Shown one piece after another: positions 1-64,000 of a stretch of 64,000 bases of DNA. How positions within the stretch are numbered: position 1 is the first letter of the stretch; each line of letters opens with the position of its first letter. Source of the DNA: Verrucomicrobiota bacterium (GTDB lineage Bacteria > Verrucomicrobiota > Verrucomicrobiia > Opitutales > Opitutaceae); assembly GCA_016222805.1 (NCBI GenBank), contig JACRQG010000006.1, positions 3,538 through 67,537 of the forward strand. Reading direction: 5' to 3'. A program made the translations under genes and the position numbers. The notes below the pieces were generated by a model that saw only the letters and a list, made by a program, of their open reading frames with translations, was not told where the DNA came from and ran no database searches.

Positions 1-2
1 AG

Positions 3-719
3 TGCGCCTTGGGGGCCGCTGGAACCGTCGCCCAGGGCGCCCACGGTGGCGGCTATGCTGTGATTGGTGCCCTCATCCTCATGCCCGTGGCGGCGGTCGG
101 AGGAGGAGTCTACGGGGCGGTGCAGGGTGTTTCGGAGCGCGACCTTCGCGACGGGAAGACCGCTGTGGAGGCAGCCCGGTCAGAACTGAAGATACACGAT
201 AGCCTGGCCGAGAGTCTGTGGGCGGCGTCCGCGACGAACGCCAAACCCGGTTTTCAGTTGATCCGGTCTTCAGCCCAGGCAAACCCGTCGTGTCCAGAGT
301 GGGATCCTGCGGTCGAAGAGGGTTTGGTTTCCAGCCCCGGCCGGCCGGATAGGCCAGTGGCCGCGACTCCGCCGGCCGCCGGCGGACAGCTCAAGCTGCG
401 GGTGTTTCATTGCGAACTGGCGGGGACTCCGGCCGTGAACCCGCCGCTGCGTCTCGTCATTCTCCTGGAGGGCACCCTGGTTCGGGCGGGAGATTCGTCC
501 GAAGCCGGCACGCTGTATCTCCGCTTCGAGAGCAAACCCCGCAAGTACATGGAGTGGGCGAAGGACAACGCCGATGCCCTGCGGAAGGAATGGCAGGCCG
601 CCGCTTCGCAACTGGCCGCGCAGACGCTCGACTGGCTGGGCGGCACCGTGCCACCGCCGTTTCTTCGGCCGCACTTCAAGGTCGATCTCATGACCGGGCA
701 GATGCACGTGATCCGATAG
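3..719 (+). CDS. Hypothetical protein, 5' end outside window
   Basis: The reading frame is already open at the window edge, so the true start probably lies upstream; a TTG at position 9 is the first in-frame alternative start but has no visible ribosome site. About 236 residues are visible. Residues 14-38 form a glycine/alanine-rich hydrophobic stretch (beginning GGYAVIGALI) that could be a membrane segment or glycine-zipper. The rest is soluble and mixed, with a positively charged region near RFESKPRKYMEWAKDN. No family is recognised. It is followed by a 267-base gap that holds a REPIN-like repeat and a terminator for the opposite-strand protease gene. Confidence 0.6.
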   Translation, partial: CALGAAGTVAQGAHGGGYAVIGALILMPVAAVGGGVYGAVQGVSERDLRDGKTAVEAARSELKIHDSLAESLWAASATNAKPGFQLIRSSAQANPSCPEWDPAVEEGLVSSPGRPDRPVAATPPAAGGQLKLRVFHCELAGTPAVNPPLRLVILLEGTLVRAGDSSEAGTLYLRFESKPRKYMEWAKDNADALRKEWQAAASQLAAQTLDWLGGTVPPPFLRPHFKVDLMTGQMHVIR

Positions 720-866
720 GCACCGATCTGGTGCGCCGATCTGAAAGCGGTGAAGTTGCTGCACGAGGCGACTAGTGGCCGTCCATTAACGTGACCTGGA
801 TGCACTCCCACGCGGACGGAGGGCGCAACCTGAGGCGGGGTCTTCTGGTAGGGCGGCGATCCTGTG

Positions 867-941
867 GTAGCCGGGGTCGACGACCCCGGCCGGTGTACCT
901 TCGATCTCCCGGTCGAGGCCGGCCTCAACGCGGCCGGCTAC
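867..941 (+). repeat. REPIN-like paired-hairpin repeat, copy A
   Basis: 75 bp element starting GTAGCCGGGGTCGACGACCC and ending CGCGGCCGGCTAC. The ends are inverted (GTAGCCGG / CCGGCTAC). Each half can fold into its own GC-rich hairpin around a central ACCTTCGAT. It aligns along its length with the reverse complement of the copy at 45632-45704. Confidence 0.75.
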
Positions 942-958
942 AACAACAGAAACCGCTC

Positions 959-980
959 GACCCGAAACAGGCTTCGGGTC
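959..980 (-). terminator. Stem-loop downstream of the tricorn-like gene
   Basis: A perfect 8 bp stem (GACCCGAA / TTCGGGTC) with a 6-base loop lies 6 bases past the stop codon of the minus-strand protease gene. On that strand it is followed by a moderately T-rich stretch, so it is a plausible intrinsic terminator. Confidence 0.5.
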
Positions 981-986
981 GCCGGC

Positions 987-3900
987 TCAGCGTTTGGCGG
1001 GGGTTGTGGGGGCAGGGCGCTCGGTGGCCTTGCGGAGGGTGGGTTGCGGGCGGCGCGCGGTGTCGGCGACCTCCTGGGTCAGCACCTCGATCGCCTTCTC
1101 CAACTGCACCTCCTGGCCCTTGGCCGACTGGCCGGGTTCCGGCCAGAGGAGGTGGTGGGGCACCGCGCCGTTGAGCTCCATGTCCTCGCCGGTGTCGCGC
1201 AGGAACCAACCGCGCGCGGGCAGCCGCAGCATGCCGACATCCATGATCTGCCGCGACCCCGTGCTGACGACGCCGCCGGCGGTGGGCACGCCGACGAGCT
1301 GGCCGCGACCCAGGGTCTTGACGGCGTGGCTGAAGATCTCGGCGTTGGAGAAACTGTTCTGGTTGCAGAGGACCACGATCGGCTTGGCCCACGTGGCGTA
1401 CACCTTGCGATCCTGCGGGTAACCGGGTCCGCCGCCGCGGGGCACGGCGATGGCGTGCACGGGCTGCGTCAATGCGGTGAGCAGGTGATCCGCCGTGCTG
1501 CCGCCGCCGTTGTCGCGGACGTCGATGATGAGCCCGTCCCGGCCGACGCCGGCCGCGTAGAGATCCTGCTCAAACTTCTGGAAGCTCTCCTGGTCCATCG
1601 CCCGGATGTGCAGGTAGCCGAGCTTGCCGCCGGAGCGGGCTTCGACGAGGGCGCGGTTGTCGCGAATCCACTTCGGATAAAGCAGCGAGCGGATCGCGGA
1701 ATAACGCGCGGCCTCGATGACCACGTCGCGCTCCTGGCCCTCGGCGTTGGCGACGCGCAGCTTCACATCGCGCCCGGAAGGTCCGCTGAGAAGGCGGGCA
1801 AGATCAGTCTCGGCATCCACTGCGGTGCCGTCGATCGCCACCACGGTCTCGCCGGCGGCGATGCCGTTGGGCGGGCGATCGGCCGGGCCGTCGGGGATGA
1901 CGTCGCGCACCTTCAGGCCGGGGCCGCGATGCGTGCGATCCCAGCGCAGGCCGAGATGGGCGGTGACGGGAGTCCAGGAATTGGGGGATTCGGACGAGGA
2001 CGAACTGCGCAGCGTGAAGCCGAGGTGCGAGCCGTTGAGTTCGCCGAGCATGAGGTTGATGACTGCCGCCAGCGTGGGGGCATCGGGGGTGGCGGCCATG
2101 TCGCGGTACTTGCGGCGCACTTCGTCCCAGTTGCGATTGCCGAGGCGGGAGTCGTACCACGAGTCGCGCATGGTGCGCCACGCGAGGTCGAACGCGGCCT
2201 GGTGTTTCGCCGCCGGGTCGAATTCGTGGGCGGCGCGGAAGGAGTAACGGGTCACGCGTCCACTGTCGGAGACGCTCGCGGGCACACTGCCGCCGCTGTC
2301 GCCGGAGGAGGAGATCGCGACCGGCGGGGTGGCGGGGGTCACGGGGGCCGGAGTCGGCGCCACCGGCGTGGCCGGGGTGGGAGCCACGGGCGTGGTCGGG
2401 CGCGGTCCGCGCGGCACAGCGTCCAGGGCCGCAAGGTCCTCCGGGGCCAGGCTGCGGCTGATTTCGGTGCGCCAGACGATCTGGTTGCCGGATTCGAGCC
2501 AGCGCCCCTGGGTGCCGGTTTCGGGGCAGAGCAGCTTCGGCCGCAGCTCCTCGGGGAACTCGACCGTGTAGGTGCCGCGGCGCCCGTCGACGCTGGCGGT
2601 GAAGGCGAGTTTCTTGGAGTCAGGGGACCAGAGCAGTTCGCGCTCCGTCGAGTTCGGGATCGAAATGCGGCGGACCCGCTCGTGGATGCGGTCGAAGTCG
2701 ATCTTCACCTCGGGGAGCTTCCTGCCCGCGGCGGCCGTGCGGGCCGGGGCCGGCGTGGCGGCGGGCTCCTTCGGCTCGGTTGTGGCGGTCGCGGTGGCCG
2801 GCGCGTCGGCGGGGGCGGCGTTGTCTGTCTTGGGGGCGACGGGGACCTTTTTCTCCGTGCGCGGCGAGTCCTTCTTGCGCGCCTTGGCCATCTTCTCGAC
2901 GGCCTTTTCCATCGTGCGCCCGCGCTTGGTGCGCTTGTCGTCCTCGGCCCGCAACTGCACGTAGTAGATGTCCACCTCGGTTTCGATACGGCGTCCGGTG
3001 AACGCAATCATGCGGCCATCGGGGGACCAGACGGGATTCGACTCGTTGTCGGGGTGGCGGGAGATGTTGACCCGCTCGCCGGTCCCGTCGGAGCGGAAGA
3101 TCCAGATGTCGCCATTGAAGTCGTTGTCGTAGAGGGAGGCGACCAACCACTTGCCGTCAGGCGACCAGTCGTACTGGGGCCGGTTCCAGGAGGGCAGCAC
3201 GCACTTGGCGGTCTTGGTCGCCACCTCGAAGGTGCAGAGGTCGCCATTGCCCCGGATGAAGGCGAGCAGGCTGCCGTCGGGGCTCCACCGGAGATCCTGC
3301 TCGGTTTCGGCATCATCGGTGAGACGGGTGAGCTTGAAGCGATCATTGCGCCACCAGTACTCGTCGGCGTTCTCGCGCTCGGCCTGCCAGAGATCGCTCT
3401 GGCCGTTCTGGTCGCTGACGAAGATGAGGCTCTTGCCGTCCGGGGCGAAGACCGGGGAGTGTTCGGATTCGGGCGTGCGAGTGACCTGGCGCGGTTCGCG
3501 GAGGATCGTGTCCATCACCCACAGGTCTCCGCCGGCGACGAACGCCACCTCGAGCCCGTCGTTGGAGAAGGCCACGTCGGTGACGTTCGTGAGCGTGCGG
3601 CGTTCGAGATTGGCGGCGGCCGTCTCGCTGTCGTCCCAGATTTCCAGCCGGACGGGTTCACGGCTGCGACCGGGTTCGAAACGGTAGAAGTCGAACAGGT
3701 GGCGGAAAACGATGGTCCGGCCGTCGCGCGAGACCGCCGGGGAGGTCACCGGGTCATCCGCGAACTTGGTGAGTTGGGTCTGCCTGGCGTTCGCGAGTTC
3801 GTATTCCCAGAGGTTCACCGAGCCGCTGCGGCCGCTGGTGAAATAGAAGCCCTTGCCGTCCGGGCGCCACCGCGGAAACCGGGCGCTGGTGTCCTCCGCG

Positions 3901-4568
3901 ATCAGCTTGGTGAAGATGCCGGTGACGGAGTCGTACAGCCAGATCTGGCTCGCCTGCGAGCCGCGGTAGCCCTTGCGGGTGGCTTGTTCGCCCTCGCGGG
4001 TGAAGAGGAGGCGCTTGCCGTCGGGGGAGAGGTCGCCGGTGCGGCCGTAGTCGTCAAAGACGAGGTGCTCACCGACCGGAGCCTTGACCGGCACGCGGAA
4101 GAAGCGCTGGCCCGAGCGCAGGTAATACGAGAAGTCCCGATCGGCGTTGACGAGCAGGGCGGAACCATCGGGGTACCAGCCGTCGAGGACATAGCCTTCG
4201 GTGTGGGAGGTGAGTCGCTGCGGCACGCCGCCAGCCGCCGGCAGGAGAAAGATCTGCGGTCCCGCCTCGCGATCGCTCAGGAAGGCGATCTGGGTGCCGT
4301 CGGGTGAAAACGAGGGCGAGGTGTCGCGCCCCGGGTGGCGGGTGAGCGGCCGTGCCGTGCCGCCGGTGCTTGGCACCGACCAAAGATCGCCGAACCACGA
4401 AAACACGAGGGTCTTGCCGTCGGGGGATAGCGCCGGGTCCTGGGCCATCCGGATGGGCGTGCGGGCCAGAGCGACGGTCGCGACCGGAAGGCCGAGGCCG
4501 AGAAGGAAGAGCGGGCGCAGGCGGAGCCTGGGTTGCCGGGGGGAGGCGAGCTGGGGGAGGAAGCGCAT
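987..4568 (-). CDS. Tricorn-like S41 family serine protease with N-terminal beta-propeller
   Basis: Secreted or periplasmic protease of 1193 residues, predicted to degrade peptides through a tricorn-type serine active site. The start is set at the ATG before a signal peptide (MRFLPQLASPR..., then a leucine-rich core and AxA-like VALA site); the frame stays open 90 codons further upstream, but that stretch looks non-coding. Residues ~40-650 carry many SPDGK/SPDGT propeller motifs typical of TolB/DPP-IV-like blades. Two Ala/Pro/Thr-rich linkers separate them from a C1 region, a PDZ domain (LKVRDVIPDGPADRPPNG) and a C-terminal S41 core. The nucleophile is probably Ser1074 in NSFSNAE, with Glu1077 close by, as in tricorn proteases. 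Length matches the tricorn family. Divergent from the VPDSG gene, with a 460-base gap between. Confidence 0.88.
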   Translation of the reverse strand: MRFLPQLASPRQPRLRLRPLFLLGLGLPVATVALARTPIRMAQDPALSPDGKTLVFSWFGDLWSVPSTGGTARPLTRHPGRDTSPSFSPDGTQIAFLSDREAGPQIFLLPAAGGVPQRLTSHTEGYVLDGWYPDGSALLVNADRDFSYYLRSGQRFFRVPVKAPVGEHLVFDDYGRTGDLSPDGKRLLFTREGEQATRKGYRGSQASQIWLYDSVTGIFTKLIAEDTSARFPRWRPDGKGFYFTSGRSGSVNLWEYELANARQTQLTKFADDPVTSPAVSRDGRTIVFRHLFDFYRFEPGRSREPVRLEIWDDSETAAANLERRTLTNVTDVAFSNDGLEVAFVAGGDLWVMDTILREPRQVTRTPESEHSPVFAPDGKSLIFVSDQNGQSDLWQAERENADEYWWRNDRFKLTRLTDDAETEQDLRWSPDGSLLAFIRGNGDLCTFEVATKTAKCVLPSWNRPQYDWSPDGKWLVASLYDNDFNGDIWIFRSDGTGERVNISRHPDNESNPVWSPDGRMIAFTGRRIETEVDIYYVQLRAEDDKRTKRGRTMEKAVEKMAKARKKDSPRTEKKVPVAPKTDNAAPADAPATATATTEPKEPAATPAPARTAAAGRKLPEVKIDFDRIHERVRRISIPNSTERELLWSPDSKKLAFTASVDGRRGTYTVEFPEELRPKLLCPETGTQGRWLESGNQIVWRTEISRSLAPEDLAALDAVPRGPRPTTPVAPTPATPVAPTPAPVTPATPPVAISSSGDSGGSVPASVSDSGRVTRYSFRAAHEFDPAAKHQAAFDLAWRTMRDSWYDSRLGNRNWDEVRRKYRDMAATPDAPTLAAVINLMLGELNGSHLGFTLRSSSSSESPNSWTPVTAHLGLRWDRTHRGPGLKVRDVIPDGPADRPPNGIAAGETVVAIDGTAVDAETDLARLLSGPSGRDVKLRVANAEGQERDVVIEAARYSAIRSLLYPKWIRDNRALVEARSGGKLGYLHIRAMDQESFQKFEQDLYAAGVGRDGLIIDVRDNGGGSTADHLLTALTQPVHAIAVPRGGGPGYPQDRKVYATWAKPIVVLCNQNSFSNAEIFSHAVKTLGRGQLVGVPTAGGVVSTGSRQIMDVGMLRLPARGWFLRDTGEDMELNGAVPHHLLWPEPGQSAKGQEVQLEKAIEVLTQEVADTARRPQPTLRKATERPAPTTPAKR

Positions 4569-5028
4569 GGCGCGAAGGGCGAATGGCCGCTCAGCCCAGC
4601 GAAACGCCGGCCTGATGTCGATGCAGCTTGCGGGGGGGGTGGAGGAGTCGCGCCGGTGGTCAGCGCCGGGAGGCGCGTGATTCAGCGTGAGTTCGGATCT
4701 CATCTGGCTAGAAGCTCGCGGCCGTTGCCGATCAACTTCACGAGGTGTTTCGCGAAAGAGGAGCGGCCCTGGTCCTGCGGATCCCGACCTCGAACTGCGG
4801 GGACTTTGTTCGGAAAACCCGACGGAAAACGTCGGCATACCTTACATTCGGCGCCAGTCGCGAGAGCCGTCATCCGAATGGTCGGGGAAAAGAAAACCCC
4901 CGAGGCTTTGCTTGGCATCGAGCTACAGGGAGCTGCCGGGGCAGCATCATGAGTTGGCATGTGGCATGCGGCCTTTTCTGGGCATCCGGCCGGTTCTTTC
5001 GGGTTCGTCGTTCCTTTTTCGCGTCACC
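4569..5028. other. Intergenic region between divergent protease and VPDSG genes
   Basis: 460 bases without a supported gene. The open frames crossing it have no recognisable start or protein character. The right part holds the sigma-54-type element at 4955-4970; no clear promoter for the protease was found. Confidence 0.5.
4955..4970 (+). promoter_or_regulatory. Candidate sigma-54 (-24/-12) promoter of VPDSG gene
   Basis: TGGCATGTGGCATGCG matches the sigma-54 consensus TGGCAYG-N4-TTGCW closely: GG and GC lie exactly 12 bases apart, and TGGCA, the G of CG, and TGC are conserved. Transcription would start near 4981, leaving a leader of about 48 bases before the ATG at 5029. The other VPDSG gene in this window has a similarly spaced element. 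Confidence 0.55.
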
Positions 5029-5781
5029 ATGAAAGCAAACATCGCTCGCCTGCTACTCGCAGCCACCGTCTTGGGGGCGGTTTCCCCCGCTAATGCGGGG
5101 TTCGTCAATGGGGGGTTTGAAGATGGCACGTTCAACGGTTGGACCACCGGCCGGGGCACATGGAATTCCGGCATGGGTCTGGGACTTCCGCTGGATCCCT
5201 CCCTCTACCTGCCGTCGGGTGCCCGGTATCAAGGTACGGCCACGCAGAGCGCCATCGTGGGAGTCGGCCTGGATCCCATTACCGGGGTCAGCACCACCTA
5301 CAATGGCAGCTACGCTGCGCGAGTTAACAACAGCATCAACGACTACACCGTCAATGTGATCAGCCAGAAGGTGCTGAATTACTCCGGCTCGACGATAAAC
5401 TTCGAGTGGTCGGCGGTGCTCGAAGACTCACACGGCCTCAACGATTCGGACCATTTTTCGATCACGCTGACGGACAACACGACGAACTCGTTGCTCTACA
5501 ACGTGGCGATCAGCTCAGCGAGTTTTCCCGGGTACTTCAGTCAGGTGGGGGTCTGGAACTACAGTGGCTGGCAGGTTCAGACGATCGCTGTTACGTCCGG
5601 GCATGATTACACCCTGACGCTGCTCGCCGCCGACTGCCCCTACGGCGGTCACGCGGGATATGTCTATCTGGATGGCTTTGCTGACGTGATCGTCCCGCAA
5701 GGTGTCCCAGACCGAGGCATGGTGGCGGCGATGTTGCTGTCGGCGTGCGCCGGCCTCCTGGCCTTTCGCCGGCGCGTCTGA
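5029..5781 (+). CDS. VPDSG-CTERM sorted secreted protein
   Basis: 250-residue exported protein. The start ATG is chosen because it opens a clean signal peptide (MKANIARLLLAATVLG..., cleavage after PANA). The mature part begins GFVNGGFEDGTFNGWT, a common opening of PEP-CTERM-type proteins with a carbohydrate-binding-like jelly roll. The C-terminus has VPDRG, then a hydrophobic segment (VAAMLLSACAGLLAF) and the basic end RRRV. This is the tripartite layout of the VPDSG-CTERM signal known from Verrucomicrobia, processed by an exosortase-type enzyme, with the usual Ser replaced by Arg. No exosortase lies in the window. A sigma-54-type promoter precedes it and an intrinsic terminator follows. Confidence 0.8.
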   Translation: MKANIARLLLAATVLGAVSPANAGFVNGGFEDGTFNGWTTGRGTWNSGMGLGLPLDPSLYLPSGARYQGTATQSAIVGVGLDPITGVSTTYNGSYAARVNNSINDYTVNVISQKVLNYSGSTINFEWSAVLEDSHGLNDSDHFSITLTDNTTNSLLYNVAISSASFPGYFSQVGVWNYSGWQVQTIAVTSGHDYTLTLLAADCPYGGHAGYVYLDGFADVIVPQGVPDRGMVAAMLLSACAGLLAFRRRV

Positions 5782-5806
5782 TTCAGACGGATGACGGGAG
5801 AGATCA

Positions 5807-5845
5807 GGCCGCACGCGGCAAGGTGCCGGGTGCGGCCTTCCTCTT
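5807..5845 (+). terminator. Intrinsic terminator after VPDSG gene
   Basis: An 8 bp stem (GGCCGCAC / GTGCGGCC), one G-G mismatch, then 5 more pairs (CGGCA / TGCCG) with a 3-base loop, followed by TTCCTCTTGCT. It lies 25 bases past the stop at 5781. Confidence 0.65.
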
Positions 5846-6003
5846 GCTGCTCGCCGGCGATGGTGCCGGAGCGTTGAGGCGCAGCGTGAGGCCCGGGGAG
5901 GATCGCCCTGATCGGAACCCTGCTCGCCGGGTTGCAGCGGACCATTCGATGGCATTGCACCGGCGCTGTCGCAGCTCCACGCTGCCGGCCCACTCCGTCA
6001 CGC

Positions 6004-7596
6004 ATGATGCTCCTCTCGAACTTCCGAACCATCGCCGGTGCCCGTGGGGCACGACTCCTTTTCCTGCTCGCGATCGCAGCGGGCCGGACTTCCCAGAGCG
6101 TGGCGGCCGATGGCACTCCGCCGGTGCCGACCGATCGTCCGGTCAGTTACGAGGCGTTCGGGGCGGTGGGTGATGGCGTGGCCGACGATCTGCCGGCGAT
6201 CGTCCAGGCCCACGCCTTTGCCAATTCGCATGGTCTTCCGGTCAGATCCAAGTCCGGAGCGACTTATCATCTTGGACGGCGGGCGCTCACTGCCGTCATC
6301 CAAACCGATACCGACTGGGGCACCTCGCGTTTCACAATCGACGACCGCAACGTCGAAAACCACCGCGCCTCGCTCTTCGCGGTGCGGTCGCGGCTGGCGC
6401 CGGTGTCGCTCCCCATCCGGCAACTGACCCGCGACCAGCGGCAGACCGAGGTTCGGCCTCCCCGGGATTGCTGGGTGTTGGTGGAAAGCAACCGCCGGCG
6501 GGTGTATATCCGCCGGGGTCTCAACCAGAACAACGGCACGCCGCAGCGTGATTGTTTCATCCTGCGCCGTGATGGCTCGATCGAGGGCGCGATCGATTGG
6601 GACTACGATCCGGTGACTCGCGTTGAGGCGCTTCCGATCGACGAGGCGCCGCTGGTGCTCAGGGGCGGGATCTTCACCACCATCGCCAACCGCATGAAGC
6701 AGGAGATCGGCTACAATTACTGGTCGCGAAACATCGCCATCAGCCGATCCAACACGACCGTCGAGGGGCTGACCCATCATATCGTCGAGGAAACCGAGGT
6801 GGGCCATCCCTACGGCGGATTCCTGGCCGTCAGTCGTTGCGCCAATGTCACGTTGCGCAACTGTTTCGTCACGGGCCACAAGACTTACCGCACCATCGGG
6901 TCCGCGCGCCAGCCGGTGAGCATGGGCACCTACGACTTGAGTGCGAACGAGGTGGTCAATTTCACGATGATCGGCTGCCGGATGGAGAACATCTGCGATC
7001 CCACGCGCTGGGGCGTGATCGGGACCAACTTCTGCAAGAACATCCTCCTCGAGAACTGCACGCTGTCACGGATGGACACGCACCAGGGCGTGTCCGGGAC
7101 CTACACGATTCGCGGCTGCACGCTCGGCCATGCGGGGCTCAATGCCATCGGCCGCGGCACGTTGACGGTGGAGAACTCCACCCTGAACGGCCGGTCGCTC
7201 ATCACGCTCCGCGGCGACTATGGCAGCACGTGGGAGGGCACGGTGGTGATCCGCGACAGCCGCTGGATTCCCGCCTGCGGCACCGCCGTGCAGCCCTACC
7301 TGCTCAGCGCCAGCAACGACGGGCAGCACGACTTCGGCTATCCCTGCTTTATGCCCCGGGAGATCACGATCGACGGCCTGGTGATCGACGACCGGAATCA
7401 CCCGAAGGACTATGCCGGACCTTATCTCTTTGCGGATCCGGATGGCCGCGAGCCAGCCAGCGCCGCCCGGCCGTTTCCGTATCGGCTGACCGAACAGGTG
7501 ACCCTTCGTCGTGTGACTTCGACCAGCGGACGCGCGCTACGCACCTCGCCGGATCCGGCCTTCAACACCTGCGTGCGGGTGCTCGAGGCGAATTGA
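6004..7596 (+). CDS. Secreted right-handed beta-helix protein (pectate lyase superfamily fold)
   Basis: 530 residues. The start is the first of two adjacent ATGs ahead of a signal peptide (RLLFLLAIAAGRTSQSVAA). The mature N-terminus has YEAFGAVGDGVADDLPAI, the typical entry of pectate-lyase-superfamily-3 / phage-tailspike-like beta-helices (GDGVxDD). The middle contains repeated short strands with Asn/Cys ladders (NVTLRNCFVTG, NILLENCTLSR, TIRGCTLGH, TVENSTLNGR) that fit parallel beta-helix coils. The catalytic specificity cannot be read from sequence; a role in polysaccharide binding or cleavage is inferred. It stands alone between the VPDSG gene and the tandem-module protein. Confidence 0.72.
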   Translation: MMLLSNFRTIAGARGARLLFLLAIAAGRTSQSVAADGTPPVPTDRPVSYEAFGAVGDGVADDLPAIVQAHAFANSHGLPVRSKSGATYHLGRRALTAVIQTDTDWGTSRFTIDDRNVENHRASLFAVRSRLAPVSLPIRQLTRDQRQTEVRPPRDCWVLVESNRRRVYIRRGLNQNNGTPQRDCFILRRDGSIEGAIDWDYDPVTRVEALPIDEAPLVLRGGIFTTIANRMKQEIGYNYWSRNIAISRSNTTVEGLTHHIVEETEVGHPYGGFLAVSRCANVTLRNCFVTGHKTYRTIGSARQPVSMGTYDLSANEVVNFTMIGCRMENICDPTRWGVIGTNFCKNILLENCTLSRMDTHQGVSGTYTIRGCTLGHAGLNAIGRGTLTVENSTLNGRSLITLRGDYGSTWEGTVVIRDSRWIPACGTAVQPYLLSASNDGQHDFGYPCFMPREITIDGLVIDDRNHPKDYAGPYLFADPDGREPASAARPFPYRLTEQVTLRRVTSTSGRALRTSPDPAFNTCVRVLEAN

Positions 7597-7944
7597 GGAC
7601 GGCGGGCTTCGCGGGGCGGGGCCGACTCCGCGGACGGACGGGAGCCGGATCGTACCCATTGGCGTGGGTAGGGTACGCGTTGCGGTGAGTGTGAACAGGC
7701 CCAGACTCGGCCCCGGGGGCCAGGCCAGGAAGCGGGGATATTCCCGACCTTACTCCGGCTGAAACCACCGGCTTCTAACCCATCGTTTCCTGTTCCGGCG
7801 AAGGGCGCCGGCGCGTCGAAGTCTCCGCCCGCCGACATCCTGGCGCCGCCGTGTTCCAGTTCGGGGTGGTCATCCCGACCCGGGGTCGCGCGAGGATGCA
7901 CCTGCGGAGCATCGACTGCCACCCTGCACCTGAACCCAAACTCC
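7597..7944. other. Intergenic region with hairpins
   Basis: 348 bases with no supported gene. It holds an inverted repeat CGTACCC (7651-7657) / GGGTACG (7671-7677) that could end the upstream transcript, and short GC palindromes around 7735-7745. No promoter or riboswitch consensus was recognised. Confidence 0.35.
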
Positions 7945-10059
7945 ATGAAGCCCTCCCTGCGCCTGAACCTCGCCCTGCTTGCCGTGACCCTCGCCGGCCC
8001 GTTGCAGGCCCAGTCGTTCTACTTCGTCTCCAAGAGCCAGTACTTCTTCCAGACGTCCGCCACCAACGTCGTCCCCGAACCGATCGGAGCCTTTGCCTTC
8101 CGCGCCAGCGCGGCGACCGCGGCCACCGTGACCGTGCCGGGCGGCGAAGCTTCCGCGCTCCCGTTCAATCCCGGGGACAACAACTATCTCCTGGAGCGCA
8201 GCTATGACAGCAAGGCCGCCCTGGATGCGGCTTTTCCGAACGGGACCTATCGCCTGACCGGGACCAGCATCCCAGCGCTCACCCTCAACCTGGCGAGCGA
8301 CAACTACCCGTCCGCCACCCCACAGGTGGTGTCCGTCACCAACGGCGCGTGGAGCAGTAGCGGCTTGCTCGTCGTCGACCCGTCCCGCCCGGTGACGCTC
8401 AACTTCAGCACGTTCACCGGGTACGCGACGAGCGGCTTTGCCGGCCACATGAATTTCTACCTGACCAGCCTCACCGAGGGAAACGTCTCGCTGGAGCAGG
8501 AGATCTTCTCCCAGCCGGCGTTCGGCGCCGCGGCCCAGTCCGCGCCGTTCACTTCCTACACCATCCCGGCCGGTCGACTCACGAGCGGACGGGTCTATGA
8601 GGCGTGGCTGGATTTCGACACCATCGTCGCGATGGATGTCTCCCAGGTCTCCGGCGCGGGGGTCGGATCCCTCTTTGGAAAGGAAGTGCGGTTCTTCATC
8701 GCCGCCCAGGCTCCCGGTACCTCCACCCCGCCGCCGGTGATTGTCGCCGCTCCCGCCAGCGTGTCCGCGGCCCTCGGAGGCACCGCCAGCCTGCCGGTGT
8801 CGGTCACCGTGGGGGGATCGAACCAGCTTGGGGCCACCGGCTTCCTCTGGCAGCTCAAGGGTCGGGGATGGATTTCCCCTGGGTCGCCGGGCAGCAAGTA
8901 CTCCAGCAACGGGGGAACGCTGACCATTCAAAACCTGACCGCCGCCGACGCCGGTGAGTACACGGTGACAGTGGTCACGGCGGGAGGCTTTGTGACCAGC
9001 GCCCCGATCGCGTTGACGGTGGGTGGTCCGACGGCACCGGAGATCACGACGCAGCCGCGCGGGGCGACGGTCAATGCCGGCACGACACTGGCCCTCACGG
9101 TGGCGGCCACCGGAACCCCCTCCCCGCAGTATCAATGGCGCAAGGACGGGGTGAATCTGGTGGGGGCGACCTCCGACACCTTGATGCTCTCCGACGTCTC
9201 CTCCTCTGCGGCGGGCAACTACACGGTGCTGGTGTCGAACTCCGTCGGCTCCCTCTCCAGCAGCGTCGCGACCGTGACGGTGACCAGTGGCCAGCCCAGC
9301 CGGCTGCCCAACCTTTCGGTTCGCACCAGCCTGGCCGCGGCGCAGACCCTCTTCGTCGGATTCGCCACCAATGGGGCGAAGGTGATGCTGGTGCGCGGGG
9401 TCGGGCCGACCCTCGCCGCCTTTGGCCTGAATGGCGGCCTTCCGGATCCGATGATCGAGCTGTACAGCGGGGCGACGCGGGTCGACGAAAACAACGACTG
9501 GAACGGCAGTCTCACCCCGGTGTTTGCCAATGTCGGGGCCTTTGCCCTGACCGCCGGCAGCAAGGATGCCGCCCTCCAGCGTGCCTGCACTGGCGCCTAC
9601 ACCGCGCAGGTCAAAGGGGCGGCCGGCAGCGCGGGAGTGGTGCTGGTCGAGGTCTACGACACCGGCGGCGCCGGCAAGCTCGTGAACGTGTCCGCCCGGA
9701 ATGTCGTCGGCACCGGGGAGAACCTCCTGATCGCCGGCTTCGTCGTGGATGGCACTGCCGCCAAGACGCTGCTCATCCGCGGGGTGGGGGCGAAACTGGC
9801 GGAGTTCGGGGTGCCGGGGGTGCTCGCCGATCCCAAGCTCGAGATCTACAACTCCGCGGGACTGAAGATCGCGGAAAACGACAGCTGGAATGCGCTGCTG
9901 CAACCGGTCGCCCGCAGCGTCGGTGCGTTCGACCTGACGCTCGGGAGTCGCGACGCGGCGTTGTTGATCACCCTGGCCCCCGGTAGCTACACCGCGCAAA
10001 TCTCCGGCGTCGGCGCCACGACCGGGGAGGCCCTGGTGGAGGTCTACGAAGTTCCCTGA
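7945..10059 (+). CDS. Secreted Ig-domain protein with two C-terminal tandem modules
   Basis: 704 residues. The ATG precedes a signal peptide (MKPSLRLNLALLAVTLAG, cleavage near LQAQ). The N-terminal ~250 residues are unrecognised. Two Ig-like domains follow (about 255-355 and 360-450; second with ITTQPRGATVNAGTTLALTV and YQWRKDG, the I-set-like pattern). From about residue 452 to the end are two ~120-residue beta-rich modules, each with the order NLSVRT / RGVGPTL / NDxWN / SxDAAL / SYTAQ / VEVYE. The same module pair closes the proteins at 24136-25752 and 39461-45574. There is no VPDSG anchor, so it may be released or held on the surface through the module pair (inference). Confidence 0.75.
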   Translation: MKPSLRLNLALLAVTLAGPLQAQSFYFVSKSQYFFQTSATNVVPEPIGAFAFRASAATAATVTVPGGEASALPFNPGDNNYLLERSYDSKAALDAAFPNGTYRLTGTSIPALTLNLASDNYPSATPQVVSVTNGAWSSSGLLVVDPSRPVTLNFSTFTGYATSGFAGHMNFYLTSLTEGNVSLEQEIFSQPAFGAAAQSAPFTSYTIPAGRLTSGRVYEAWLDFDTIVAMDVSQVSGAGVGSLFGKEVRFFIAAQAPGTSTPPPVIVAAPASVSAALGGTASLPVSVTVGGSNQLGATGFLWQLKGRGWISPGSPGSKYSSNGGTLTIQNLTAADAGEYTVTVVTAGGFVTSAPIALTVGGPTAPEITTQPRGATVNAGTTLALTVAATGTPSPQYQWRKDGVNLVGATSDTLMLSDVSSSAAGNYTVLVSNSVGSLSSSVATVTVTSGQPSRLPNLSVRTSLAAAQTLFVGFATNGAKVMLVRGVGPTLAAFGLNGGLPDPMIELYSGATRVDENNDWNGSLTPVFANVGAFALTAGSKDAALQRACTGAYTAQVKGAAGSAGVVLVEVYDTGGAGKLVNVSARNVVGTGENLLIAGFVVDGTAAKTLLIRGVGAKLAEFGVPGVLADPKLEIYNSAGLKIAENDSWNALLQPVARSVGAFDLTLGSRDAALLITLAPGSYTAQISGVGATTGEALVEVYEVP

Positions 10060-10070
10060 CGGGCAAGACG

Positions 10071-10301
10071 TCAGACCGAGAGCACTGCCGAGGGTGCTTC
10101 GTCACCGGAGCACCCCTTGGTCAGCAGGATCACGGCCACCCCCAGCATGAGGGCAAGGAATCCGATGGCGACGGAGAGCTGGAGTTTCATCCGCCGCCGC
10201 TCCGCTCGCCGTCCCTCCTCCGAGGGAGAACGGCGACTGTCTCGACGGGACCGCTTCAGGTCGTCGGTCGGAGGTAAGGGAGGGGGCGGCTTGGGGTCCA
10301 C
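10071..10301 (-). CDS. Small single-pass membrane protein
   Basis: 76 residues from a GTG start, with a weak AGGGCGA ribosome site upstream. The N-terminal half is Pro/Arg-rich and charged (DPKPPPPLPPTDDLKRSRRD). One hydrophobic helix follows (LQLSVAIGFLALMLGVAVIL), then a short tail with a Cys (KGCSGDE). Topology by the positive-inside rule would place the N-terminus in the cytoplasm. No family is recognised. It could be spurious, but the charged/hydrophobic layout and lack of competing genes support it. Confidence 0.5.
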   Translation of the reverse strand: MDPKPPPPLPPTDDLKRSRRDSRRSPSEEGRRAERRRMKLQLSVAIGFLALMLGVAVILLTKGCSGDEAPSAVLSV

Positions 10302-10555
10302 GTCGACTCGCCCTGTTTGGCGGAGAGCGGGTCGATTTCTTGCAACCTGACAGAATTGTCAGCAAGGCAAATCTCGCTGCGGGATGCCGACGAAGGGCCT
10401 CGCCCCCTCCCCCCGGCTGAGCGAGAGAGGGAAAGGGAGGGCGCGGACTCCGCTCCGTACCGTTGAGATCGGTCGGAACGCGGCGCCGAGCCGGCGGCGG
10501 CGAAGGGATTCGCCGCCCTGCCGGGGGGGAGAGGCGGAAGGCGCGGATGCGACGC
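10302..10555. other. Gap with a strong GC hairpin
   Basis: 254 bases between two minus-strand genes. Around 10496-10517 the sequence GGCGGCGAAGGGATTCGCCGCC has a perfect 9 bp stem, but no T-run follows on either strand. Nothing else is recognised. Confidence 0.35.
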
Positions 10556-12046
10556 TCAGCTGAGGTCGGCGTTCCGCATGTCGCCGGTGCGCATGAACTG
10601 CTGGTGGAAGGCAAAGGCCTTCGCCAGCGACTGCGGCGTCTGCCCCGACTTGCCCAGGGTGATGTACCGATGCAGGGCGTCCCGGAAGTCCGGGTGGGCG
10701 CAGTTGTCCGCGATCAGCATCGCGCGTTCGTGCGGAGACTTGCCCCGCAGATCGGCGATGCCCTGGTCGGTGATGATCACCTGCACCGAGTGTTCGCTGT
10801 GGTCCGCGTGGCTGACGAGGGGGACGATCGTGCTGATCTTGCCGCCCTTTTGCAGCGAGGGGCAGACGAAGATCGAGATGAAGGCATTGCGGGTGAAGTC
10901 GCCGGAACCGCCGATGCCGTTCATCATGCTCGTGCCGAGGACATGGGTGCTGTTGATGTTGCCGAAGAGGTCGGCCTCGATCGCGGCGTTGATCGAGATG
11001 ATGCCGAGCCGGCGGATGATCTCCGGGTGGTTCGAGATTTCCTGCGGGCGCATCACGATCCGGGAGCGGTAGAATTCGAGTCGCGAGTAGAAGTCCTCGC
11101 TCATCTTCGGGCTCACGGTAATCGCCGTCGTGCTGGCAAAGGTGAGCTTGCCCTTCTGCATCAGCTTGAACACCGCGTCCTGCAGGACCTCGGAGTACAT
11201 CTCGAAGGGCGGAATGTCGGGATGCTCCCCCATCGCGCCCAGGACGGCGTTGGCGATGTCGCCCACGCCGGACTGGATCGGCAGGAAGCCGGTGGGCAGG
11301 GTGCCGCGCTTGCGCTCGCGGGCGAGAAACTCCGCCACGTTGTTGCCGATCTTCAGCATGGCCGGCGACGGCTCGTCAAAGCCGCCCGCCTCGTCGGCGA
11401 CGTTGGTCTCCACGATGCCGGCGATCTTGGAGGGATCGACCTTCACCACGGTCGAGCCGATGCGATCCCGCGCGGAGTAGAGTGGAATCTCGCGGCGGTG
11501 CGGCGGATCCCGCGGCTCAAAGATGTCGTGGAAACCGCGCAGCGCGGTGGACTGGGCGCGGTTGAGCTCGATGATCACCTTTTCCGCGACGGTGCAGAAG
11601 GTCGGGGTCGCGCCGACCGACGTGGTCAGGACGATTTCGCCGCCCGGAAACACGTCGCAGGCCTCGATAATCGCGAACTTCACCTTGCCGAGGAAGCCGT
11701 AGCGCACCGCCTGGGGGAGCATCGACAGGTGCATGTCGAAGAACTGCACCTCGCCGGAGTTGATCTTCTGCCGCAGATCGGGGTTGGCCTGGTAGGGCGT
11801 GCGGAAGAGCACGGCATCGGCCTTCGCCAGCTCGCCGTCGAGCGACGGGCCGGTCGAGGCGCCGGTCATGACGCCGATCTTGAACGGCCGGCCGGCGGCG
11901 TGCTCCGCGCGGGCGCGGGCGGCAATCGCCTTGGGCACGACTTTCGCCGCACCCGCGGGCGTGAACCCGCTGAAACCAATGATATCCCCGTGGCTCACCA
12001 TTGCGGCGGCCTCGTCAGGCGTGAGGATCGGAAATGCCAAGGACAT
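10556..12046 (-). CDS. Acetyl-CoA hydrolase / succinyl-CoA:acetate CoA-transferase family
   Basis: 496 residues, close to the usual length of the Ach1/ScpC/AarC family, which moves CoA between acetate and succinyl-CoA (or hydrolyses acetyl-CoA) in the cytoplasm. Family hallmarks are visible: GDIIGFSGFTPAGAAKVVP near the N-terminus, IQSGVGDIANAV and GIGGSGDFTRNAFIS in the C-terminal half, and ITDQGIADLRGKSPHERA near the end. The start at MSLAFPILTPDEA is preferred; the frame is open further upstream without signal or similarity, and an ATG six codons earlier is possible. It is divergent from the beta-lactamase-like gene. Which CoA donor and acceptor it uses cannot be told from sequence. Confidence 0.88.
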   Translation of the reverse strand: MSLAFPILTPDEAAAMVSHGDIIGFSGFTPAGAAKVVPKAIAARARAEHAAGRPFKIGVMTGASTGPSLDGELAKADAVLFRTPYQANPDLRQKINSGEVQFFDMHLSMLPQAVRYGFLGKVKFAIIEACDVFPGGEIVLTTSVGATPTFCTVAEKVIIELNRAQSTALRGFHDIFEPRDPPHRREIPLYSARDRIGSTVVKVDPSKIAGIVETNVADEAGGFDEPSPAMLKIGNNVAEFLARERKRGTLPTGFLPIQSGVGDIANAVLGAMGEHPDIPPFEMYSEVLQDAVFKLMQKGKLTFASTTAITVSPKMSEDFYSRLEFYRSRIVMRPQEISNHPEIIRRLGIISINAAIEADLFGNINSTHVLGTSMMNGIGGSGDFTRNAFISIFVCPSLQKGGKISTIVPLVSHADHSEHSVQVIITDQGIADLRGKSPHERAMLIADNCAHPDFRDALHRYITLGKSGQTPQSLAKAFAFHQQFMRTGDMRNADLS

Positions 12047-12234
12047 GATGAAGAGGGTTAGCATCGCGCAAAATCTCCCGGCTGACTTGTCGCTCCCTGC
12101 TCTAGTAAACGCGTTTTTTGCCTTTTGAGCCGGCCATGGACAGGGGGGGTAATGATGGTTACGCTGATTTGTCCGCGGGTTACGTAGGGAGATCACGGCT
12201 TGAGCGCGGCCTCCGGCAGTTGCAGCCTGCCGGG

Positions 12235-13926
12235 ATGAAAATGCCCCGCCCCCACTTTGGCGCCGTGCTGTTCGCAGTTGGTTCGTTGCTGGCAGGCGGC
12301 GCCGAACCGGTTCCGCCCACGGCGGACGCCGCTGGTCGCGCCCCGCAGATCGACGATGTCCTGACCCGCGCCTTTCCGGCCGATGCTCCGGGGGCGGCCG
12401 TGCTGGTGGTGTCCCGGGGGGAGGTTCTCCTGCGCAAGGGTTACGGGACGGCGAACCTTGAGCTGGGAGTGCCGGTGCGCCCCGAGCACGTCTTTCGGAT
12501 TGGGTCGATCACCAAGCAGTTCACGGCGGTCGCGATCCTGCAGCTGGCCGAGGCGGGCAAGCTGTCGCTCGAGGATGACGTCACGAAGTACGTGCCCGAG
12601 GTCGAAACCCACGGGGAGAAAGTGACGCTGGCCCACCTGCTCACCCACACTTCGGGGATCCCCAGTTTCACCGACGAGCCGGCCTGGCGCGCGGCTCCAC
12701 GGGAGGACATGTCGCTCGCGCGGGAACTCAGCTTCATCAAGGGCAAGCCCCGGAAATTCGCGCCGGGCACCGGGTGGCAGTACTGCAACACCGGTTACCG
12801 GCTGCTCGGCGAGGTCATCGAGAAGGTCTCCGGCCAATCCTACGCGGCTTACGTTGAGGAGAAGATTTTTCGGCCGGCGGGCATGACCCACAGCAGCTAC
12901 GACGATCCGCGGCGGATGATCGCCGGGCGGATCCCGGGCTACAGCCCAGGGCCGGAGGGGCGCACCTTGAATGCCGAGTTTGTCAGCATGACCCAGCCGC
13001 ATGCCGCGGGAGCGCTGCTGTCGAATGTGGATGATCTCTGGCGGTGGGAGCAGGCGCTGGCGAACGGCAAGCTGGTGCGGACCGACCTCCTGGCCCGGGC
13101 ATACACCGAGGCCCGGCTGGCGGATGGCCGACGTGCGGGCTACGGCTTCGGGTGGAGCGTCGGGTCGATTGCCGGACGCGCGGCCGTGGCGCACGGCGGC
13201 GGCATCCAGGGATTCTCCACCTATGTCCTGCGCGTGCCTGACGCCGGCCTGTTCGTGGCGGTCCTTTGTAATTCCAACCATCCGAAACTGGCGCCGGGCG
13301 CGGCCGCCACCCGCATCGCCAACCTGGTCCTGGGTCGGCGTCCGGATGTAGGTGTCGCCGTTCCCGAGGAGGTCCTGGCGCGGATCGCCGGCGTGTATTC
13401 GATTCCCCCCAACGACCGGTTCGAACTTGCCGTGCAGGAGGGGCGCCTCGTGGCAATCCGGGCTGGGGGTTCCCCGGTGTCGCTCGCGGCGGTGTCGGCG
13501 GAGGAATTCGTCGTCCCGGCCAACGACATGACCTATCGCATCCTCGCCCGGGATCCGGAGGGACGGGTCGTGCGCGTGGCGTTCCAGCGCCCGTTTTCCC
13601 AGGAGTATTTCGCGGACCGCTTCGCCGGCCCGCTGGAGGATCCGGCGAAGCCGGCTGTTGTCGTGGCGGCGGCAACCTTGGCGAGCTACGCGGGAGAATA
13701 CGAACTCGCCCCGAACTTCATCCTGACCGTGCGGCAGGTGGGCGACAGCCTGACCGCCCAGGGAACCGGCCAGGGGGCCACGAACCTGATCGCCGAGTCG
13801 ACCACGCGCTTCCGGGTGAAGCAGGTGAAGGCCGAGATTGAGTTCAAGACGGACGAAACCGGCCGGGTCACGGGCCTGGTGTTGTTTCAAAACGGCCAGG
13901 AAATGCCTGGCCGGCGGAAAAACTAA
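12235..13926 (+). CDS. Secreted serine hydrolase, class C beta-lactamase fold
   Basis: 563 residues. The ATG opens a signal peptide (MKMPRPHFGAVLFAVGSLLA, cleavage near GGAE). The active-site triad is complete: S91-ITK94, Y183-C-N185 and H320-G-G322, as in D-aminopeptidases, esterases and class C beta-lactamases. Residues from about 370 form an extra C-terminal region with two lipocalin/DUF3471-like beta segments (AGVYSIPPNDRFEL, AGEYELAPNFILTV). This architecture is more often seen in peptidases and esterases than in resistance enzymes, so a peptide or ester substrate is more likely than antibiotics. The arsenic operon starts 135 bases downstream with its own promoter region. Confidence 0.87.
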   Translation: MKMPRPHFGAVLFAVGSLLAGGAEPVPPTADAAGRAPQIDDVLTRAFPADAPGAAVLVVSRGEVLLRKGYGTANLELGVPVRPEHVFRIGSITKQFTAVAILQLAEAGKLSLEDDVTKYVPEVETHGEKVTLAHLLTHTSGIPSFTDEPAWRAAPREDMSLARELSFIKGKPRKFAPGTGWQYCNTGYRLLGEVIEKVSGQSYAAYVEEKIFRPAGMTHSSYDDPRRMIAGRIPGYSPGPEGRTLNAEFVSMTQPHAAGALLSNVDDLWRWEQALANGKLVRTDLLARAYTEARLADGRRAGYGFGWSVGSIAGRAAVAHGGGIQGFSTYVLRVPDAGLFVAVLCNSNHPKLAPGAAATRIANLVLGRRPDVGVAVPEEVLARIAGVYSIPPNDRFELAVQEGRLVAIRAGGSPVSLAAVSAEEFVVPANDMTYRILARDPEGRVVRVAFQRPFSQEYFADRFAGPLEDPAKPAVVVAAATLASYAGEYELAPNFILTVRQVGDSLTAQGTGQGATNLIAESTTRFRVKQVKAEIEFKTDETGRVTGLVLFQNGQEMPGRRKN

Positions 13927-14014
13927 GGCCGGTTCGATTTTCTGTGGCCGCGCCGGAGCCGCAGGCGAAAGCGCGGACCGGGCGGACGGTGAGAAGGAAA
14001 AAGCGGGAGCCGGG

Positions 14015-14040
14015 TTGACATATGCCTACTAAGGTATATT
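14015..14040 (+). promoter_or_regulatory. Candidate ars promoter with overlapping ArsR operator dyad
   Basis: TTGACA at 14015-14020 is a perfect -35 box. A dyad ATATGCCTA / CTAAGGTATAT centred between 14029 and 14030 (14020-14039) has seven of nine symmetric pairs in its arms. A TATATT at 14035-14040 gives a short 14-base spacer; TATTCC at 14037-14042 gives 16. The dyad sits between the boxes, where a bound ArsR dimer would block polymerase. The ArsR start lies 22 bases beyond. Confidence 0.55.
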
Positions 14041-14061
14041 CCGTAACGGGTATCTACGGCC

Positions 14062-14415
14062 ATGGACCTCATTCGAATCTACCAATGCCTCTGTGACCGC
14101 ACGCGACTGCGCCTCCTGCACCTGCTCAGCCAGGGCCCGCTCTGTGTCTGCCATTTCCAGGAAATCCTGGGCGAGCCGCAGGTGAAGATCTCCAAGCACC
14201 TCGCCTACCTCCGGGAGCGTGAACTGGTCCAATGCGAGCGGCAGGGTAACCGGATGATCTACGCGTTGCCGGCCCGTCCTCCCCGGGAACTCACGGCCAA
14301 TCTGTCCTGCCTGCAGGACTGCATCCGCGAGGAGCCGATCTTCCAGCGGGATTTGGCCCGCCTCAGGAAGCTGGCTCCCAAGATCGCCGGCTCCGATTCG
14401 GAGGCGTGCTGCTGA
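14062..14415 (+). CDS. arsR: ArsR-family arsenic-responsive repressor
   Basis: 117-residue winged-helix repressor that should bind the operator just upstream and release it on As(III) binding. The N-terminal helix region (DLIRIYQCLCDRTRLRLLHL) and the recognition helix (VKISKHLAYLRERELV) fit the ArsR/SmtB fold. The metalloid site of classical ArsR (CxC in the DNA-binding helix, ELCVC) is present as LCVC at residues 31-34. Extra cysteines sit at LSCLQDC, and the chain ends in EACC. It is the first gene of a co-directional operon, with arsC starting 27 bases later. Autoregulation is inferred from the dyad. Confidence 0.92.
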   Translation: MDLIRIYQCLCDRTRLRLLHLLSQGPLCVCHFQEILGEPQVKISKHLAYLRERELVQCERQGNRMIYALPARPPRELTANLSCLQDCIREEPIFQRDLARLRKLAPKIAGSDSEACC

Positions 14416-14442
14416 CGCTAACCCAGTTCCCCTTTCTCCCCT

Positions 14443-14907
14443 ATGTCCTCTTCCAAGCCCACCGTCCTGATCCTCTGCACCGGCAATTCGTGCCGCAGCC
14501 ACCTCGCCGAGGGCATCCTGCGCGCCGCCGCCGGCGACTTCCTGGAGGTCGCCAGCGCCGGATCCCGGCCCGCCGGCTACGTGCATCCGCTCGCCATCCG
14601 GGTCCTGCAGGAGATCGGCCTCGATATCTCCCGCCACACCTCCAAGCCCCTGACCGAGTTCCTGCACCGCCCGATCGAGACGGTGATCACCGTCTGCGGA
14701 AACGCGGACCAGGCGTGCCCGGTGTTTCCCGGGCAGGTGAACCGGCATCACTGGCCGTTCGACGATCCCGCCCATGCCACGGGCACCGAGGAGGAGAAAC
14801 TGGCGGTGTTCCGTCGCGTGCGCGACGAGATCCGCCGCACCTTCACGGCCTACGCCGACGGCCGGCGCGACGCCCGGAAGGGGGCGTCCGGAGAAACCAG
14901 ATTATGA
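14443..14907 (+). CDS. arsC: Arsenate reductase, thioredoxin-coupled LMW-phosphatase type
   Basis: 154 residues; reduces As(V) to As(III) in the cytoplasm. The CX5R loop is C12-TGNSC17-R18, and the second redox pair is C85/C92 ([14 protein letters not shown]). This 12/85/92 set parallels the 10/82/89 cysteines of the S. aureus pI258 enzyme, so thioredoxin coupling is expected. The catalytic Asp/Pro loop is present around WPFDDPA. The stop overlaps the next gene's start (ATGA at 14904-14907), indicating translational coupling to the methyltransferase fusion. Confidence 0.93.
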
Positions 14908-16376
14908 ATACAACCGAATCGGAAACTGTGCGGCAAAAAGTCCGCGAAGGTTATGGCCGGATCGCCGCGGCCGAAGGCTCCTGCTGCGGCTCCTCGTCCT
15001 CGTGCTGCGGCAGCCCGGCCGGCACCGCGGCGGAGCTGGCGCAACAGGTCGGCTACACGCCGGAGGAACTCGCGGCGCTGCCGGAGGGCGCCAACCTGGG
15101 GCTCTCCTGCGGCAACCCCAATGCGCTGGCGGCGCTCCGGCCGGGCGAAGTGGTCCTCGACCTCGGCGCCGGGGGCGGCTTCGACGTCTTCATCGCCGGG
15201 CGCAAGGTGGGCGCGGCGGGCCGAGTAATCGGGGTGGACATGACCGCGGAGATGGTCGCGCGGGCGCGGAAGAACGCGATCGGCTACCGCGAGCGCTCCG
15301 GGCTCGACAACGTGGAGTTCCGCCTGGGGGAAATCGAACACCTGCCGGTGGCGGACGCCAGTGTCGACGTGGTGATCTCCAACTGCGTCATCAACCTCTC
15401 GCCCGACAAACCGCAGGTCTGGCGCGAGGTGGCCCGGGTGCTCAAGCCCGGCGGGCGGGTCGCGGTGTCGGATTTGGCCCTGCGGCAGCCGCTGCCGTCG
15501 GCGATCCGGGAAAGCGTCGAGGCGCTGGTCGGCTGCATCGCCGGCGCCGTGCTGGTGACGGAAACCGAGCGCCTGGCGCGGGAGGCGGGCCTGGCCGGGA
15601 TCCAGCTCAAGGCCAAGTCGAACTACCTCGACAGCATGGTGGACGGGCAGGATCCGCTCTACCAGAAGATCATCGAGCAACTGCCGGCCGGGACCAAGCC
15701 GGGCGACTACATCACCAGTCTCGAGGTGACCGCGGTGAAGCCGGCACCGGCAGGTTCAGGTTCGGTCACGCCGGCGCGGTTGCAGGTTTTCGATCCGGCA
15801 CTGTGCTGCTCGACCGGGGTCTGCGGCCCTCAGGTGGATCCGGCCCTGGTGCGTTTTGCCGCCGACCTGCAATGGCTGGCGGAACAGGGGGTGCAGGTGG
15901 AGCGCCACAACCTCGCGCAGAATCCGGCCGCCTATGTGGAGAACGAAGCGGTGAAGCAGGCGCTGACGGAGCGGGGCGAGGCCGCGCTTCCCTTCCTCCT
16001 GGTCAACGGCCGGGAAGTGGCGGCCGGCACCTACCCGGGCCGGGAACTATTGGCGGCCTGGTGCGGCGTCGCGACCACGGCGCCCGCCGGGCGTTTCACT
16101 CCGCAGGTCGCGGAATTCGTGGCGATCGGCGCGGCCATCGCCGCGAACTGCGATCCCTGCCTCCGCTATCACGTGCACCAGGCGCGGGAACTCGGTGCCA
16201 CCCTTGAGGAGGTGGAACGGGCGATCGCCATGGCGGCCAAGGTCAAGCAGGCCTCCCACGGGAGCATCCAGCGCCTGGCCGACCGCCTGGTGAAACCGCC
16301 CGCGGAAACCACGGCGGATGACCACGAAGTCGCCGCTGCGCCCGCAGAGTCCAAGGAACGGCGCTGTTGCTCGTAA
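14904..16376 (+). CDS. arsM: Fusion: As(III) methyltransferase (ArsM) - ArsD metallochaperone - AhpD-like domain
   Basis: 490 residues in three parts. Residues 1-280 are an ArsM: SAM motif [11 protein letters not shown] (84-94) and conserved cysteines C69 (LSCGNP), C161 (SNCVINL) and C211 (VGCIAGA), matching C72/C174/C224 of algal ArsM; the N-terminal CC pairs (27-28, 34-35) can supply the fourth. Residues ~291-395 match ArsD, with the metalloid triad C301-C302-C307 (CCSTGVCG). Residues ~400-465 resemble a carboxymuconolactone decarboxylase/AhpD domain with CDPC (416-419) and H423, the CxxCxxxH redox motif. The chain ends in RRCCS. Separately, ArsD delivers As(III) to ArsA, and arsA follows 33 bases later. 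Delivery of As(III) within one chain is inference. A longer open frame upstream is only the arsC overlap. Confidence 0.9.
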
Positions 16377-16409
16377 GCCGGCGAGGTCCGCCGTCTGTCG
16401 CTTTTGCCC

Positions 16410-18251
16410 ATGACCACGACCGTCGCTGCCGAGGGATTGAAGGCCGCCTCGTTCCTGGCGGACCCGACCCGGTTTCTCTTCTTTACCGGGAAGGGCGGGG
16501 TCGGAAAGACCTCGCTGGCCTGCGCGACGGCGGTGGCCCTGGCGGATCGCGGGCGGCCGGTGCTGCTCGTCAGCACCGATCCGGCGTCGAACCTCGACGA
16601 GGTCTTGGGCACGCGCCTCGGTGGCGAGCCAACCCCGGTGGCGGCCGTGCCCGGGCTGTCGGCCTTGAACATCGATCCGGAAGCGGCAGCCCGCGCGTAC
16701 CGGGAGAGACTCGTCGGTCCCTACCGCACCAAGCTCCCGGCCGCCGTCGTGCGGAGCATGGAGGAGCAGTTGTCCGGTGCCTGCACGACGGAGGTGGCCG
16801 CCTTTGACGAGTTTTCGCGGCTGCTCGGCCAGACCAGGGCGACGGCGGCGTTTGCGCACGTGATCTTCGACACCGCCCCGACCGGCCATACGCTGCGCCT
16901 GATGAAGCTGCCCGCGGCGTGGAAGGGCTTCCTGGATACCAACACAACCGGAAACTCCTGCCTCGGACCGCTGGCCGGCCTGGCGCAACAGCGGAGCGTC
17001 TACGCCGAGGCCGTGCAGGTCCTGACCGACCCGGCGCGCACCACGCTCGTCCTCGTCAGCCGGCCGCAGCGGGCGGCGCTCGATGAGGCGGAGCGCACCA
17101 GCGCGGAACTCCGGGCTTTGGGGGCGGGCAACCAGCAGCTGATCCTCAACGGGGTCTTCCGCGCGGACGGCGTGTCCGACCCGATTGCCCTCGCCTGGGA
17201 GCGCAAGGGTCGGGCGGCTCTGGCCGCCAAGGCGGGCTGGCTCAGCCAGCTGCCGGTGTCCGAGATCCCATTACAGCCCCACAACGTGCTCGGAGCGGCG
17301 GCGCTGCGGCGGCTGTGGGGGGAGGCGGAGGGGGGGGCGCGGGGCGAGGTCGCCCTGCCCAGCGTCCCGCACGGTGGCGACGGTTTTCCCGCGTCGACGG
17401 GAGCCAACGGAGGGCCTCCCGAGTCGTTGTCCGCCCTGGTGGACGAACTCGCCCGGCCGGGGCGGGGCGTCATCATGACCATGGGCAAGGGAGGAGTCGG
17501 CAAGACCACGGTGGCGGCCGCGATTGCCACGGAGCTGGCGCGCCGCGGCCGGGTGGTGCACCTGAGCACGACGGATCCCGCGGCCCATGTCGCGGCGGCG
17601 GCGGGAGCGATGCCGGGCCTGCGGGTGAGTCGGATCGATCCGGAAGTGGAGACCCGGAACTATGTCGAACAGGTCATGGCGACGGCCGGTCGTGGTCTCG
17701 ATGCCAACGGTCGCGCCATGCTCGAGGAGGACCTGCGGTCCCCGTGCACGGAGGAAATCGCGGTGTTCCGCGCCTTCGCCCGGATCGTCGCCGAGGGCCA
17801 CGATGCCTTCGTGGTGCTCGATACCGCGCCCACCGGGCACACGCTGCTGCTGCTGGACGCGACGGAAGCGTACCATCGTGAAGTCGCCCGGCGGGCCAGC
17901 GACTTGCCGCCGGAGGTGGTGCACTTGCTGCCGCGACTGCGGGATCGGGACTACACCCGAGTCCTGCTTGTGACCCTGCCCGAGGCGACGCCGGTGCACG
18001 AGGCTGCGGCGCTGCAGGAGGACTTGCGGCGGGCGCGGATCGAGCCCCTGGCGTGGGTGATCAACCAGAGCCTGGCGGACAGCCGCACCACGCACCCGCT
18101 CCTGCGGGCCCGGGGCGAGCACGAGGCTCCCTATCTGCACGAGGTCCGGACCGTCCATGCCCCGCGCACCTTCCTGGTGCCTTGGGTGGCGGAGGAACCG
18201 GTGGGCCCCGAGCGCCTCCGGCAGTTCTTTCCCGAATCCACGAATCCATGA
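16410..18251 (+). CDS. arsA: Arsenite-stimulated efflux ATPase ArsA (two-domain)
   Basis: 613 residues, the full A1-A2 tandem form. Walker A loops are GKGGVGKT near residue 28 and GKGGVGKTT near 360; each half also has the DTAPTGHTLR/L signature. The three As(III)/Sb(III) ligands of E. coli ArsA (C113, C172, C422) are all present: C125 (GACTTE), C184 (NSCLGP) and C446 (SPCTEE). The ATG at 16410 is preferred to the TTG two codons earlier. It should energise As(III) export, in E. coli with ArsB; here the available permease is Acr3, an arrangement also found in other bacteria. The stop overlaps the next start (ATGA). Confidence 0.94.
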   Translation: MTTTVAAEGLKAASFLADPTRFLFFTGKGGVGKTSLACATAVALADRGRPVLLVSTDPASNLDEVLGTRLGGEPTPVAAVPGLSALNIDPEAAARAYRERLVGPYRTKLPAAVVRSMEEQLSGACTTEVAAFDEFSRLLGQTRATAAFAHVIFDTAPTGHTLRLMKLPAAWKGFLDTNTTGNSCLGPLAGLAQQRSVYAEAVQVLTDPARTTLVLVSRPQRAALDEAERTSAELRALGAGNQQLILNGVFRADGVSDPIALAWERKGRAALAAKAGWLSQLPVSEIPLQPHNVLGAAALRRLWGEAEGGARGEVALPSVPHGGDGFPASTGANGGPPESLSALVDELARPGRGVIMTMGKGGVGKTTVAAAIATELARRGRVVHLSTTDPAAHVAAAAGAMPGLRVSRIDPEVETRNYVEQVMATAGRGLDANGRAMLEEDLRSPCTEEIAVFRAFARIVAEGHDAFVVLDTAPTGHTLLLLDATEAYHREVARRASDLPPEVVHLLPRLRDRDYTRVLLVTLPEATPVHEAAALQEDLRRARIEPLAWVINQSLADSRTTHPLLRARGEHEAPYLHEVRTVHAPRTFLVPWVAEEPVGPERLRQFFPESTNP

Positions 18252-18478
18252 CCACCTACGTCTACGAAACCACCGCGGTGAAGCCGGGCCAGAAGCCGAA
18301 GTACTTCGAGTTCAAGCAGAGCATGAAGGACGCCCCGCTCACGCACCATCCGGAGACCGGCGAGCCGATCCGGCGGGTCGTGCTGGGCGGCTTCGGCATC
18401 CTCAAGTCGGGCGGGGAGGCCAAGACCGAGGCGCGCGGCGGATCGTGCTGCTGCGGTCCGGGCGAATGCTGTTCGTGA
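18248..18478 (+). CDS. FmdB-like small protein, zinc-ribbon cysteines lost, Cys-rich tail
   Basis: 76 residues. The body follows the FmdB/putative regulatory-protein layout (YVYET..., FEFKQSMKDAPLTHHPETGE, PIRRVVLGGFGIL), but the four cysteines expected in the ribbon positions are replaced (for example HHPETG where CPKCG is usual). All cysteines lie instead in the last 12 residues: CCCGPGECCS. Translationally coupled to arsA by a four-base overlap and 39 bases before acr3, so it belongs to the operon. A role as a small As(III)-binding or -transfer protein is inference; a degenerate regulator is the alternative. Confidence 0.75.
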   Translation: MTTYVYETTAVKPGQKPKYFEFKQSMKDAPLTHHPETGEPIRRVVLGGFGILKSGGEAKTEARGGSCCCGPGECCS

Positions 18479-18517
18479 GTCAAGCCGCCCCTGCCTCGCC
18501 CTTTCGCTTTTCGCCCC

Positions 18518-19630
18518 ATGAACGCCTCCACGACTGATAGCCCCGCCCCCTCCGTTCCGCCCAAGCGGCTCGCCTTCTTCGAGCGCTACCTGACCGTGTG
18601 GGTCTTTCTCTGCATGGTGGTGGGTGTCGCCCTCGGCAAGCTGTTGCCGGGGACGGTGGCCGCCCTGAGCTCGTTGGAGTTTGGCCAGGGCTCCCAGGTC
18701 AATGTCCCGATCGCCGTCCTGATCTGGCTCATGATCTACCCGATGATGCTGAAGATCGACTTCGGATCGCTGGTCGGGGTCACCCGGCGGCCGAAGGGGC
18801 TCCTGGTGACGCTCTTCGTCAACTGGCTGGTAAAGCCGTTCAGCATGGCTTTCCTCGCCTGGCTCTTCTTCCGCCACGTCTTCTCCGCGTGGGTGGATCC
18901 CAAGACGGCGAGCGACTACACGGCGGGGTTGATCATCCTGGCGGCGGCTCCCTGTACCGCGATGGTGTTTGTCTGGAGCTACCTCACCGACGGCGATCCT
19001 GCCTACACGCTGGTGCAGGTGGCGGTCAACGACCTGATCATGCTGGTGGCGTTCGCCCCGATCGTGATGTTCCTCTGCGGCGTCGCCAACGTGGTGGTCC
19101 CCGCGAAGGTCCTCATCACGTCGGTCGTGGTGTTCATCGTCATCCCGCTGGCGGCGGGTTGGCTCACCCGTACGGCGCTCCTCAAGACCCACGGCGCCGA
19201 GTGGTTCGAGCGGACCTTCCTACCCCGGTTTCATCCGGTGACCGTCGTGGCCCTGCTCGCGACGCTCGTCCTCATCTTCGCCTTTCAGGCCGAGAATCTC
19301 ACGACCCGCTGGTTCGCCGTGATCCTGCTGGCGGTGCCGATCACCCTTCAGGTGTACCTGAACAGTGGGCTCACCTACCTGCTGATGCGGCAGCTGAAGG
19401 TGCCGCAGCCCATCGCGGCGCCCGGCGCCCTGATCGGCGCCAGCAATTTCTTTGAACTCGCGGTCGCGGTGGCGATCACGCTGTTCGGCGCGGGTTCGGG
19501 TGCCGCGCTGGCGTGCGTCGTGGGCGTGCTGGTCGAGGTGCCGGTCATGCTCTCCGTCTGCCGTTTCTGTAACGCCACGCGCGGCTGGTATGGGCGGGCG
19601 GCCCCGGAAGGGGGCTGCCAGCCGCCGTGA
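18518..19630 (+). CDS. acr3: Acr3-type arsenite efflux permease
   Basis: 370-residue inner-membrane transporter with about ten hydrophobic helices. The Acr3 signature cysteine is C146 in AAAPCTAMVFVWSYL and the essential glutamate is E313 in GASNFFELAVAVA, both in the family's expected helices 4 and 9. The N-terminal ~20 residues are a hydrophilic extension. It is the export arm of the operon; with arsA present it may work as an ATP-driven pump or alone by proton motive force. The C-terminus is unusual in containing CRFCNATRGW and a terminal Cys-containing tail. Confidence 0.93.
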   Translation: MNASTTDSPAPSVPPKRLAFFERYLTVWVFLCMVVGVALGKLLPGTVAALSSLEFGQGSQVNVPIAVLIWLMIYPMMLKIDFGSLVGVTRRPKGLLVTLFVNWLVKPFSMAFLAWLFFRHVFSAWVDPKTASDYTAGLIILAAAPCTAMVFVWSYLTDGDPAYTLVQVAVNDLIMLVAFAPIVMFLCGVANVVVPAKVLITSVVVFIVIPLAAGWLTRTALLKTHGAEWFERTFLPRFHPVTVVALLATLVLIFAFQAENLTTRWFAVILLAVPITLQVYLNSGLTYLLMRQLKVPQPIAAPGALIGASNFFELAVAVAITLFGAGSGAALACVVGVLVEVPVMLSVCRFCNATRGWYGRAAPEGGCQPP

Positions 19631-19713
19631 GCCGGACGATGAGATCCCTTGCCTGAGTGCATCACGAATGGCGCGGGCGGAGCAACCGCCCGCCAGAAGA
19701 AGGAGCCAGAAAC

Positions 19714-20490
19714 ATGAACCAACCAACCATCGGATTCATCGGCGGTGGTCGGGTCGCCCGGATCATCCTCGGCGGCTGGAACCACGCCCAAGCCCTGCCG
19801 GCACGCATCGTCGTCGCCGACCCCAATGCGGAGGGGCTCGCGCGGCTGAAGGCCCGTTTTCCGTCGGTGGAAACCACTGCCGACGCCGCGGTGGCCGCTG
19901 GCCAGGACGTGGTGTTCCTCGCCACGCATCCGCCCGTGCTGGCAGAGGCGGCAGCGCGGGTGACGCCAGGACTCAAGCCGACCGCCATCGTCGTGTCGCT
20001 GGCCCCCAAGTTCACGCTCGCCCGGCTCACCGGGCTGCTGGGCGGCTTCGGCCGCCTTGCCCGGGTCAACCCCAATGCGCCCTCCGTGATCGGCGCGGGC
20101 TTCAATCCGATTGCGTTCGGCGCGGCCCTGAACGCCGCGGATCGCGCCGTGGTTTCCGGCCTGCTTGCCCCGCTGGGGGACAGCCCGGAGGTGGCGGAGG
20201 AGAAGATCGAGGCCTTTGCCCTCCTGACGGCGATGGGCCCGACCTATCTCTGGTTCCAGCTGCAGGCGCTGCGCGAACTGGGCGCTTCCTTCGGGCTCAC
20301 CGAGGCGGAGACCAACCACGGGATCAAACGCATGGTCTGCGGTGCGGCGCGCACGCTGGTGGACTCGGGGCTGCCGCCCGCCGAGGTCATGGACCTCGTG
20401 CCGGTGAAGCCGCTCGCCGAGATGGAGCCGACCGTCCTCGAATTCTACCGCACGCGGCTGCCCGCGCTCTACCAGAAGATCAAGCCGTAG
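19714..20490 (+). CDS. ProC-like NADP-binding reductase (pyrroline-5-carboxylate reductase family)
   Basis: 258 residues. The start is fixed by a strong AAGGAG site at 19700-19705. The N-terminus has a Rossmann motif (TIGFIGGGRVARIILGGW) and the body follows P5C reductase: VFLATHPPVL, NPNAPSVIGAGFNPIAFG, and a helical C-terminal half (GPTYLWFQLQALRELGASFG). It is somewhat divergent from housekeeping ProC, which has NTPxxVGxG. It lies 83 bases after acr3 on the same strand, and a stem-loop follows the stop. It may be a metabolic passenger or an operon component of unknown substrate. Confidence 0.7.
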   Translation: MNQPTIGFIGGGRVARIILGGWNHAQALPARIVVADPNAEGLARLKARFPSVETTADAAVAAGQDVVFLATHPPVLAEAAARVTPGLKPTAIVVSLAPKFTLARLTGLLGGFGRLARVNPNAPSVIGAGFNPIAFGAALNAADRAVVSGLLAPLGDSPEVAEEKIEAFALLTAMGPTYLWFQLQALRELGASFGLTEAETNHGIKRMVCGAARTLVDSGLPPAEVMDLVPVKPLAEMEPTVLEFYRTRLPALYQKIKP

Positions 20491-20558
20491 GGTTGGCTCC
20501 GCCCTGGAGCTTCGCGGGATACCAACCCGCAGGCACAGGCTCCGCCTCGGGGTCGCGG

Positions 20559-20578
20559 CCGGAGGGCCGTGCCTCCGG
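20559..20578. terminator. Stem-loop between convergent genes
   Basis: CCGGAGG (20559-20565) / CCTCCGG (20572-20578) with a 6-base loop, between the ProC-like gene and the minus-strand aldo/keto reductase. It could serve both strands; no T-run is present. Confidence 0.4.
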
Positions 20579-20586
20579 ACGGCGGC

Positions 20587-21576
20587 TCACGCCGGCTGGC
20601 AGTCGTCGTGGTCGTGCAGGAAGCGGCGCCACTGCGGCTGCGACGCCGCCACCTTGTGGCGCACTTGCTGCATGGCCTGCGGGTCCAGGGCGGCAAAACC
20701 CGTGGCGGTGCGGATATTTTCCTCGAGGACCGGCAGCTTGTCGTAGCCGATGACCACGGTGGAAACGGGCAGGGTGAGGTTGTACTGCAACAACTCCGCG
20801 GCCGAGGCCTTGCCCGGCCCGCTGCCGACGATCTGACCCTGGGCCATCGCCTTCATCGCGATAATCCCGAGGTTCTTCTTCACCGCCACGGGCAGGGCGA
20901 CCTGTTCGAAGGCGGGGAGTCGTTCCATTTTCCGTTGCGCGAGCGGATTGGCGGACTGGGCGGCGTTGAGGGCCATGAGCGCGGTGTCGAAATCGAACCG
21001 GGTCAGGGCCTCGGCCATCGCCGTGCCGTCGTTATGGCAGGTGATGCCGATGAAGCGGGCGACCTTCTGCTCCCGCAGCTGCCGGACCGCGGTGAGCACG
21101 CTGTCGGGCCGGGCGAGTTGATCGAGTTCGCCGACATTCATCAGGGAGTGGATCTGGACGAGATCCACGTGATCCGTCTGCAGGCACTTCAGACTTTCCT
21201 CGAATTCCCGCAGCGCCTCGTCGCGATTCCGGGCCTTGAGCTTGGTGGTGAGGAAGATCTCCTGCCGGCGGTCCTTCACGAACCGGCCGTAACGCCGCTC
21301 GCTCAGACGTCCCTTGCCGTAGCTGCTCGCGGTATCGAAATAGTTGATGCCGGCGGCGAACGCGCGGTGGAGCAGCGCCTGCGCGGCCTCCTCGTCGGCG
21401 ACGGAGCAGAACCGGCTGCCGCCGCCGAAGGCGAGGCACGAAACCATCCGGCCGGTCTTCCCGAGGGGGCGCTGCGGCACCTTTCCGCCGGCGGCGGCGT
21501 TCGCTTCGGCTCCGGCCACCACGGCGGCGGCGGTGGCCGCGCGGATGAAGTCACGACGTTTCCAGGAATCGTTCAT
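20587..21576 (-). CDS. Aldo/keto reductase with Tat-type leader
   Basis: 329 residues. The N-terminus has a twin-arginine motif (KRRDFIRAATAAAVV) followed by AxA, so export through Tat is likely. The mature domain has the AKR tetrad: Asp and Tyr in FDTASSYGKG, Lys in TTKLKA and His in LVQIHSL. The last third (DHDDCQ at the end) is typical of the YdhF/YccK-like AKR group in Planctomycetes and Verrucomicrobia. Substrate unknown. It is convergent with the ars operon and divergent from the GNAT gene. Confidence 0.85.
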   Translation of the reverse strand: MNDSWKRRDFIRAATAAAVVAGAEANAAAGGKVPQRPLGKTGRMVSCLAFGGGSRFCSVADEEAAQALLHRAFAAGINYFDTASSYGKGRLSERRYGRFVKDRRQEIFLTTKLKARNRDEALREFEESLKCLQTDHVDLVQIHSLMNVGELDQLARPDSVLTAVRQLREQKVARFIGITCHNDGTAMAEALTRFDFDTALMALNAAQSANPLAQRKMERLPAFEQVALPVAVKKNLGIIAMKAMAQGQIVGSGPGKASAAELLQYNLTLPVSTVVIGYDKLPVLEENIRTATGFAALDPQAMQQVRHKVAASQPQWRRFLHDHDDCQPA

Positions 21577-21716
21577 GGGTGGGTTTTTTCAGGTTGTCGG
21601 GGTCAGCTCAATCCTCTTGCGCGGGAACCGGCGGGTCGCGCCGTGGCGCCAGACGCGGCCGCCCGCCGATTGGTGGTTTGAATCCGGAGGCCGGAGTCGC
21701 TTTCACGGTGGGCAAC

Positions 21717-22259
21717 ATGCCGTCGGTGATACTGCGCCAGTGGCGCGACTCGGACCTCGATGCCTTCGCCCGGATGAACGCGGATCCGGAAGTCATGCGT
21801 TATTTTCCCGCGCTCCTGAGCCGGGCGGAAGCGGAAGCGGTGATGGCCCGCCTGCGCCAGGAGGTCGAGCAACAGGGCTGGGGGGTCTGGGCCGTGGAAA
21901 CGGAGGGGGATTTGGCCGGCATGGTGGGCTTGCGGGTGCCGCGGTGGCCGCTGCCGTTCTCCCCGTGCACGGAAGTGCTCTGGCGACTCCGCCGGGAGTA
22001 CTGGGGTCGGGGTGTCGGCCGGCAAGCGGCGGCCCAAGCCGTGGAGTTTGGTTTCACGAAGCTGGGCCTGGCCGAGATCGTCACCTTTTCGACCCCGATG
22101 AATGTCCGGTCGATCCGCCTGATGGAGCGGCTGGGGTTTCAGCGGGATCTGGACGGGGATTTCGACCACCCGGCCGTTCCCGAAGGCCACGCCCTCCGGC
22201 GCCATGTGCTCTTCCGCAAGCAGCGCCCAGGATCGCCGGCCTCTCACGTCGGTGCATGA
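21717..22259 (+). CDS. GNAT family N-acetyltransferase (RimJ/RimL-like)
   Basis: 180 residues. The start is set at MPSVILRQWRDSDLDAFARM, the usual opening of RimJ-like acetyltransferases; the frame is open upstream but encodes low-quality sequence. The acetyl-CoA loop is REYWGRGVGRQAAAQA, and the NVRSIRLMERLGFQ motif near the end is standard for the family. The stop overlaps the next gene's ATG by four bases. It probably acetylates a small molecule or an N-terminus; substrate not readable. Confidence 0.88.
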   Translation: MPSVILRQWRDSDLDAFARMNADPEVMRYFPALLSRAEAEAVMARLRQEVEQQGWGVWAVETEGDLAGMVGLRVPRWPLPFSPCTEVLWRLRREYWGRGVGRQAAAQAVEFGFTKLGLAEIVTFSTPMNVRSIRLMERLGFQRDLDGDFDHPAVPEGHALRRHVLFRKQRPGSPASHVGA

Positions 22260-22687
22260 CGGCCCGCGGACCTCAGGCGGACGGGAAACACCGTGGCACT
22301 CCGGCGTGGGGAGTGGTGGGACTGCTGTTGGTCCTGCCGGCGGCCGCCGCCGTCCGGTGGTTGCCGCGGGAGGGTTGGGTGATGGCGGGGGTCGGGTGGT
22401 TCAGCCTGTCCCTCTTCACTTTCCTGGCCTATCGCAGCGACAAGCGCCGGGCGGAGCGGGGAGAATGGCGCATTCCGGAATCCACCCTGCACCTGGCGGC
22501 TCTGCTCGGAGGGTGGCCGGGGGCGTTGGTGGCGCAGCGGGTCTTTCGCCACAAGACTGCGAAGTGGTCGTTCCAGGGGGTATTCTGGGCCATGGTGCTG
22601 CTGCATCAGTACGTGGCCGCCGATTCCCTGTTCGGTTGGCGAATCACCCGGGGGATTTTCTCGTTTGTCCGCGGTTGGTTGGCCTGA
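22256..22687 (+). CDS. DUF1294 family membrane protein
   Basis: 143 residues, overlapping the GNAT gene by ATGA. Three or four hydrophobic helices are visible (GVVGLLLVLPAAAAV, MAGVGWFSLSLFTFLAY, LHLAALLGGWPGALVAQ, GVFWAMVLLHQYVAA). The conserved DUF1294 signature is complete: AYRSDKRRAERGEWRIPE, LLGGWPGAL and RHKTAKWSFQ. The usual N-terminal cold-shock domain of some family members is absent. Function unknown; coupling to the acetyltransferase is only translational evidence. Confidence 0.87.
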   Translation: MTARGPQADGKHRGTPAWGVVGLLLVLPAAAAVRWLPREGWVMAGVGWFSLSLFTFLAYRSDKRRAERGEWRIPESTLHLAALLGGWPGALVAQRVFRHKTAKWSFQGVFWAMVLLHQYVAADSLFGWRITRGIFSFVRGWLA

Positions 22688-22837
22688 ATCCCTTCCGCGA
22701 AGCGGCCCGGGTGAACTTGGCCTGGTTGACCGGCGGGGCGACGGAGGATCCGGAACGACGCTTCGGCTGTGCTCCTTGTCTTGGGAGCCGGCTTTTCCTT
22801 TTGCTCAGCGTCGGGTCCCCTTTCCCTTCTTCTCTTC

Positions 22838-23710
22838 ATGCATGCACCCCTGTGCCTTGGCCTTTGCTCAGTCCTTTTCGTGACCTGCGGCGGGATCGGG
22901 AGTCTCCGCGGACAACCCGATTCACTGCCGGGCCCCGCGCACTACGGCGCGGCGATCGAGGTCGTGCAGGAGATCGCCTTTGGGAAAAGCGAGCACCAGA
23001 AGCTCGACCTTTACCGGCCGGCCTCTGGCGAACCCACGCCCGTGGTGGTGTGCTGGTTTGGCGGCGCTTTCTGGGGGGGAAATCCGTGGGATATGACGGG
23101 GGTGGCCTCATTCCTGGCGTCGCGGGGGTTCGCGGCGGTGGCGCCGGGCTATTTTCTCGGCACGAAGGAGGGTTCCCGCGCGGCTTGGCCGCAGGCGGTG
23201 CATGACGCCAAGGCGGCGGTGCGGTTCGTGCGGGCCAACGCCAGTCAGCTGAAAGTCGACGGAGGACGCGTCGTGGCTCTCGGCTACAGCTCCGGCGCCT
23301 ATTTGGCGGCCATGGTTGGGTATACGCCCAACCTGCGGGAACTGGAGGGTGAGGGCGCGAACCTGGACGTATCGAGTCGGGTCAGTGCGGTCGTGGCCAT
23401 GGCCGGCGTCTACGATCGGCGCCGCGATCTCGGGCTGCCGCTCGGATTGCTCGGGAAGGGCTATGAGGAGAAGATCGACCTGCGCGTAGCCACCTCGCCG
23501 GTCATCTACGTGCACTCCCGCTCCGTGCCGACCTACCTCCTGCACGGGCGGGATGACACGGTTGCGGATGTGTCGAGCGCAACGCAGCTGGCCGGGGTCC
23601 TTGCCGCGGCCGGTGTCCGGCACGAACTGCGGTTGGTCGAGACCGGACATTATCCAATCTCAGCCGCGGAGCTGGAGCGGATCGTGGAGTGGTTGAGACG
23701 CATCTTGTGA
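22838..23710 (+). CDS. Secreted alpha/beta hydrolase (esterase, BD-FAE-like)
   Basis: 290 residues from an ATG that opens a hydrophobic leader (MHAPLCLGLCSVLFVTCGG); a GTG 23 codons earlier is possible. The hydrolase core has an oxyanion stretch WFGGAFWGGNPW in place of HGGG, the nucleophile elbow GYSSGAY, the acid in HGRDDTVAD and the His in VETGHYPIS. These support an acyl- or feruloyl-esterase type enzyme acting outside the cytoplasm. It lies 150 bases after the DUF1294 gene with no clear promoter seen. Confidence 0.8.
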   Translation: MHAPLCLGLCSVLFVTCGGIGSLRGQPDSLPGPAHYGAAIEVVQEIAFGKSEHQKLDLYRPASGEPTPVVVCWFGGAFWGGNPWDMTGVASFLASRGFAAVAPGYFLGTKEGSRAAWPQAVHDAKAAVRFVRANASQLKVDGGRVVALGYSSGAYLAAMVGYTPNLRELEGEGANLDVSSRVSAVVAMAGVYDRRRDLGLPLGLLGKGYEEKIDLRVATSPVIYVHSRSVPTYLLHGRDDTVADVSSATQLAGVLAAAGVRHELRLVETGHYPISAAELERIVEWLRRIL

Positions 23711-23842
23711 TTTGATTGATCCGCCAGCAGCGCCTTCGCGCCAACTCTGAGCGGCCGGGCTCGTCGCGCCCGGCGACAGGAATGGGGTCGCCAACTGCGC
23801 CACGCGGAGTCAGCCTACTCGAGCAACCACCCGATCTCCGTC

Positions 23843-24088
23843 ATGAGACGATTCCCCGTTCTCACCTTGGCCGTCACTAGTCTGTCGTTGGTGGGGCTCA
23901 CTTCCTGTCAGTCAGCCCAGATTGAGCGCAAGGCGGAGGAATACCGGCGCAATGGTTTGGCACGTGACATGGGCGAGGCCCGGCGGCTGGCGGAGAATTA
24001 CTATTGGACCGAAGCGGCCGAACGCGAAGACGCCGCCCGGCGGGAGCGCAGCGAAGTGTTCCCGCTGCCCCGCGACGGGAAACGGTAG
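23843..24088 (+). CDS. Small lipoprotein
   Basis: 81 residues. The signal peptide (MRRFPVLTLAVTSLSLVG) ends in the lipobox LTSC, so the mature protein begins at Cys22 (C-QSAQIERKAEEYRRNG). The mature part is a charged amphipathic helix with many Arg/Glu and then a Pro-containing tail. Position +2 is Gln, compatible with outer-membrane sorting. No family is recognised. Confidence 0.75.
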   Translation: MRRFPVLTLAVTSLSLVGLTSCQSAQIERKAEEYRRNGLARDMGEARRLAENYYWTEAAEREDAARRERSEVFPLPRDGKR

Positions 24089-24135
24089 GAAGTTTTGCGG
24101 GTTGTGCCGGCGTTCAGGATTTCCACCGTAGAGGG

Positions 24136-25752
24136 GTGAACCTGCGTTTCCTCGTTGGTCTCTCCCTGATCACCGCCACCCTGCTCCGGGGCCAGCCCAA
24201 CACCGTCCTGCGGGACACCTTTGCCGATGGCGATCGTGTGACACAGAACCTGCCGGCCTCTGCGGCCTGGTACACCGGGAACGACGCCCGCCTGAACCTC
24301 GGGGTGCGCAACGGGGCGCTCACCCTCGTGGCCAACGGCCGCCAGCGCGACGTGTGGGCCTACTTCCCGACCGTCACCCTGAATGTCGGCGATTCCCTGA
24401 CCTTCACCGTCGACTTCCGGTGGACCAGCACGCCGCCCAACATCTCCACCCCGGGATTCAAGATCGCCCTTTGCTACACCAATGGGCTCGCGCCGCGCAG
24501 CGCCGATGGCGTCATCCCGACCGGAGGCTACCAGGGCTATGGCAGTTTCACCAATCCCGCCGATGCGACCTCCGGCACCAACCTCCGCAAGCGCAGCGGC
24601 GCCGCGGCGGCCAATCCCAGCGCCACGCTCCTCGAACTCACCGATGGCGATCTCCCGGAATCTCCGCGCATCTGGGAGTCGTTGCGCACGGCGCTGAACG
24701 GCACCCAGCAAGGCGGCACGCCTTATACCGCCGTGCTGAAGATCACGCGGACGGGCGTCGACACGGCAAACGTGACCACAACGATCAGCGGCGGGACGTT
24801 GGGTGCGAACAACACCGCGGTCGCCACCGATGCCACTGGGATCTTCACCGCCTTCGACACGATCGCCATCGGGGCGGCCAACAGCACGGCCTACGGCGAC
24901 CTGCTCGTCTCCCGCGCCGAGGTGGTGCACGACGTCAACAGCGCGCGCCTCGTCAACCTTTCGATCCTCACCTCGATCCCGGCTCCGGGTGATTCGTTTG
25001 CCCTGGGCTACGTCGCAGGAGGGCGGGGAACCAGCGGGCCCAAGCCGCTCGTGATCCGGGCCGTCGGGCCTTCGCTCGGCGCCCTCGGCGTCCCCGGCAC
25101 GCTGGAGGATCCCAAGCTGGAGCTGTTCCTGGGTGGGACCAAGGTCGGTGAGAACGACAACTGGGGTGGCGGTGCCGTCGTGCGCGACGCGATGGCGGCC
25201 GTCGGCGCCTTTGCCTTCACTGGTGCCAACTCGCTCGATGCCGTGCTCCTCGCCACCGCGGGAGCGGGCGACAATTCCGTCCGCGTCTCCGGCAATGGCG
25301 GCACCGGAACGGTGATCGTGGAGCTCTATGACGCCACCCCGTCGGCGAGCTTCAGCGCCAGCACGCCACGCCTGGTCAATGTCTCCGTGCTCAAGCACCT
25401 CGGCACGGAGCTGACGGTCGGCTTCGTGGTCGGCGGGAGCGGAACGAAGACCGTCCTCGTCCGGGCCGTGGGTCCGACTTTGGGGGTGGCTCCGTTCAAC
25501 GTGCCGGGAGTGGTGGCCGATCCGCAGCTGACCTTGTTTCAAGGGGGAACCGTGGTCGGGTCCAACGACAACTGGGGCGGCGGGGCGGCGCTCGTGGCGG
25601 CGTTTGCCCAGGTCAGCGCATTTGCCCTGCCTGCCAATTCCCGCGACGCGGTCATCGTCGCCACCCTGGCACCAGGAGACTACACGGTGCAGGTTAAGGG
25701 CGTGAACGGCACGACCGGGGTCGCCCTGATCGAGGTGTACGAAGTGCAGTAG
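24136..25752 (+). CDS. Secreted lectin-like protein with two C-terminal tandem modules
   Basis: 538 residues from a GTG that opens a signal peptide (NLRFLVGLSLITATLLRGQ). The purine run GAGGGG abuts the start, so the initiation site is not certain. The N-terminal ~265 residues look like a beta-sandwich (DTFADGDRV, LNVGDSLTFTVDFRW, YTAVLKITRTG). Two tandem modules follow (nt 24949-25350 and 25366-25749) with RAVGPSLG, NDNWGGG, VSGNGG and, in the second, RAVGPTLG, NDNWGGG, YTVQVKGV, IEVYEVQ. The linker SASTPRLVNVSVLKHLGTEL is nearly identical to that in the 2037-residue protease. Probably surface or extracellular. Confidence 0.75.
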   Translation: MNLRFLVGLSLITATLLRGQPNTVLRDTFADGDRVTQNLPASAAWYTGNDARLNLGVRNGALTLVANGRQRDVWAYFPTVTLNVGDSLTFTVDFRWTSTPPNISTPGFKIALCYTNGLAPRSADGVIPTGGYQGYGSFTNPADATSGTNLRKRSGAAAANPSATLLELTDGDLPESPRIWESLRTALNGTQQGGTPYTAVLKITRTGVDTANVTTTISGGTLGANNTAVATDATGIFTAFDTIAIGAANSTAYGDLLVSRAEVVHDVNSARLVNLSILTSIPAPGDSFALGYVAGGRGTSGPKPLVIRAVGPSLGALGVPGTLEDPKLELFLGGTKVGENDNWGGGAVVRDAMAAVGAFAFTGANSLDAVLLATAGAGDNSVRVSGNGGTGTVIVELYDATPSASFSASTPRLVNVSVLKHLGTELTVGFVVGGSGTKTVLVRAVGPTLGVAPFNVPGVVADPQLTLFQGGTVVGSNDNWGGGAALVAAFAQVSAFALPANSRDAVIVATLAPGDYTVQVKGVNGTTGVALIEVYEVQ

Positions 25753-25817
25753 CCGCGCTGAGCTGAAGGCGAAAGCGTGGCCGAACGCGGACCACGTCGT
25801 CGCTGGCCCGCTGCCAC

Positions 25818-25839
25818 GAGCTGCGCTCCAACGCAGCTC
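25818..25839. terminator. Perfect hairpin between convergent genes
   Basis: GAGCTGCG / CGCAGCTC, an 8 bp stem with a 6-base loop, in the 106-base gap between the convergent genes ending at 25752 and 25859. No T-run, so it may be a bidirectional terminator or another dispersed repeat. Confidence 0.4.
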
Positions 25840-25858
25840 CACTTGGACCTACGCTCCT

Positions 25859-27454
25859 CTACTCGGCTGCCTTCAAGTACGGCGTGAGCGGATTGGCGGC
25901 GAGGCCGCGCAGTCCGGCGATGACGCAGGCGGCGTTGAACTCCGCCCCGGCGGCGCTCGTGTGCACGCGGCCGTCGGCAAAGAAGGGATCCACTTTTTCG
26001 GGACCGAGTTCCTCGTAGCGACGGGCGATGATCTCGTGCAGATCCACGAAGGCGACCGACTCGGCGGCTGCCACGGCGCGGGCCCAGTCGGCGTGACGGT
26101 CGACGGCGCGGGCGATCCGGCCGTCCTTCCAGTCCTTGCGCGGAATCAGGGAGCAGACGATAGGAGTCGCGCCCTTGGCCTTGGCGTCGTTGAGGTACTG
26201 ACGGAGGTAGTGGCCCCAGGTGTGCATCGGGGATTTCTCCTTGGTCTGCGGGTTCTCGCGTTCCGCGACCTCCTCCCCGATTCCGGGCAGGGGAGCGCGT
26301 GCCCCGTTGTCGTTGTGACCGAACTGAATCATCACGAGGTCGCCGGGGCGCAGCCGGGCGGCGATGTGTTCCCAGTAACCCGCATCGAGAAAGGTGCGGA
26401 CGCCGGTGCCGCCCACGGCCCGGTTGACGACGTTGACGCGGTTCAGCTCCAGGTGGCGCGGCAGGTACTCACCCCAGCCCCACTGGCCCTGGCCGCCGTC
26501 GCCACGGCCGGTGCGCACGGTGGAATCCCCAACCAGCCAGATCGTGGGCAGATCGACCCGGCGCGGCGACGGCAGCCGCAGCCAGGCATGTTTGTCTGCG
26601 ACCACGGCCTCGCCTTTGGCCGAAAGGAGTTTTGCCACGGGGCTGGGCCGCAGGCCCTTCAGGCCGGCCACGACCATGGCCGCGTGGAGATCGGCGCCCT
26701 CGGCGTTGAAGTGCGTGTGATCCTGTGGATAGAGTTCTTTCACCCGCTGCGGGCCGAGGCGCTCGAACTCATCGGCCATCCGGTGGGTGAGATCGAGGAA
26801 GGGCACCGCGGCGTACTTCGCGACGTCGAAGGACCATTCGCCGTAGCGTCCGGAGCCCCGCTCGAGGCGGCCGTTGCGCCAAAGGTTGCGCACGGTGAGG
26901 GAGAGCACGATGGGCTGGGCGCCCTTCGCCTTCACGTCCGCGATCATCTTGCGCAGGTACCAGCCGTAGGTGTGGACGACCTCGTGCTTCTTCGTGAGGA
27001 CGTTGTCGATCTCGCGGGTTTCCTCTCCGAGTCCGGGCAGACTGCCGCGCGCGCGCAGCGGGGGTGGAGGTTCGTCGTTGATCGCGCCGCCGTCGTTGTG
27101 ACCAAACTGAATCAGCACGGTGTCACCCTTCTTCACCTGCGCGAGCAGCCGATCCCAGGCGCCGTCGGTGACGAAGGTCCGACTGCTGCGGCCGCCGATG
27201 GCGCGGTTGGCGACGTTGACCTTCTCCGAATCGAAATAATCCGCGAACGGGAAACCCCAGCCTTGCTGCCGGGGTGGACGCCCCCGGGCCGCGGTCGAAT
27301 CGCCGGCGATGAAGATCGTCGGCAGATCCGGGCGTAGTGGCGGTGATTCCATCCGGGTCCGAGTTGGGCTGGCCGGCAGGTCCGGAGCCGGGTTGGGGGC
27401 CTGGGCCAAAGCCGCGAGCGCAGTGGCTACGAACAGGAGCAGCGGCGACTTCAT
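25859..27454 (-). CDS. Tandem SGNH-hydrolase, rhamnogalacturonan acetylesterase-like (two domains)
   Basis: 531 residues with a signal peptide (MKSPLLLFVATALAALA). Two complete SGNH domains lie in tandem. Domain 1 has IAGDS53T, GGRSSRTF, QFGHND (118-121) and D245-H-T-H248. Domain 2 has VGDS311T, GGTGVRTF, QFGHNDNG and a DGRVH end block. Both share the long insert before HTYGWYLRKM or HTWGHYLRQY, typical of rhamnogalacturonan acetylesterases that remove acetyl groups from pectin. The usual enzyme is a single domain, so this is a duplication/fusion. The ATG at 27454 is preferred over the long upstream open frame. Confidence 0.87.
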   Translation of the reverse strand: MKSPLLLFVATALAALAQAPNPAPDLPASPTRTRMESPPLRPDLPTIFIAGDSTAARGRPPRQQGWGFPFADYFDSEKVNVANRAIGGRSSRTFVTDGAWDRLLAQVKKGDTVLIQFGHNDGGAINDEPPPPLRARGSLPGLGEETREIDNVLTKKHEVVHTYGWYLRKMIADVKAKGAQPIVLSLTVRNLWRNGRLERGSGRYGEWSFDVAKYAAVPFLDLTHRMADEFERLGPQRVKELYPQDHTHFNAEGADLHAAMVVAGLKGLRPSPVAKLLSAKGEAVVADKHAWLRLPSPRRVDLPTIWLVGDSTVRTGRGDGGQGQWGWGEYLPRHLELNRVNVVNRAVGGTGVRTFLDAGYWEHIAARLRPGDLVMIQFGHNDNGARAPLPGIGEEVAERENPQTKEKSPMHTWGHYLRQYLNDAKAKGATPIVCSLIPRKDWKDGRIARAVDRHADWARAVAAAESVAFVDLHEIIARRYEELGPEKVDPFFADGRVHTSAAGAEFNAACVIAGLRGLAANPLTPYLKAAE

Positions 27455-27604
27455 GGGGAGGGAGTGAGGGCGGCCAGGGCGGCCAGGGCGGCCACAATGC
27501 GCTTTAGTCCTGGGGGCCGCAAGGGGCGCGCGTGGGGCACGACGTTGCGCGTCGGCCGAGGTTGCGGGCAACGGCGGGGTGGCGAGCGGTGGGGAAATTT
27601 TCGT

Positions 27605-27664
27605 GGAGCGTTGCCCGTTCAGGATCCCCTTCGGGCAGAGGGGTGGCGCGTCAGCGCCGGGGTG
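27605..27664 (-). repeat. CACACCCCG-type intergenic repeat, copy 1
   Basis: On the minus strand it reads CACACCCCGGCGCTGACGCG, then CCACCCCTCTGCCCGAAGGG. It matches the plus-strand sequence at 50851-50912 (CACACCCCGTCGCTGGCGCG), where the second part is a perfect palindrome. Confidence 0.6.
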
Positions 27665-27720
27665 TGTTCCGGGCCGTACGAATCGGCCTGCGATATTCGG
27701 AAGCCTCCAGGTCGACACAT

Positions 27721-27767
27721 GTGGCTGCCCTCGCAGAGGCCAGGCCGGGGTCACCGACTCCGGCTCC
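27721..27767 (-). repeat. REPIN-like repeat with deleted centre
   Basis: GTGGCTGCCCTCGCAGAGGC resembles the left half of the 45632 copy, and GCCGGGGTCACCGACTCCGG its right half. The ~25-base spacer of the full copies is missing. Confidence 0.5.
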
Positions 27768-27795
27768 AATGTCGGTGCGGTCGGGGTCCTCTCCA

Positions 27796-27948
27796 GCCGG
27801 AGGAGTTCAGTCGAAAGACACAAAGGCACTCGAATCGACCCGAAGGACCAGCCGGCGCGTCGTGTTCACCTTCGGGTGGGCGACCGGACCTCTGTTTTCG
27901 CGAGGTGTTTCCATGGGTGCTTGGCCGGGTCCATTCATGGCTCTGTGG
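27796..27948 (-). repeat. ~150 bp intergenic repeat, copy 1
   Basis: Its reverse complement (beginning near CATGAATGGACCCGGCCAAG) aligns along its length with 50945-51090 on the plus strand, including TCGGGTCGATTCGAGTGCCT against TCGTGTCGATTCGTATCCCT and the shared end CTCCTCCGGC. Confidence 0.55.
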
Positions 27949-28078
27949 CATGGGCGAAGTGGGAGAGGGGCACCTCCGAGAGCGCGGGCGCACCTTTCGG
28001 TTCGCCTATCCGTCTTCAGGAAGGCTGGATCAGCGGTGATCGGGGCCGATCGCCCTGCGTCCGGTCCCGTTTTCTCCC

Positions 28079-30433
28079 ATGATCATCGCCCTGCCACTAC
28101 CCCGGCCTGTTCATCTTTTCGCATCCGAAATCTCCAGCTGTTTTTTCCGACGGCTGCGCCGTCCTGGCGGTGCGAATCTGGCCACCGACCGTTCGCTGCA
28201 GCCTGCGGCCTCTGGCCGCCACCTGATCGTCGCCTTGCTGGCCGTGGTCCTGGCCGGTCCTGTCCAGGCGGCGGAAACGGCGCCGGCGACGGAAGTTCGC
28301 GCCGAAATCGTCGTCTTTGGCGGCACGCCGGCGGGCCTGATGGCCGCGGTCGCGGCCGGCCGGGCCGGGGCGAAAGTGGTGGTGGTCGAACCGAGTTATC
28401 TGATCGGCGGGCTGATGTGCGGCGGATTGCACAAGACCGACATCGGCAAACGGGAGACGATTGGCGGACTCTCGCGGGAGTTCTTCCAGCGCGTGATGGA
28501 CTACTACACGAAGACCTACGGTCCCGGCTCGCCGCAGGTGAAGGCCCTCGACTACACCCAGGACCCGAAGACGCGCAGCGGCTACTACTTCGAACCGAAG
28601 ATCGCCCTGCAACTCTTCCGGGAGATGCTCACCGAAGCGGGGGTGACGGTTCGCACCAAGGAACAACTGCAGTCCGTCACGGTGCAGGCTGGCCAGATCC
28701 GCGGCTTCACCACGCGGCACTACGAAACCGGCGCGGAGACCCGCTACGCCGGCACCATCTTCGTCGATGGCTCCTACGAAGGGGATTTGATGGCCCAGGC
28801 GGGTGTCCTCTACCGGGTGGGGCGCGAGGCGCGGGCCGAGTACAATGAGTCGCTCGCCGGCCTCACCGAAGGCCCGGTGGAGTATCTCGGGACGGGCGAC
28901 CATCGCGTGCAGTCCTACAACATCCGGGGCACGATCTGCGTCGATCCGGCCAACCGGGTGCCGATTCCCCGGCCGAAGCAGTACTTTCGCGAGGCGCACG
29001 CGCACCTCATCACCACGGTCAACACCCACGGCCTCAAGCGGCTGGTGGAGCTTTATCCCGACCGGGATCGCTGGGCGGAAATCAACGGCAAGATGGACCC
29101 CAACAAGGGGGACTTCATCGGCGTCAACCTGGGCTACAGCGAGGGCGACTACGAGCAGCGCGCCCGGATCACGGCCCGCGTGCAGGACTACTGGCTCAGC
29201 CTCTGGTACATGCTCCAGAACGATCCGGAGCTGCCGGAGGAGTTCAAGGCCGATGCCCGCCGCTACGGACTGCCGAAGGACGAGTATCTGGAAAGCAACC
29301 ACATCACGCCGCAGATCTACGTGCGGGTTGCCCGCCGGATGCAGGGGCGGTATTTTCTCACGCAGCACGACGTGCACCGCGACCGCTTCAAGCCGGACAC
29401 GATCTGCATGGGCAGCTACGGCACCGACTGCCACGCGATCCAGCGGATCCAGACCGATCACGGGCTCCTGCTGGAGGGCGACTTCAACGCCGGCGCGGAT
29501 CCCTACGAGATTCCCTACCGCTCGATCACCCCGCATGGCGTCAAGAACCTCCTCGTCGTGGCGGCGGTGTCGGCGAGCCACGTCGCCTACTCCAGCCTGC
29601 GCATGGAGCCGGTGTTCATGATGCTCGGCCACGCGGGCGGATTGGCGGCGCAGCTAGCCCTGTCGGGCCGGACGTCGGTGCAGGACGTGCCGGTGGCGAA
29701 GCTGCAGGCGGGACTCAAGGCCGCCGGCATGCCGTTGCAGGCACCTTATCGGCCGGCAATCGAGATTCGCGCGATCACTCCGGGGCCGTACCAGCCGGGG
29801 GTGCCGGTGGAGTTTGAGGTGGTGGATCGCGATGTCCGCTCCCCGCTCAAGCGCCTGGCTTGGTCCTTCGACGGCAGCGGCCGGGTGCAAGGTGACAGCC
29901 GGCGGGCCCGGTTCACGTTTGCCCATCCGGGCAAGTACCAGGTGATGCTGCTGGCCTGGGATGACAGCACCTTCGCGTTGCCGGCGCTGCTCGACCTCAC
30001 GGTCGGCAACGGTGAGTCGCTGAATCGGGAGGTGCACTATACCCTGGCGAAGACGGTCGGGCGCTGGTCGCGCTCCCGCGGGCAGGAGATCGAGTACCGC
30101 TTCCGCGTCGGCCTGCTCGACGAAAACAAACGCGACGGGCAGTCGCGCGCCGAGTTTTCGACCCCATTGCCGAAGACCGGTCGCTATGCGGTCTCCGTGG
30201 CCTACGCGACCGTGGGCAACCGCTCGACGAAAACCCCGGTGCACATCACCCATGCCACCGGCACCGAGGTGGTGAAGGTGAACCAGCGGAAGAAGGAATC
30301 CCCCTTCGCCTTCACCCCGATGGGCGAGTACCGTTTCGAGGCCGGCCGGCCGGCGACGGTCGTGATCACCAACGCGGGCGTCGATGGCTACGTCCAGATC
30401 GACACCGTGCGCTGGATCTGGCTCGGCGAATGA
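28079..30433 (+). CDS. FAD-dependent oxidoreductase with C-terminal golvesin-like domain
   Basis: 784 residues. An export signal (HLIVALLAVVLAGPVQAAE) sits unusually far in, after ~48 residues; no later ATG/GTG/TTG was found, so the start remains uncertain. The FAD_oxidored domain follows with the dinucleotide loop VFGGTPAGLMAAVAAGRAGA and LIGGLMCGGLHKTDIG, then DGSYEGDLMAQAG and SLRMEPVFMMLGHAGG. From about residue 640 to the end is a golvesin/xanthan-lyase-type beta domain (TGRYAVSVAYATVGNRSTKT, GYVQIDTVRWIW). Such enzymes are common in glycan-degradation loci of this phylum; substrate unknown. Its stop overlaps an ATG of the TonB receptor frame. Confidence 0.82.
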   Translation: MIIALPLPRPVHLFASEISSCFFRRLRRPGGANLATDRSLQPAASGRHLIVALLAVVLAGPVQAAETAPATEVRAEIVVFGGTPAGLMAAVAAGRAGAKVVVVEPSYLIGGLMCGGLHKTDIGKRETIGGLSREFFQRVMDYYTKTYGPGSPQVKALDYTQDPKTRSGYYFEPKIALQLFREMLTEAGVTVRTKEQLQSVTVQAGQIRGFTTRHYETGAETRYAGTIFVDGSYEGDLMAQAGVLYRVGREARAEYNESLAGLTEGPVEYLGTGDHRVQSYNIRGTICVDPANRVPIPRPKQYFREAHAHLITTVNTHGLKRLVELYPDRDRWAEINGKMDPNKGDFIGVNLGYSEGDYEQRARITARVQDYWLSLWYMLQNDPELPEEFKADARRYGLPKDEYLESNHITPQIYVRVARRMQGRYFLTQHDVHRDRFKPDTICMGSYGTDCHAIQRIQTDHGLLLEGDFNAGADPYEIPYRSITPHGVKNLLVVAAVSASHVAYSSLRMEPVFMMLGHAGGLAAQLALSGRTSVQDVPVAKLQAGLKAAGMPLQAPYRPAIEIRAITPGPYQPGVPVEFEVVDRDVRSPLKRLAWSFDGSGRVQGDSRRARFTFAHPGKYQVMLLAWDDSTFALPALLDLTVGNGESLNREVHYTLAKTVGRWSRSRGQEIEYRFRVGLLDENKRDGQSRAEFSTPLPKTGRYAVSVAYATVGNRSTKTPVHITHATGTEVVKVNQRKKESPFAFTPMGEYRFEAGRPATVVITNAGVDGYVQIDTVRWIWLGE

Positions 30434-30465
30434 ACTCCCACCACCCCCTGACGACCCTTTCCGCC

Positions 30466-32715
30466 ATGAACTCCCTGCGTTTCGGACTCACCGTAACCTT
30501 GCTCTGCGGTCTCTGCCCGGCCGGCGCCCCGGCCCAGGCGGTAGCGGCCCCGTCCATCCCGTCGGCTCCGGTCCGTGATTCGGACGTCGCCGTCCTGCCC
30601 GAGTTCAAGGTCGATACCTCGCGGCACCTGGACGACTACGTCGCGTCGGAGGCGATCAGCGGCACGCGCACTGGGGCGAAGATCCTCGAACTGCCCTTCG
30701 GGGTCGACGTGCTGACGAAGGAGTTCATCGAGGACTTCCGGCTGTATGAGCAGGACGAGCAGATGCGGTTCACGGCGAACTTCACCTCGCGGGATCCCGA
30801 TAGCGGCACCGGCGGTGGCAACCGGCTCCGCGGTTTTGAACCCTTGCAGATGCGCGACGGCCTTTCGCGCACCAGCCCGGCCGACCTCACCAACATCGCC
30901 CAGGTGGAGATCATCCGCGGACCGCAGTCGGCGCTCTATGGCCAGGCCGAGCCGGGCGGGATCGTGAACTACCTTTCCAAGCGGCCGAAGGAGAGACCCG
31001 GTTACCGCCTCACCCTGGCCAACGGCAACTACGATACCGTGCGAACGGAACTGGAGGCGACCGGACCCCTCGTGGGCGACAAGCTTTTCTACCTCGTGAC
31101 CGCGGGCTACCGCGCCAACAAGACCGACCTCGAGCACTACTACAGCCGGCGGAAGATCTACACGACGACCTTCACCTACAAGTTCACGCGCGACACCTCG
31201 CTCACCGCCTACTGGGAACAATCCCGCACCACCTCCAACCGCGGCACGGGCGCCGTCGGGCTCCTGACCGGGTCACGCCAGAGCGGCACGAATCCGCTCG
31301 TGCGCACCGGGGGAATCGTCAGCAGCGTCTACCTGCCGCTGATCCGGTTCAACCAGATGGGGCCGAACGACCACTACGTCCGCGACTACGACGGCGCCAA
31401 CCTGCGGCTCGAGCATCGCTTCAGCCCGATCTGGAGCGCCCGGGTGAATTACGAGCTGGTCTGGAAGGAATTTCACCAGGACCGGTGGTCCTCGGGGATC
31501 AACTACGTGCCGGAGACCGGCCGCCTGACCTCGCGGACGCCGTTTCATCAGAACCAGTTTGACCGGGCGCAAGCCGTGCAGGTGGACCTGCTCGGGCGCT
31601 TCCGGGCGGGGGGTGTGCCGCAGCAGGTGTTGTTCGCCGGCGACTACTACCGGGAGATTTTCGAGAATCAGAATCTCCAGTACAGCACCGCCGACATCGC
31701 CAATACCGCGCTGCTCAAGGACACCATGCGCTACCTCGATCCGCGCAACCCCGACTGGACCCCGGCGGATTTGTCGCGGGTCACGCGCTTCACCAACCTG
31801 CAGTTGCGGCGGTTCTTCGTGAAGGGGGCGACGGCGAGCTACCGCGCTACCCTGGCCGGCGGCCGCCTCGTGGCCATGGCCAGCGTGCGCCGCAACTACC
31901 TGAGCGTGCTGGTGGACGACCTCGCGGCGGCGAACTTCCGCAAGGGCTACGGCTCGCACCAGCAGGATACCTGGAGCACCGGAGCGAACCTGCGGCTGGC
32001 GGGCGATGCCGTGGTGGCGTACGCCAACTACAGCACCTCCCTCAACACCGGGGTGTCGGTCGATGGCGGCACGGGCCGGATCCAGCGTCCGGAGCGCGGG
32101 CGCGGGCCCGAGGTCGGCTTTAAGGGCGTGCTCGCGGGCGAGCGTTACTCGTACACCCTCGCGGCGTTCGACATCGAGAAGGACAACATCGCCACGCCCA
32201 ACCCGGACTACGTGGCGGGCGTGTCGCCGGCCGGTGTGCCGCAGTACTTGGGGCAGGGGCGCGAACAGGGGAAGGGCGTCGATCTCAGCTTCTCCGCCCG
32301 CGTCACCCCCGCGCTGACGCTGCTGGGCACGATTGGGTACGTGGATGCGAGGATCCGCCAGCACGAGACGGCGTCGCTGATTGGCGATCGCCTCACGCTG
32401 GTGGCGGACAAGACCGCGTCGGCGGTGGCGCGGTATTCCTTCCTGCAGGGGCCGCTGAAGAACCTGCGGATCGGCGCGAGCTGGACCTACACGGGCGGCA
32501 CGCTGGTGAGCGCGGCCACGGCCGCGCGCGCCCGTGAGTTCCACAGCCCGTACCAGCTGGTCAACGCCTTCGCCAGCTACACCTGGCGGCAGGGGCGCTT
32601 CCGGCACACGCTCGCCCTCAACGGTGGCAACCTCTTCGACAAGTTCTACCTCAACCCCTCCAACAAGCTCGGCCGCGGCCGCGAAACCAGCACGACCTAC
32701 ACCGTGACCTTCTGA
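30466..32715 (+). CDS. TonB-dependent (siderophore-type) outer-membrane receptor
   Basis: 749 residues from the ATG that opens a clean signal peptide (MNSLRFGLTVTLLCGLC, cleavage near APAQA). An ATG 12 codons earlier overlaps the upstream stop (ATGA), so coupling from there is possible. The plug domain is complete: LPFGVDVLTKEFIED, RLRGFEPLQMRDGLSR, and VEIIRGPQSALYGQAEPGG, with the typical GGIVNYLSKRP. The barrel follows and ends with TYTVTF, the terminal aromatic of an outer-membrane beta-signal. Plug style is nearest to siderophore receptors. Pairing with a golvesin oxidoreductase suggests uptake of a product or cofactor from glycan breakdown (inference). Confidence 0.87.
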   Translation: MNSLRFGLTVTLLCGLCPAGAPAQAVAAPSIPSAPVRDSDVAVLPEFKVDTSRHLDDYVASEAISGTRTGAKILELPFGVDVLTKEFIEDFRLYEQDEQMRFTANFTSRDPDSGTGGGNRLRGFEPLQMRDGLSRTSPADLTNIAQVEIIRGPQSALYGQAEPGGIVNYLSKRPKERPGYRLTLANGNYDTVRTELEATGPLVGDKLFYLVTAGYRANKTDLEHYYSRRKIYTTTFTYKFTRDTSLTAYWEQSRTTSNRGTGAVGLLTGSRQSGTNPLVRTGGIVSSVYLPLIRFNQMGPNDHYVRDYDGANLRLEHRFSPIWSARVNYELVWKEFHQDRWSSGINYVPETGRLTSRTPFHQNQFDRAQAVQVDLLGRFRAGGVPQQVLFAGDYYREIFENQNLQYSTADIANTALLKDTMRYLDPRNPDWTPADLSRVTRFTNLQLRRFFVKGATASYRATLAGGRLVAMASVRRNYLSVLVDDLAAANFRKGYGSHQQDTWSTGANLRLAGDAVVAYANYSTSLNTGVSVDGGTGRIQRPERGRGPEVGFKGVLAGERYSYTLAAFDIEKDNIATPNPDYVAGVSPAGVPQYLGQGREQGKGVDLSFSARVTPALTLLGTIGYVDARIRQHETASLIGDRLTLVADKTASAVARYSFLQGPLKNLRIGASWTYTGGTLVSAATAARAREFHSPYQLVNAFASYTWRQGRFRHTLALNGGNLFDKFYLNPSNKLGRGRETSTTYTVTF

Positions 32716-32810
32716 GGAGCGCGTGGCCGGGTCACCCGGGAAAGGCCGCCAGACTGCGCCGCCGCTTGAAAATTCCCGGGGGCTGGCCGACGCTGCAACG
32801 CACCGAACGC

Positions 32811-33854
32811 ATGATCACCACCGCCGATGCCGTTGAACAGGAGGCCGAGCGCCTCCTGCGCGCCCTGCTGCACGTGGACTGCGAACCGCAGGGCCGGACG
32901 TGGAACCTCGACACCTGCCGGGCGATCGCGCCGCTCACGCTGGAGATCAACCGGCTGAAGCAGGAGCGCGGCGCCGTGATCCTCGCCCATTCCTACGTCG
33001 AGCCCGAGATCATCTACGGCGTGGCGGATTTTCGCGGAGACTCGTACTTCCTCAGCCTGAAGGCGCGCGAAGCCCGGGCGAAGATGATCGTGTTTGCCGG
33101 GGTCGTCTTCATGGCCGAGACGGCGAAGATCCTGTCTCCCGCGGCGCAGGTGGTGGTGCCGGACCGCGGTTCCGGCTGCTCGCTCGCCGATTCCATCACC
33201 GGCGAAGGCGTGCGCCGGCTGAAGGCGTTGTGCCCGGACGCGACCGTCGTCTGCTACATCAACAGCACCGCCGAGGTGAAGGCCGAGTCGGACGTGTGCG
33301 TGACCTCCGGCAACGTCTACCACATCGTGGCCAACCTCCCGACCCGCCGCATCCTCTTTGTACCGGATCGACTGATGGGGCAGAACCTGCGCGACGAGCT
33401 GCGCCGGCGCGGGGTCGACAAGGAGATCATCACTTCCGATGGCACCTGCATGGTGCACGATCAATTTGGTCCCGCCGACATCGCCGCCGCCCGCGCGCAG
33501 TTCCCCGGATTGAAGGTCGTTTCGCACCCGGAATGCACGCCCGAGGTAGCCGCCGCCTCCGATTTCGTGGGCAGCACGGGGGCCATGATGAAGTACGTGA
33601 AGACCACGGTGGCCCCTTATTTCCTGATGCTGACGGAATGCGGGCTCGTCGGGCGACTGCAGGTGGAAACCCCGGAGAAGTCTTTCATCGGCGGCTGCCG
33701 GCTGTGCCCCTACATGAAGCTGAACTCGCTGGAGAAGGTGCGCGACGCGCTGGTCGCACCGCGGCCGGACCAGATCGTCACCCTCGATGAAACCCTGCGG
33801 CTCCGGGCGGCGCGCTGCATCGAGCGGATGTTCGAGCTGTCGCCGGTGGATTAG
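32811..33854 (+). CDS. nadA: Quinolinate synthase
   Basis: 347 residues; condenses iminoaspartate with dihydroxyacetone phosphate to quinolinate, using a [4Fe-4S] cluster. Cluster ligands are C123 (GSGCSLAD), C242 (HPECTPEV) and C296 (GGCRLCPYMKLN), the three conserved positions. Other family landmarks: ILAHSYVEPEI, VFAGVVFMAETAKIL and SDGTCMVHDQF. The ATG at 32811 is preferred to a TTG 15 codons earlier. First of nadA-nadC-nadB on the same strand, which together form the aspartate route to nicotinate mononucleotide. Confidence 0.95.
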   Translation: MITTADAVEQEAERLLRALLHVDCEPQGRTWNLDTCRAIAPLTLEINRLKQERGAVILAHSYVEPEIIYGVADFRGDSYFLSLKAREARAKMIVFAGVVFMAETAKILSPAAQVVVPDRGSGCSLADSITGEGVRRLKALCPDATVVCYINSTAEVKAESDVCVTSGNVYHIVANLPTRRILFVPDRLMGQNLRDELRRRGVDKEIITSDGTCMVHDQFGPADIAAARAQFPGLKVVSHPECTPEVAAASDFVGSTGAMMKYVKTTVAPYFLMLTECGLVGRLQVETPEKSFIGGCRLCPYMKLNSLEKVRDALVAPRPDQIVTLDETLRLRAARCIERMFELSPVD

Positions 33855-33894
33855 GTCGGCGGGTCGATACCTGTCTTGGACTCGTACTGTCCTT

Positions 33895-33968
33895 GTAGGC
33901 GGGGCGACCCCGCCCCGCACTTTTCGTGTCGTCGCTCCGTCCATGCGGGGCGTGGTCGCGCCGCCTAT
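33895..33968 (+). repeat. REPIN-like paired-hairpin repeat, copy C
   Basis: 74 bp starting GTAGGCGGGGCGACCCCGCC and ending GTGGTCGCGCCGCCTAT. Ends are inverted (GTAGGCGG / CCGCCTAT) and the left half is a hairpin (GCGGGGCGACCCCGC). It lies in the nadA-nadC gap and has the same length and layout as the other copies. Confidence 0.6.
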
Positions 33969-34078
33969 TCGAAGACCGGGTCGCGGCCGATCCCGAAGCT
34001 CGCGCAATATTAAGGTGGAAAGCCGGCGGTCCCGGGCCGAATCTGGCGGCCGCCCGTTCCGCGGCCCAACCTCCCGCC

Positions 34079-34915
34079 ATGCTCCCGCCCCGCACCGAAC
34101 ACCTGATCGACCTCGCTCTCGACGAGGATGCCGGCCTTGGCGACGTGACGAGCCGGGCCATCTTTCCGGCGCGGCATCGGTCGCGGGCGGTGATCGAGGC
34201 CAAACAGGACCTGGTGATCTGTGGTCTGGAGGTGGCGGCGAGAGTCTTTGCCCGGGTGGATCCGGCACTGAAGGTCGAACTCAAGGCCCGGGATGGAGAC
34301 CGGATTCGCCGGGGCGGCCGGGTGCTGGCGGTCCGCGGCCCGACGGCGTCGCTGCTGACTGCCGAACGCACGGCCCTCAATTTCCTCCAGCGGCTGTCCG
34401 GCATCGCGAGCCTCGCGCGGCGCCATGCCGCGGCGGTGGCGGGCACCGGAGTGCGCGTCGGCGACACCCGCAAGACCACGCCGGGCTGGCGGGCGCTGGA
34501 AAAGTATGCCGTGCGCTGCGGCGGCTGCCACAATCACCGCGCCTCTCTCGGCGAGCATGTGCTGATCAAGGACAACCACATCGCCGCCGCCGGTTCGCTG
34601 CGAAAGGCGGTGGAGCTCGCCCGGGTGGCCGCCCCGCACAGTGCGAAGATCGAGGTCGAGGCCACGACGCTCGCGGAGGTCCGGGAGGCGCTGCGCGCGG
34701 GAGCCGAGGTCATCCTTCTCGACAACATGACCCCCGCGGGCATTCGCGCCGCGGTCGCCGTGATCGCGGGCGCGGCTGTCGTCGAAGTGTCAGGCGGGGT
34801 GCGGTTGGAAACCCTGCGCGACTTCGCGCTCCCGGGAGTCGATGTCATCAGCATCGGCGCCCTGACTCATTCGGCCACGGCGGTGGATCTCAGCCTGACC
34901 CTGCTGGCGCGCTGA
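34079..34915 (+). CDS. nadC: Quinolinate phosphoribosyltransferase
   Basis: 278 residues; converts quinolinate and PRPP to nicotinate mononucleotide with loss of CO2. The ATG at MLPPRTEHLIDLALDEDAG fits the family N-terminus; the frame upstream runs through a repeat and is not coding. Key motifs are LGDVTSRAI, TAERTALNFLQRLSGIAS, GDTRKTTPGWRALEKYAV, CHNHRASL and LIKDNHI, plus EVSGGV and SIGALTHS in the C-terminal barrel. The usual GGGxNHR is GGCHNHR here. The repeat-bearing 224-base gap after nadA could allow separate expression; nadB starts three bases after its stop. Confidence 0.94.
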   Translation: MLPPRTEHLIDLALDEDAGLGDVTSRAIFPARHRSRAVIEAKQDLVICGLEVAARVFARVDPALKVELKARDGDRIRRGGRVLAVRGPTASLLTAERTALNFLQRLSGIASLARRHAAAVAGTGVRVGDTRKTTPGWRALEKYAVRCGGCHNHRASLGEHVLIKDNHIAAAGSLRKAVELARVAAPHSAKIEVEATTLAEVREALRAGAEVILLDNMTPAGIRAAVAVIAGAAVVEVSGGVRLETLRDFALPGVDVISIGALTHSATAVDLSLTLLAR

Positions 34916-34918
34916 CCC

Positions 34919-36475
34919 ATGGAAACCCTGCGAACCGACTGCCTGGTGATCGGTGCTGGCCTGGCTGGCTCGGCCTATGCCCTGCAGGCGGCGCGACGCG
35001 GGCTGCAGGTGGAGTTGCTTTCGCTCGAGGCGCCCCTGGTCGCCAACAGTGATTGGGCGCAGGGCGGGATCATCTACGAGACCGCCCGGGATCCCGGACA
35101 GCTCGCCCGCGACATCGTCGAGGCCAGCGACGGCACCTCCCATCCGGCGGCGGTGGATCATCTCGTGCGCGAAGGCCCGGCGGCGGTGAAGGAACTGCTC
35201 CTGGACGATCTGGGCGTGGCCTTCGACCGCGACTCGGCTGGCGGCCTGGAGTTCACCCGTGAAGGCGGCCACAGCTCGCGCCGGATCATCCATGCCAAGG
35301 ATCTCACCGGCCATGCCATCCTGTCGGCCGTAGCCGCTCGCGTGGACGTGACTCCGGGGATCACGCGCCGTGCCGGGTGGGTGGCGGTCGACCTGCTGAC
35401 GCTGTCGCACAACACCGACACGGTGTCGGATCACTACGCGCCGCTCACTTGTTTTGGCGCCTATGTGCTCGACACCGCCAGCGGGGAGGTGCGGGCGATC
35501 GTGGCGAAGAAGACCGTGCTCGCGACCGGTGGCCTGGGCATGATCTTCCTGCACAGCACCAACCAGCCCGGCAGCGTGGGCCACGGCGTGGCGATGGCCT
35601 ACCGGGTGGGCGCGCGGCTCATCGACCTCGAGTACGTGCAGTTTCACCCGACGGTTTTCTTCAAGAAGAACGCCCCGCGCTTCCTCGTGACCGAGGCGTT
35701 GCGCGGGGAAGGGGCGGTGCTGGTCAACGCCCGCGGCGAGCGTTTCATGGATTCAATCCATCCGCGGGGTTCGCTGGCGCCGCGCGATATCGTGGCGCGC
35801 TCAATCCACCAGGAACTTGCGGCCAGCGGGGAGCCCTGCGCCTACCTTGATCTTTCAGCGATGCGTCCGGACTTCATTCGCAACCGTTTCCCCACGGTGG
35901 TGGGACGCTGTGCGGAGCACGGGGTCGACGTCACCCGCGAGCCGATTCCGATCGTGCCGGCGGCGCATTTCTCCTGCGGGGGCGTGCACACGGATCTTTC
36001 CGGCCGGACGAATGTCCGCCATCTGAACGCGGTCGGCGAGACGGGCTGTACCGGGCTGCACGGCGCCAACCGACTGGCGAGCACCTCGCTGCTCGAGTGC
36101 CTTGTGAGCGCGAAGTTCGCGGCCCTGGCCGACGCGGCGGAGATTCCCGGCACCGAGTTCCGGCTGCCGGACCCGCGTCCGTGGAGCGGTCCGGCGCGCG
36201 ATGCCGACCCGACCCTGATCCGTCAGGATCTGCAGCTCCTGCAGAGCACGATGTGGAACTACGCGGGCATCGTGCGCTCCTCCAAGCGCCTGACGCGGGC
36301 CCGCCGCATCCTCCTGGAACTGCGCGAGGAGATTCAGAGCTTCTATCGCGGCTGCCGGCTGACGCGGGAGCTGATTGAACTGCGCAACGCGGTGCAAACC
36401 GCGCTTCTGGTGGTCCACGCCGCCTCCCTCAACCCGCGCAGCAAGGGTTGCCACTACGTGACGGAGGAGGAGTAG
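34919..36475 (+). CDS. nadB: L-aspartate oxidase
   Basis: 518 residues; FAD-dependent oxidation of L-aspartate to iminoaspartate, the substrate of NadA. The N-terminal FAD loop is VIGAGLAGSAYALQAARRG, followed by SDWAQGGIIYE. The active-site stretch GGHSSRRIIHAKDLTGHA matches the HSxRRxxHxxDxTG signature. AHFSCGGVHTDLSGRTN and GANRLASTSLLECLV are the expected later motifs, and the helical C-terminal domain is complete. It starts three bases after nadC, so co-translation is likely. Length is normal for the family. Confidence 0.94.
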   Translation: METLRTDCLVIGAGLAGSAYALQAARRGLQVELLSLEAPLVANSDWAQGGIIYETARDPGQLARDIVEASDGTSHPAAVDHLVREGPAAVKELLLDDLGVAFDRDSAGGLEFTREGGHSSRRIIHAKDLTGHAILSAVAARVDVTPGITRRAGWVAVDLLTLSHNTDTVSDHYAPLTCFGAYVLDTASGEVRAIVAKKTVLATGGLGMIFLHSTNQPGSVGHGVAMAYRVGARLIDLEYVQFHPTVFFKKNAPRFLVTEALRGEGAVLVNARGERFMDSIHPRGSLAPRDIVARSIHQELAASGEPCAYLDLSAMRPDFIRNRFPTVVGRCAEHGVDVTREPIPIVPAAHFSCGGVHTDLSGRTNVRHLNAVGETGCTGLHGANRLASTSLLECLVSAKFAALADAAEIPGTEFRLPDPRPWSGPARDADPTLIRQDLQLLQSTMWNYAGIVRSSKRLTRARRILLELREEIQSFYRGCRLTRELIELRNAVQTALLVVHAASLNPRSKGCHYVTEEE

Positions 36476-36535
36476 GGCGGAGGGTGGAGGGGGCGTCGCG
36501 CACTCCCCGGGGGCGCGCCCGCGCCTCCGCTTCGC

Positions 36536-37153
36536 TCACCGCGCGGCTAAGTCGCCCTCCCTCGGGCGCACTTGATCGACGATGCGCAGCAGCGCGACAA
36601 AGTCTTCCTCGCGCGTGCGGCTGGGAATCCGGTGATCGAATTTCGGCGCCTCGCGCATCTCGGCGGCGGCAGTCTGCAGGCGACGGGCGATCTCGGCCTC
36701 GTTGTCCTGGGCGCGCTGGCGCATCCGTTCCACCATTCGGGCGTCGTCCACCTCGACGAAGACCGTGACCAGGGACCGGCGCAGGAGTTCGTCGTGCTGG
36801 GCGGCGCGGCGGAAGCTCTCGACTCCCTGGACGTCGATGTTGATGACCAGGTTGCGGCCGGCTGCGAGCGGCCCCAGCACGCTGGACTTGAGGGTACCGT
36901 AAAGGCGGTCCTGCCCGTGCACCTGGGCCCATTCGAGGAAGTCGCCCGCGTCGCGCCGGCGGCGGAATTCATCGGGGGAGAAGAAATGGTAGTGCACGCC
37001 ATTGACCTCGCCGGGCCGGGGGGCGCGGGTGGTGGTGGTGATCACTCGGGAGAACTCCGGTCGCTCCCGGAGCAGTCGCTCACACAGCGTGCTCTTGCCG
37101 GATCCCGCCGGGCCGGCGATGACGAGCAGCAAGGGAGGGCGGTCGGCGGCCAT
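36536..37153 (-). CDS. gmk: Guanylate kinase
   Basis: 205 residues; phosphorylates GMP to GDP in the cytoplasm. The P-loop is AGPAGSGKSTLCERLL, then SRVITTTTRAPRPGEVNGVHYHF, the GMP-binding segment, and DVQGVESFRRAA (Walker B region). The lid with RMRQRAQDNEAEIARRL is normal. It is last in a minus-strand group after miaB and a membrane protein, nine bases from the latter. It is convergent with nadB across 60 GC-rich bases. Confidence 0.94.
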   Translation of the reverse strand: MAADRPPLLLVIAGPAGSGKSTLCERLLRERPEFSRVITTTTRAPRPGEVNGVHYHFFSPDEFRRRRDAGDFLEWAQVHGQDRLYGTLKSSVLGPLAAGRNLVINIDVQGVESFRRAAQHDELLRRSLVTVFVEVDDARMVERMRQRAQDNEAEIARRLQTAAAEMREAPKFDHRIPSRTREEDFVALLRIVDQVRPREGDLAAR

Positions 37154-37162
37154 GCCGGAGGC

Positions 37163-37702
37163 TTAGTAGGTGAAGGCCACGATGGACAGCAACACCCCGT
37201 AGGCGGTGAGCGCCCCGCCGACGCCGCGCGTGCGGCCGGGCCGGGCGAAGAGCCAGCCAAAGAAATCGCGCAGGCGCCACGGCTGCGCCCCGAGCCAGAT
37301 CGCGGCGGAAATCGCCAGGTAGACCGCCAGCTTGTAGAGCACGATCTGCGCGTGTTCGAAGTTCATGAAGCCCGCGTCGAGGAGCGGCATCGCCCCCATC
37401 AGGATCAGCGTGGCCAGGCCGCGCACGGCGAGGAAATCCGGCACGCACTTGAACGACAGCACCGCCACCGCGGCGAAGCCGATGAACAGGTAGGTGCGGT
37501 ACTCACCGAAGTCCGCCGGGGACAGGTGCCAGATGGCGTACAGGAACCAGGCGGCGCCCGCTCCGAAGAGGACGTAGGCGGCGGCGGTCGACCGCGGGAA
37601 CGCCTTCAGCACCGCCGCGTAACCGGCGTGATTAAGCAGGAGCGGCAGCCCGGCGGCCAGCAGCAGCAGGCCGGTGACAAGGGTGGCGACGGTGAGGGAC
37701 AT
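37163..37702 (-). CDS. Multi-pass membrane protein of unknown function
   Basis: 179 residues with about five hydrophobic helices (VATLVTGLLLLAAGLPLLL, AAAYVLFGAGAAWFLYAIW, YLFIGFAAVAVLSF, GLATLILMGAMPLL, LYKLAVYLAISAAIWLG, and a C-terminal AYGVLLSIVAF). Short loops contain KAFPRST and SPADFGEYRTY. No family is recognised with confidence. It lies between miaB and gmk on the same strand with short spacing, so co-transcription is likely. The 96 bases upstream contain AACCACGAAATACGCGAAAA, reminiscent of the CACGAATGG repeats. Confidence 0.75.
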   Translation of the reverse strand: MSLTVATLVTGLLLLAAGLPLLLNHAGYAAVLKAFPRSTAAAYVLFGAGAAWFLYAIWHLSPADFGEYRTYLFIGFAAVAVLSFKCVPDFLAVRGLATLILMGAMPLLDAGFMNFEHAQIVLYKLAVYLAISAAIWLGAQPWRLRDFFGWLFARPGRTRGVGGALTAYGVLLSIVAFTY

Positions 37703-37798
37703 CAGAAAAAACCACGAAATACGCGAAAATCACCAAAGGGAATCAAACATATGCGGATGCGATTTTGTTCCGGTGGCGTACCGCGTGCTGGTTCGGAA

Positions 37799-39178
37799 TC
37801 ATTCCCGCCCTGGTCTCAGTTCCCCGTAGAGCGTGCTCACCGAGGCGCGGGTGATGCGGAGCGGGACCAACTCGCCGACCAGGCGCGGGTCGGCGTCGAA
37901 GACACACACGCGGTTGCCGCGCGTCCTGCCGGTGAACCTCGCGCCGCTCTTGTCCCGGCCCTCCACCAGCACCTCCTCCTCGGTGCCGATCAGGGTGGCG
38001 GTGCGGCGCAGGGAGTTCTGCTGGAGCAGCGCCAGCAGTTCCTGGTTGCGGCGCTCCTTCACCTCCTCGGTCACCTGTTCGGCCATCTCCGCGGCCGGGG
38101 TGCCCGTGCGCGTGCTGTACTTGAAGATATACGCCATGTCGAAATCGCAGGCGGTGAACAGCTCCCGTGTCGCAGCGAATTCCTCCTCGGTCTCGCCGGG
38201 AAAGCCCACGATCACGTCCGTCGACAAGTACATCCCGGGGTTCACGGCGCGCAGGGCCCCGACAATCTCGCGATACCGGTCGCGCGTGTAGGGCCGGTTC
38301 ATCGCGCGCAGGATGCGGTCGCTGCCGCTCTGCATCGGCAGGTGCACGTATGGGCAGAGCTTGGGCAGACGGCCATACGCGGCGACGAGATCCTCCTTGA
38401 AGCCGCGCGGATGGGGCGAGGTGAACCGGATCCGCGCGAGTCCGTCGATGGCATGCACCCGCTCGAGCAGTTGCACGAAGGGCGAGGTCCCCTCCGTGTG
38501 CACGTAGTCGCGCCGGCCGTAGCTGGTCACAATCTGGCCGAGGAGAGTGATCTCCCGCACGCCCCGCGCCGCCAGGGCGCGGCATTCGGCCACGATATCC
38601 TCCATCGGCCGCGAACGCTCGTCGCCGCGGGTCTTGGGGACGATGCAGAACGAGCAGGCCATGTTGCAGCCCTGCTGGATCGAGACGAAGGCCGTCACTT
38701 GCCGCTCGACGCCGTCGACCTCCTCCGGACCGGGAACAAGGTGATCCCGGATCGTGTTCTGCGAACCTTCCTCCTCGCCAATGTCGACGATGGAGCGGCC
38801 GACCGGCACCCCCGCTTCGCGGGCGGCGCGGAGGTTGTCGAGATACCCGGGCACCTGGTGAAACTTCTGGGTTCCGACGATCAGGTCGACATCCGGGAGT
38901 TGATCGAGAAGCGCGGCCCCGCGGTTCTGCGCCATGCATCCCAGGATCCCGAGCACGAAGTCCGGCTGGCGTTTCTTCCGCTGCTGCAGGTACCCCGCCT
39001 TGCCGATCGCCTTCTGTTCGGCGGCGTCGCGCACGCTGCAGGTGTTGAGCAGCAGGATGTCGCAGTCGTCCTCGTCCGCGACGATGCGGTAGCCCCGGGC
39101 GCGTAGCATGGCCGCGACCGCCTCGCTGTCGCGCTCGTTCATCTGGCAACCGTAGGTCTTGATGTGGACGCGGTTCAA
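37799..39178 (-). CDS. miaB: tRNA-2-methylthio-N6-dimethylallyladenosine synthase
   Basis: 459 residues; radical-SAM methylthiolation of i6A37 in tRNA. I place the start at a TTG giving (M)NRVHIKTYGCQMNERDSEA, the family's usual opening; an ATG 71 codons upstream (39391) would add a Pro-rich extension without similarity. The N-terminal auxiliary cluster cysteines are C11, C47 and C81. The radical-SAM motif is C171-NMA-C175-SF-C178. The MTTase core (LLGQIVTSYG, MQSGSDRILRAMNRPYTRD) and the C-terminal TRAM domain (LVEGRDKSGARFTGRTRGNR) are complete. It heads a minus-strand group with a membrane protein and gmk. Confidence 0.93.
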   Translation of the reverse strand: MNRVHIKTYGCQMNERDSEAVAAMLRARGYRIVADEDDCDILLLNTCSVRDAAEQKAIGKAGYLQQRKKRQPDFVLGILGCMAQNRGAALLDQLPDVDLIVGTQKFHQVPGYLDNLRAAREAGVPVGRSIVDIGEEEGSQNTIRDHLVPGPEEVDGVERQVTAFVSIQQGCNMACSFCIVPKTRGDERSRPMEDIVAECRALAARGVREITLLGQIVTSYGRRDYVHTEGTSPFVQLLERVHAIDGLARIRFTSPHPRGFKEDLVAAYGRLPKLCPYVHLPMQSGSDRILRAMNRPYTRDRYREIVGALRAVNPGMYLSTDVIVGFPGETEEEFAATRELFTACDFDMAYIFKYSTRTGTPAAEMAEQVTEEVKERRNQELLALLQQNSLRRTATLIGTEEEVLVEGRDKSGARFTGRTRGNRVCVFDADPRLVGELVPLRITRASVSTLYGELRPGRE

Positions 39179-39460
39179 ATTCGGGAGGGTCGTTGGTAGC
39201 GCGGGCGCCGGCGGGGTCAACGAGGGAAACCGGGCCGGCCCCGGTGGAATCGGCGGGATCCCGGCTGCTTGGCTGGCTCCGTCGCCGCCGGGCAAACGCC
39301 ACACCCTGTTTCCCGATGGGCACCCATTCTTGGCAGAAATCGCACCGGTTTTCCTGATTTTGCTGATCGTTCGCGGCGGGGAATTTCGCATGGTAACTGA
39401 CCGCTCCGTCAGCAAGATGGCCCAGCCTCCCCGCTGGGTGGCGGAGTGCTTCTTTACCTC

Positions 39461-42400
39461 ATGAAACCCCGTCACATGTACCTGGTCCTCGCGGTTGCTG
39501 CGGTGGCCCTCCTGATCTGGTTTGGTTCCTCTCGGGTCTCCCGAATCGCTCCGCGCGGTGCCGAACCGCGGAGCACGGCGAACGCGGTGCCTTCTCATCG
39601 ATCGGGCATGGAGCCGGCCGCACCGCCGGGGCCGGAAAAGGCACCAGGGGCCTCGGAAGGGGCGCGCCGGGAGGCGGCGGAAGCCGCGGTGGCGGCGTTC
39701 ACCGGCTGGTTGACGGAGTGGCGTCGCGCCGACGCGGCGGCGCAGGCGGGCCTGGCGGAGCGCGGGCTGCAATTGGCCACGGCGCGCCGGGAGGCGCTGA
39801 AGGAGTTGATCCCACAGGATCCACGACGGGCCCTTGAACTTGCGGTTCCGATGGGCCTGCGGCGCGAGTTGCCTCCGGAGGTCCAGTCAAAGCTGGAGCA
39901 CCGGATCGACGGCAGGGGGGATCTCGAGGTCACCATCGGGTGCTTCGGAACAGAGACCAGGATTGAGCGTTCCGCGTTGATCGCCGGACGCCGCTACGAA
40001 GTCCATGTCTACGGCCGTCGCGCCGAACAACACACCAAGTTTGGCGTGCCGCTCCATGGCATCGCGGTGGACGAGGTGGCGGCGCTGGCGGAGGAGCCGT
40101 ATCGGTTGCTCGATGACGCGGAGAGGCAGGCGAGTGGTCTCGGGGAGTCGGACGTGGGCGTGTTCGCGGGCGACGGCCTGCGCGTGTTTGGCAGCCCGGC
40201 GGAACTGGAGGCGTTCGCGGCCCGCCAGGTCGCGGCGGAGGCGGTGGTTGGTCCTCATGTGGCCAGTGTTGGCGGAGACGGATCGGGGTCCGGGGCTGGC
40301 GTGCCTCCCACCGCGGCCAATACGCCCTGGATCCTCGGGGCGAAGCGCGTGCTCTGGGTGCAAATCGATTTTGCGGACGATCCCGGCGGCGTGGCGACGC
40401 CGGCGGAGATTGAGGTGACGAACGCGCGGGTGAGCGAGTTCTACGCCGCGGTGTCCCAAGGCAAGACGACGATGTCTTTCACGGTCCTGCCGCAGGTCCT
40501 GCGGATGACGCGGGACAAGAGCTTCTATAACGCGTCGAGCTCGACGGTGTCGCAGTTGCAGACCGACGCCGGGGTGCTCGCCCGGGCCTACGATGTGGCC
40601 AACGGCAACAACGGCACCTACAATCCCGACCGCTACGATCGGTGGATCGTGCTGTTCAAGCGGATGCCGGCCTACTCCTTTGGCGGGCAGGCCCAGCTCA
40701 CCGGCCCGCAGGTGCGGATGAACGGCAATATCTCCCCGGGTACCACCTACCACGAGCTTGGCCATACCCAGGGGCTGTCCCATTCCCACTACTGGCTCCC
40801 TTCGGGCAGCACCGGCATCGGGGCGGGCACTCACGTGGAGTACGGTGATGTCTTCGATGCGATGGGCAGTTCGGGCAGCAGTTCCAACAACCACTTCAAC
40901 GCCGCCCAGAAGGCGAAGATCGGCTACCTCGAGGCGGAGGCGATCACGACGGTGTCCCAGGCGGGGACCTATCGCGTGGCGCGGCATGATCACCAGGATG
41001 CCGCCGGCATCCGCGCGCTGAAGATCGCGCCCGAAGGGCTCGGCTACGAATACTGGGTGGACTACCGGCGGTTTGGCCCGACCTCGTTCTCCGCGGCCCA
41101 GCTCGACCGGCTGCGCAACGGCTTTCACCTGCACTGGGGGCAGGGGAAGGCGCCCAAGTACACCTCCGGCGCCGGAACCTATCTCATCGATGCAACGGCC
41201 GGCTCGGCCGGGGGAGCCAGCGACGCGCCCTTCCGCACGGGTGAGGCGTTTGTCGATGCCGATGCGGGTGTCGCGATCAAACCCCTGGCCACCGGAGGTG
41301 CCACCCCGGCGGAGTATATTGAGGTACAGGTGTCCTTCGGCGCGGTCGACGGCAACCGCAACCCAGTCCTCCAGGCGGACCTGCCGGCCGGTACGCTCGC
41401 GGCGCGCACCAATGTCATCTTCCGCGCCAGCGCCACCGATCCCGATGGTGACCCCGTGTATTACCGCTGGGATTTTGGCGACGGGCAGATCAACCCGAAT
41501 TTCGACAACCTGACGCGACGCTTCACCAAAGGGGGGCGGTATTCGCTGCGAGTGTCCGCGCATGACGGCCGGGGGGGCATTGCGGTCAAGAACCTCGATT
41601 TCACCGTCGCCGATCCCCTCGTGAGCTGGACGCGCCGCGCGGAGGGTCTGACGACCTCGGCGCTCTACGATGTCCTCTACGCGGCGGGGAAGTTCGTCAT
41701 CGTGGGTTCCGGCAGCACGGTGCTGACATCACCGGATGGCCTCACCTGGGCGAAGGCCACCTTTCCGGCCAGCATCGGCCTGACGGCGCTGGTTCACAAC
41801 GGCTCCCGTTTCCTTGCCGTCGGCAACCGCTCCACGACTTCGACCGATCGCGGCGTCGCGGCCGTCTCGCTCGATGGTGAGACTTGGACAACCACCACCA
41901 TCGCGACCGGTTCGGCGCTACTTTGGGCTGCGGCCCACGGCTCGGGGCGGTTCGTGGCGGTCGGTGATGCCGGCGCGATCCACACGTCGACCGACGGAGC
42001 CACCTGGGCAGCGGCGACGTCGGGGGTGCGGGATGTGCTTCGTTCGGTCAGCTTCGCCAACGGCCTCTTTGTGGTCACGGGGGACAATGGCCGCGTGCTG
42101 ACTTCGACTGACGGCCTGAACTGGCTTAACCGGAGCCTGCCGACCACCGCCAGCTTCTGGGGTTCGGCGTGGCACCATGGCGCGTGGTACACGCGTTCCG
42201 GCACCACGACCTACCGGTCGGTTGACGGCGTCGACTGGGCGCGAGTGGCCTCGTCGGGCGCTTCCAGTCTCGGGAGCTACCGGGTCCACTCGATCGGCGG
42301 GGTGCTGCTGGCCGGACTGACCAGCGGAACCGTCGATCTTTCCGAGAACGCCCAGGCCTGGGCCGGGGTGCAACTGGATGCCACCACCGGGGCCGGGGTG

Positions 42401-45400
42401 CGATCGATCGGTGAAGGGCAAGGCGTGATCGTGGCCGTTGGCAACCTCGGGCAGGTCTACACGGCGACCGCTCCGGTGACCTCGGGTGCATCCACTCTCA
42501 TCGCAGCGCCAACCCTGCGCAACGAGGCCGACTCCCTCAAGGTCGACGTCGGTCGGAAGAACGTGCTCGCGGCCGGCGGCTCGGGCTTCGCGAAGCTCGA
42601 GCTTTACGCCAACGGTGCCAAGGTGAGTGAACTGAGCGGCACCGCCGGGGCCCTGGCGTGGACTCCGACCGCGCTGGGCAGCTACTCGCTGGTCGTGCGT
42701 GGCGTCACCGCCACCGGCGAAAGCGTGGTTTCGGCGGCGGTGCCGGCCGTGGCGGGATTCTCCCGGTGGACCTGGCGCAACCCGCTGCCGGTCGGCAACG
42801 ACCTCCGCGGCGCGGTGCGCGTGGGGGGCAAGTGGTGGATCGTGGGCGGCAGCGGTGCCTTCCTCACCCTGGATGGCGCGGGATCCGTGACGACGCTGGA
42901 TTTCCCGACGACGCAAAACCTGACCGCGATTGCGTATGGCAACGGCCGCTTTGTGGCGGCCGGCCCCTACTACGATGCGGGGGCGCGCGAAGAGATTGGG
43001 TCTCTCTGGACCTCGACCGATGGCTACGCCTGGACGCCCCTGCTCACGACCGTCTTCGACAGCTTTACCCTCAATTTCGTCGCCTTTTCGGGCGACCAGT
43101 GGCTGGCCGGCAGCACTGGTGGACTCCTGCTGACTTCGACCGACGGCATCAACTGGGCTCGGCAGCTCAGCGGCGTCACGACCTCGATCAAGGCGGCGGC
43201 GTATGGCGGCGGCACCTGGGTGGTGGTGGGAGCCGGGGGGCGTGCGCTCACTTCGCGCGATGGCGTGGCCTGGACTTCGCACGCTACCGGGGTCACGACG
43301 GACCTCAACGGAATCGCGTTTCGGGAGGGGATGTTCACCGCGGTGGGCGCGGCGGGCGTGATCCTAGTTTCGGGTGACGGCATCACCTGGGCGAGGCAGA
43401 ACTCGGGCACGACAGGGACACTCAATGCCGTCGGCTACGTAAAGGGGACCTGGGTGGCCGCCGGCGATGCCGGCTTGGTGCGGACCTCGGCCAATCTCAC
43501 CAACTGGTCCGCGGCCTCGCTGGGCGACCGGACGAGTTCGCTGCTCTTCGTCGGCGGCAGCGGCAACGACGGGCTCCTGTTGGGCCGGGCGGGGGAGATC
43601 TACACCTCCAGCGATCCGGCCACGTGGACGCGGGTCACGCAGGGAACGGGCGAGACCAAGCTCGCCGTTACGTATGCCGGCGACCGTTTCGTGGCCGTGG
43701 GGGCGACCACGGATCCGATCGGCCGCGGCACCAACATGCCGGTGATGATTTCCTCCGACGGCGCCACCTGGACGCGCGCGCTGGGCAACTCGGTGTTCAC
43801 GCAGTCCAATGTCAGCCTCAATGCGGTGACCTACGGCCAGGGAACCTACGTAACGGTTTCCTCGGCCGGCCGCATCTTCACCTCCAGCGACGCCAACACC
43901 TGGACGCAGCGGACCAGTCCGACGACCAGCTCGCTGAACGCGCTGGCGGCGTCTGCGACCGGGTTCGTGGCGGCGGGGGCCGCCGGCACCGTTCTCTCTT
44001 CGGTGGACGGGACTTCTTGGACCACGCGATCGAGTGGCGTCACGACCATCCTCCGCGGCGTCACCCACGGGGGCGGCCGCTATGTGGTGGTCGGCGACAG
44101 CGGGGTGGTCCTGCACTCCCCGGATGGCGAGACCTGGACGAGGGCCACCAGCGGCACCACCGCCAACCTCCTGTGCGTGGGCTGGTGGGAAGACGTGGGA
44201 TTCCTCGCGGCGGGAAACTCGGGCACGATGCTCAATTCCACCGATGGGGCGACCTGGCAGCCGGTCGAGACCGGCGTGGCGGACGGCATCACGGCGATCC
44301 TCCGGACCCCAGTGGGATTTGTCGCTTCGGCCGGGCTCAGCGGCGCGTTGCTGGTTTCGTTCGATGGGGCGAGTTGGGCAACGGCCACGCTACCGGCCGA
44401 CCGCACCATCCGGGGCCTTGCCGCCAGTGCCTCCGCGATCGTGGCGGTGGGGGACAACGGCACGCTGCTGACGTTTGAATTCCGCGACACCACCCCGGCG
44501 CCGGCAATCCTCGCGCAGCCGGTGTCGCAGACGGCGGGCAGTGGCAACTCCGTGGTGCTCTCGGTGGACGCGCGCAACGTGAGCGGGGCGGTTTATCAAT
44601 GGGCCAAGGACGGCACGCCGATCGCCGGTGCCAACAGTCCGACCTACCTGATTCCCTCCCTGAATCCGGCGCGCGCCGGCAGCTACACGGTCACGATTAC
44701 CACTCCCACGGGCACGGCGACCAGCGCTCCCGCCGTCGTGGCGGTGGGGGTCCCGGCTGATCCCGGCCGGTTGGTGAATCTCTCGATCCGCACCGACCTC
44801 TCGTCGGCGACCGACTCCTTCATCTTCGGTGTCGTGGTCGGGGGCGCCGGAACCTCCGGGACGAAACCGCTCCTCATCCGGGCGGCGGGCCCGTCCCTCT
44901 CCCCGTTTGGGGTGCAGAATGTCCTGCAGGATCCCAAGCTCGAATTCTTCAACGGCGCTGCCAGGGTCGGCGAAAACGACAACTGGGGCGGCGGGGCGGC
45001 GCTGACCACCGCGATGGCGCAGGTCGGGGCGTTTCCGTTCAGTGCGCCTACCTCGCGCGACGCAGCGATCTTCCTGCCGGACCTGGCGAGCGGATCAAAT
45101 TCGGCTCGCATCTCCGGCAACGGCGCCGGAGCGGTGATCGCGGAGCTTTACGATGCCACGCCGCAGGGCGGCTTCACCGCTTCCACGCCCCGGCTGGTGA
45201 ACGTCTCGGTGCTCAAGCACATCGGCACCGGGATGATCGCGGGCTTCGTGGTCGGGGGTTCCAGCGCCCGCAACGTGCTGATCCGCGCCGTCGGCCCGAC
45301 GCTGGGAGCGGCGCCGTTCGGGGTGGCCGACGTCGTCGCCGATCCCCAACTGGCGCTGTTCTCGGGACAAAACCAGGTTTCGGCCAACGACAACTGGGGC

Positions 45401-45574
45401 GGCACCGCCGCGCTCAGTGCGGCCTTCGCCCAAGTGGGCGCCTTTGCCCTGCCGCCGGGTTCCCGCGATGCCGCCCTGCTGGTCACCCTCCAGCCCGGGA
45501 GCTACACCGTCCAGGTCTCGGGCGTGGGCGGGGCGACCGGCGTGGCCCTCGTTGAGATTTACGAGGTGCCGTAA
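39461..45574 (+). CDS. Giant exported metalloprotease with PKD, Ycf48/BNR-like repeats, Ig and tandem modules
   Basis: 2037 residues from ATG 39461, with an N-terminal hydrophobic leader (YLVLAVAAVALLIWFG). A pro-region is followed by a metzincin-type domain with H431-ELG-H435-TQG-LS-H441, the HExxHxxGxxH zinc site. A PKD domain follows (RASATDPDGDPVYYRWDFGDG, nt ~41395-41610). Nt 41620-44490 encode about 950 residues of repeats in the style of VAVGxxGxxLxSxDGxTWxxxxSG, like Ycf48/BNR propeller blades. Then come one Ig-like domain (nt 44490-44750) and the two tandem modules (44767-45150, 45190-45571) ending VEIYEVP. Likely extracellular; a lone transcription unit. Substrate not readable; the repeats suggest one or more propellers. 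Confidence 0.85.
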   Translation: MKPRHMYLVLAVAAVALLIWFGSSRVSRIAPRGAEPRSTANAVPSHRSGMEPAAPPGPEKAPGASEGARREAAEAAVAAFTGWLTEWRRADAAAQAGLAERGLQLATARREALKELIPQDPRRALELAVPMGLRRELPPEVQSKLEHRIDGRGDLEVTIGCFGTETRIERSALIAGRRYEVHVYGRRAEQHTKFGVPLHGIAVDEVAALAEEPYRLLDDAERQASGLGESDVGVFAGDGLRVFGSPAELEAFAARQVAAEAVVGPHVASVGGDGSGSGAGVPPTAANTPWILGAKRVLWVQIDFADDPGGVATPAEIEVTNARVSEFYAAVSQGKTTMSFTVLPQVLRMTRDKSFYNASSSTVSQLQTDAGVLARAYDVANGNNGTYNPDRYDRWIVLFKRMPAYSFGGQAQLTGPQVRMNGNISPGTTYHELGHTQGLSHSHYWLPSGSTGIGAGTHVEYGDVFDAMGSSGSSSNNHFNAAQKAKIGYLEAEAITTVSQAGTYRVARHDHQDAAGIRALKIAPEGLGYEYWVDYRRFGPTSFSAAQLDRLRNGFHLHWGQGKAPKYTSGAGTYLIDATAGSAGGASDAPFRTGEAFVDADAGVAIKPLATGGATPAEYIEVQVSFGAVDGNRNPVLQADLPAGTLAARTNVIFRASATDPDGDPVYYRWDFGDGQINPNFDNLTRRFTKGGRYSLRVSAHDGRGGIAVKNLDFTVADPLVSWTRRAEGLTTSALYDVLYAAGKFVIVGSGSTVLTSPDGLTWAKATFPASIGLTALVHNGSRFLAVGNRSTTSTDRGVAAVSLDGETWTTTTIATGSALLWAAAHGSGRFVAVGDAGAIHTSTDGATWAAATSGVRDVLRSVSFANGLFVVTGDNGRVLTSTDGLNWLNRSLPTTASFWGSAWHHGAWYTRSGTTTYRSVDGVDWARVASSGASSLGSYRVHSIGGVLLAGLTSGTVDLSENAQAWAGVQLDATTGAGVRSIGEGQGVIVAVGNLGQVYTATAPVTSGASTLIAAPTLRNEADSLKVDVGRKNVLAAGGSGFAKLELYANGAKVSELSGTAGALAWTPTALGSYSLVVRGVTATGESVVSAAVPAVAGFSRWTWRNPLPVGNDLRGAVRVGGKWWIVGGSGAFLTLDGAGSVTTLDFPTTQNLTAIAYGNGRFVAAGPYYDAGAREEIGSLWTSTDGYAWTPLLTTVFDSFTLNFVAFSGDQWLAGSTGGLLLTSTDGINWARQLSGVTTSIKAAAYGGGTWVVVGAGGRALTSRDGVAWTSHATGVTTDLNGIAFREGMFTAVGAAGVILVSGDGITWARQNSGTTGTLNAVGYVKGTWVAAGDAGLVRTSANLTNWSAASLGDRTSSLLFVGGSGNDGLLLGRAGEIYTSSDPATWTRVTQGTGETKLAVTYAGDRFVAVGATTDPIGRGTNMPVMISSDGATWTRALGNSVFTQSNVSLNAVTYGQGTYVTVSSAGRIFTSSDANTWTQRTSPTTSSLNALAASATGFVAAGAAGTVLSSVDGTSWTTRSSGVTTILRGVTHGGGRYVVVGDSGVVLHSPDGETWTRATSGTTANLLCVGWWEDVGFLAAGNSGTMLNSTDGATWQPVETGVADGITAILRTPVGFVASAGLSGALLVSFDGASWATATLPADRTIRGLAASASAIVAVGDNGTLLTFEFRDTTPAPAILAQPVSQTAGSGNSVVLSVDARNVSGAVYQWAKDGTPIAGANSPTYLIPSLNPARAGSYTVTITTPTGTATSAPAVVAVGVPADPGRLVNLSIRTDLSSATDSFIFGVVVGGAGTSGTKPLLIRAAGPSLSPFGVQNVLQDPKLEFFNGAARVGENDNWGGGAALTTAMAQVGAFPFSAPTSRDAAIFLPDLASGSNSARISGNGAGAVIAELYDATPQGGFTASTPRLVNVSVLKHIGTGMIAGFVVGGSSARNVLIRAVGPTLGAAPFGVADVVADPQLALFSGQNQVSANDNWGGTAALSAAFAQVGAFALPPGSRDAALLVTLQPGSYTVQVSGVGGATGVALVEIYEVP

Positions 45575-45631
45575 CGCGGAGACTGCCCAGCGCGGCTCAA
45601 GGCCGAAACCCGAGACGCATCGGTGCCGGAT

Positions 45632-45704
45632 GTAGCCGGCCTCGCTGAGGCCGGCATCAACCATCGGATCGAAGGTATCGGCCGGGGTCACCTCCCCCGG
45701 CTAC
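45632..45704 (-). repeat. REPIN-like paired-hairpin repeat, copy B
   Basis: 73 bp with inverted ends GTAGCCGG / CCGGCTAC; left half folds as GGCCTCGCTGAGGCC. Its reverse complement aligns with copy A at 867-941, sharing the central ACCTTCGAT and the end GAGGCCGGCTAC/GCGGCCGGCTAC. Confidence 0.75.
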
Positions 45705-45856
45705 AGGTAGTCGTCGTGAATCGACGCGAGGTGGATCAATCGTAACGCAGGCCGAGGCGGGAATCGCTTCGGCGGATTTCCGGGAAAACCGGCGCCGGAT
45801 TTGATTCGCCGCGCGGGCCTCTGGGGCCTCAGTTGGAGGAACGAAGCCTTCCCACG

Positions 45857-47212
45857 ATGTCGCTGCGCCCGTTTTTGCTTTTTTCCCTGCTGGTTCTGTC
45901 TGGCGGCCTCGGCCGGTCGGAGGCGGCGAAACGTCCGGAGGCCATCCTCCTGGTCGTGGGCGACCAGCATTCGGCGTATGAACGCACCGCCCAATTCGTG
46001 GCCCGGGTGGATCGCGTGCGGGCGGAGAACCCCGGCGTGCCGGTGGCGGTCGCGATCAACGGGGATTCCCTCGAGTACGGCAACGCGGTCGCCCGGCGCA
46101 CAGCCGGAGCCGTCGACTTCGCGATGTTCGCCGCGCTCGCGCGTCGCGTTCCGACGGTGCTCAACCTCGGGAACCACGAGCCGGAGTTCCACGACGTGCA
46201 GGAAACGGTCCGCCGCCTGCGCGAGGCCGGGCTCATCGTGATCAGCGGCAACCTGCGCGACCGCAGCACCGGCCAGCCGTTTGCGCCGGCGACCGCCACC
46301 CTCGCACTCGGCCCGCACCGGCTGACGGTGGCGGGGGTGACCACCGATCGGCTGGCGACGTTTCGCGTGGCAATCCGGCCGCAGCTGGATCTCGCGGACC
46401 CGGTCGTCTGGGCCCGGGAGAATCTTCCCACCTTGCTCCGCGACGGACCGCTCTCGGTGGTGCTCAGCCACGCGGGCCTCCGGGCCGATCGCGCGATCCT
46501 GCCGCTCCTGCCGGACGGGACGCTCTTTGCCGGGGCGCACGATCATCTCCGTTTCGTGCACGAGGCGGGCCGCACGGTGTACTTCCATTCCGGCAGTTGG
46601 ATGGACTATGTCTCGGTGGCGCGTCTGGAAAGGGCAGCGGGGGGCCTGCGATGGCGGGTGTCGCAGGAACCCTTGGACGAGAAGCCGGCCGATGCCGCCC
46701 TGGCGGAACTCGTGCGCACGACCCTCGCCCAGCACCTCACACCAGAGGAAACGGCCGTCGTGGGCCGCAGTCCCCGCGCGCTGGGGCCGGCCGAGGCGGC
46801 GCGGTTTGCCGTCGAGGCCGCGCGCGCCGCCGCCGGAGCGGACGCGGCGATGGTGGGAGGCACGACCTTTGGTGCCGGGCTGCCCGCGGGGGCGGTGAGC
46901 CGCTTTGCCTTTGATGCCTGCGTGCGTTTCGACGGGCCGCTGTTTGTGGGTGAGGTCGATGGCGCCTGGCTGCAGCAACTCCTCGCCCGCTCCAACCAGG
47001 GACCGGAGACCCCGTTTGCCACACGCGGCGGGGAGAACCTCGTGGCGGTCGGACCGACCGCGATCGATCCCGCGCGGCGCTACCGTTTTGTGACCAGCGA
47101 CTGGGCGGCGAAAAATGCGCGGACATATTTCGGCGAGAATCCGCCGACGCTGGCGGAAAACCCGGTCGGCCTGCGACTCAAGGCGGCCGTGCTGGCCGCC
47201 TTGCAGCGATGA
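45857..47212 (+). CDS. Secreted metallophosphoesterase, 5'-nucleotidase-like
   Basis: 451 residues with a signal peptide (MSLRPFLLFSLLVLSGGLG). The calcineurin-like metal site is present: VVGDQHS, NGDSLE, LGNHEPEF, SHAGL and GAHDHLRF. The C-terminal ~200 residues resemble the 5'-nucleotidase substrate domain (GGTTFGAGLPAGAVSRF, LFVGEVDGAWLQQLL, RYRFVTSDWAAKN). The first-motif Asp-x-His is DQH rather than the commoner DxH-G or DLHG. Its stop overlaps the lytic transglycosylase start by ATGA, so periplasmic nucleotide or phosphate scavenging next to a wall enzyme is inferred. Confidence 0.85.
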   Translation: MSLRPFLLFSLLVLSGGLGRSEAAKRPEAILLVVGDQHSAYERTAQFVARVDRVRAENPGVPVAVAINGDSLEYGNAVARRTAGAVDFAMFAALARRVPTVLNLGNHEPEFHDVQETVRRLREAGLIVISGNLRDRSTGQPFAPATATLALGPHRLTVAGVTTDRLATFRVAIRPQLDLADPVVWARENLPTLLRDGPLSVVLSHAGLRADRAILPLLPDGTLFAGAHDHLRFVHEAGRTVYFHSGSWMDYVSVARLERAAGGLRWRVSQEPLDEKPADAALAELVRTTLAQHLTPEETAVVGRSPRALGPAEAARFAVEAARAAAGADAAMVGGTTFGAGLPAGAVSRFAFDACVRFDGPLFVGEVDGAWLQQLLARSNQGPETPFATRGGENLVAVGPTAIDPARRYRFVTSDWAAKNARTYFGENPPTLAENPVGLRLKAAVLAALQR

Positions 47213-48207
47213 AGGCCGGGCGTTCGCTTCCGAGGTGGGCGCTGGGGCTCGTGGTCGTCGGCGGGTGCGCGGGGCCGCGGTGGCTGGGGGCGGCGGATTC
47301 CGGGGGGACTCCCGCCGCCTCGTCACCGGCGTCGGATGAGACGGGCGACTGGTTCGAAGTCGCACGGCAGTGGTTCGAGGTGTTTGCGCCCGCCGAGGTG
47401 AAGGCGCAGTACGAATTTCCCACCCGGGAGCAATGGGACTCGGGCGTGCGGCGGTGGCAGCACGCGCTGGAAGGAGATTCGCTGGCGGAAATGGCCGCGC
47501 TGGCCGCGGAGGCGCGTTCGACCTTGGGGGCCCTCCGGCTCATGCCTGGAACCGAGGATGTGGCCGACTGGCTGGAACAGCGCCTGGATGAAATGGAAGG
47601 AGCGCAGCAGGCCACCCGGCCGCCGGCTCTTCCGCCCGGTCCGCAGCCTCCGCTCCGGCCGGAAGTCACCCGGCCCGGTGCCGCCCAGCCGGTGCCCCAC
47701 TACAACCTCTGGCTGGCCCGCGTCCGTTCGCGTCCGCCGCCGCCGCGGGCGAAGGAGCTCATGCCCCGCCTGCAAACCGCGTTTCGGGCCGAGGGAGTGC
47801 CGGTCGAGTTGGCGTGGCTCGCCGAAGCGGAAAGTTCGCTGAACCCCTCGGCGCGCAGCCCGGTGGGTGCGAAGGGACTGTTCCAGTTCATGCCGGAGAC
47901 CGCGCGCGCGATGGGGCTGCGGACCTTTCTGCCGGACGAACGCACCGATCCGGAGCGCTCGGCGCGGGCGGCGGCGCGCTACCTGCGTACCTTGCATGGG
48001 CGTTTCGGCAACTGGGCCCTGGTCCTCGCTGCCTACAATGCCGGGGAGGGCCGGGTGGGTCGCACCCTGGCGGCGAAACAGGCCGCCACGTTTACCGCCA
48101 TCGCGAACGATCTGCCGGCGGAGACGCGCATGTACGTGCCAAAGGTCTGCGCGCTCATCGCCGCGCGCACGGGTGTCACGCCTGATCGGATTGCTCCGCC
48201 ACGGTAG
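47209..48207 (+). CDS. Lipoprotein lytic transglycosylase (SLT domain)
   Basis: 332 residues. The lipobox is VVGGC at residues 16-20, so the mature protein is lipid-anchored. Residues ~185-310 form the SLT catalytic domain: AEAES with the catalytic Glu208, SPVGAKGLFQFMPETARAMG, and NWALVLAAYNAGEGRVGRTL. It cleaves glycan strands of peptidoglycan to 1,6-anhydro products. The region between is Pro/Ala-rich. It is translationally coupled to the metallophosphoesterase. Nearest in style to MltD/MltC-like enzymes, without visible LysM domains. Confidence 0.9.
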   Translation: MKAGRSLPRWALGLVVVGGCAGPRWLGAADSGGTPAASSPASDETGDWFEVARQWFEVFAPAEVKAQYEFPTREQWDSGVRRWQHALEGDSLAEMAALAAEARSTLGALRLMPGTEDVADWLEQRLDEMEGAQQATRPPALPPGPQPPLRPEVTRPGAAQPVPHYNLWLARVRSRPPPPRAKELMPRLQTAFRAEGVPVELAWLAEAESSLNPSARSPVGAKGLFQFMPETARAMGLRTFLPDERTDPERSARAAARYLRTLHGRFGNWALVLAAYNAGEGRVGRTLAAKQAATFTAIANDLPAETRMYVPKVCALIAARTGVTPDRIAPPR

Positions 48208-48276
48208 GCGTGGCCGTCTGGCCCCGGCTCCGTCTTTGGGTTCGCCACCCGGCGGCCTGGCCCTTTTCTGGCACCC

Positions 48277-49647
48277 ATGGGATTTTTCGATCGTTTCTCC
48301 GCGAAGAAGCCGGCGCCGACGCCCGCTTCCGCCTCCCCGGAAACCCCGGCGCCGGCTCCCACGGCCACACCCGGGGTGCCGGTGACACCGGTGAAGGCGC
48401 GGCTGGCGCAGGCGCGGGAAAAACTCGACGCGAAGGACCTGCCGGCCGCCCTCGCGTTATACGAGGAAATCCTCACCGGTCCCAACGGCGATCGCGCCGA
48501 CGTGCTCGTGGCCATCTCCGGCGATCTCGGCTCCCATGGCCATGTGGCGGAGATCATCGAGTGGATCGCGCCGCGCTACGATGCCGACCGGCACGGCCCG
48601 GCGACCGGGCTGAATCTCCTGCAGGCCTACCTCGCGGTGCGCAATGCCGACGCAGCCCAGCACGTGCTCGACATCCTCTTCGCGCTCAACCGTCCGGAAC
48701 TGGAGGACCGCCTCCATGGATTTTCCAACGCCATCGCGGAGTTGCTGGCGACGCCGGACCAGGTCTCCGCGGGTCCCGCAGGGGCAGGGACGTCCGCGGA
48801 GGGCCCGAAGATCGGCCTCATCACCGTGAGCAAGCCCATCTGGTTCTATGGGCTGGAGGCGATGACCTCCCAGATCCTGCCCCCGAAGGAAGGAAGGCTG
48901 CGCCGGATCGCGTTTGCCCAGCTTGCACTGCCGGGTGCGCCCGCGGACGAGGCGGCGATGCGGGCGCCGGAGGATGAACTGGGTCGGCTCTCGCGGGCGA
49001 TTCCGCTCTGGTTCACGGAGACGTTCTATTTTTCGCCGCTGTACGCGCCGGTCGCCGTGGTCGCCTTCAAGTCCGCGCCCGAAGAGGCGGGTGGGAACCA
49101 CCCGGTGATCTTCGGCGCGGAGTGGACGATGGAAAACCTGCGCCAGCTGGTAGAGTCGAGTGGCGAGGGCGTGGACTACGTGTTCACGGGGGCGCTGCGC
49201 GCCGCGGCGGGGGACTTCGAACTGGTGCTGCGTGTCTGGGAGGTGAAGACCTTCCGGGAGCGCAAGACCTTCACCGCCCGCTGGACCCCGGCCACGGCTG
49301 ACGCCGCCCTGGGGAAGGTACACGCCGAGGTGCGCGCCTACATGGAATGGTCGCCGGCCAGCGCGGCCTTCGCCTACGTCATGCCGGGGCAGCCGCGGGC
49401 CTGGCTCGACACGCTCGGCGCCTCGCTCGGGTTGTTTCTGGTGGAGAAAAACATCCTTCCGGCAAAGCAGCTGCCGCCCGTGGAGGCCGATTTGCGGTCG
49501 GTCGGGGACCGCGCGGCCCAGGGCGAGGCGGCATCGCTCGCTTTCCTGACGCTCCGGGCGCGGGCGGTGAACCTCGGCCTCGCCGGGCCGATCGAGCCTG
49601 CGCTGGCGCGTTCGCCCCTGGTGAACACCGCGCGGGACACCCTGTAG
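48277..49647 (+). CDS. Uncharacterised protein with TPR-like N-terminal region
   Basis: 456 residues with no signal peptide. It begins MGFFDRFSAKK, then a Pro/Ala/Thr-rich linker (15-45), then helices resembling tetratricopeptide repeats (ARLAQAREKLDAKDLPAALALYEEIL). The rest has mixed alpha/beta character with Trp/Tyr-rich strands (TVSKPIWFYGLEA, PLWFTETFYFSPLYAPVAVV, DFELVLRVWEVK). No family is recognised. It sits 69 bases after the lytic transglycosylase and 63 before the DAHP synthase on the same strand. Confidence 0.7.
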   Translation: MGFFDRFSAKKPAPTPASASPETPAPAPTATPGVPVTPVKARLAQAREKLDAKDLPAALALYEEILTGPNGDRADVLVAISGDLGSHGHVAEIIEWIAPRYDADRHGPATGLNLLQAYLAVRNADAAQHVLDILFALNRPELEDRLHGFSNAIAELLATPDQVSAGPAGAGTSAEGPKIGLITVSKPIWFYGLEAMTSQILPPKEGRLRRIAFAQLALPGAPADEAAMRAPEDELGRLSRAIPLWFTETFYFSPLYAPVAVVAFKSAPEEAGGNHPVIFGAEWTMENLRQLVESSGEGVDYVFTGALRAAAGDFELVLRVWEVKTFRERKTFTARWTPATADAALGKVHAEVRAYMEWSPASAAFAYVMPGQPRAWLDTLGASLGLFLVEKNILPAKQLPPVEADLRSVGDRAAQGEAASLAFLTLRARAVNLGLAGPIEPALARSPLVNTARDTL

Positions 49648-49710
49648 TTTTCGGCGCGGAGATTCGGTGGCCCTTGTTTCAACTCGGGGCCCCGCGGCGT
49701 CTCATCCCTC

Positions 49711-50763
49711 ATGCATCCTCCGACTTCCGACCTCCGCATCCGCTCCCAGAAGCCGCTGATCGCCCCGGCTGTGCTCGAGGACGAACTGCAGCTCTCCGAT
49801 GCCGGGGCGGAACTCGTCGCTGGCACGCGGCGGGATGTCGCCCGCGTCATCACCGGTGCGGACGACCGCCTGCTCGTGGTGGTGGGGCCGTGCTCGGTCC
49901 ATGATCCCGAGGCGGCGCTCGACTACGCCCGGCAGCTCCATGCGGTGGTGCCGCTGTACGCCCGGGAACTGCTGGTCGTTATGCGGGTGTACTTCGAGAA
50001 ACCGCGGACCGTGGTCGGCTGGAAGGGGCTCATCAACGACCCGTTCCTCGACGACACCTTCCAGATCAACAAGGGCCTGCGCCTCGCGCGGCGGCTGATG
50101 CTCGACATCGTCAACCTCGGCTTGCCGGTGGCGACGGAGTTCCTGGATACCACCCTCGGCCAGTATTACGCGGATCTCGTCTCCTGGGGGGCGATCGGCG
50201 CGCGGACCGTGGAAAGCCAGGTGCACCGCGAACTGGCCTCGGGCCTCTCGATGCCGGTGGGTTTCAAGAACCGGACCGATGGCAACGTGCAGGTGGCCAT
50301 CGACGCGATTCGCGCCGCGCGGCACCAGCACTGGTTTCCCTCGCTTACCCGGGAAGGGGCGCCGGCGATCATGGCCACGATGGGCAACGAACACACCCAC
50401 CTCGTCCTGCGGGGCGGGACGGACGCGCCCAACTTCGAGGCGACGCACGTGCGGGCGGCGGCGGAGCTGCTGCGGAAGAACTCCCTGGCCCCCTTCCTCA
50501 TGGTCGACTTCTCCCATGGCAACAGCCGGAAGGACCCGGAGCGGCAGCCGGCCGTCGCGGCGGAGGTTGCCCGGCAAATCGCGGCCGGTGAACGGGCGAT
50601 CGCCGCCGTGATAATCGAGAGCAATCTGCTCGGAGGCACCCAGGATTACCAAGTCCGGCCCCTGGTGCGCGGTCGCAGCATCACCGATGCGTGCCTCTCC
50701 TGGGAGCAGACCTTGCCGGTCCTCGCCACCATCGCCGAAGCGGTGAAGCGGCGCAGGGGCTAG
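49711..50763 (+). CDS. aroF: 3-deoxy-7-phosphoheptulonate (DAHP) synthase, class I alpha
   Basis: 350 residues; joins PEP and erythrose 4-phosphate as the first step of aromatic amino-acid synthesis. Class I landmarks are complete: VVVGPCSVHDPEAALDYARQ with the metal Cys, MRVYFEKPRTVVGWKGLIND, GARTVESQVHRELASGLSMP, FKNRTDGN, and the remaining metal ligands in VDFSHGNS, IIESNL and SITDACLSW. Which feedback type (AroF, AroG or AroH) cannot be told; the symbol is a label for the family. It stands at the end of a plus-strand group, followed by a repeat-rich gap. Confidence 0.94.
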   Translation: MHPPTSDLRIRSQKPLIAPAVLEDELQLSDAGAELVAGTRRDVARVITGADDRLLVVVGPCSVHDPEAALDYARQLHAVVPLYARELLVVMRVYFEKPRTVVGWKGLINDPFLDDTFQINKGLRLARRLMLDIVNLGLPVATEFLDTTLGQYYADLVSWGAIGARTVESQVHRELASGLSMPVGFKNRTDGNVQVAIDAIRAARHQHWFPSLTREGAPAIMATMGNEHTHLVLRGGTDAPNFEATHVRAAAELLRKNSLAPFLMVDFSHGNSRKDPERQPAVAAEVARQIAAGERAIAAVIIESNLLGGTQDYQVRPLVRGRSITDACLSWEQTLPVLATIAEAVKRRRG

Positions 50764-50850
50764 CGGAGTCACCGCTCGGAAGTGCATCATCCTGCGACAG
50801 GCGAATGAAGCCAGTCTCCGAGGCAGGGGGCTTCGGCGCCGGTCAGGCAG

Positions 50851-50912
50851 GCACACCCCGTCGCTGGCGCGACACCCCTCTCGAGAGGGGACCCAGACGA
50901 AACCGGGTTCCA
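50851..50912 (+). repeat. CACACCCCG-type intergenic repeat, copy 2
   Basis: CACACCCCGTCGCTGGCGCG followed by the perfect 16 bp palindrome CCCCTCTCGAGAGGGG (50875-50890). It matches the minus strand at 27605-27664. Confidence 0.6.
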
Positions 50913-50944
50913 AGGAATGTCCTCTCCAGCCGTATCCAGGCGGT

Positions 50945-51090
50945 TGAACCACGAATGGACCCGAACAAACACGAATGGAAATGCCCTGGGAAGACGAAGG
51001 TCTTGCCGTCCTCCGGACGGTCCACGCGGCACGCAGGGCAAGGCTTCGTGTCGATTCGTATCCCTTCGTGGTTTTCACCGAATTCCTCCG
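50945..51090 (+). repeat. ~150 bp intergenic repeat, copy 2
   Basis: Starts GAACCACGAATGGACCCGAA and ends near TTCACCGAATTCCTCCGGCC. Internal blocks CACGAATGG and TTCGTGTCGATTCGTATCCC are near-inverted (CCACGAATGG...CTTCGTGG), so the whole element could fold. Homologous to 27796-27948 in inverted orientation. Confidence 0.6.
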
Positions 51091-51197
51091 GCCCGAGAGC
51101 GGTGCCCGTAGGGCGGGGTGTGTGGCGTTGCAGCAGGCAGCGCTGCAGAGGCAAGGTGGCAATATCCACCGAATCTCCGTAACACATTGAGACGAGT

Positions 51198-51968
51198 ATG
51201 GCCCTGTCGAGCAGTCGTGCGCGAAACCTGGTGGGCGGGACGACCTCGTCCCGCGCCCGTGGCACGCCCAGCCGAAAGGCGGCGGGCGAGGTCGTCCCGA
51301 CTACAGAAAGCCCGGCACTCGCGGCGGAGATTGTTGCCCGCCTGCGGGCCCGGCGCGACGAGCGCAACATCGCCGGCCAGGCGCGGTATGGCATCCGTTC
51401 GGCGACGGAGCAGTGCGGAATTCCCGCCCCGGTGCTGCGCGCCCTTGCACGGCAGCACCGGCGGGATCATTCGCTGGCGCTGGCCCTCTGGCCCTGCGGC
51501 GTGCACGACGCGCGGGTGCTGGCGACGCTCATCGCGGACCCCCGGCAACTGACGCGGCGGCAGGCGGAGCAATGGGTGCGGGACTGCGACAACTGGGCCC
51601 AGACCGACTCACTCGCCTTCCTGGTCGATCGGACGGGCTTCGCGGAAGCCGTGGCGCATGCCTGGAGCCGGCGGAGGTCGGAGTTCGTGAAACGTACGGG
51701 TTTTGCCGTGATGGCCGGCATGGCGGTTCACCGGAAGGAACTCCCCGACGAGGTCTTTCTCCGGATGCTGCCGGTGATCACCCGCGAGGCGGCCGATGAT
51801 CGCAACTTCGTGAAGAAAGCGGTGAACTGGGCGCTGCGGCAGATCGGTAAGCGCAACCCGCGGCTGTGCCGGGCGGCGATGGCCGAGGCGCGGAGGATCT
51901 TCCACCTCGATTCTCGCGCTGCCCGCTGGATCGCCGCGGATGCGTTGCGGGAGCTGGCGCGGCGTTGA
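51198..51968 (+). CDS. AlkD-like DNA alkylation repair protein with repeat-derived N-terminus
   Basis: 256 residues. From about residue 37 the protein is an all-helical HEAT-like AlkD fold (EIVARLRARRDERNIAGQARYGI, VRDCDNWAQTDSLAF, DRNFVKKAVNWALRQIGKRN), the family that removes N3/N7-alkylpurines without base flipping. The conserved Trp/Asp stretch DNWAQTDS is present. The first ~36 residues (ARNLVGGTTSSRARGTPSRK...) are encoded by a REPIN-like repeat at 51231-51304. No in-frame ATG, GTG or TTG was found between the repeat and the domain, so the repeat appears to be translated. Convergent with rlmN. Confidence 0.82.
   Translation: MALSSSRARNLVGGTTSSRARGTPSRKAAGEVVPTTESPALAAEIVARLRARRDERNIAGQARYGIRSATEQCGIPAPVLRALARQHRRDHSLALALWPCGVHDARVLATLIADPRQLTRRQAEQWVRDCDNWAQTDSLAFLVDRTGFAEAVAHAWSRRRSEFVKRTGFAVMAGMAVHRKELPDEVFLRMLPVITREAADDRNFVKKAVNWALRQIGKRNPRLCRAAMAEARRIFHLDSRAARWIAADALRELARR
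51231..51304 (+). repeat. REPIN-like paired-hairpin repeat, copy D (inside a coding region)
   Basis: 74 bp. The left part GCGGGACGACCTCGTCCCGC is a perfect hairpin; the right part GGGCGAGGTCGTCCCGACTA mirrors it with the outer end CTAC. It spans codons 12-36 of the AlkD-like frame. Confidence 0.65.
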
Positions 51969-51974
51969 TGGGAC

Positions 51975-53090
51975 TTACGTCGCGGCCACGGCGAGCTGGC
52001 CGCAGCCGGCCGCAATGTCGAGGCCGCGGCGCTGGCGCACGGTGCTCGGCAGGGAGAATTCGTGCGCGAGAATTTGCTGAAAGCGCTTTGCCGCCTCGGG
52101 TCGCGTCGGGACGCCGTCGTACTGCGTGGTGGGATTCAGCGGGATCAGGTTCACCTGGGCCGGCAGGCCGCGGAGGAGGCGGCCCACGGCGCGGGCATGC
52201 TCCGGGGAGTCGTTTTTCCCCTCGATCAGGGTCCACTCGTAGAAGATGCGTCGTCCGGTCGTCTCGCTGTAGGTGCGGCAGGCGGCCATCAGTTCGTCGA
52301 GCGGCCACTTCTTCGCCACGGGCACGAGCGCCGCACGCTCCGCCGAATCGGCCGAATGCAGTGACACCGCGAGGTGCAGCGGTCGCCGCTCCCGCGCGAG
52401 CCGCAGGATGCCGGGAACCACGCCGACCGTGCTCAGGGTGATGCGTTCGGCACCGAGGGCGAGGCCGGCCGGATCACGCAGGATGTCGATTGCGTGCATC
52501 ACGGCGTCGTAGTTGTGCAAGGGCTCCCCCATGCCCATCAGCACGACGTTGCGGAGGCGTGACGACGATGCCGTTGTCGCCGGGGGCGGAGACTCCGGGC
52601 GGGCCTCAGCGGGATCGGCTGCCTCCGAGGCGCGCCGTAGGGTGCGGGCGACGTGAAGGGCCTGGGCGACGATCTCGGCGGGGGTGAGGTCGCGGAGGAA
52701 GCCCATCTGGCCGGTGGCGCAGAAGACGCAGCCCATCGCACAGCCGGCCTGGGAGCTGATGCAGGCTGTGACGCGGCCGGTGAAGCGCATCAGCACGGTT
52801 TCGATCCGTTCGTCGTCGGAGAGGCGCAGGAGGTACTTGCGGGTGAAGCCGTCGGAGGAGTCGGTGGCGAGGGCGGTGCGCGGAGACTCGAGGGTGGCCT
52901 CGGCGGCGAGGCGATCGCGGACGCGCACGGGCAGATCGGGGAGCGTTGCGGACGAAAGAGAGTCCGCGAGATCCAGGTAAAGGTGGCTCCAGAGCCGCGC
53001 CGCGTGGACGGAGGGGAATCCCCACCGGGCGAACTGCACGTGCAGTTGCTCCCGCGTGAGGCCGTGGAGGTTGACGCGCGCGGTGTGCAT
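51975..53090 (-). CDS. rlmN: 23S rRNA/tRNA adenine-C2 methyltransferase
   Basis: 371 residues; radical-SAM enzyme that methylates A2503 of 23S rRNA and A37 of some tRNAs. The cluster motif is CAMGCVFC in SSQAGCAMGCVFCATGQMGF. The MGMGEPLHNYDAVMHAI, HLAVSLHS and PLNPTTQYDG motifs are present, and the C-terminal methyl-carrying Cys lies in GLDIAAGCGQL. An extra Ala/Pro/Ser-rich stretch of about 20 residues (EAADPAEARPESPPP) sits between the radical-SAM motif and RLRNVVLMGMGE. The start ATG gives the expected N-terminal helix-turn (NLHGLTREQLHVQF). Confidence 0.93.
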   Translation of the reverse strand: MHTARVNLHGLTREQLHVQFARWGFPSVHAARLWSHLYLDLADSLSSATLPDLPVRVRDRLAAEATLESPRTALATDSSDGFTRKYLLRLSDDERIETVLMRFTGRVTACISSQAGCAMGCVFCATGQMGFLRDLTPAEIVAQALHVARTLRRASEAADPAEARPESPPPATTASSSRLRNVVLMGMGEPLHNYDAVMHAIDILRDPAGLALGAERITLSTVGVVPGILRLARERRPLHLAVSLHSADSAERAALVPVAKKWPLDELMAACRTYSETTGRRIFYEWTLIEGKNDSPEHARAVGRLLRGLPAQVNLIPLNPTTQYDGVPTRPEAAKRFQQILAHEFSLPSTVRQRRGLDIAAGCGQLAVAAT

Positions 53091-53116
53091 CGGGGGCGCG
53101 CAGACGAAGGGGCGCG

Positions 53117-54016
53117 TCAGCCGGTCGACGCCACGGCGGTGGCGCGGATCTCCCGCAGCGAGGCCAGGGCCTCCGGGATGCCGACCTCATGGCGCCGGCG
53201 ATCGAGGAAGTAGCTCACGGTCGTGAAACCGAGTTCGTCGAGCATCGTCAGCGCCTGTTCATAGCGATCGGCGACGCGGGCGGGGCGGTGCGCGTCGGCG
53301 CCCAGGACGATCGGAATGCCGCGGGCGCGGATCAGCTCCAGCATGCGCGGCCCAGGGTTCATCTCGGGGAGCACCTTGTGCAGGCCACTGGTGTTGAGTT
53401 CCATCGCGACGCCGGTGCGCGCGATGCGGTCGAGGGTGCGTTCGATGTGCGGCTGGATTCGGGCGAAGCGCCACTCGTGCGGCGCCTCGTTCTTCACCAG
53501 ATCCGGGTGCGAAATCGTGTCGAACAGGCCGGTCTCCGCCGAGGCGGCAAGGTGTTCGAAGTAGGTCTGCTGGTAAGCGAAGGCGTCACCGGTGTAGTAC
53601 CGCGCCTTGTAGAACGACACCTGCATGTGCACGGAGCCGAGCACATGGTGAAGCGGCACGCGCGCGTGCAGGCGTTCGGTCCAGGCCTCCAAGCCGGGAA
53701 AGTAGTCGCTTTCGAGGCCGAGCCGCACATCGACCCGCCCGGCGTATTCGGCGCGCGCCCGGGCCACCAGATCCACGTATTCTTCGAACTCTTCCGGGGC
53801 CATGCGGTGATCGATCCCCATCCGGTCCGGCAGGGGACCGTGGCACGTGACAATCAGGCCCTTGAGGCCGCGCTGTTCGGCCACGGCGGCATACTCTGCC
53901 GGCGAGCCGATCGCGTGTTTGCAGAGCGGCGTGTGACTGTGCGATTCGTAAAGCAGCGGCGCGGGCACGGGGGGAAGTCTTTCTCTTCGCTCCTTCTCAT
54001 TCCACTTTCTCTCCAT
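53117..54016 (-). CDS. PHP-domain phosphoesterase, histidinol-phosphatase-like
   Basis: 299 residues. The PHP metal ligands are all visible: ESHSHTPLCKHA, TCHGPLPDRM, LGLESDYFPG, LGSVHMQV, ISHPDLVKN and GADAHRP. This pattern fits HisK-type histidinol phosphatases, which finish histidine synthesis, but related PHP enzymes act on other phosphoesters, and no his gene is near. The ATG at MERKWNEKERRE is chosen; upstream frame is low quality. It shares the minus strand with rlmN (26 bases before) and the GH88 gene (62 bases). Confidence 0.85.
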   Translation of the reverse strand: MERKWNEKERRERLPPVPAPLLYESHSHTPLCKHAIGSPAEYAAVAEQRGLKGLIVTCHGPLPDRMGIDHRMAPEEFEEYVDLVARARAEYAGRVDVRLGLESDYFPGLEAWTERLHARVPLHHVLGSVHMQVSFYKARYYTGDAFAYQQTYFEHLAASAETGLFDTISHPDLVKNEAPHEWRFARIQPHIERTLDRIARTGVAMELNTSGLHKVLPEMNPGPRMLELIRARGIPIVLGADAHRPARVADRYEQALTMLDELGFTTVSYFLDRRRHEVGIPEALASLREIRATAVASTG

Positions 54017-54078
54017 CGCTTCGATGGAAGAAACGACTACGTCGGGCGAGAAGGAGAAAGATGAAGAGGAAAGAGAGG

Positions 54079-55491
54079 TCAGAAGAAGGTGTAGTATTTG
54101 CCCTGGGCGAGGCGTTGGATCAGGAGCGCGAGTTCCATGGCGTGGTAGTCGCCCCACATGCAGGCTTCGCCGCACGGCACTTTCCGGCCCGGCGGCACGT
54201 AGTCCCAACCGTTGGGTCGATGGTACACACTGTGAAGCAGCAAGCCCTGGTGCTTGCGGTCGGTGGCCAGATACGGCTCATCGAAGAGCGTGTCGGCAAT
54301 TGTCAGGCCTGCCTGGAAGTACTTTTGGCCGGCGGCCTTTTCGCCTTTGGCGGTCAGGTAGGTGCCGAGGCGCAGGAAACCCTGGGCGGCGATGGCGGCG
54401 GCCGAGCTGTCGACGGGCTCGTGGGGGTTGAATGGATCCGCGTCCTTCTTGGTGTAGTCGCCCAGGCGGTGGGAATTGAGGGCCATGCTGTCCCAGTAGG
54501 GCACGCCGTCGCGGGCGGAATAACCGTCGATGTAGTAGTCGCTGGTCGCGCGGGCGGTCTCGAGGTAGAGGTCGGTCACGGCGCGCCGGCCGCCGACGGC
54601 GTCGAGGTCGGCGCCGGGCACGGTGTCGAGGAACTCCAGTTGCTCGGCGTAGCCGCAGATGATCCAGGCGGCGCCGCGGGTCCAGGTGGTGAAGGGGGAG
54701 TAGCCCTGCTGGGAGCTGGGGCAGCGGAACTGGCCGTCGTTCCGGTTGAAGACACTCTCGTGGGCGACGCGGCCGCGGACATCGTAGCTGTCGCGACCCT
54801 GGCCGAAGAAGACGTTGAACCGGGCGGTCGTGGCGGCGTGTTCGATGGCGCGGTGGAGGAGGTTGATCGGCTTGTCGCCTTCGCCCATGAGCACGTGGCC
54901 GAGTTGGTGGGCGACGGCGAGCGAGCGCATCGAGCGGATGGTGTCGGCAAAGAGCGACTGCGGCCCGTTGAACGAGTAGATGTAGCCGCTGGGGGCCACG
55001 CCCGCCGCGCCGGGGAGCGGCGACCACGGCTGGCGGTAGGCAGTGGTGACGTGGCGTGCGGCCTGGACGGCGCCGGAGGCCTTCAACGCCATCTCGGTGT
55101 AATCGATCTCGCGCTGGTCGCGGGCAATGCGCCCCTCGAGAATCAGCCGGCGGAGGTTGCCGTAGGTGGAGACGTTGTTGAAGCCGTGGTCATGCACGCC
55201 GACGTGGGAGACGTGCGAGGCCATGTGCTTGACGGTCTTCTCGCGGCCCAGTGCCAGCATGGTCTCGTCGCCGGTGGCGTCGAAGTGGAGGAACGACATG
55301 CCGAACTGGAAACCCTGTGTCCATTCGGTCCATCCCCGGGACGTGTAGCGGCCCTTCCACGTGAACACCGGCGTGCCCTTGGAGGGATCCCAGGAGGCGT
55401 TGAGCGCCCGGATTTTCTGGCCGGCGAGTTCGAAGACGCGGGTGGTCTTCTTTTGCAGCTTCTGCGGGGTGAGGCTGGTATGGATCTTCAT
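54079..55491 (-). CDS. GH88-family unsaturated glucuronyl hydrolase
   Basis: 470 residues, no obvious signal peptide, so probably cytoplasmic or exported by another route. GH88 enzymes release unsaturated uronic acids from oligosaccharides made by polysaccharide lyases, by a hydration mechanism. The (alpha/alpha)6 barrel features include GVHDHGFNN with the HDxGF catalytic block, LFADTIRSMRSL with the second Asp, and TTWTRGAAWIICGY. It fits with the beta-helix and acetylesterase genes elsewhere in the window as part of pectin or uronate breakdown. It lies just upstream of the PHP gene on the same strand. Confidence 0.86.
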   Translation of the reverse strand: MKIHTSLTPQKLQKKTTRVFELAGQKIRALNASWDPSKGTPVFTWKGRYTSRGWTEWTQGFQFGMSFLHFDATGDETMLALGREKTVKHMASHVSHVGVHDHGFNNVSTYGNLRRLILEGRIARDQREIDYTEMALKASGAVQAARHVTTAYRQPWSPLPGAAGVAPSGYIYSFNGPQSLFADTIRSMRSLAVAHQLGHVLMGEGDKPINLLHRAIEHAATTARFNVFFGQGRDSYDVRGRVAHESVFNRNDGQFRCPSSQQGYSPFTTWTRGAAWIICGYAEQLEFLDTVPGADLDAVGGRRAVTDLYLETARATSDYYIDGYSARDGVPYWDSMALNSHRLGDYTKKDADPFNPHEPVDSSAAAIAAQGFLRLGTYLTAKGEKAAGQKYFQAGLTIADTLFDEPYLATDRKHQGLLLHSVYHRPNGWDYVPPGRKVPCGEACMWGDYHAMELALLIQRLAQGKYYTFF

Positions 55492-55635
55492 GGCGGACGG
55501 AAGAGATCACGTTGCCGGGAGCGCGGCGGCGAAACAAGGGAGAATCAGGGAGACTACGCCTGACAATTCGCGACCGGGAATTTCGTGGACGGGAAGAATG
55601 GTGCATTCCTGAACCAATGGTCTCCAGAAAACGAA

Positions 55636-55661
55636 AAGAGGCGGACCGTGGTCCGCCTCTT
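55636..55661 (-). terminator. Strong intrinsic terminator of VPDSG-type gene
   Basis: A perfect 12 bp stem AAGAGGCGGACC / GGTCCGCCTCTT with a 2-base loop, followed on the minus strand by TTCGTTTTC. It lies 25 bases past the stop of the gene at 55687-56277. Confidence 0.85.
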
Positions 55662-55686
55662 GGGTCTCAGGGAGAGTGTTTTAGTT

Positions 55687-56277
55687 TCAGCTTTTGCGCT
55701 TGGCGGTGAGGCTGCCGAAGCGGGCAAGCAGGAGGGACGCCAAGCCGGCCAGGATAAAGGTCGAGCTGCTGTCGGAAACGCCGTTCACGACCTCGGCCTG
55801 CAGGGTGAAGACCCCGTTCATGGAAGGCGAAAGGGGGCTCCATTCCGCGGTCGGACTCGGGGCGGGCACCCACGTGAACTGATAGTCGCCGGCGGAGAGT
55901 CCGGAGAACGTCACCCCCTGCCAGTGGGTGGGCGCCAAGCTTCCAAGACTGGTGGGTGAACTGACCAAGGGTCCGCCGTAGTTGCTTCCGTCGACGAAGA
56001 AGTTGGTGACACCGTCAACCAAGCCGAGGGGCTTGGCATTCACGAGCATATTGAAAGCGAGGGTCGTCGAGGCATAGGGGTTTCCGTTTACCCCAACCAG
56101 GTTCATGCTGCCCTCGGTGTGGTGCCCGCCATGATTGTAGGTGCCGAGCCAGATGCTGACGGAGCCGGGGGTGCCGGCGTTTTCGTAGCCGATCGAAGTG
56201 GCATGGCCGAAGACCTTGCCCATGCTCAGCGAGAACAAGGCGAGCACGGCAAGTGCGCGGAGAGATTTGGTGATCAT
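55687..56277 (-). CDS. VPDSG-type C-terminally sorted secreted protein (variant VSDSSST)
   Basis: 196 residues. Signal peptide MITKSLRALAVLALFSLSMG, cleavage near VFGHA. The mature region is unrecognised, rich in Gly/Ser/Asn/His (ATSIGYENAGTPGSVSIW, LGTYNHGGHH). The C-terminus has VSDSSSTF, a hydrophobic helix (ILAGLASLLLARF) and the basic end TAKRKS. This is the VPDSG-CTERM layout with Pro and Gly replaced, so recognition by the exosortase is plausible but less certain than for the gene at 5029. A sigma-54-type element precedes it and a strong terminator follows. Confidence 0.75.
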   Translation of the reverse strand: MITKSLRALAVLALFSLSMGKVFGHATSIGYENAGTPGSVSIWLGTYNHGGHHTEGSMNLVGVNGNPYASTTLAFNMLVNAKPLGLVDGVTNFFVDGSNYGGPLVSSPTSLGSLAPTHWQGVTFSGLSAGDYQFTWVPAPSPTAEWSPLSPSMNGVFTLQAEVVNGVSDSSSTFILAGLASLLLARFGSLTAKRKS

Positions 56278-56317
56278 AAATTATGGTAGGGTGATGAGTT
56301 GAGGGACGAAGGTGCGT

Positions 56318-56333
56318 AGCACTACTCATGCCT
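56318..56333 (-). promoter_or_regulatory. Candidate sigma-54 (-24/-12) promoter of second VPDSG-type gene
   Basis: On the minus strand AGGCATGAGTAGTGCT: GG and GC are exactly 12 bases apart, with GGCA, G and TGCT matching TGGCAYG-N4-TTGCW. Start would fall near 56307, giving a ~30-base leader. It shares GGCATG-N5-TGC with the 4955 element. Confidence 0.5.
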
Positions 56334-56406
56334 CGAATAAGAAAAGCGAAGATATTTCATAATTAATTGATAGTAAATTGATTAAAATCTCACCTGCCCG
56401 CTATTG

Positions 56407-56423
56407 TCGGGTTCGAGCCCCGG
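56407..56423 (+). other. tRNA T-arm-like fragment
   Basis: TCGGG-TTCGAGC-CCCGG: a 5 bp stem (one wobble) with a loop fitting TTCRANY. No matching acceptor, D- or anticodon arm and no CCA were found, so it is not an intact tRNA. It may be a relic or an attachment-site remnant, or chance. Confidence 0.3.
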
Positions 56424-56483
56424 TAAATCTGTAAAGATAACGCAGATTTTGACCACTCATCATCGCGAACTAATATATTGTAA

Positions 56484-56502
56484 ATAATTGTTAAACAATT
56501 AT
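56484..56502. promoter_or_regulatory. Perfect AT-rich dyad, possible operator
   Basis: ATAATTGTT-A-AACAATTAT, 9 bp arms about a single base, in the AT-rich island between the divergent VPDSG-type and MarC genes. A dimeric regulator site is possible. Confidence 0.35.
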
Positions 56503-56709
56503 ATGTGATAATCTGTGACTCCGTGTAAGAGATCCCGACATTCTGAAGCCGTAGGCGGGGCTGACCTTGGAGAGGCTGGCATGGGGTTGCTTGCGCGCGT
56601 CGGGATTGTGTGCGTAAAGCAGGTCTAAGGGAGCAACGGCAGCGGTGAAGTTGCGGCTGAGCGTGGCTTGCGGTCCTTGGCGGGGAGTTGCTTATTCTCG
56701 GGAGAGACA

Positions 56710-57288
56710 ATGTCCGACTGGATGCACAAGTTCCTGCAGGCGTTCATCCCGCTGTTCGTGGCGATCGACCCGATCGGCCTGGCGGCGATCTTTCTCGGCC
56801 TGGGGCAGGGCGTGGCCCCAGCGCAACGGCAACGGATCGCGCGGCAGGCGACGCTGACAGGAGGCGGGGTGGCGCTGCTCTTCCTCTTTCTGGGCACCAC
56901 GATCTTCCAGATGCTCGGCATTTCGCCGAGCGACTTCCAGATCGCGGGCGGCCTGATCCTCTTCATCCTCGCGGCGCGGGATCTGATGCACTCGGCGGCG
57001 GAGCCGGAAAAGCTGCCGGAGGACTTCGGCGTCGTGCCGCTGGGCATGCCACTGATTGCGGGGCCGGCGCTGATCACGACCCTGTTGCTGCTGGCGCAGA
57101 CCCACGGTGTCGTCGTGACCCTGGCCGCCCTCGCGACCAACCTGCTGTTAATCGTGCTGGCCTTTGCCTACAGCGATCGGCTGGCGCGCCTGGTCGGCAC
57201 GACCGGCCTGCGGGCGATTTCCAAGATCATCTCCATGCTGCTCGCCGCCATCGCGATCTCGATGATCCGGCAGGGCTTGAAGGGATAA
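56710..57288 (+). CDS. MarC family membrane protein
   Basis: 192 residues with six hydrophobic helices, normal for MarC/YchE/UPF0056. The ATG follows GGAGAG at 56701-56706. Conserved features include FIPLFVAIDPIGLAAIFLGL at the first helix, SPSDFQIAGGLILFILA, and the glycine/proline segment VPLGMPLIAGPALITTLL. Its function is unproven; early links to multiple antibiotic resistance were not upheld for E. coli MarC. It stands alone downstream of the AT-rich island and is followed by a REPIN-like repeat. Confidence 0.88.
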   Translation: MSDWMHKFLQAFIPLFVAIDPIGLAAIFLGLGQGVAPAQRQRIARQATLTGGGVALLFLFLGTTIFQMLGISPSDFQIAGGLILFILAARDLMHSAAEPEKLPEDFGVVPLGMPLIAGPALITTLLLLAQTHGVVVTLAALATNLLLIVLAFAYSDRLARLVGTTGLRAISKIISMLLAAIAISMIRQGLKG

Positions 57289-57319
57289 ACGCGGGGCGCC
57301 GCGAGCCGCGGAAACCGCG

Positions 57320-57392
57320 GGGTGGCTGGGCTCGTTGAGCCCGGACCCGACACGGTCGAGAGCACGTTTTCCCAGCGGCAGCGACCCCGGCT
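57320..57392 (-). repeat. REPIN-like paired-hairpin repeat, degenerate copy E
   Basis: 73 bp. GTGGCTGGGCTCGTTGAGCC at one end and CGACCCCGGCTGC at the other; its reverse complement begins GCAGCCGGGGTCG and ends CAACGAGCCCAGCCAC, parallel to copy A. It lies between convergent marC and the DUF1501 gene. Confidence 0.55.
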
Positions 57393-57410
57393 GCAACGAA
57401 ATCGCGGACC

Positions 57411-58838
57411 TTACGCCAGGATCTTGTCGATCACCCGGGCGCCTTCCACTCCGGTCAGCTTGGCGTCGAGGCCCTGGAACTTCACCGAGAATGCCTCGTG
57501 GCGGATGCCCAGCAGATGGAGCATCGTGGCGTGCAGATCGTGGACGGTGCAGACGTCCTCCACGGCGGCGTAACCGAGTTCGTCGGTGGCGCCGAGCACC
57601 ATGCCCGGCCGGATGCCGCCGCCCGCGAGCCACATCGACATGGATTTGTTGTGGTGATCGCGGCCGGTGGTGCCCTTGTTGTCCTGGGACATCGGCGTGC
57701 GCCCGAACTCGCCCGTCCACACCATGAGAGTCTCGTCGAGGAGACCGCGCCGCTTCAGGTCGGTGATGAGCGCGGCGGAGGCTTGGTCGGTTTCCTTGGC
57801 GCGCAGGGGCAGTTCCTCGCGGAGGAGGCTGTGGTGATCCCAGTCGCGGTGGTAGAGTTGGATGAAACGCACGCCGCGTTCGACCAGTCGGCGGGCCAGG
57901 AGGCAGTTGGAGGCGAACGAGCCGTCACCGGGCGTGCACCCATAGAGGGCCAGGGTCCGCGCGTCCTCGCCACGGAGGTCCATGAGCTCGGGCACGCTGG
58001 CCTGCATCTGAAACGCCATCTCGTACTGGGCGAGGCGGGTGGCGATCTCGGGATCGCGCACCCAGGCATCGTGCTGGCGGTCGAGTTCGGCGATGGCGCG
58101 GACGTCGGCCCCCTGCTGCGCGCGGGAAACTCCCGCGGGGTTGGTGAGGTAGTGCACGGCGTCGCCCCGACTGTGGAGCTGCACGCCTTGAAACCGCGTG
58201 GGCAGAAAACCGCTGCTCCACTGCCGGGTGGCGATCGGCTGGGGGGAGCGGCCGGGACCGGTGGTGACCATGACGACGAAGCCCGGGAGGTTTTCCGCCT
58301 CGCTGCCGAGCCCGTAGTTGACCCACGCCCCCATGCTGGGCCGCCCGGCGATCTGCGCCCCGGTGTTCATGAACATGTGCGCCGGATCGTGGTTTATGGC
58401 ATCGGTCGTCATCGAGCGGATCAGGCAAATGTCGTCGATGATCCCGCCCAGGTGCGGCAGGAGGGTGCTGATCTCGGTCTGGTTTCGACCGCACTTCGCG
58501 AATGGGAACTGCGGCCCGTGGCAGACCAAGGGTTGCCCCTGCAGCTGGGCGAGCTGCTGACCGCGCGTGAGGCTTTCGGGCATGGGCTGGCCATGCATCG
58601 CGGCGAGCTTCGGCTTGGGATCGAACGTCTCAAACTGCGACGGTCCCCCCGCCATCGTGAGCCAGATCACGCGCTTCGCTTTCTGGGGGAGCGGCAGCGG
58701 CCACACCACGCCGCGGGCAGGAGCGGCGCCGGCGGAGGTTCGGCCGACAAGCGACGCCAGCGCCACCGCGCCGAGGCCCTGCGAAACGCGGCCGAGGAAG
58801 GCGCGGCGGGTGGGGGGAGAGTACGGCTGGAGAATCAT
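57411..58838 (-). CDS. DUF1501 family protein (sulfatase-like fold), Tat-exported
   Basis: 475 residues. The leader contains a twin-arginine-like motif TRRAFLGRVSQGLGAVALASL. The family signature is clear: VIWLTMAGGPSQFETFDPKP, FAKCGRNQTEISTLLPHLG, RSMTTDAINHDPAHMFMNTG and TGEFGRTPMSQDNKGTTGRDHH. DUF1501 proteins are abundant in Planctomycetes and Verrucomicrobia, almost always next to a DUF1549/DUF1553 cytochrome-like partner, as here (10 bases upstream). They have an alkaline-phosphatase-superfamily fold; the substrate is unknown, and a role in sulfated or complex glycan use is often suggested. Confidence 0.9.
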   Translation of the reverse strand: MILQPYSPPTRRAFLGRVSQGLGAVALASLVGRTSAGAAPARGVVWPLPLPQKAKRVIWLTMAGGPSQFETFDPKPKLAAMHGQPMPESLTRGQQLAQLQGQPLVCHGPQFPFAKCGRNQTEISTLLPHLGGIIDDICLIRSMTTDAINHDPAHMFMNTGAQIAGRPSMGAWVNYGLGSEAENLPGFVVMVTTGPGRSPQPIATRQWSSGFLPTRFQGVQLHSRGDAVHYLTNPAGVSRAQQGADVRAIAELDRQHDAWVRDPEIATRLAQYEMAFQMQASVPELMDLRGEDARTLALYGCTPGDGSFASNCLLARRLVERGVRFIQLYHRDWDHHSLLREELPLRAKETDQASAALITDLKRRGLLDETLMVWTGEFGRTPMSQDNKGTTGRDHHNKSMSMWLAGGGIRPGMVLGATDELGYAAVEDVCTVHDLHATMLHLLGIRHEAFSVKFQGLDAKLTGVEGARVIDKILA

Positions 58839-58848
58839 GGCGGGGAGC

Positions 58849-61350
58849 TCAGGAGCGCGTGGTGAACTCGTGGAGGTTGAGCAGGACGCGGGCGACGTGG
58901 GTCCAGGCGGCCAGCTCGGCGGTCGCGGCGACGTCGAGGCCGGCGGGTAACGGGGCCCCGCCGGTGGCGAGCAGGGCGGCCGCCGCGGCCGGGTCGGCGC
59001 GGTACGTGCGGAGGTGCTCATCGAGGAGGGCGAGGATGGGTCGGGTTTCCTCCGCCCGCGGCCCACGTTGCAGGGCGGCGCGCCAGGCCCAGGTCAGGCG
59101 TCCGTCGATCCCGCTCCCGCCTTCGCGGAGGATGCGGGTGGCAAAGGCCCGTGCCGCCTCGACGTAGGTCGGATCATTGAGCAGCACCAGGGCCTGCTGT
59201 GGAAGGTTCGAGCGGGTGCGTTCGGCGGCGCATTCCTCACGGCTCGGGGCGTCGAAGGCCAGCAGGCTGGGATGCAGGAAGGTGCGCTGCCACCACACGT
59301 AGAGGCCGCGGCGATACTGCGCGTCGCCGCGATCGGGTTCATACTCACGCGGCGGGAAGTTGAGGTTCTCCCAGTAACGGGCGGGTTGGTAGGGCTTCAC
59401 GCTCGGGCCGCCGATCTGCGGCGAGAGCAGTCCGGCCACGGCCAGTGCGCGATCCCGTACCAACTCGGCCTCGACGCGATGACGGCCCTGCCGCGCCAGT
59501 TCGCGATTCTCCGGGTCCGCGGCGAGTTGTGCGGGCGTGGCGACGGAGCTCCGCCGGTAGGTGGCGCTGAGCACGAGGGTGCGGACGAGGTGCTTCACGT
59601 CCCAGCCGGAGTCGCGGAATTCGCAGGCCAGCCAGTCGAGGAGTTCCGGGTGCCGCGGGGGTTCGCCCTGCGCGCCGAAGTCGCCCGCCACGCGGCTCAG
59701 GCCGAGACCGAAGAACTGCTGCCAGAGCCGGTTCGCGACCACGCGGGCGGTGAGCGGGTTTTCGGGGGACACGAGCCAGCGGGCGAGATCCAGGCGCGAG
59801 GGCTCGCGGTCACCGAAGTCCGGCCGCGGCAGATACGCGGGCAGCGCGGCCCGCACCACCTCGCCGGTTTCGTCGAGGAAGTTGCCGCGGGGCAGAATCC
59901 GCACCGTGCGCTTCTGGGGCGCGGCCTCGGTCACGAGGCAGTGCGGCAGAGAATCGACGAAGGCTTTGCGTGCCTGCTCGGCGGCGGTGACGGCGGCGAG
60001 TTCCTCCCGGCCGACCGCGGCCACCTTGGTGCGAAAATGCGTCCGCAACGTCTGCCGATCGCGCGGCGTGCGGGTCTCGGGCTCCTTCTTCAGCACGGCC
60101 GCGCCGGCCCGCGGCAGGCCGGCGGGCGGCCGGGTTGACGCGGCGGCGACCCACTCCGCCTCGGCGGCATCGAATTGCGGGGTCAGGGCGGCCACCGCAG
60201 CACGGCGGGTGGCCAGTTCGCGATCGAGGGCGGCGAGTTGCGTCTCCTGCTCCGGAGTGGCCAGCAGCATCCCGTCCTCGCGGCGGCCCACGGACGATTC
60301 CTTGATGTCGGCAAAGAAGGCCCCGAGGGAGTAGAAATCCCGTTGGGTGAAGGGATCGTACTTGTGGTCGTGGCACTGGGCGCAGCCGGTGGTCTGGCCG
60401 AGCCAGGCCGCGCCAATGGCGCGCACGCGGTCGGCAAGCATGCGGGCTTCATAGTCCTTTGGCTGCGCGCCTCCCTCCTCAGTGCTGAGCAGGAGGCGGT
60501 TGAACGCCGACCCGAGCCGGGTCTCGCGGCTGGCGTCGGGCAGCAGGTCCCCGGCGATCTGCTCCAGCGTGAAACGGTCGAAGGGCTTGTTGGCGTTGAA
60601 GCTCTGGATCACCCAGTCGCGGTACGGCCAGACGTTGCGTGGGTTGTCGCTGTGGTAGCCGATGGTGTCGGCAAACCGCACGACATCGAGCCAGCCGATC
60701 GCCATGCGCTCGCCGTAGTGCGGACTCGCGAGCAGGCGGTCGACCAGGCGCGCGTAGGCGTCGGGCGCGGGGTCGGCGACAAATGCCTCCACTTCCGCGG
60801 GGGTGGGCAGGAGCCCGGTGAGGTCCGAGGTCACGCGGCGAATCAGCGTGCGGCGGTCCGCCTCGGGCGCGGGTTCGAGGCCGACGGCGGCGAGGCGGCG
60901 AGCGATGAGCGTGTCGATCGCGGCGGGGCCGGGAGGAACGGCCGGCCGCACCGGTGGTTCGTAGGCCCAGTGACGCTGGTAGGCGGCGCCCTGGGCAATC
61001 CAGCGCTCGAGCACCGCGCGATCGCGGGCGGAGAGAGTCTTGTGCGCGTCGGGCGGCGGCATCACCTCGTCGGCGTGCGGCGAGCGGAGGCGCAGCACGA
61101 GTTCGCTCTCGGCCGGCTGACCGGGGACGAAGGCCCGCCGCTCGAGTGCGGCCTCGCGCACATCGAGTCGGAGCTTGGCCTTGCGATGCGAGGCATCCGG
61201 CCCGTGGCAGGGGAAGCAGTTTTCCGCGAGGATGGGGCGGACGTCGCGATTGAACTCTACCTGCGCGGGAACGGGGGCCTCGGCGCCCCGGGCGGGCAGA
61301 GCCAGGGGTGCGAGCAGCAGCAAGGCGGGCACGAGGCGACGGTGGGACAT
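58849..61350 (-). CDS. PSCyt1/DUF1549/DUF1553 cytochrome-like protein
   Basis: 833 residues with a signal peptide (MSHRRLVPALLLLAPLALPARG). Residues ~30-130 form a Planctomycete cytochrome C domain with the haem motif ENCFPCHGPD. The DUF1549 domain follows (RRVTSDLTGLLPTPAEV, FADTIGYHSDN), containing a second CxxCH in TTGCAQCHDHKYDPFTQRDFY. DUF1553 occupies the C-terminal third (RLDLARWLVSPENPLTARVV, NRLWQQFFGLGLSRVAGDFG). It is encoded immediately upstream of the DUF1501 gene on the same strand, the standard pair. Electron transfer for the partner is inferred from the haem motifs. Confidence 0.92.
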   Translation of the reverse strand: MSHRRLVPALLLLAPLALPARGAEAPVPAQVEFNRDVRPILAENCFPCHGPDASHRKAKLRLDVREAALERRAFVPGQPAESELVLRLRSPHADEVMPPPDAHKTLSARDRAVLERWIAQGAAYQRHWAYEPPVRPAVPPGPAAIDTLIARRLAAVGLEPAPEADRRTLIRRVTSDLTGLLPTPAEVEAFVADPAPDAYARLVDRLLASPHYGERMAIGWLDVVRFADTIGYHSDNPRNVWPYRDWVIQSFNANKPFDRFTLEQIAGDLLPDASRETRLGSAFNRLLLSTEEGGAQPKDYEARMLADRVRAIGAAWLGQTTGCAQCHDHKYDPFTQRDFYSLGAFFADIKESSVGRREDGMLLATPEQETQLAALDRELATRRAAVAALTPQFDAAEAEWVAAASTRPPAGLPRAGAAVLKKEPETRTPRDRQTLRTHFRTKVAAVGREELAAVTAAEQARKAFVDSLPHCLVTEAAPQKRTVRILPRGNFLDETGEVVRAALPAYLPRPDFGDREPSRLDLARWLVSPENPLTARVVANRLWQQFFGLGLSRVAGDFGAQGEPPRHPELLDWLACEFRDSGWDVKHLVRTLVLSATYRRSSVATPAQLAADPENRELARQGRHRVEAELVRDRALAVAGLLSPQIGGPSVKPYQPARYWENLNFPPREYEPDRGDAQYRRGLYVWWQRTFLHPSLLAFDAPSREECAAERTRSNLPQQALVLLNDPTYVEAARAFATRILREGGSGIDGRLTWAWRAALQRGPRAEETRPILALLDEHLRTYRADPAAAAALLATGGAPLPAGLDVAATAELAAWTHVARVLLNLHEFTTRS

Positions 61351-61486
61351 CGGCGGGGTGGGGAGCCGCGCGGACCTTGCCGAGGCTGGCCAAGGGAAGC
61401 AACTCCGTGTTGGTGGGGAGCGGTGCGGTGGCGGAGATTTGACTGGCCCCCGGCCGGAACGGTTTCTAGCCCTCAGCCGCCCCACG

Positions 61487-62029
61487 ATGCCCCCTGCCGA
61501 CCCCGAGACCATCCGCTGGTTTGAGGAGGAGGTTCGCCCCCACGAACCCGAGTTGCGCGGCTACCTGCGCGCGCAGTTCCCGGATTATCCCGAACTCGAC
61601 GACGTCGTGCAGGAGACCTACGCGCGGATCCTGCAGGCGCGGGTGCAGCAGGCGCCGTTACGGGCGCCCAAGGCCTACCTGTTCGCGACCGCCCGCAATG
61701 TAATCTACGATTTCTTCCGGCGCCGGCGGGTGGTGGCGATCGACGGCATAGCAGAAATCGAGCTCCTGCCCGTCTTGGAAGACAGGCCCGGCATCGCCGA
61801 GTCTGTCGCCCATGATCAGGAACTTGAACTGCTCGCCGAGGCCATCCAGGCCCTTCCCGAACGCTGCCGTCGCGTGGTGACACTTCGCAAACTGCACGGC
61901 CTTTCCCATCGGGAAATCGCCACCCAGCTCGGCATCGCCGAAAACACGGTCAATGCGCAGGTGGCCCTGGGCGTACTGCGGCTGCGCGACTGGCTCCGCG
62001 CGCGGGGTGTCGGCAATTCCCGGCCATGA
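61487..62029 (+). CDS. ECF-type RNA polymerase sigma factor (FecI-like)
   Basis: 180 residues. Sigma region 2 is ELDDVVQETYARIL with the AYLFATARNVIYDFFRRR helix; region 4 is LPERCRRVVTLRKLHGLSHREIATQLGIAENTVNAQV, typical of the FecI subgroup. The ATG follows a long open frame that has no coding character. It overlaps fecR by ATGA. With the FecR-like and STN-bearing TonB receptor downstream, it forms a cell-surface signalling unit that should turn on the receptor gene when ligand is present. Confidence 0.92.
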   Translation: MPPADPETIRWFEEEVRPHEPELRGYLRAQFPDYPELDDVVQETYARILQARVQQAPLRAPKAYLFATARNVIYDFFRRRRVVAIDGIAEIELLPVLEDRPGIAESVAHDQELELLAEAIQALPERCRRVVTLRKLHGLSHREIATQLGIAENTVNAQVALGVLRLRDWLRARGVGNSRP

Positions 62030-63054
62030 ATCCTCCGCCCGATTCATCGCTTCCGCCCGAGGCCCTCGAGGCCGCCGCCGCCTGCTGGCTCAGTCTGCGC
62101 GACCGCGGCATGTCGCCGGAGGAGACGGCCGCCTTCCTGCGCTGGCTGCAGCAGGATCCGCGGCACGGCGAGGTCTTTGCCGAACTGGAACTCACTTGGC
62201 GGCAATTCGACCGCCTGGCGGCGGTCCCGGCACCGGTTGCCCGGCACGACCCCGATCTGCTGAGGCCGCGTCCGCGCCGCCGCCGGCCTTTTGGCATCCG
62301 ATGGGCGTTGGCGGGTGCCGCCGCGGCGCTGGCCGTCGCAGGCCTTGCCGTGCTGGCTCCTCGTCCAGCCCGGCCGGTGACGGAGACCGAGGTCGGCGCT
62401 TTCCGCCGGTTCGATCTGCCGGACGGATCCGTGGCCCAGCTGAACACCGACAGCGCCCTGGAAGTGGCGTTTGCTCCGGCGGAACGGCGCGTGCGGGTAG
62501 TGCGCGGCGAGGTATTTTTTGCGGTGGCGAAGGATCCTTCTCGGCCATTTTTGGTGGAGGCCGGTCCGGTCACCGTGCGGGCGGTCGGCACCGCGTTCAA
62601 TGTTCGCCACCGCGCCGACGCTGTGGAGGTGCTCGTGACCGAGGGTCGCGTGGCGGTTGGCTCGGCGGGGGCGGCTGATGCGCCCGCCGCCGGTGCACCG
62701 CGGGCGGCCGAACTCGCCGCGGGAGATCGCGCCACCGTGGCAATCATTGCCGGTCGCGCGGCCCCGGGCGCACCCGCCGTCGAGCAGGTCGCCGCCTCCG
62801 CCCGGCAGCGGGCGCTCGCCTGGCAGGAGCGCCGGCTGGAATTCGACGACGTGCCCCTCGCCGAGGTCGTGCGCGAGTTCAACCGCTATAACCCGCGCCA
62901 GCTCGTCATTGCCGACTCTGTGCTCGGCGGGCGGCGGTTCAGCGGGGTGTTTCGCACCGATGGACAGGAACCGTTCGTGCGGCTGCTCGAATCCGGCTTC
63001 GGGGTGCGTGCCGAGGTGCGGGATCGCGAGATCCTGCTGCACGTGAACCGCTGA
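62026..63054 (+). CDS. FecR-like anti-sigma / signal-transducing membrane protein
   Basis: 342 residues. The N-terminal cytoplasmic DUF4880 region has AACWLSLRDRGMSPEETAAF and RHGEVFAELELTW. One membrane helix follows (RWALAGAAAALAVAGLAVLA, ~92-112). The periplasmic FecR domain contains RRFDLPDGSVAQLNTDSALE, VRVVRGEVFFAVAKDPSRPF and GTAFNVRH. The C-terminal DUF4974-like STN-contact domain has FDDVPLAEVVREFNRYNP and SGVFRTDGQEPFVRLL. It should hold or activate the upstream sigma factor according to the state of the outer-membrane receptor. Confidence 0.92.
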   Translation: MNPPPDSSLPPEALEAAAACWLSLRDRGMSPEETAAFLRWLQQDPRHGEVFAELELTWRQFDRLAAVPAPVARHDPDLLRPRPRRRRPFGIRWALAGAAAALAVAGLAVLAPRPARPVTETEVGAFRRFDLPDGSVAQLNTDSALEVAFAPAERRVRVVRGEVFFAVAKDPSRPFLVEAGPVTVRAVGTAFNVRHRADAVEVLVTEGRVAVGSAGAADAPAAGAPRAAELAAGDRATVAIIAGRAAPGAPAVEQVAASARQRALAWQERRLEFDDVPLAEVVREFNRYNPRQLVIADSVLGGRRFSGVFRTDGQEPFVRLLESGFGVRAEVRDREILLHVNR

Positions 63055-63231
63055 CCGGGCCGCGCCCCCGTCACCGTGCTGCTCACGGTCCTATTTCTCC
63101 TGTTCGTCGGCCCGCTGTTGGCGGGTGGGGCGGCCCGGCGCACTTTTTTTCGTGCGGTGCTAGTAGTTTTGCGGGTGCCGACCGTCTGCAGTTCGCCTCC
63201 ACCCGCTGCGGAGGACCCCACACCCACCGGC

Positions 63232-64000
63232 ATGAATCGACTCCCGGCCCCACGCCGTCGACGCCTTTCCCGCGCCCGCGCGGCCACCCGCGCCGCGTTG
63301 CCCGCGGTTCTCGGCGTCGGTGTTCTGCTGCCGGCGGCGGCCGGGTCCGCGGCCGCGCGCCGAAGCTTCGACCTGCCGGCGGGCCCTGCGTCTGTGACAC
63401 TGAAGGCTTTTGCAGCACAGGCCGACGAGCAGGTGCTCTTCACCCCCGATGATGTGCGGGGAGTGCAGACCCGCGCCGTCAGCGGAGAATTCACGCCGCG
63501 CGCGGCGCTCGAACGGATGCTTGGCGGCACGTCGCTGCAGCCGCGATCCGACGCCGCCACCGGAGCCGTGGCCATCGTTGTGCGCCCGGCGCCACCCCCA
63601 GCTCTTTCCCCACCCACCACCGTGCCCTCTTCCACTCCCTTTGCCCGCCTGGCCACCTGGTTTGCCCTGTTGACGGCCGTTGCGCCAACGGGCGCGCAGG
63701 TCACCCCGACAGTACCGCCCAGGGACTCCGTCGAAGTCCTGTCACCTTTCACCGTCAATTCCACCCGCGACCAGGGATTCGTGGCGGCCAGCGCTCTGGC
63801 GGGCGGCCGGCTCGCGACGGATCTCAAGGACACGCCCGCGGCATACTCGGTGCTCACGCGCGACTTCATCGAGGCGTTGAACATCACCAACCTCACGATG
63901 GCCCAGCAGTGGACCACCGGCTTCAATGAAATCGAAGACGACGGCCGCCAGAACCAATTCGGCGATGGCGAACGCGGCCGCCGGACCTTCCGCGGGGTGA
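63232..64000 (+). CDS. TonB-dependent receptor with N-terminal STN domain, 3' end outside window
   Basis: 256 residues are visible from ATG 63232; the frame is open at the window end. A basic N-region (MNRLPAPRRRRLSRARA) and hydrophobic core (PAVLGVGVLLPAAAG) form a signal peptide. The STN domain follows: RRSFDLPAGPASVTLKAFAA, VLFTPDDVRGVQTRAVSGEF, AALERMLGGTSL. After a Pro-rich linker is a second leader-like stretch (FARLATWFALLTAVAPTGAQ), then the plug start (LKDTPAAYSVLTRDFIEALN). A GTG at 63622 in frame could open a second, shorter product. As the third member of the sigma/FecR set it is the likely sensor and ligand importer. Confidence 0.87.
   Translation, partial: MNRLPAPRRRRLSRARAATRAALPAVLGVGVLLPAAAGSAAARRSFDLPAGPASVTLKAFAAQADEQVLFTPDDVRGVQTRAVSGEFTPRAALERMLGGTSLQPRSDAATGAVAIVVRPAPPPALSPPTTVPSSTPFARLATWFALLTAVAPTGAQVTPTVPPRDSVEVLSPFTVNSTRDQGFVAASALAGGRLATDLKDTPAAYSVLTRDFIEALNITNLTMAQQWTTGFNEIEDDGRQNQFGDGERGRRTFRGV

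Follow-up and report, generated by a model that had tools for sequence, protein, structure and literature searches.

Predicted sigma-54 promoters with an upstream activator box point to a probable PrsK-PrsR-RpoN regulon of VPDSG-type surface-protein genes in a Verrucomicrobiota genome

The control logic considered here has been described so far mainly in Proteobacteria. Haft et al. (2006; PMC1569441) reported a PEP-CTERM box arrangement in which a 17-nt motif 1, ending in TTTACA, is followed downstream by a -24/-12 motif 2. Motif 1 can occur in repeated copies and was tied to PrsR by phylogenetic profile, and in that account the motifs were found only in Proteobacteria among the species studied. 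The proteobacterial spacer between motif 1 and motif 2 was given as 62.8 +/- 10.6 bp (range 32-92), with motif limits that may differ by a few bases from those used here. In Aquincola tertiaricarbonis, pepA has a -24/-12 promoter (TGGCAC / CTGCTT) with a mapped start, and its transcription is lost in an rpoN1 mutant (PMC9850573).

We analysed a 64-kb stretch of DNA from a Verrucomicrobiota genome (the window), in which the first-pass annotation had drawn attention to a minus-strand element at 56318-56333 (AGGCATGAGTAGTGCT) that shares GGCATG-N5-TGC and the GG/GC spacing of -24/-12 elements with a plus-strand site at 4955-4970 (TGGCATGTGGCATGCG). Both sequences were confirmed. The first base of the element at 56318-56333 is A where the sigma-54 consensus has T, and GG and GC stand at -24/-12 spacing in a TGGCAC-like context. 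Transcription is predicted to start near 56307 from this element and near 4981 from its sister; the elements themselves begin 56 bp before the ATG at 56277 and 74 bp before that at 5029. The gene at 55687-56277 (minus strand) encodes a protein of 196 aa with a signal-peptide-like start and a tail running from VSDSSSTFILAGLASLLLARF to RKS, and the gene at 5029-5781 (plus strand) encodes a protein of 250 aa, also with a signal-peptide-like start, with the tail VPDRGMVAAMLLSACAGLLAFRRRV. A large ORF at 987-4838 (minus strand) with tricorn-like protease domains (PD40, Peptidase_S41 and PDZ) is divergent from the 5029 gene.

It had been argued that two of two VPDSG-type genes in the window carry the element, and that this speaks for a regulon. 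The count stands under a loose definition of the tail: VPDRG (56277 gene) and VSDSSS (5029 gene) resemble the VPDSG type, and a regex scan of the window's frames for such tails returned these two genes and one unconvincing frame. Neither protein matched the curated model TIGR03778 (VPDSG-CTERM) at E<=1, and profile searches with NCBIfam and Pfam gave no match for either. Evidence from the whole genome, given below, does support a regulon, but two sites sharing a motif were too weak a basis alone. GGCATG-N5-TGC occurs twice in the window against a shuffle mean of 0.93, with two or more occurrences in 23 of 100 shuffles, and a loose sigma-54 consensus (at most 3 mismatches) was not enriched there (81 seen, 97.8 expected). 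Across the genome TGGCAYG-N5-TGC had 32 matches, fewer than the 81 of its reversed control, and 7 of the 30 matches examined precede sorting-tail genes, read by eye. We rejected this pattern as a definition of the regulon, since it excludes too much and also turns up too often in coding DNA. The significance of the two elements thus lies in their position and in a second box, not in the motif count of the window. Neither this activator box nor PrsK/PrsR nor the proteobacterial precedent had been noticed in the first-pass annotation.

The box came to notice by eye, once TTACA-like words had been marked in 160-base upstream regions of 19 candidate elements and GTCGG-N6-TTAC(A/G) was found to recur. 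The form was refined to GTCGG-N5-YTTAC(A/G), the base preceding TTAC, left free in the search, being C or T in all 30 box promoters. The box pattern matched 50 times in the genome and its reversal 21 times. A sigma-54 candidate (score >=11.7, with a background of 7% in stretches of this search length) was found 80-135 bp downstream of 26 of the 31 boxes ending in A and of 4 of the 19 ending in G. By eye, 21 of the 26 A-ending box promoters precede genes with a clear P[D/E]-hydrophobic-basic sorting tail, one of which (C37:22574) is masked over an internal stretch; the tail is ambiguous in three (C31:4119, C34:140766 and C34:236803) and absent in two (C2:13366 and C34:31838). All four G-ending boxes with a candidate precede tail genes, as do two more boxes with no candidate at 80-135 bp, C5:60061 (the box of the 56277 gene) and C14:184818. 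No sorting-tail gene was present among the frames inspected for 18 of the 50 matches, which is expected given the 21 matches of the reversed control. Boxes found only through the search show the same architecture (for example C1:70229, C25:286889, C37:64180, C46:82424, C47:2554, C50:621258 and C51:578005). In this two-part promoter a box is followed by a -24/-12 element, usually 85-117 bp downstream, and the arrangement recurs ahead of genes whose products combine a signal peptide with a VPDSG-type tail. A genome-wide motif search was among the checks proposed by the first-pass annotation, and its outcome supports a regulon comprising some 30 promoters.

The window has only two exact boxes, and each of the two genes is preceded by one. 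The box GTCGGCATACCTTACA at 4831-4846 (plus strand) is separated by 108 bp from the element at 4955, and the box GTCGGGATCTCTTACA at 56524-56539 (minus strand) lies 190 bp upstream of the element at 56318-56333, a spacer outside the 85-131 bp range of the other 30 box promoters. A degenerate box-like copy, CTGCGTTATCTTTACA at 56430-56445 (minus strand), was tentatively spotted by eye; it has at least two mismatches, and its spacer would be 96 bp. This arrangement supports the view that the element at 56318-56333 belongs to the predicted regulon as a member with an unusually long spacer.

The 30 spacers of the source genome fell at 85-88 (5), 96-99 (6), 106-113 (14), 115-117 (4) and 131 bp (1), with a median of 107.5. 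A period of 10.5 bp was detected in them (R 0.51; p 0.0006-0.001 vs jitter, 0.002 with the period searched), and 13 spacers from relatives, searched over 60-140 bp, gave R 0.62 (p 0.006, on small numbers) with a phase of 4.3 bp vs 2.8 bp in the source genome. The spacing suggests that box and promoter keep to one face of the helix, near 10.5-bp steps, and the spacer lengths hint at a helical-phase constraint on looping by PrsR, a mechanical point that is testable. Eight sites from Proteobacteria in the broad sense, unselected by spacing, had spacers of 52-116 bp, seven of them at 52-80.

We compared the two classes of tagged genes in the source genome by coordinates alone. An exact box preceded 13 of 20 TIGR03778 matches (E<=1; the 20 include at least two proteins that are not of the VPDSG kind) vs 2 of 21 TIGR02595 matches (individually above cut-off; C24 occurs in both lists), with a Fisher p of 0.0003. 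Eight of the 13 boxed TIGR03778 genes came from the set in which the box was first noticed, and without them the counts were 5 of 12 vs 2 of 21 (p 0.07). The two boxed TIGR02595 exceptions end in VPEGA and VPESG tails, respectively, not PEP. By these counts PEP-CTERM (TIGR02595) genes do not appear to be the targets of the putative box regulon in this genome.

The source genome, a 7.9-Mb draft in 51 contigs that is 95.6% complete, was searched with profiles for the machinery such promoters would require. Absence of rpoN had been named as grounds against a sigma-54 reading; the genome has a single RpoN (TIGR02395, 413.4 bits; cut-off 277.35). The sigma-54 activator domain had 11 matches, nine with E below 1e-20. 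One protein, alone among nine matches to the 'PEP-CTERM-box response regulator' model, scored above cut-off as PrsR (611 bits; cut-off 502.6), and it is adjoined by PrsK (395.5 bits; cut-off 300). Just downstream of prsR stands a Fur-family-like gene with a -24/-12-like site and a one-mismatch box (GTCAG...TTACA) upstream (L068:8274-8288; G000:C35:38273), and this gene is perhaps a further member of the putative regulon. XrtC was not recognisable in the draft, the best TIGR04151 match reaching 48.2 bits (cut-off 300); three other exosortases are present.

PrsR was found above cut-off in 11 of 387 genomes of the phylum, and the only genome of the same genus did not pass, so recent horizontal transfer was considered. 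In a tree that took in four PrsR from other phyla, the source PrsR clustered with PrsR of its own family and with that of a named Akkermansiaceae contig (support 100/96), and this grouping argues for inheritance with losses rather than recent transfer.

A strict composite pattern of box and element matched 17 times in the source genome (reversed control, 0), and it occurred in 5 of the 10 other PrsR-positive genomes vs 25 of 376 PrsR-negative ones (p 0.0004). Since the reversed control matched in 34 genomes (counted from the table), single composite matches elsewhere are background. Among 25 hand-chosen genomes, TIGR03778 was above cut-off in 11 of 11 PrsR-positive genomes vs 2 of 14 others, and these two (G276 and G310) are congeners of PrsR-positive genomes. 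An XrtC-like exosortase (173-304 bits, one above the cut-off of 300) was present in all 10 other PrsR-positive genomes and in G276, and the remaining chosen genomes, the source included, scored at most 70 bits. In the neighbourhoods inspected in relatives, prsK-prsR lies by VPDSG-type genes, XrtC-like exosortases, PrsT-like proteins (one above cut-off, one just below) and an export-like gene below cut-off. Among 41 VPDSG-type genes of relatives picked by script, 25 had a sigma-54 score >=12.5 within 230 bp and 20 had a box at no more than one mismatch. In the PrsR-positive genome G223 there are 38 VPDSG matches, whose tails are nearly identical and many of which sit in short frames; of the 10 G223 rows among those 41 genes only one had a box, and these tags apparently represent an expanded, unregulated family.

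Named genomes were also scanned, blind to proteins, for box-(85-115)-TGGCAYG-N5-TGC; this returned at least 118 stretches, and 80 loci with 84 sites were among the matches listed. These listed matches were mostly from Proteobacteria, with some from Nitrospirota, Planctomycetota and Gemmatimonadetes and five loci from Verrucomicrobia; at the latter, all six sites listed lie 48-88 bp before VPDSG/VPDGG-type genes, one of them TPDGG. The contigs from Nitrospirota, Planctomycetota and Gemmatimonadetes that carry the composite promoter are L228, L181, L188, L220, L192, L193 and L245, and some of the single occurrences may be due to chance.

Together, the data support a PrsK-PrsR-RpoN regulon, the predicted targets being surface proteins of the VPDSG type. 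PrsK would sense an envelope or surface cue and phosphorylate PrsR, which would bind the box; the intervening DNA would loop, and PrsR, consuming ATP, would drive opening of the RpoN-polymerase complex at the -24/-12 element. After export the products would have their tails cut by an exosortase and would be placed at the surface or in exopolysaccharide. On the sequence evidence, the element at 56318-56333 very probably represents a genuine sigma-54 promoter among some 30 of its kind in the genome, and we think it quite likely that it drives the gene at 55687-56277 as its -24/-12 promoter and is part of this regulon.

The regulon could be real and the element at 56318 nevertheless a chance match, with the 56277 gene using another promoter in its A+T-rich upstream region. 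The element begins with A and has a spacer of 190 bp, the tail of its gene matches weakly, and its score of 12.7 has a chance of about 0.05 of arising somewhere in 235 background positions. Against this, an exact box lies upstream on the correct strand, the distance of 56 bp to the ATG agrees with other promoters, and no sigma-70-like site was found on the strand of the gene within 56200-56700. Relatives also have VPDSG-type genes with boxes 157-201 bp from a good element (L386, L389, L393 and L394), and we regard a chance match as unlikely.

A somewhat smaller probability is given to a sigma-54 regulon driven by an activator of this genome other than PrsR. Binding of the box by PrsR is a prediction, and the genome offers the further activator-domain proteins noted above; however, only one protein exceeds the PrsR cut-off, the presence of PrsR tracks the VPDSG signals across the 25 chosen genomes, and the box agrees with the motif that Haft et al. 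linked to PrsR through phylogenetic profiling (PMC1569441). A third possibility, that a G+C-rich genome produced both elements by coincidence and no regulon exists, would accord with the unremarkable window statistics and with the lack of genomic enrichment of TGGCAYG-N5-TGC, but the way in which box, element and gene class occur together speaks strongly against it, and we consider it very improbable.

With PrsR-driven control as the preferred reading, a broader interpretation can be put forward tentatively, and we hold it to be possible rather than probable. PrsK/PrsR/RpoN, an exosortase and tagged surface proteins may form an old module shared across phyla, with a longer, helically phased spacing in Verrucomicrobiota; the lineage of the window may have lost XrtC and kept the regulon, whose tags, roughly 30 in number, would have drifted towards what a different exosortase accepts. 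A single genome would then hold two tag systems, the VPDSG type under sigma-54 and PEP-CTERM not. To our knowledge, no function is known for most exosortase substrates, which are difficult to sort into groups. The promoter code lists one surface-protein programme of a Verrucomicrobiota genome and points out its likely sensor and activator; degenerate members are included, among them both window genes, which escape the tag model. The code would also extend a control system found in 2006 only among Proteobacteria of the species studied (PMC1569441).

A literature search found no paper naming 'VPDSG', nor 'exosortase' together with 'XrtC', and a search by title found no verrucomicrobial sigma-54/exosortase regulon, which is not proof of absence. 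With the VPDSG-CTERM/XrtC system (TIGR03778, TIGR04151) the present case shares the tail type of many regulon genes, and several relatives have XrtC-like genes near prsK-prsR; in contrast, XrtC-like matches in the source genome reach 48.2 bits at most and both window genes fail TIGR03778. Aquincola pepA is likewise a sorting-tag gene with a -24/-12 promoter, although that case is experimental and concerns one PEP-CTERM gene of a betaproteobacterium, whereas ours is known from sequence. The closest counterpart is the PEP-CTERM box regulon. Common to both are a TTTACA-ending motif 1 upstream of a -24/-12 element (compared by its description), PrsR and PrsK, here above curated cut-offs and adjacent, and targets that encode exported proteins with a C-terminal sorting tag. 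Unlike the proteobacterial regulon, which targets PEP-CTERM genes, the boxes of this Verrucomicrobiota genome precede VPDSG-type genes. Spacers of 32-92 bp there compare with 85-131 bp here, where only 5 of 30 lie at 85-88 and the other 25 at 96-131, and the two window spacers of 108 and 190 bp are both beyond the proteobacterial range. The putative regulon of the source genome thus fits the PEP-CTERM box regulon by its regulator and its box, but not by its spacer and its target class.
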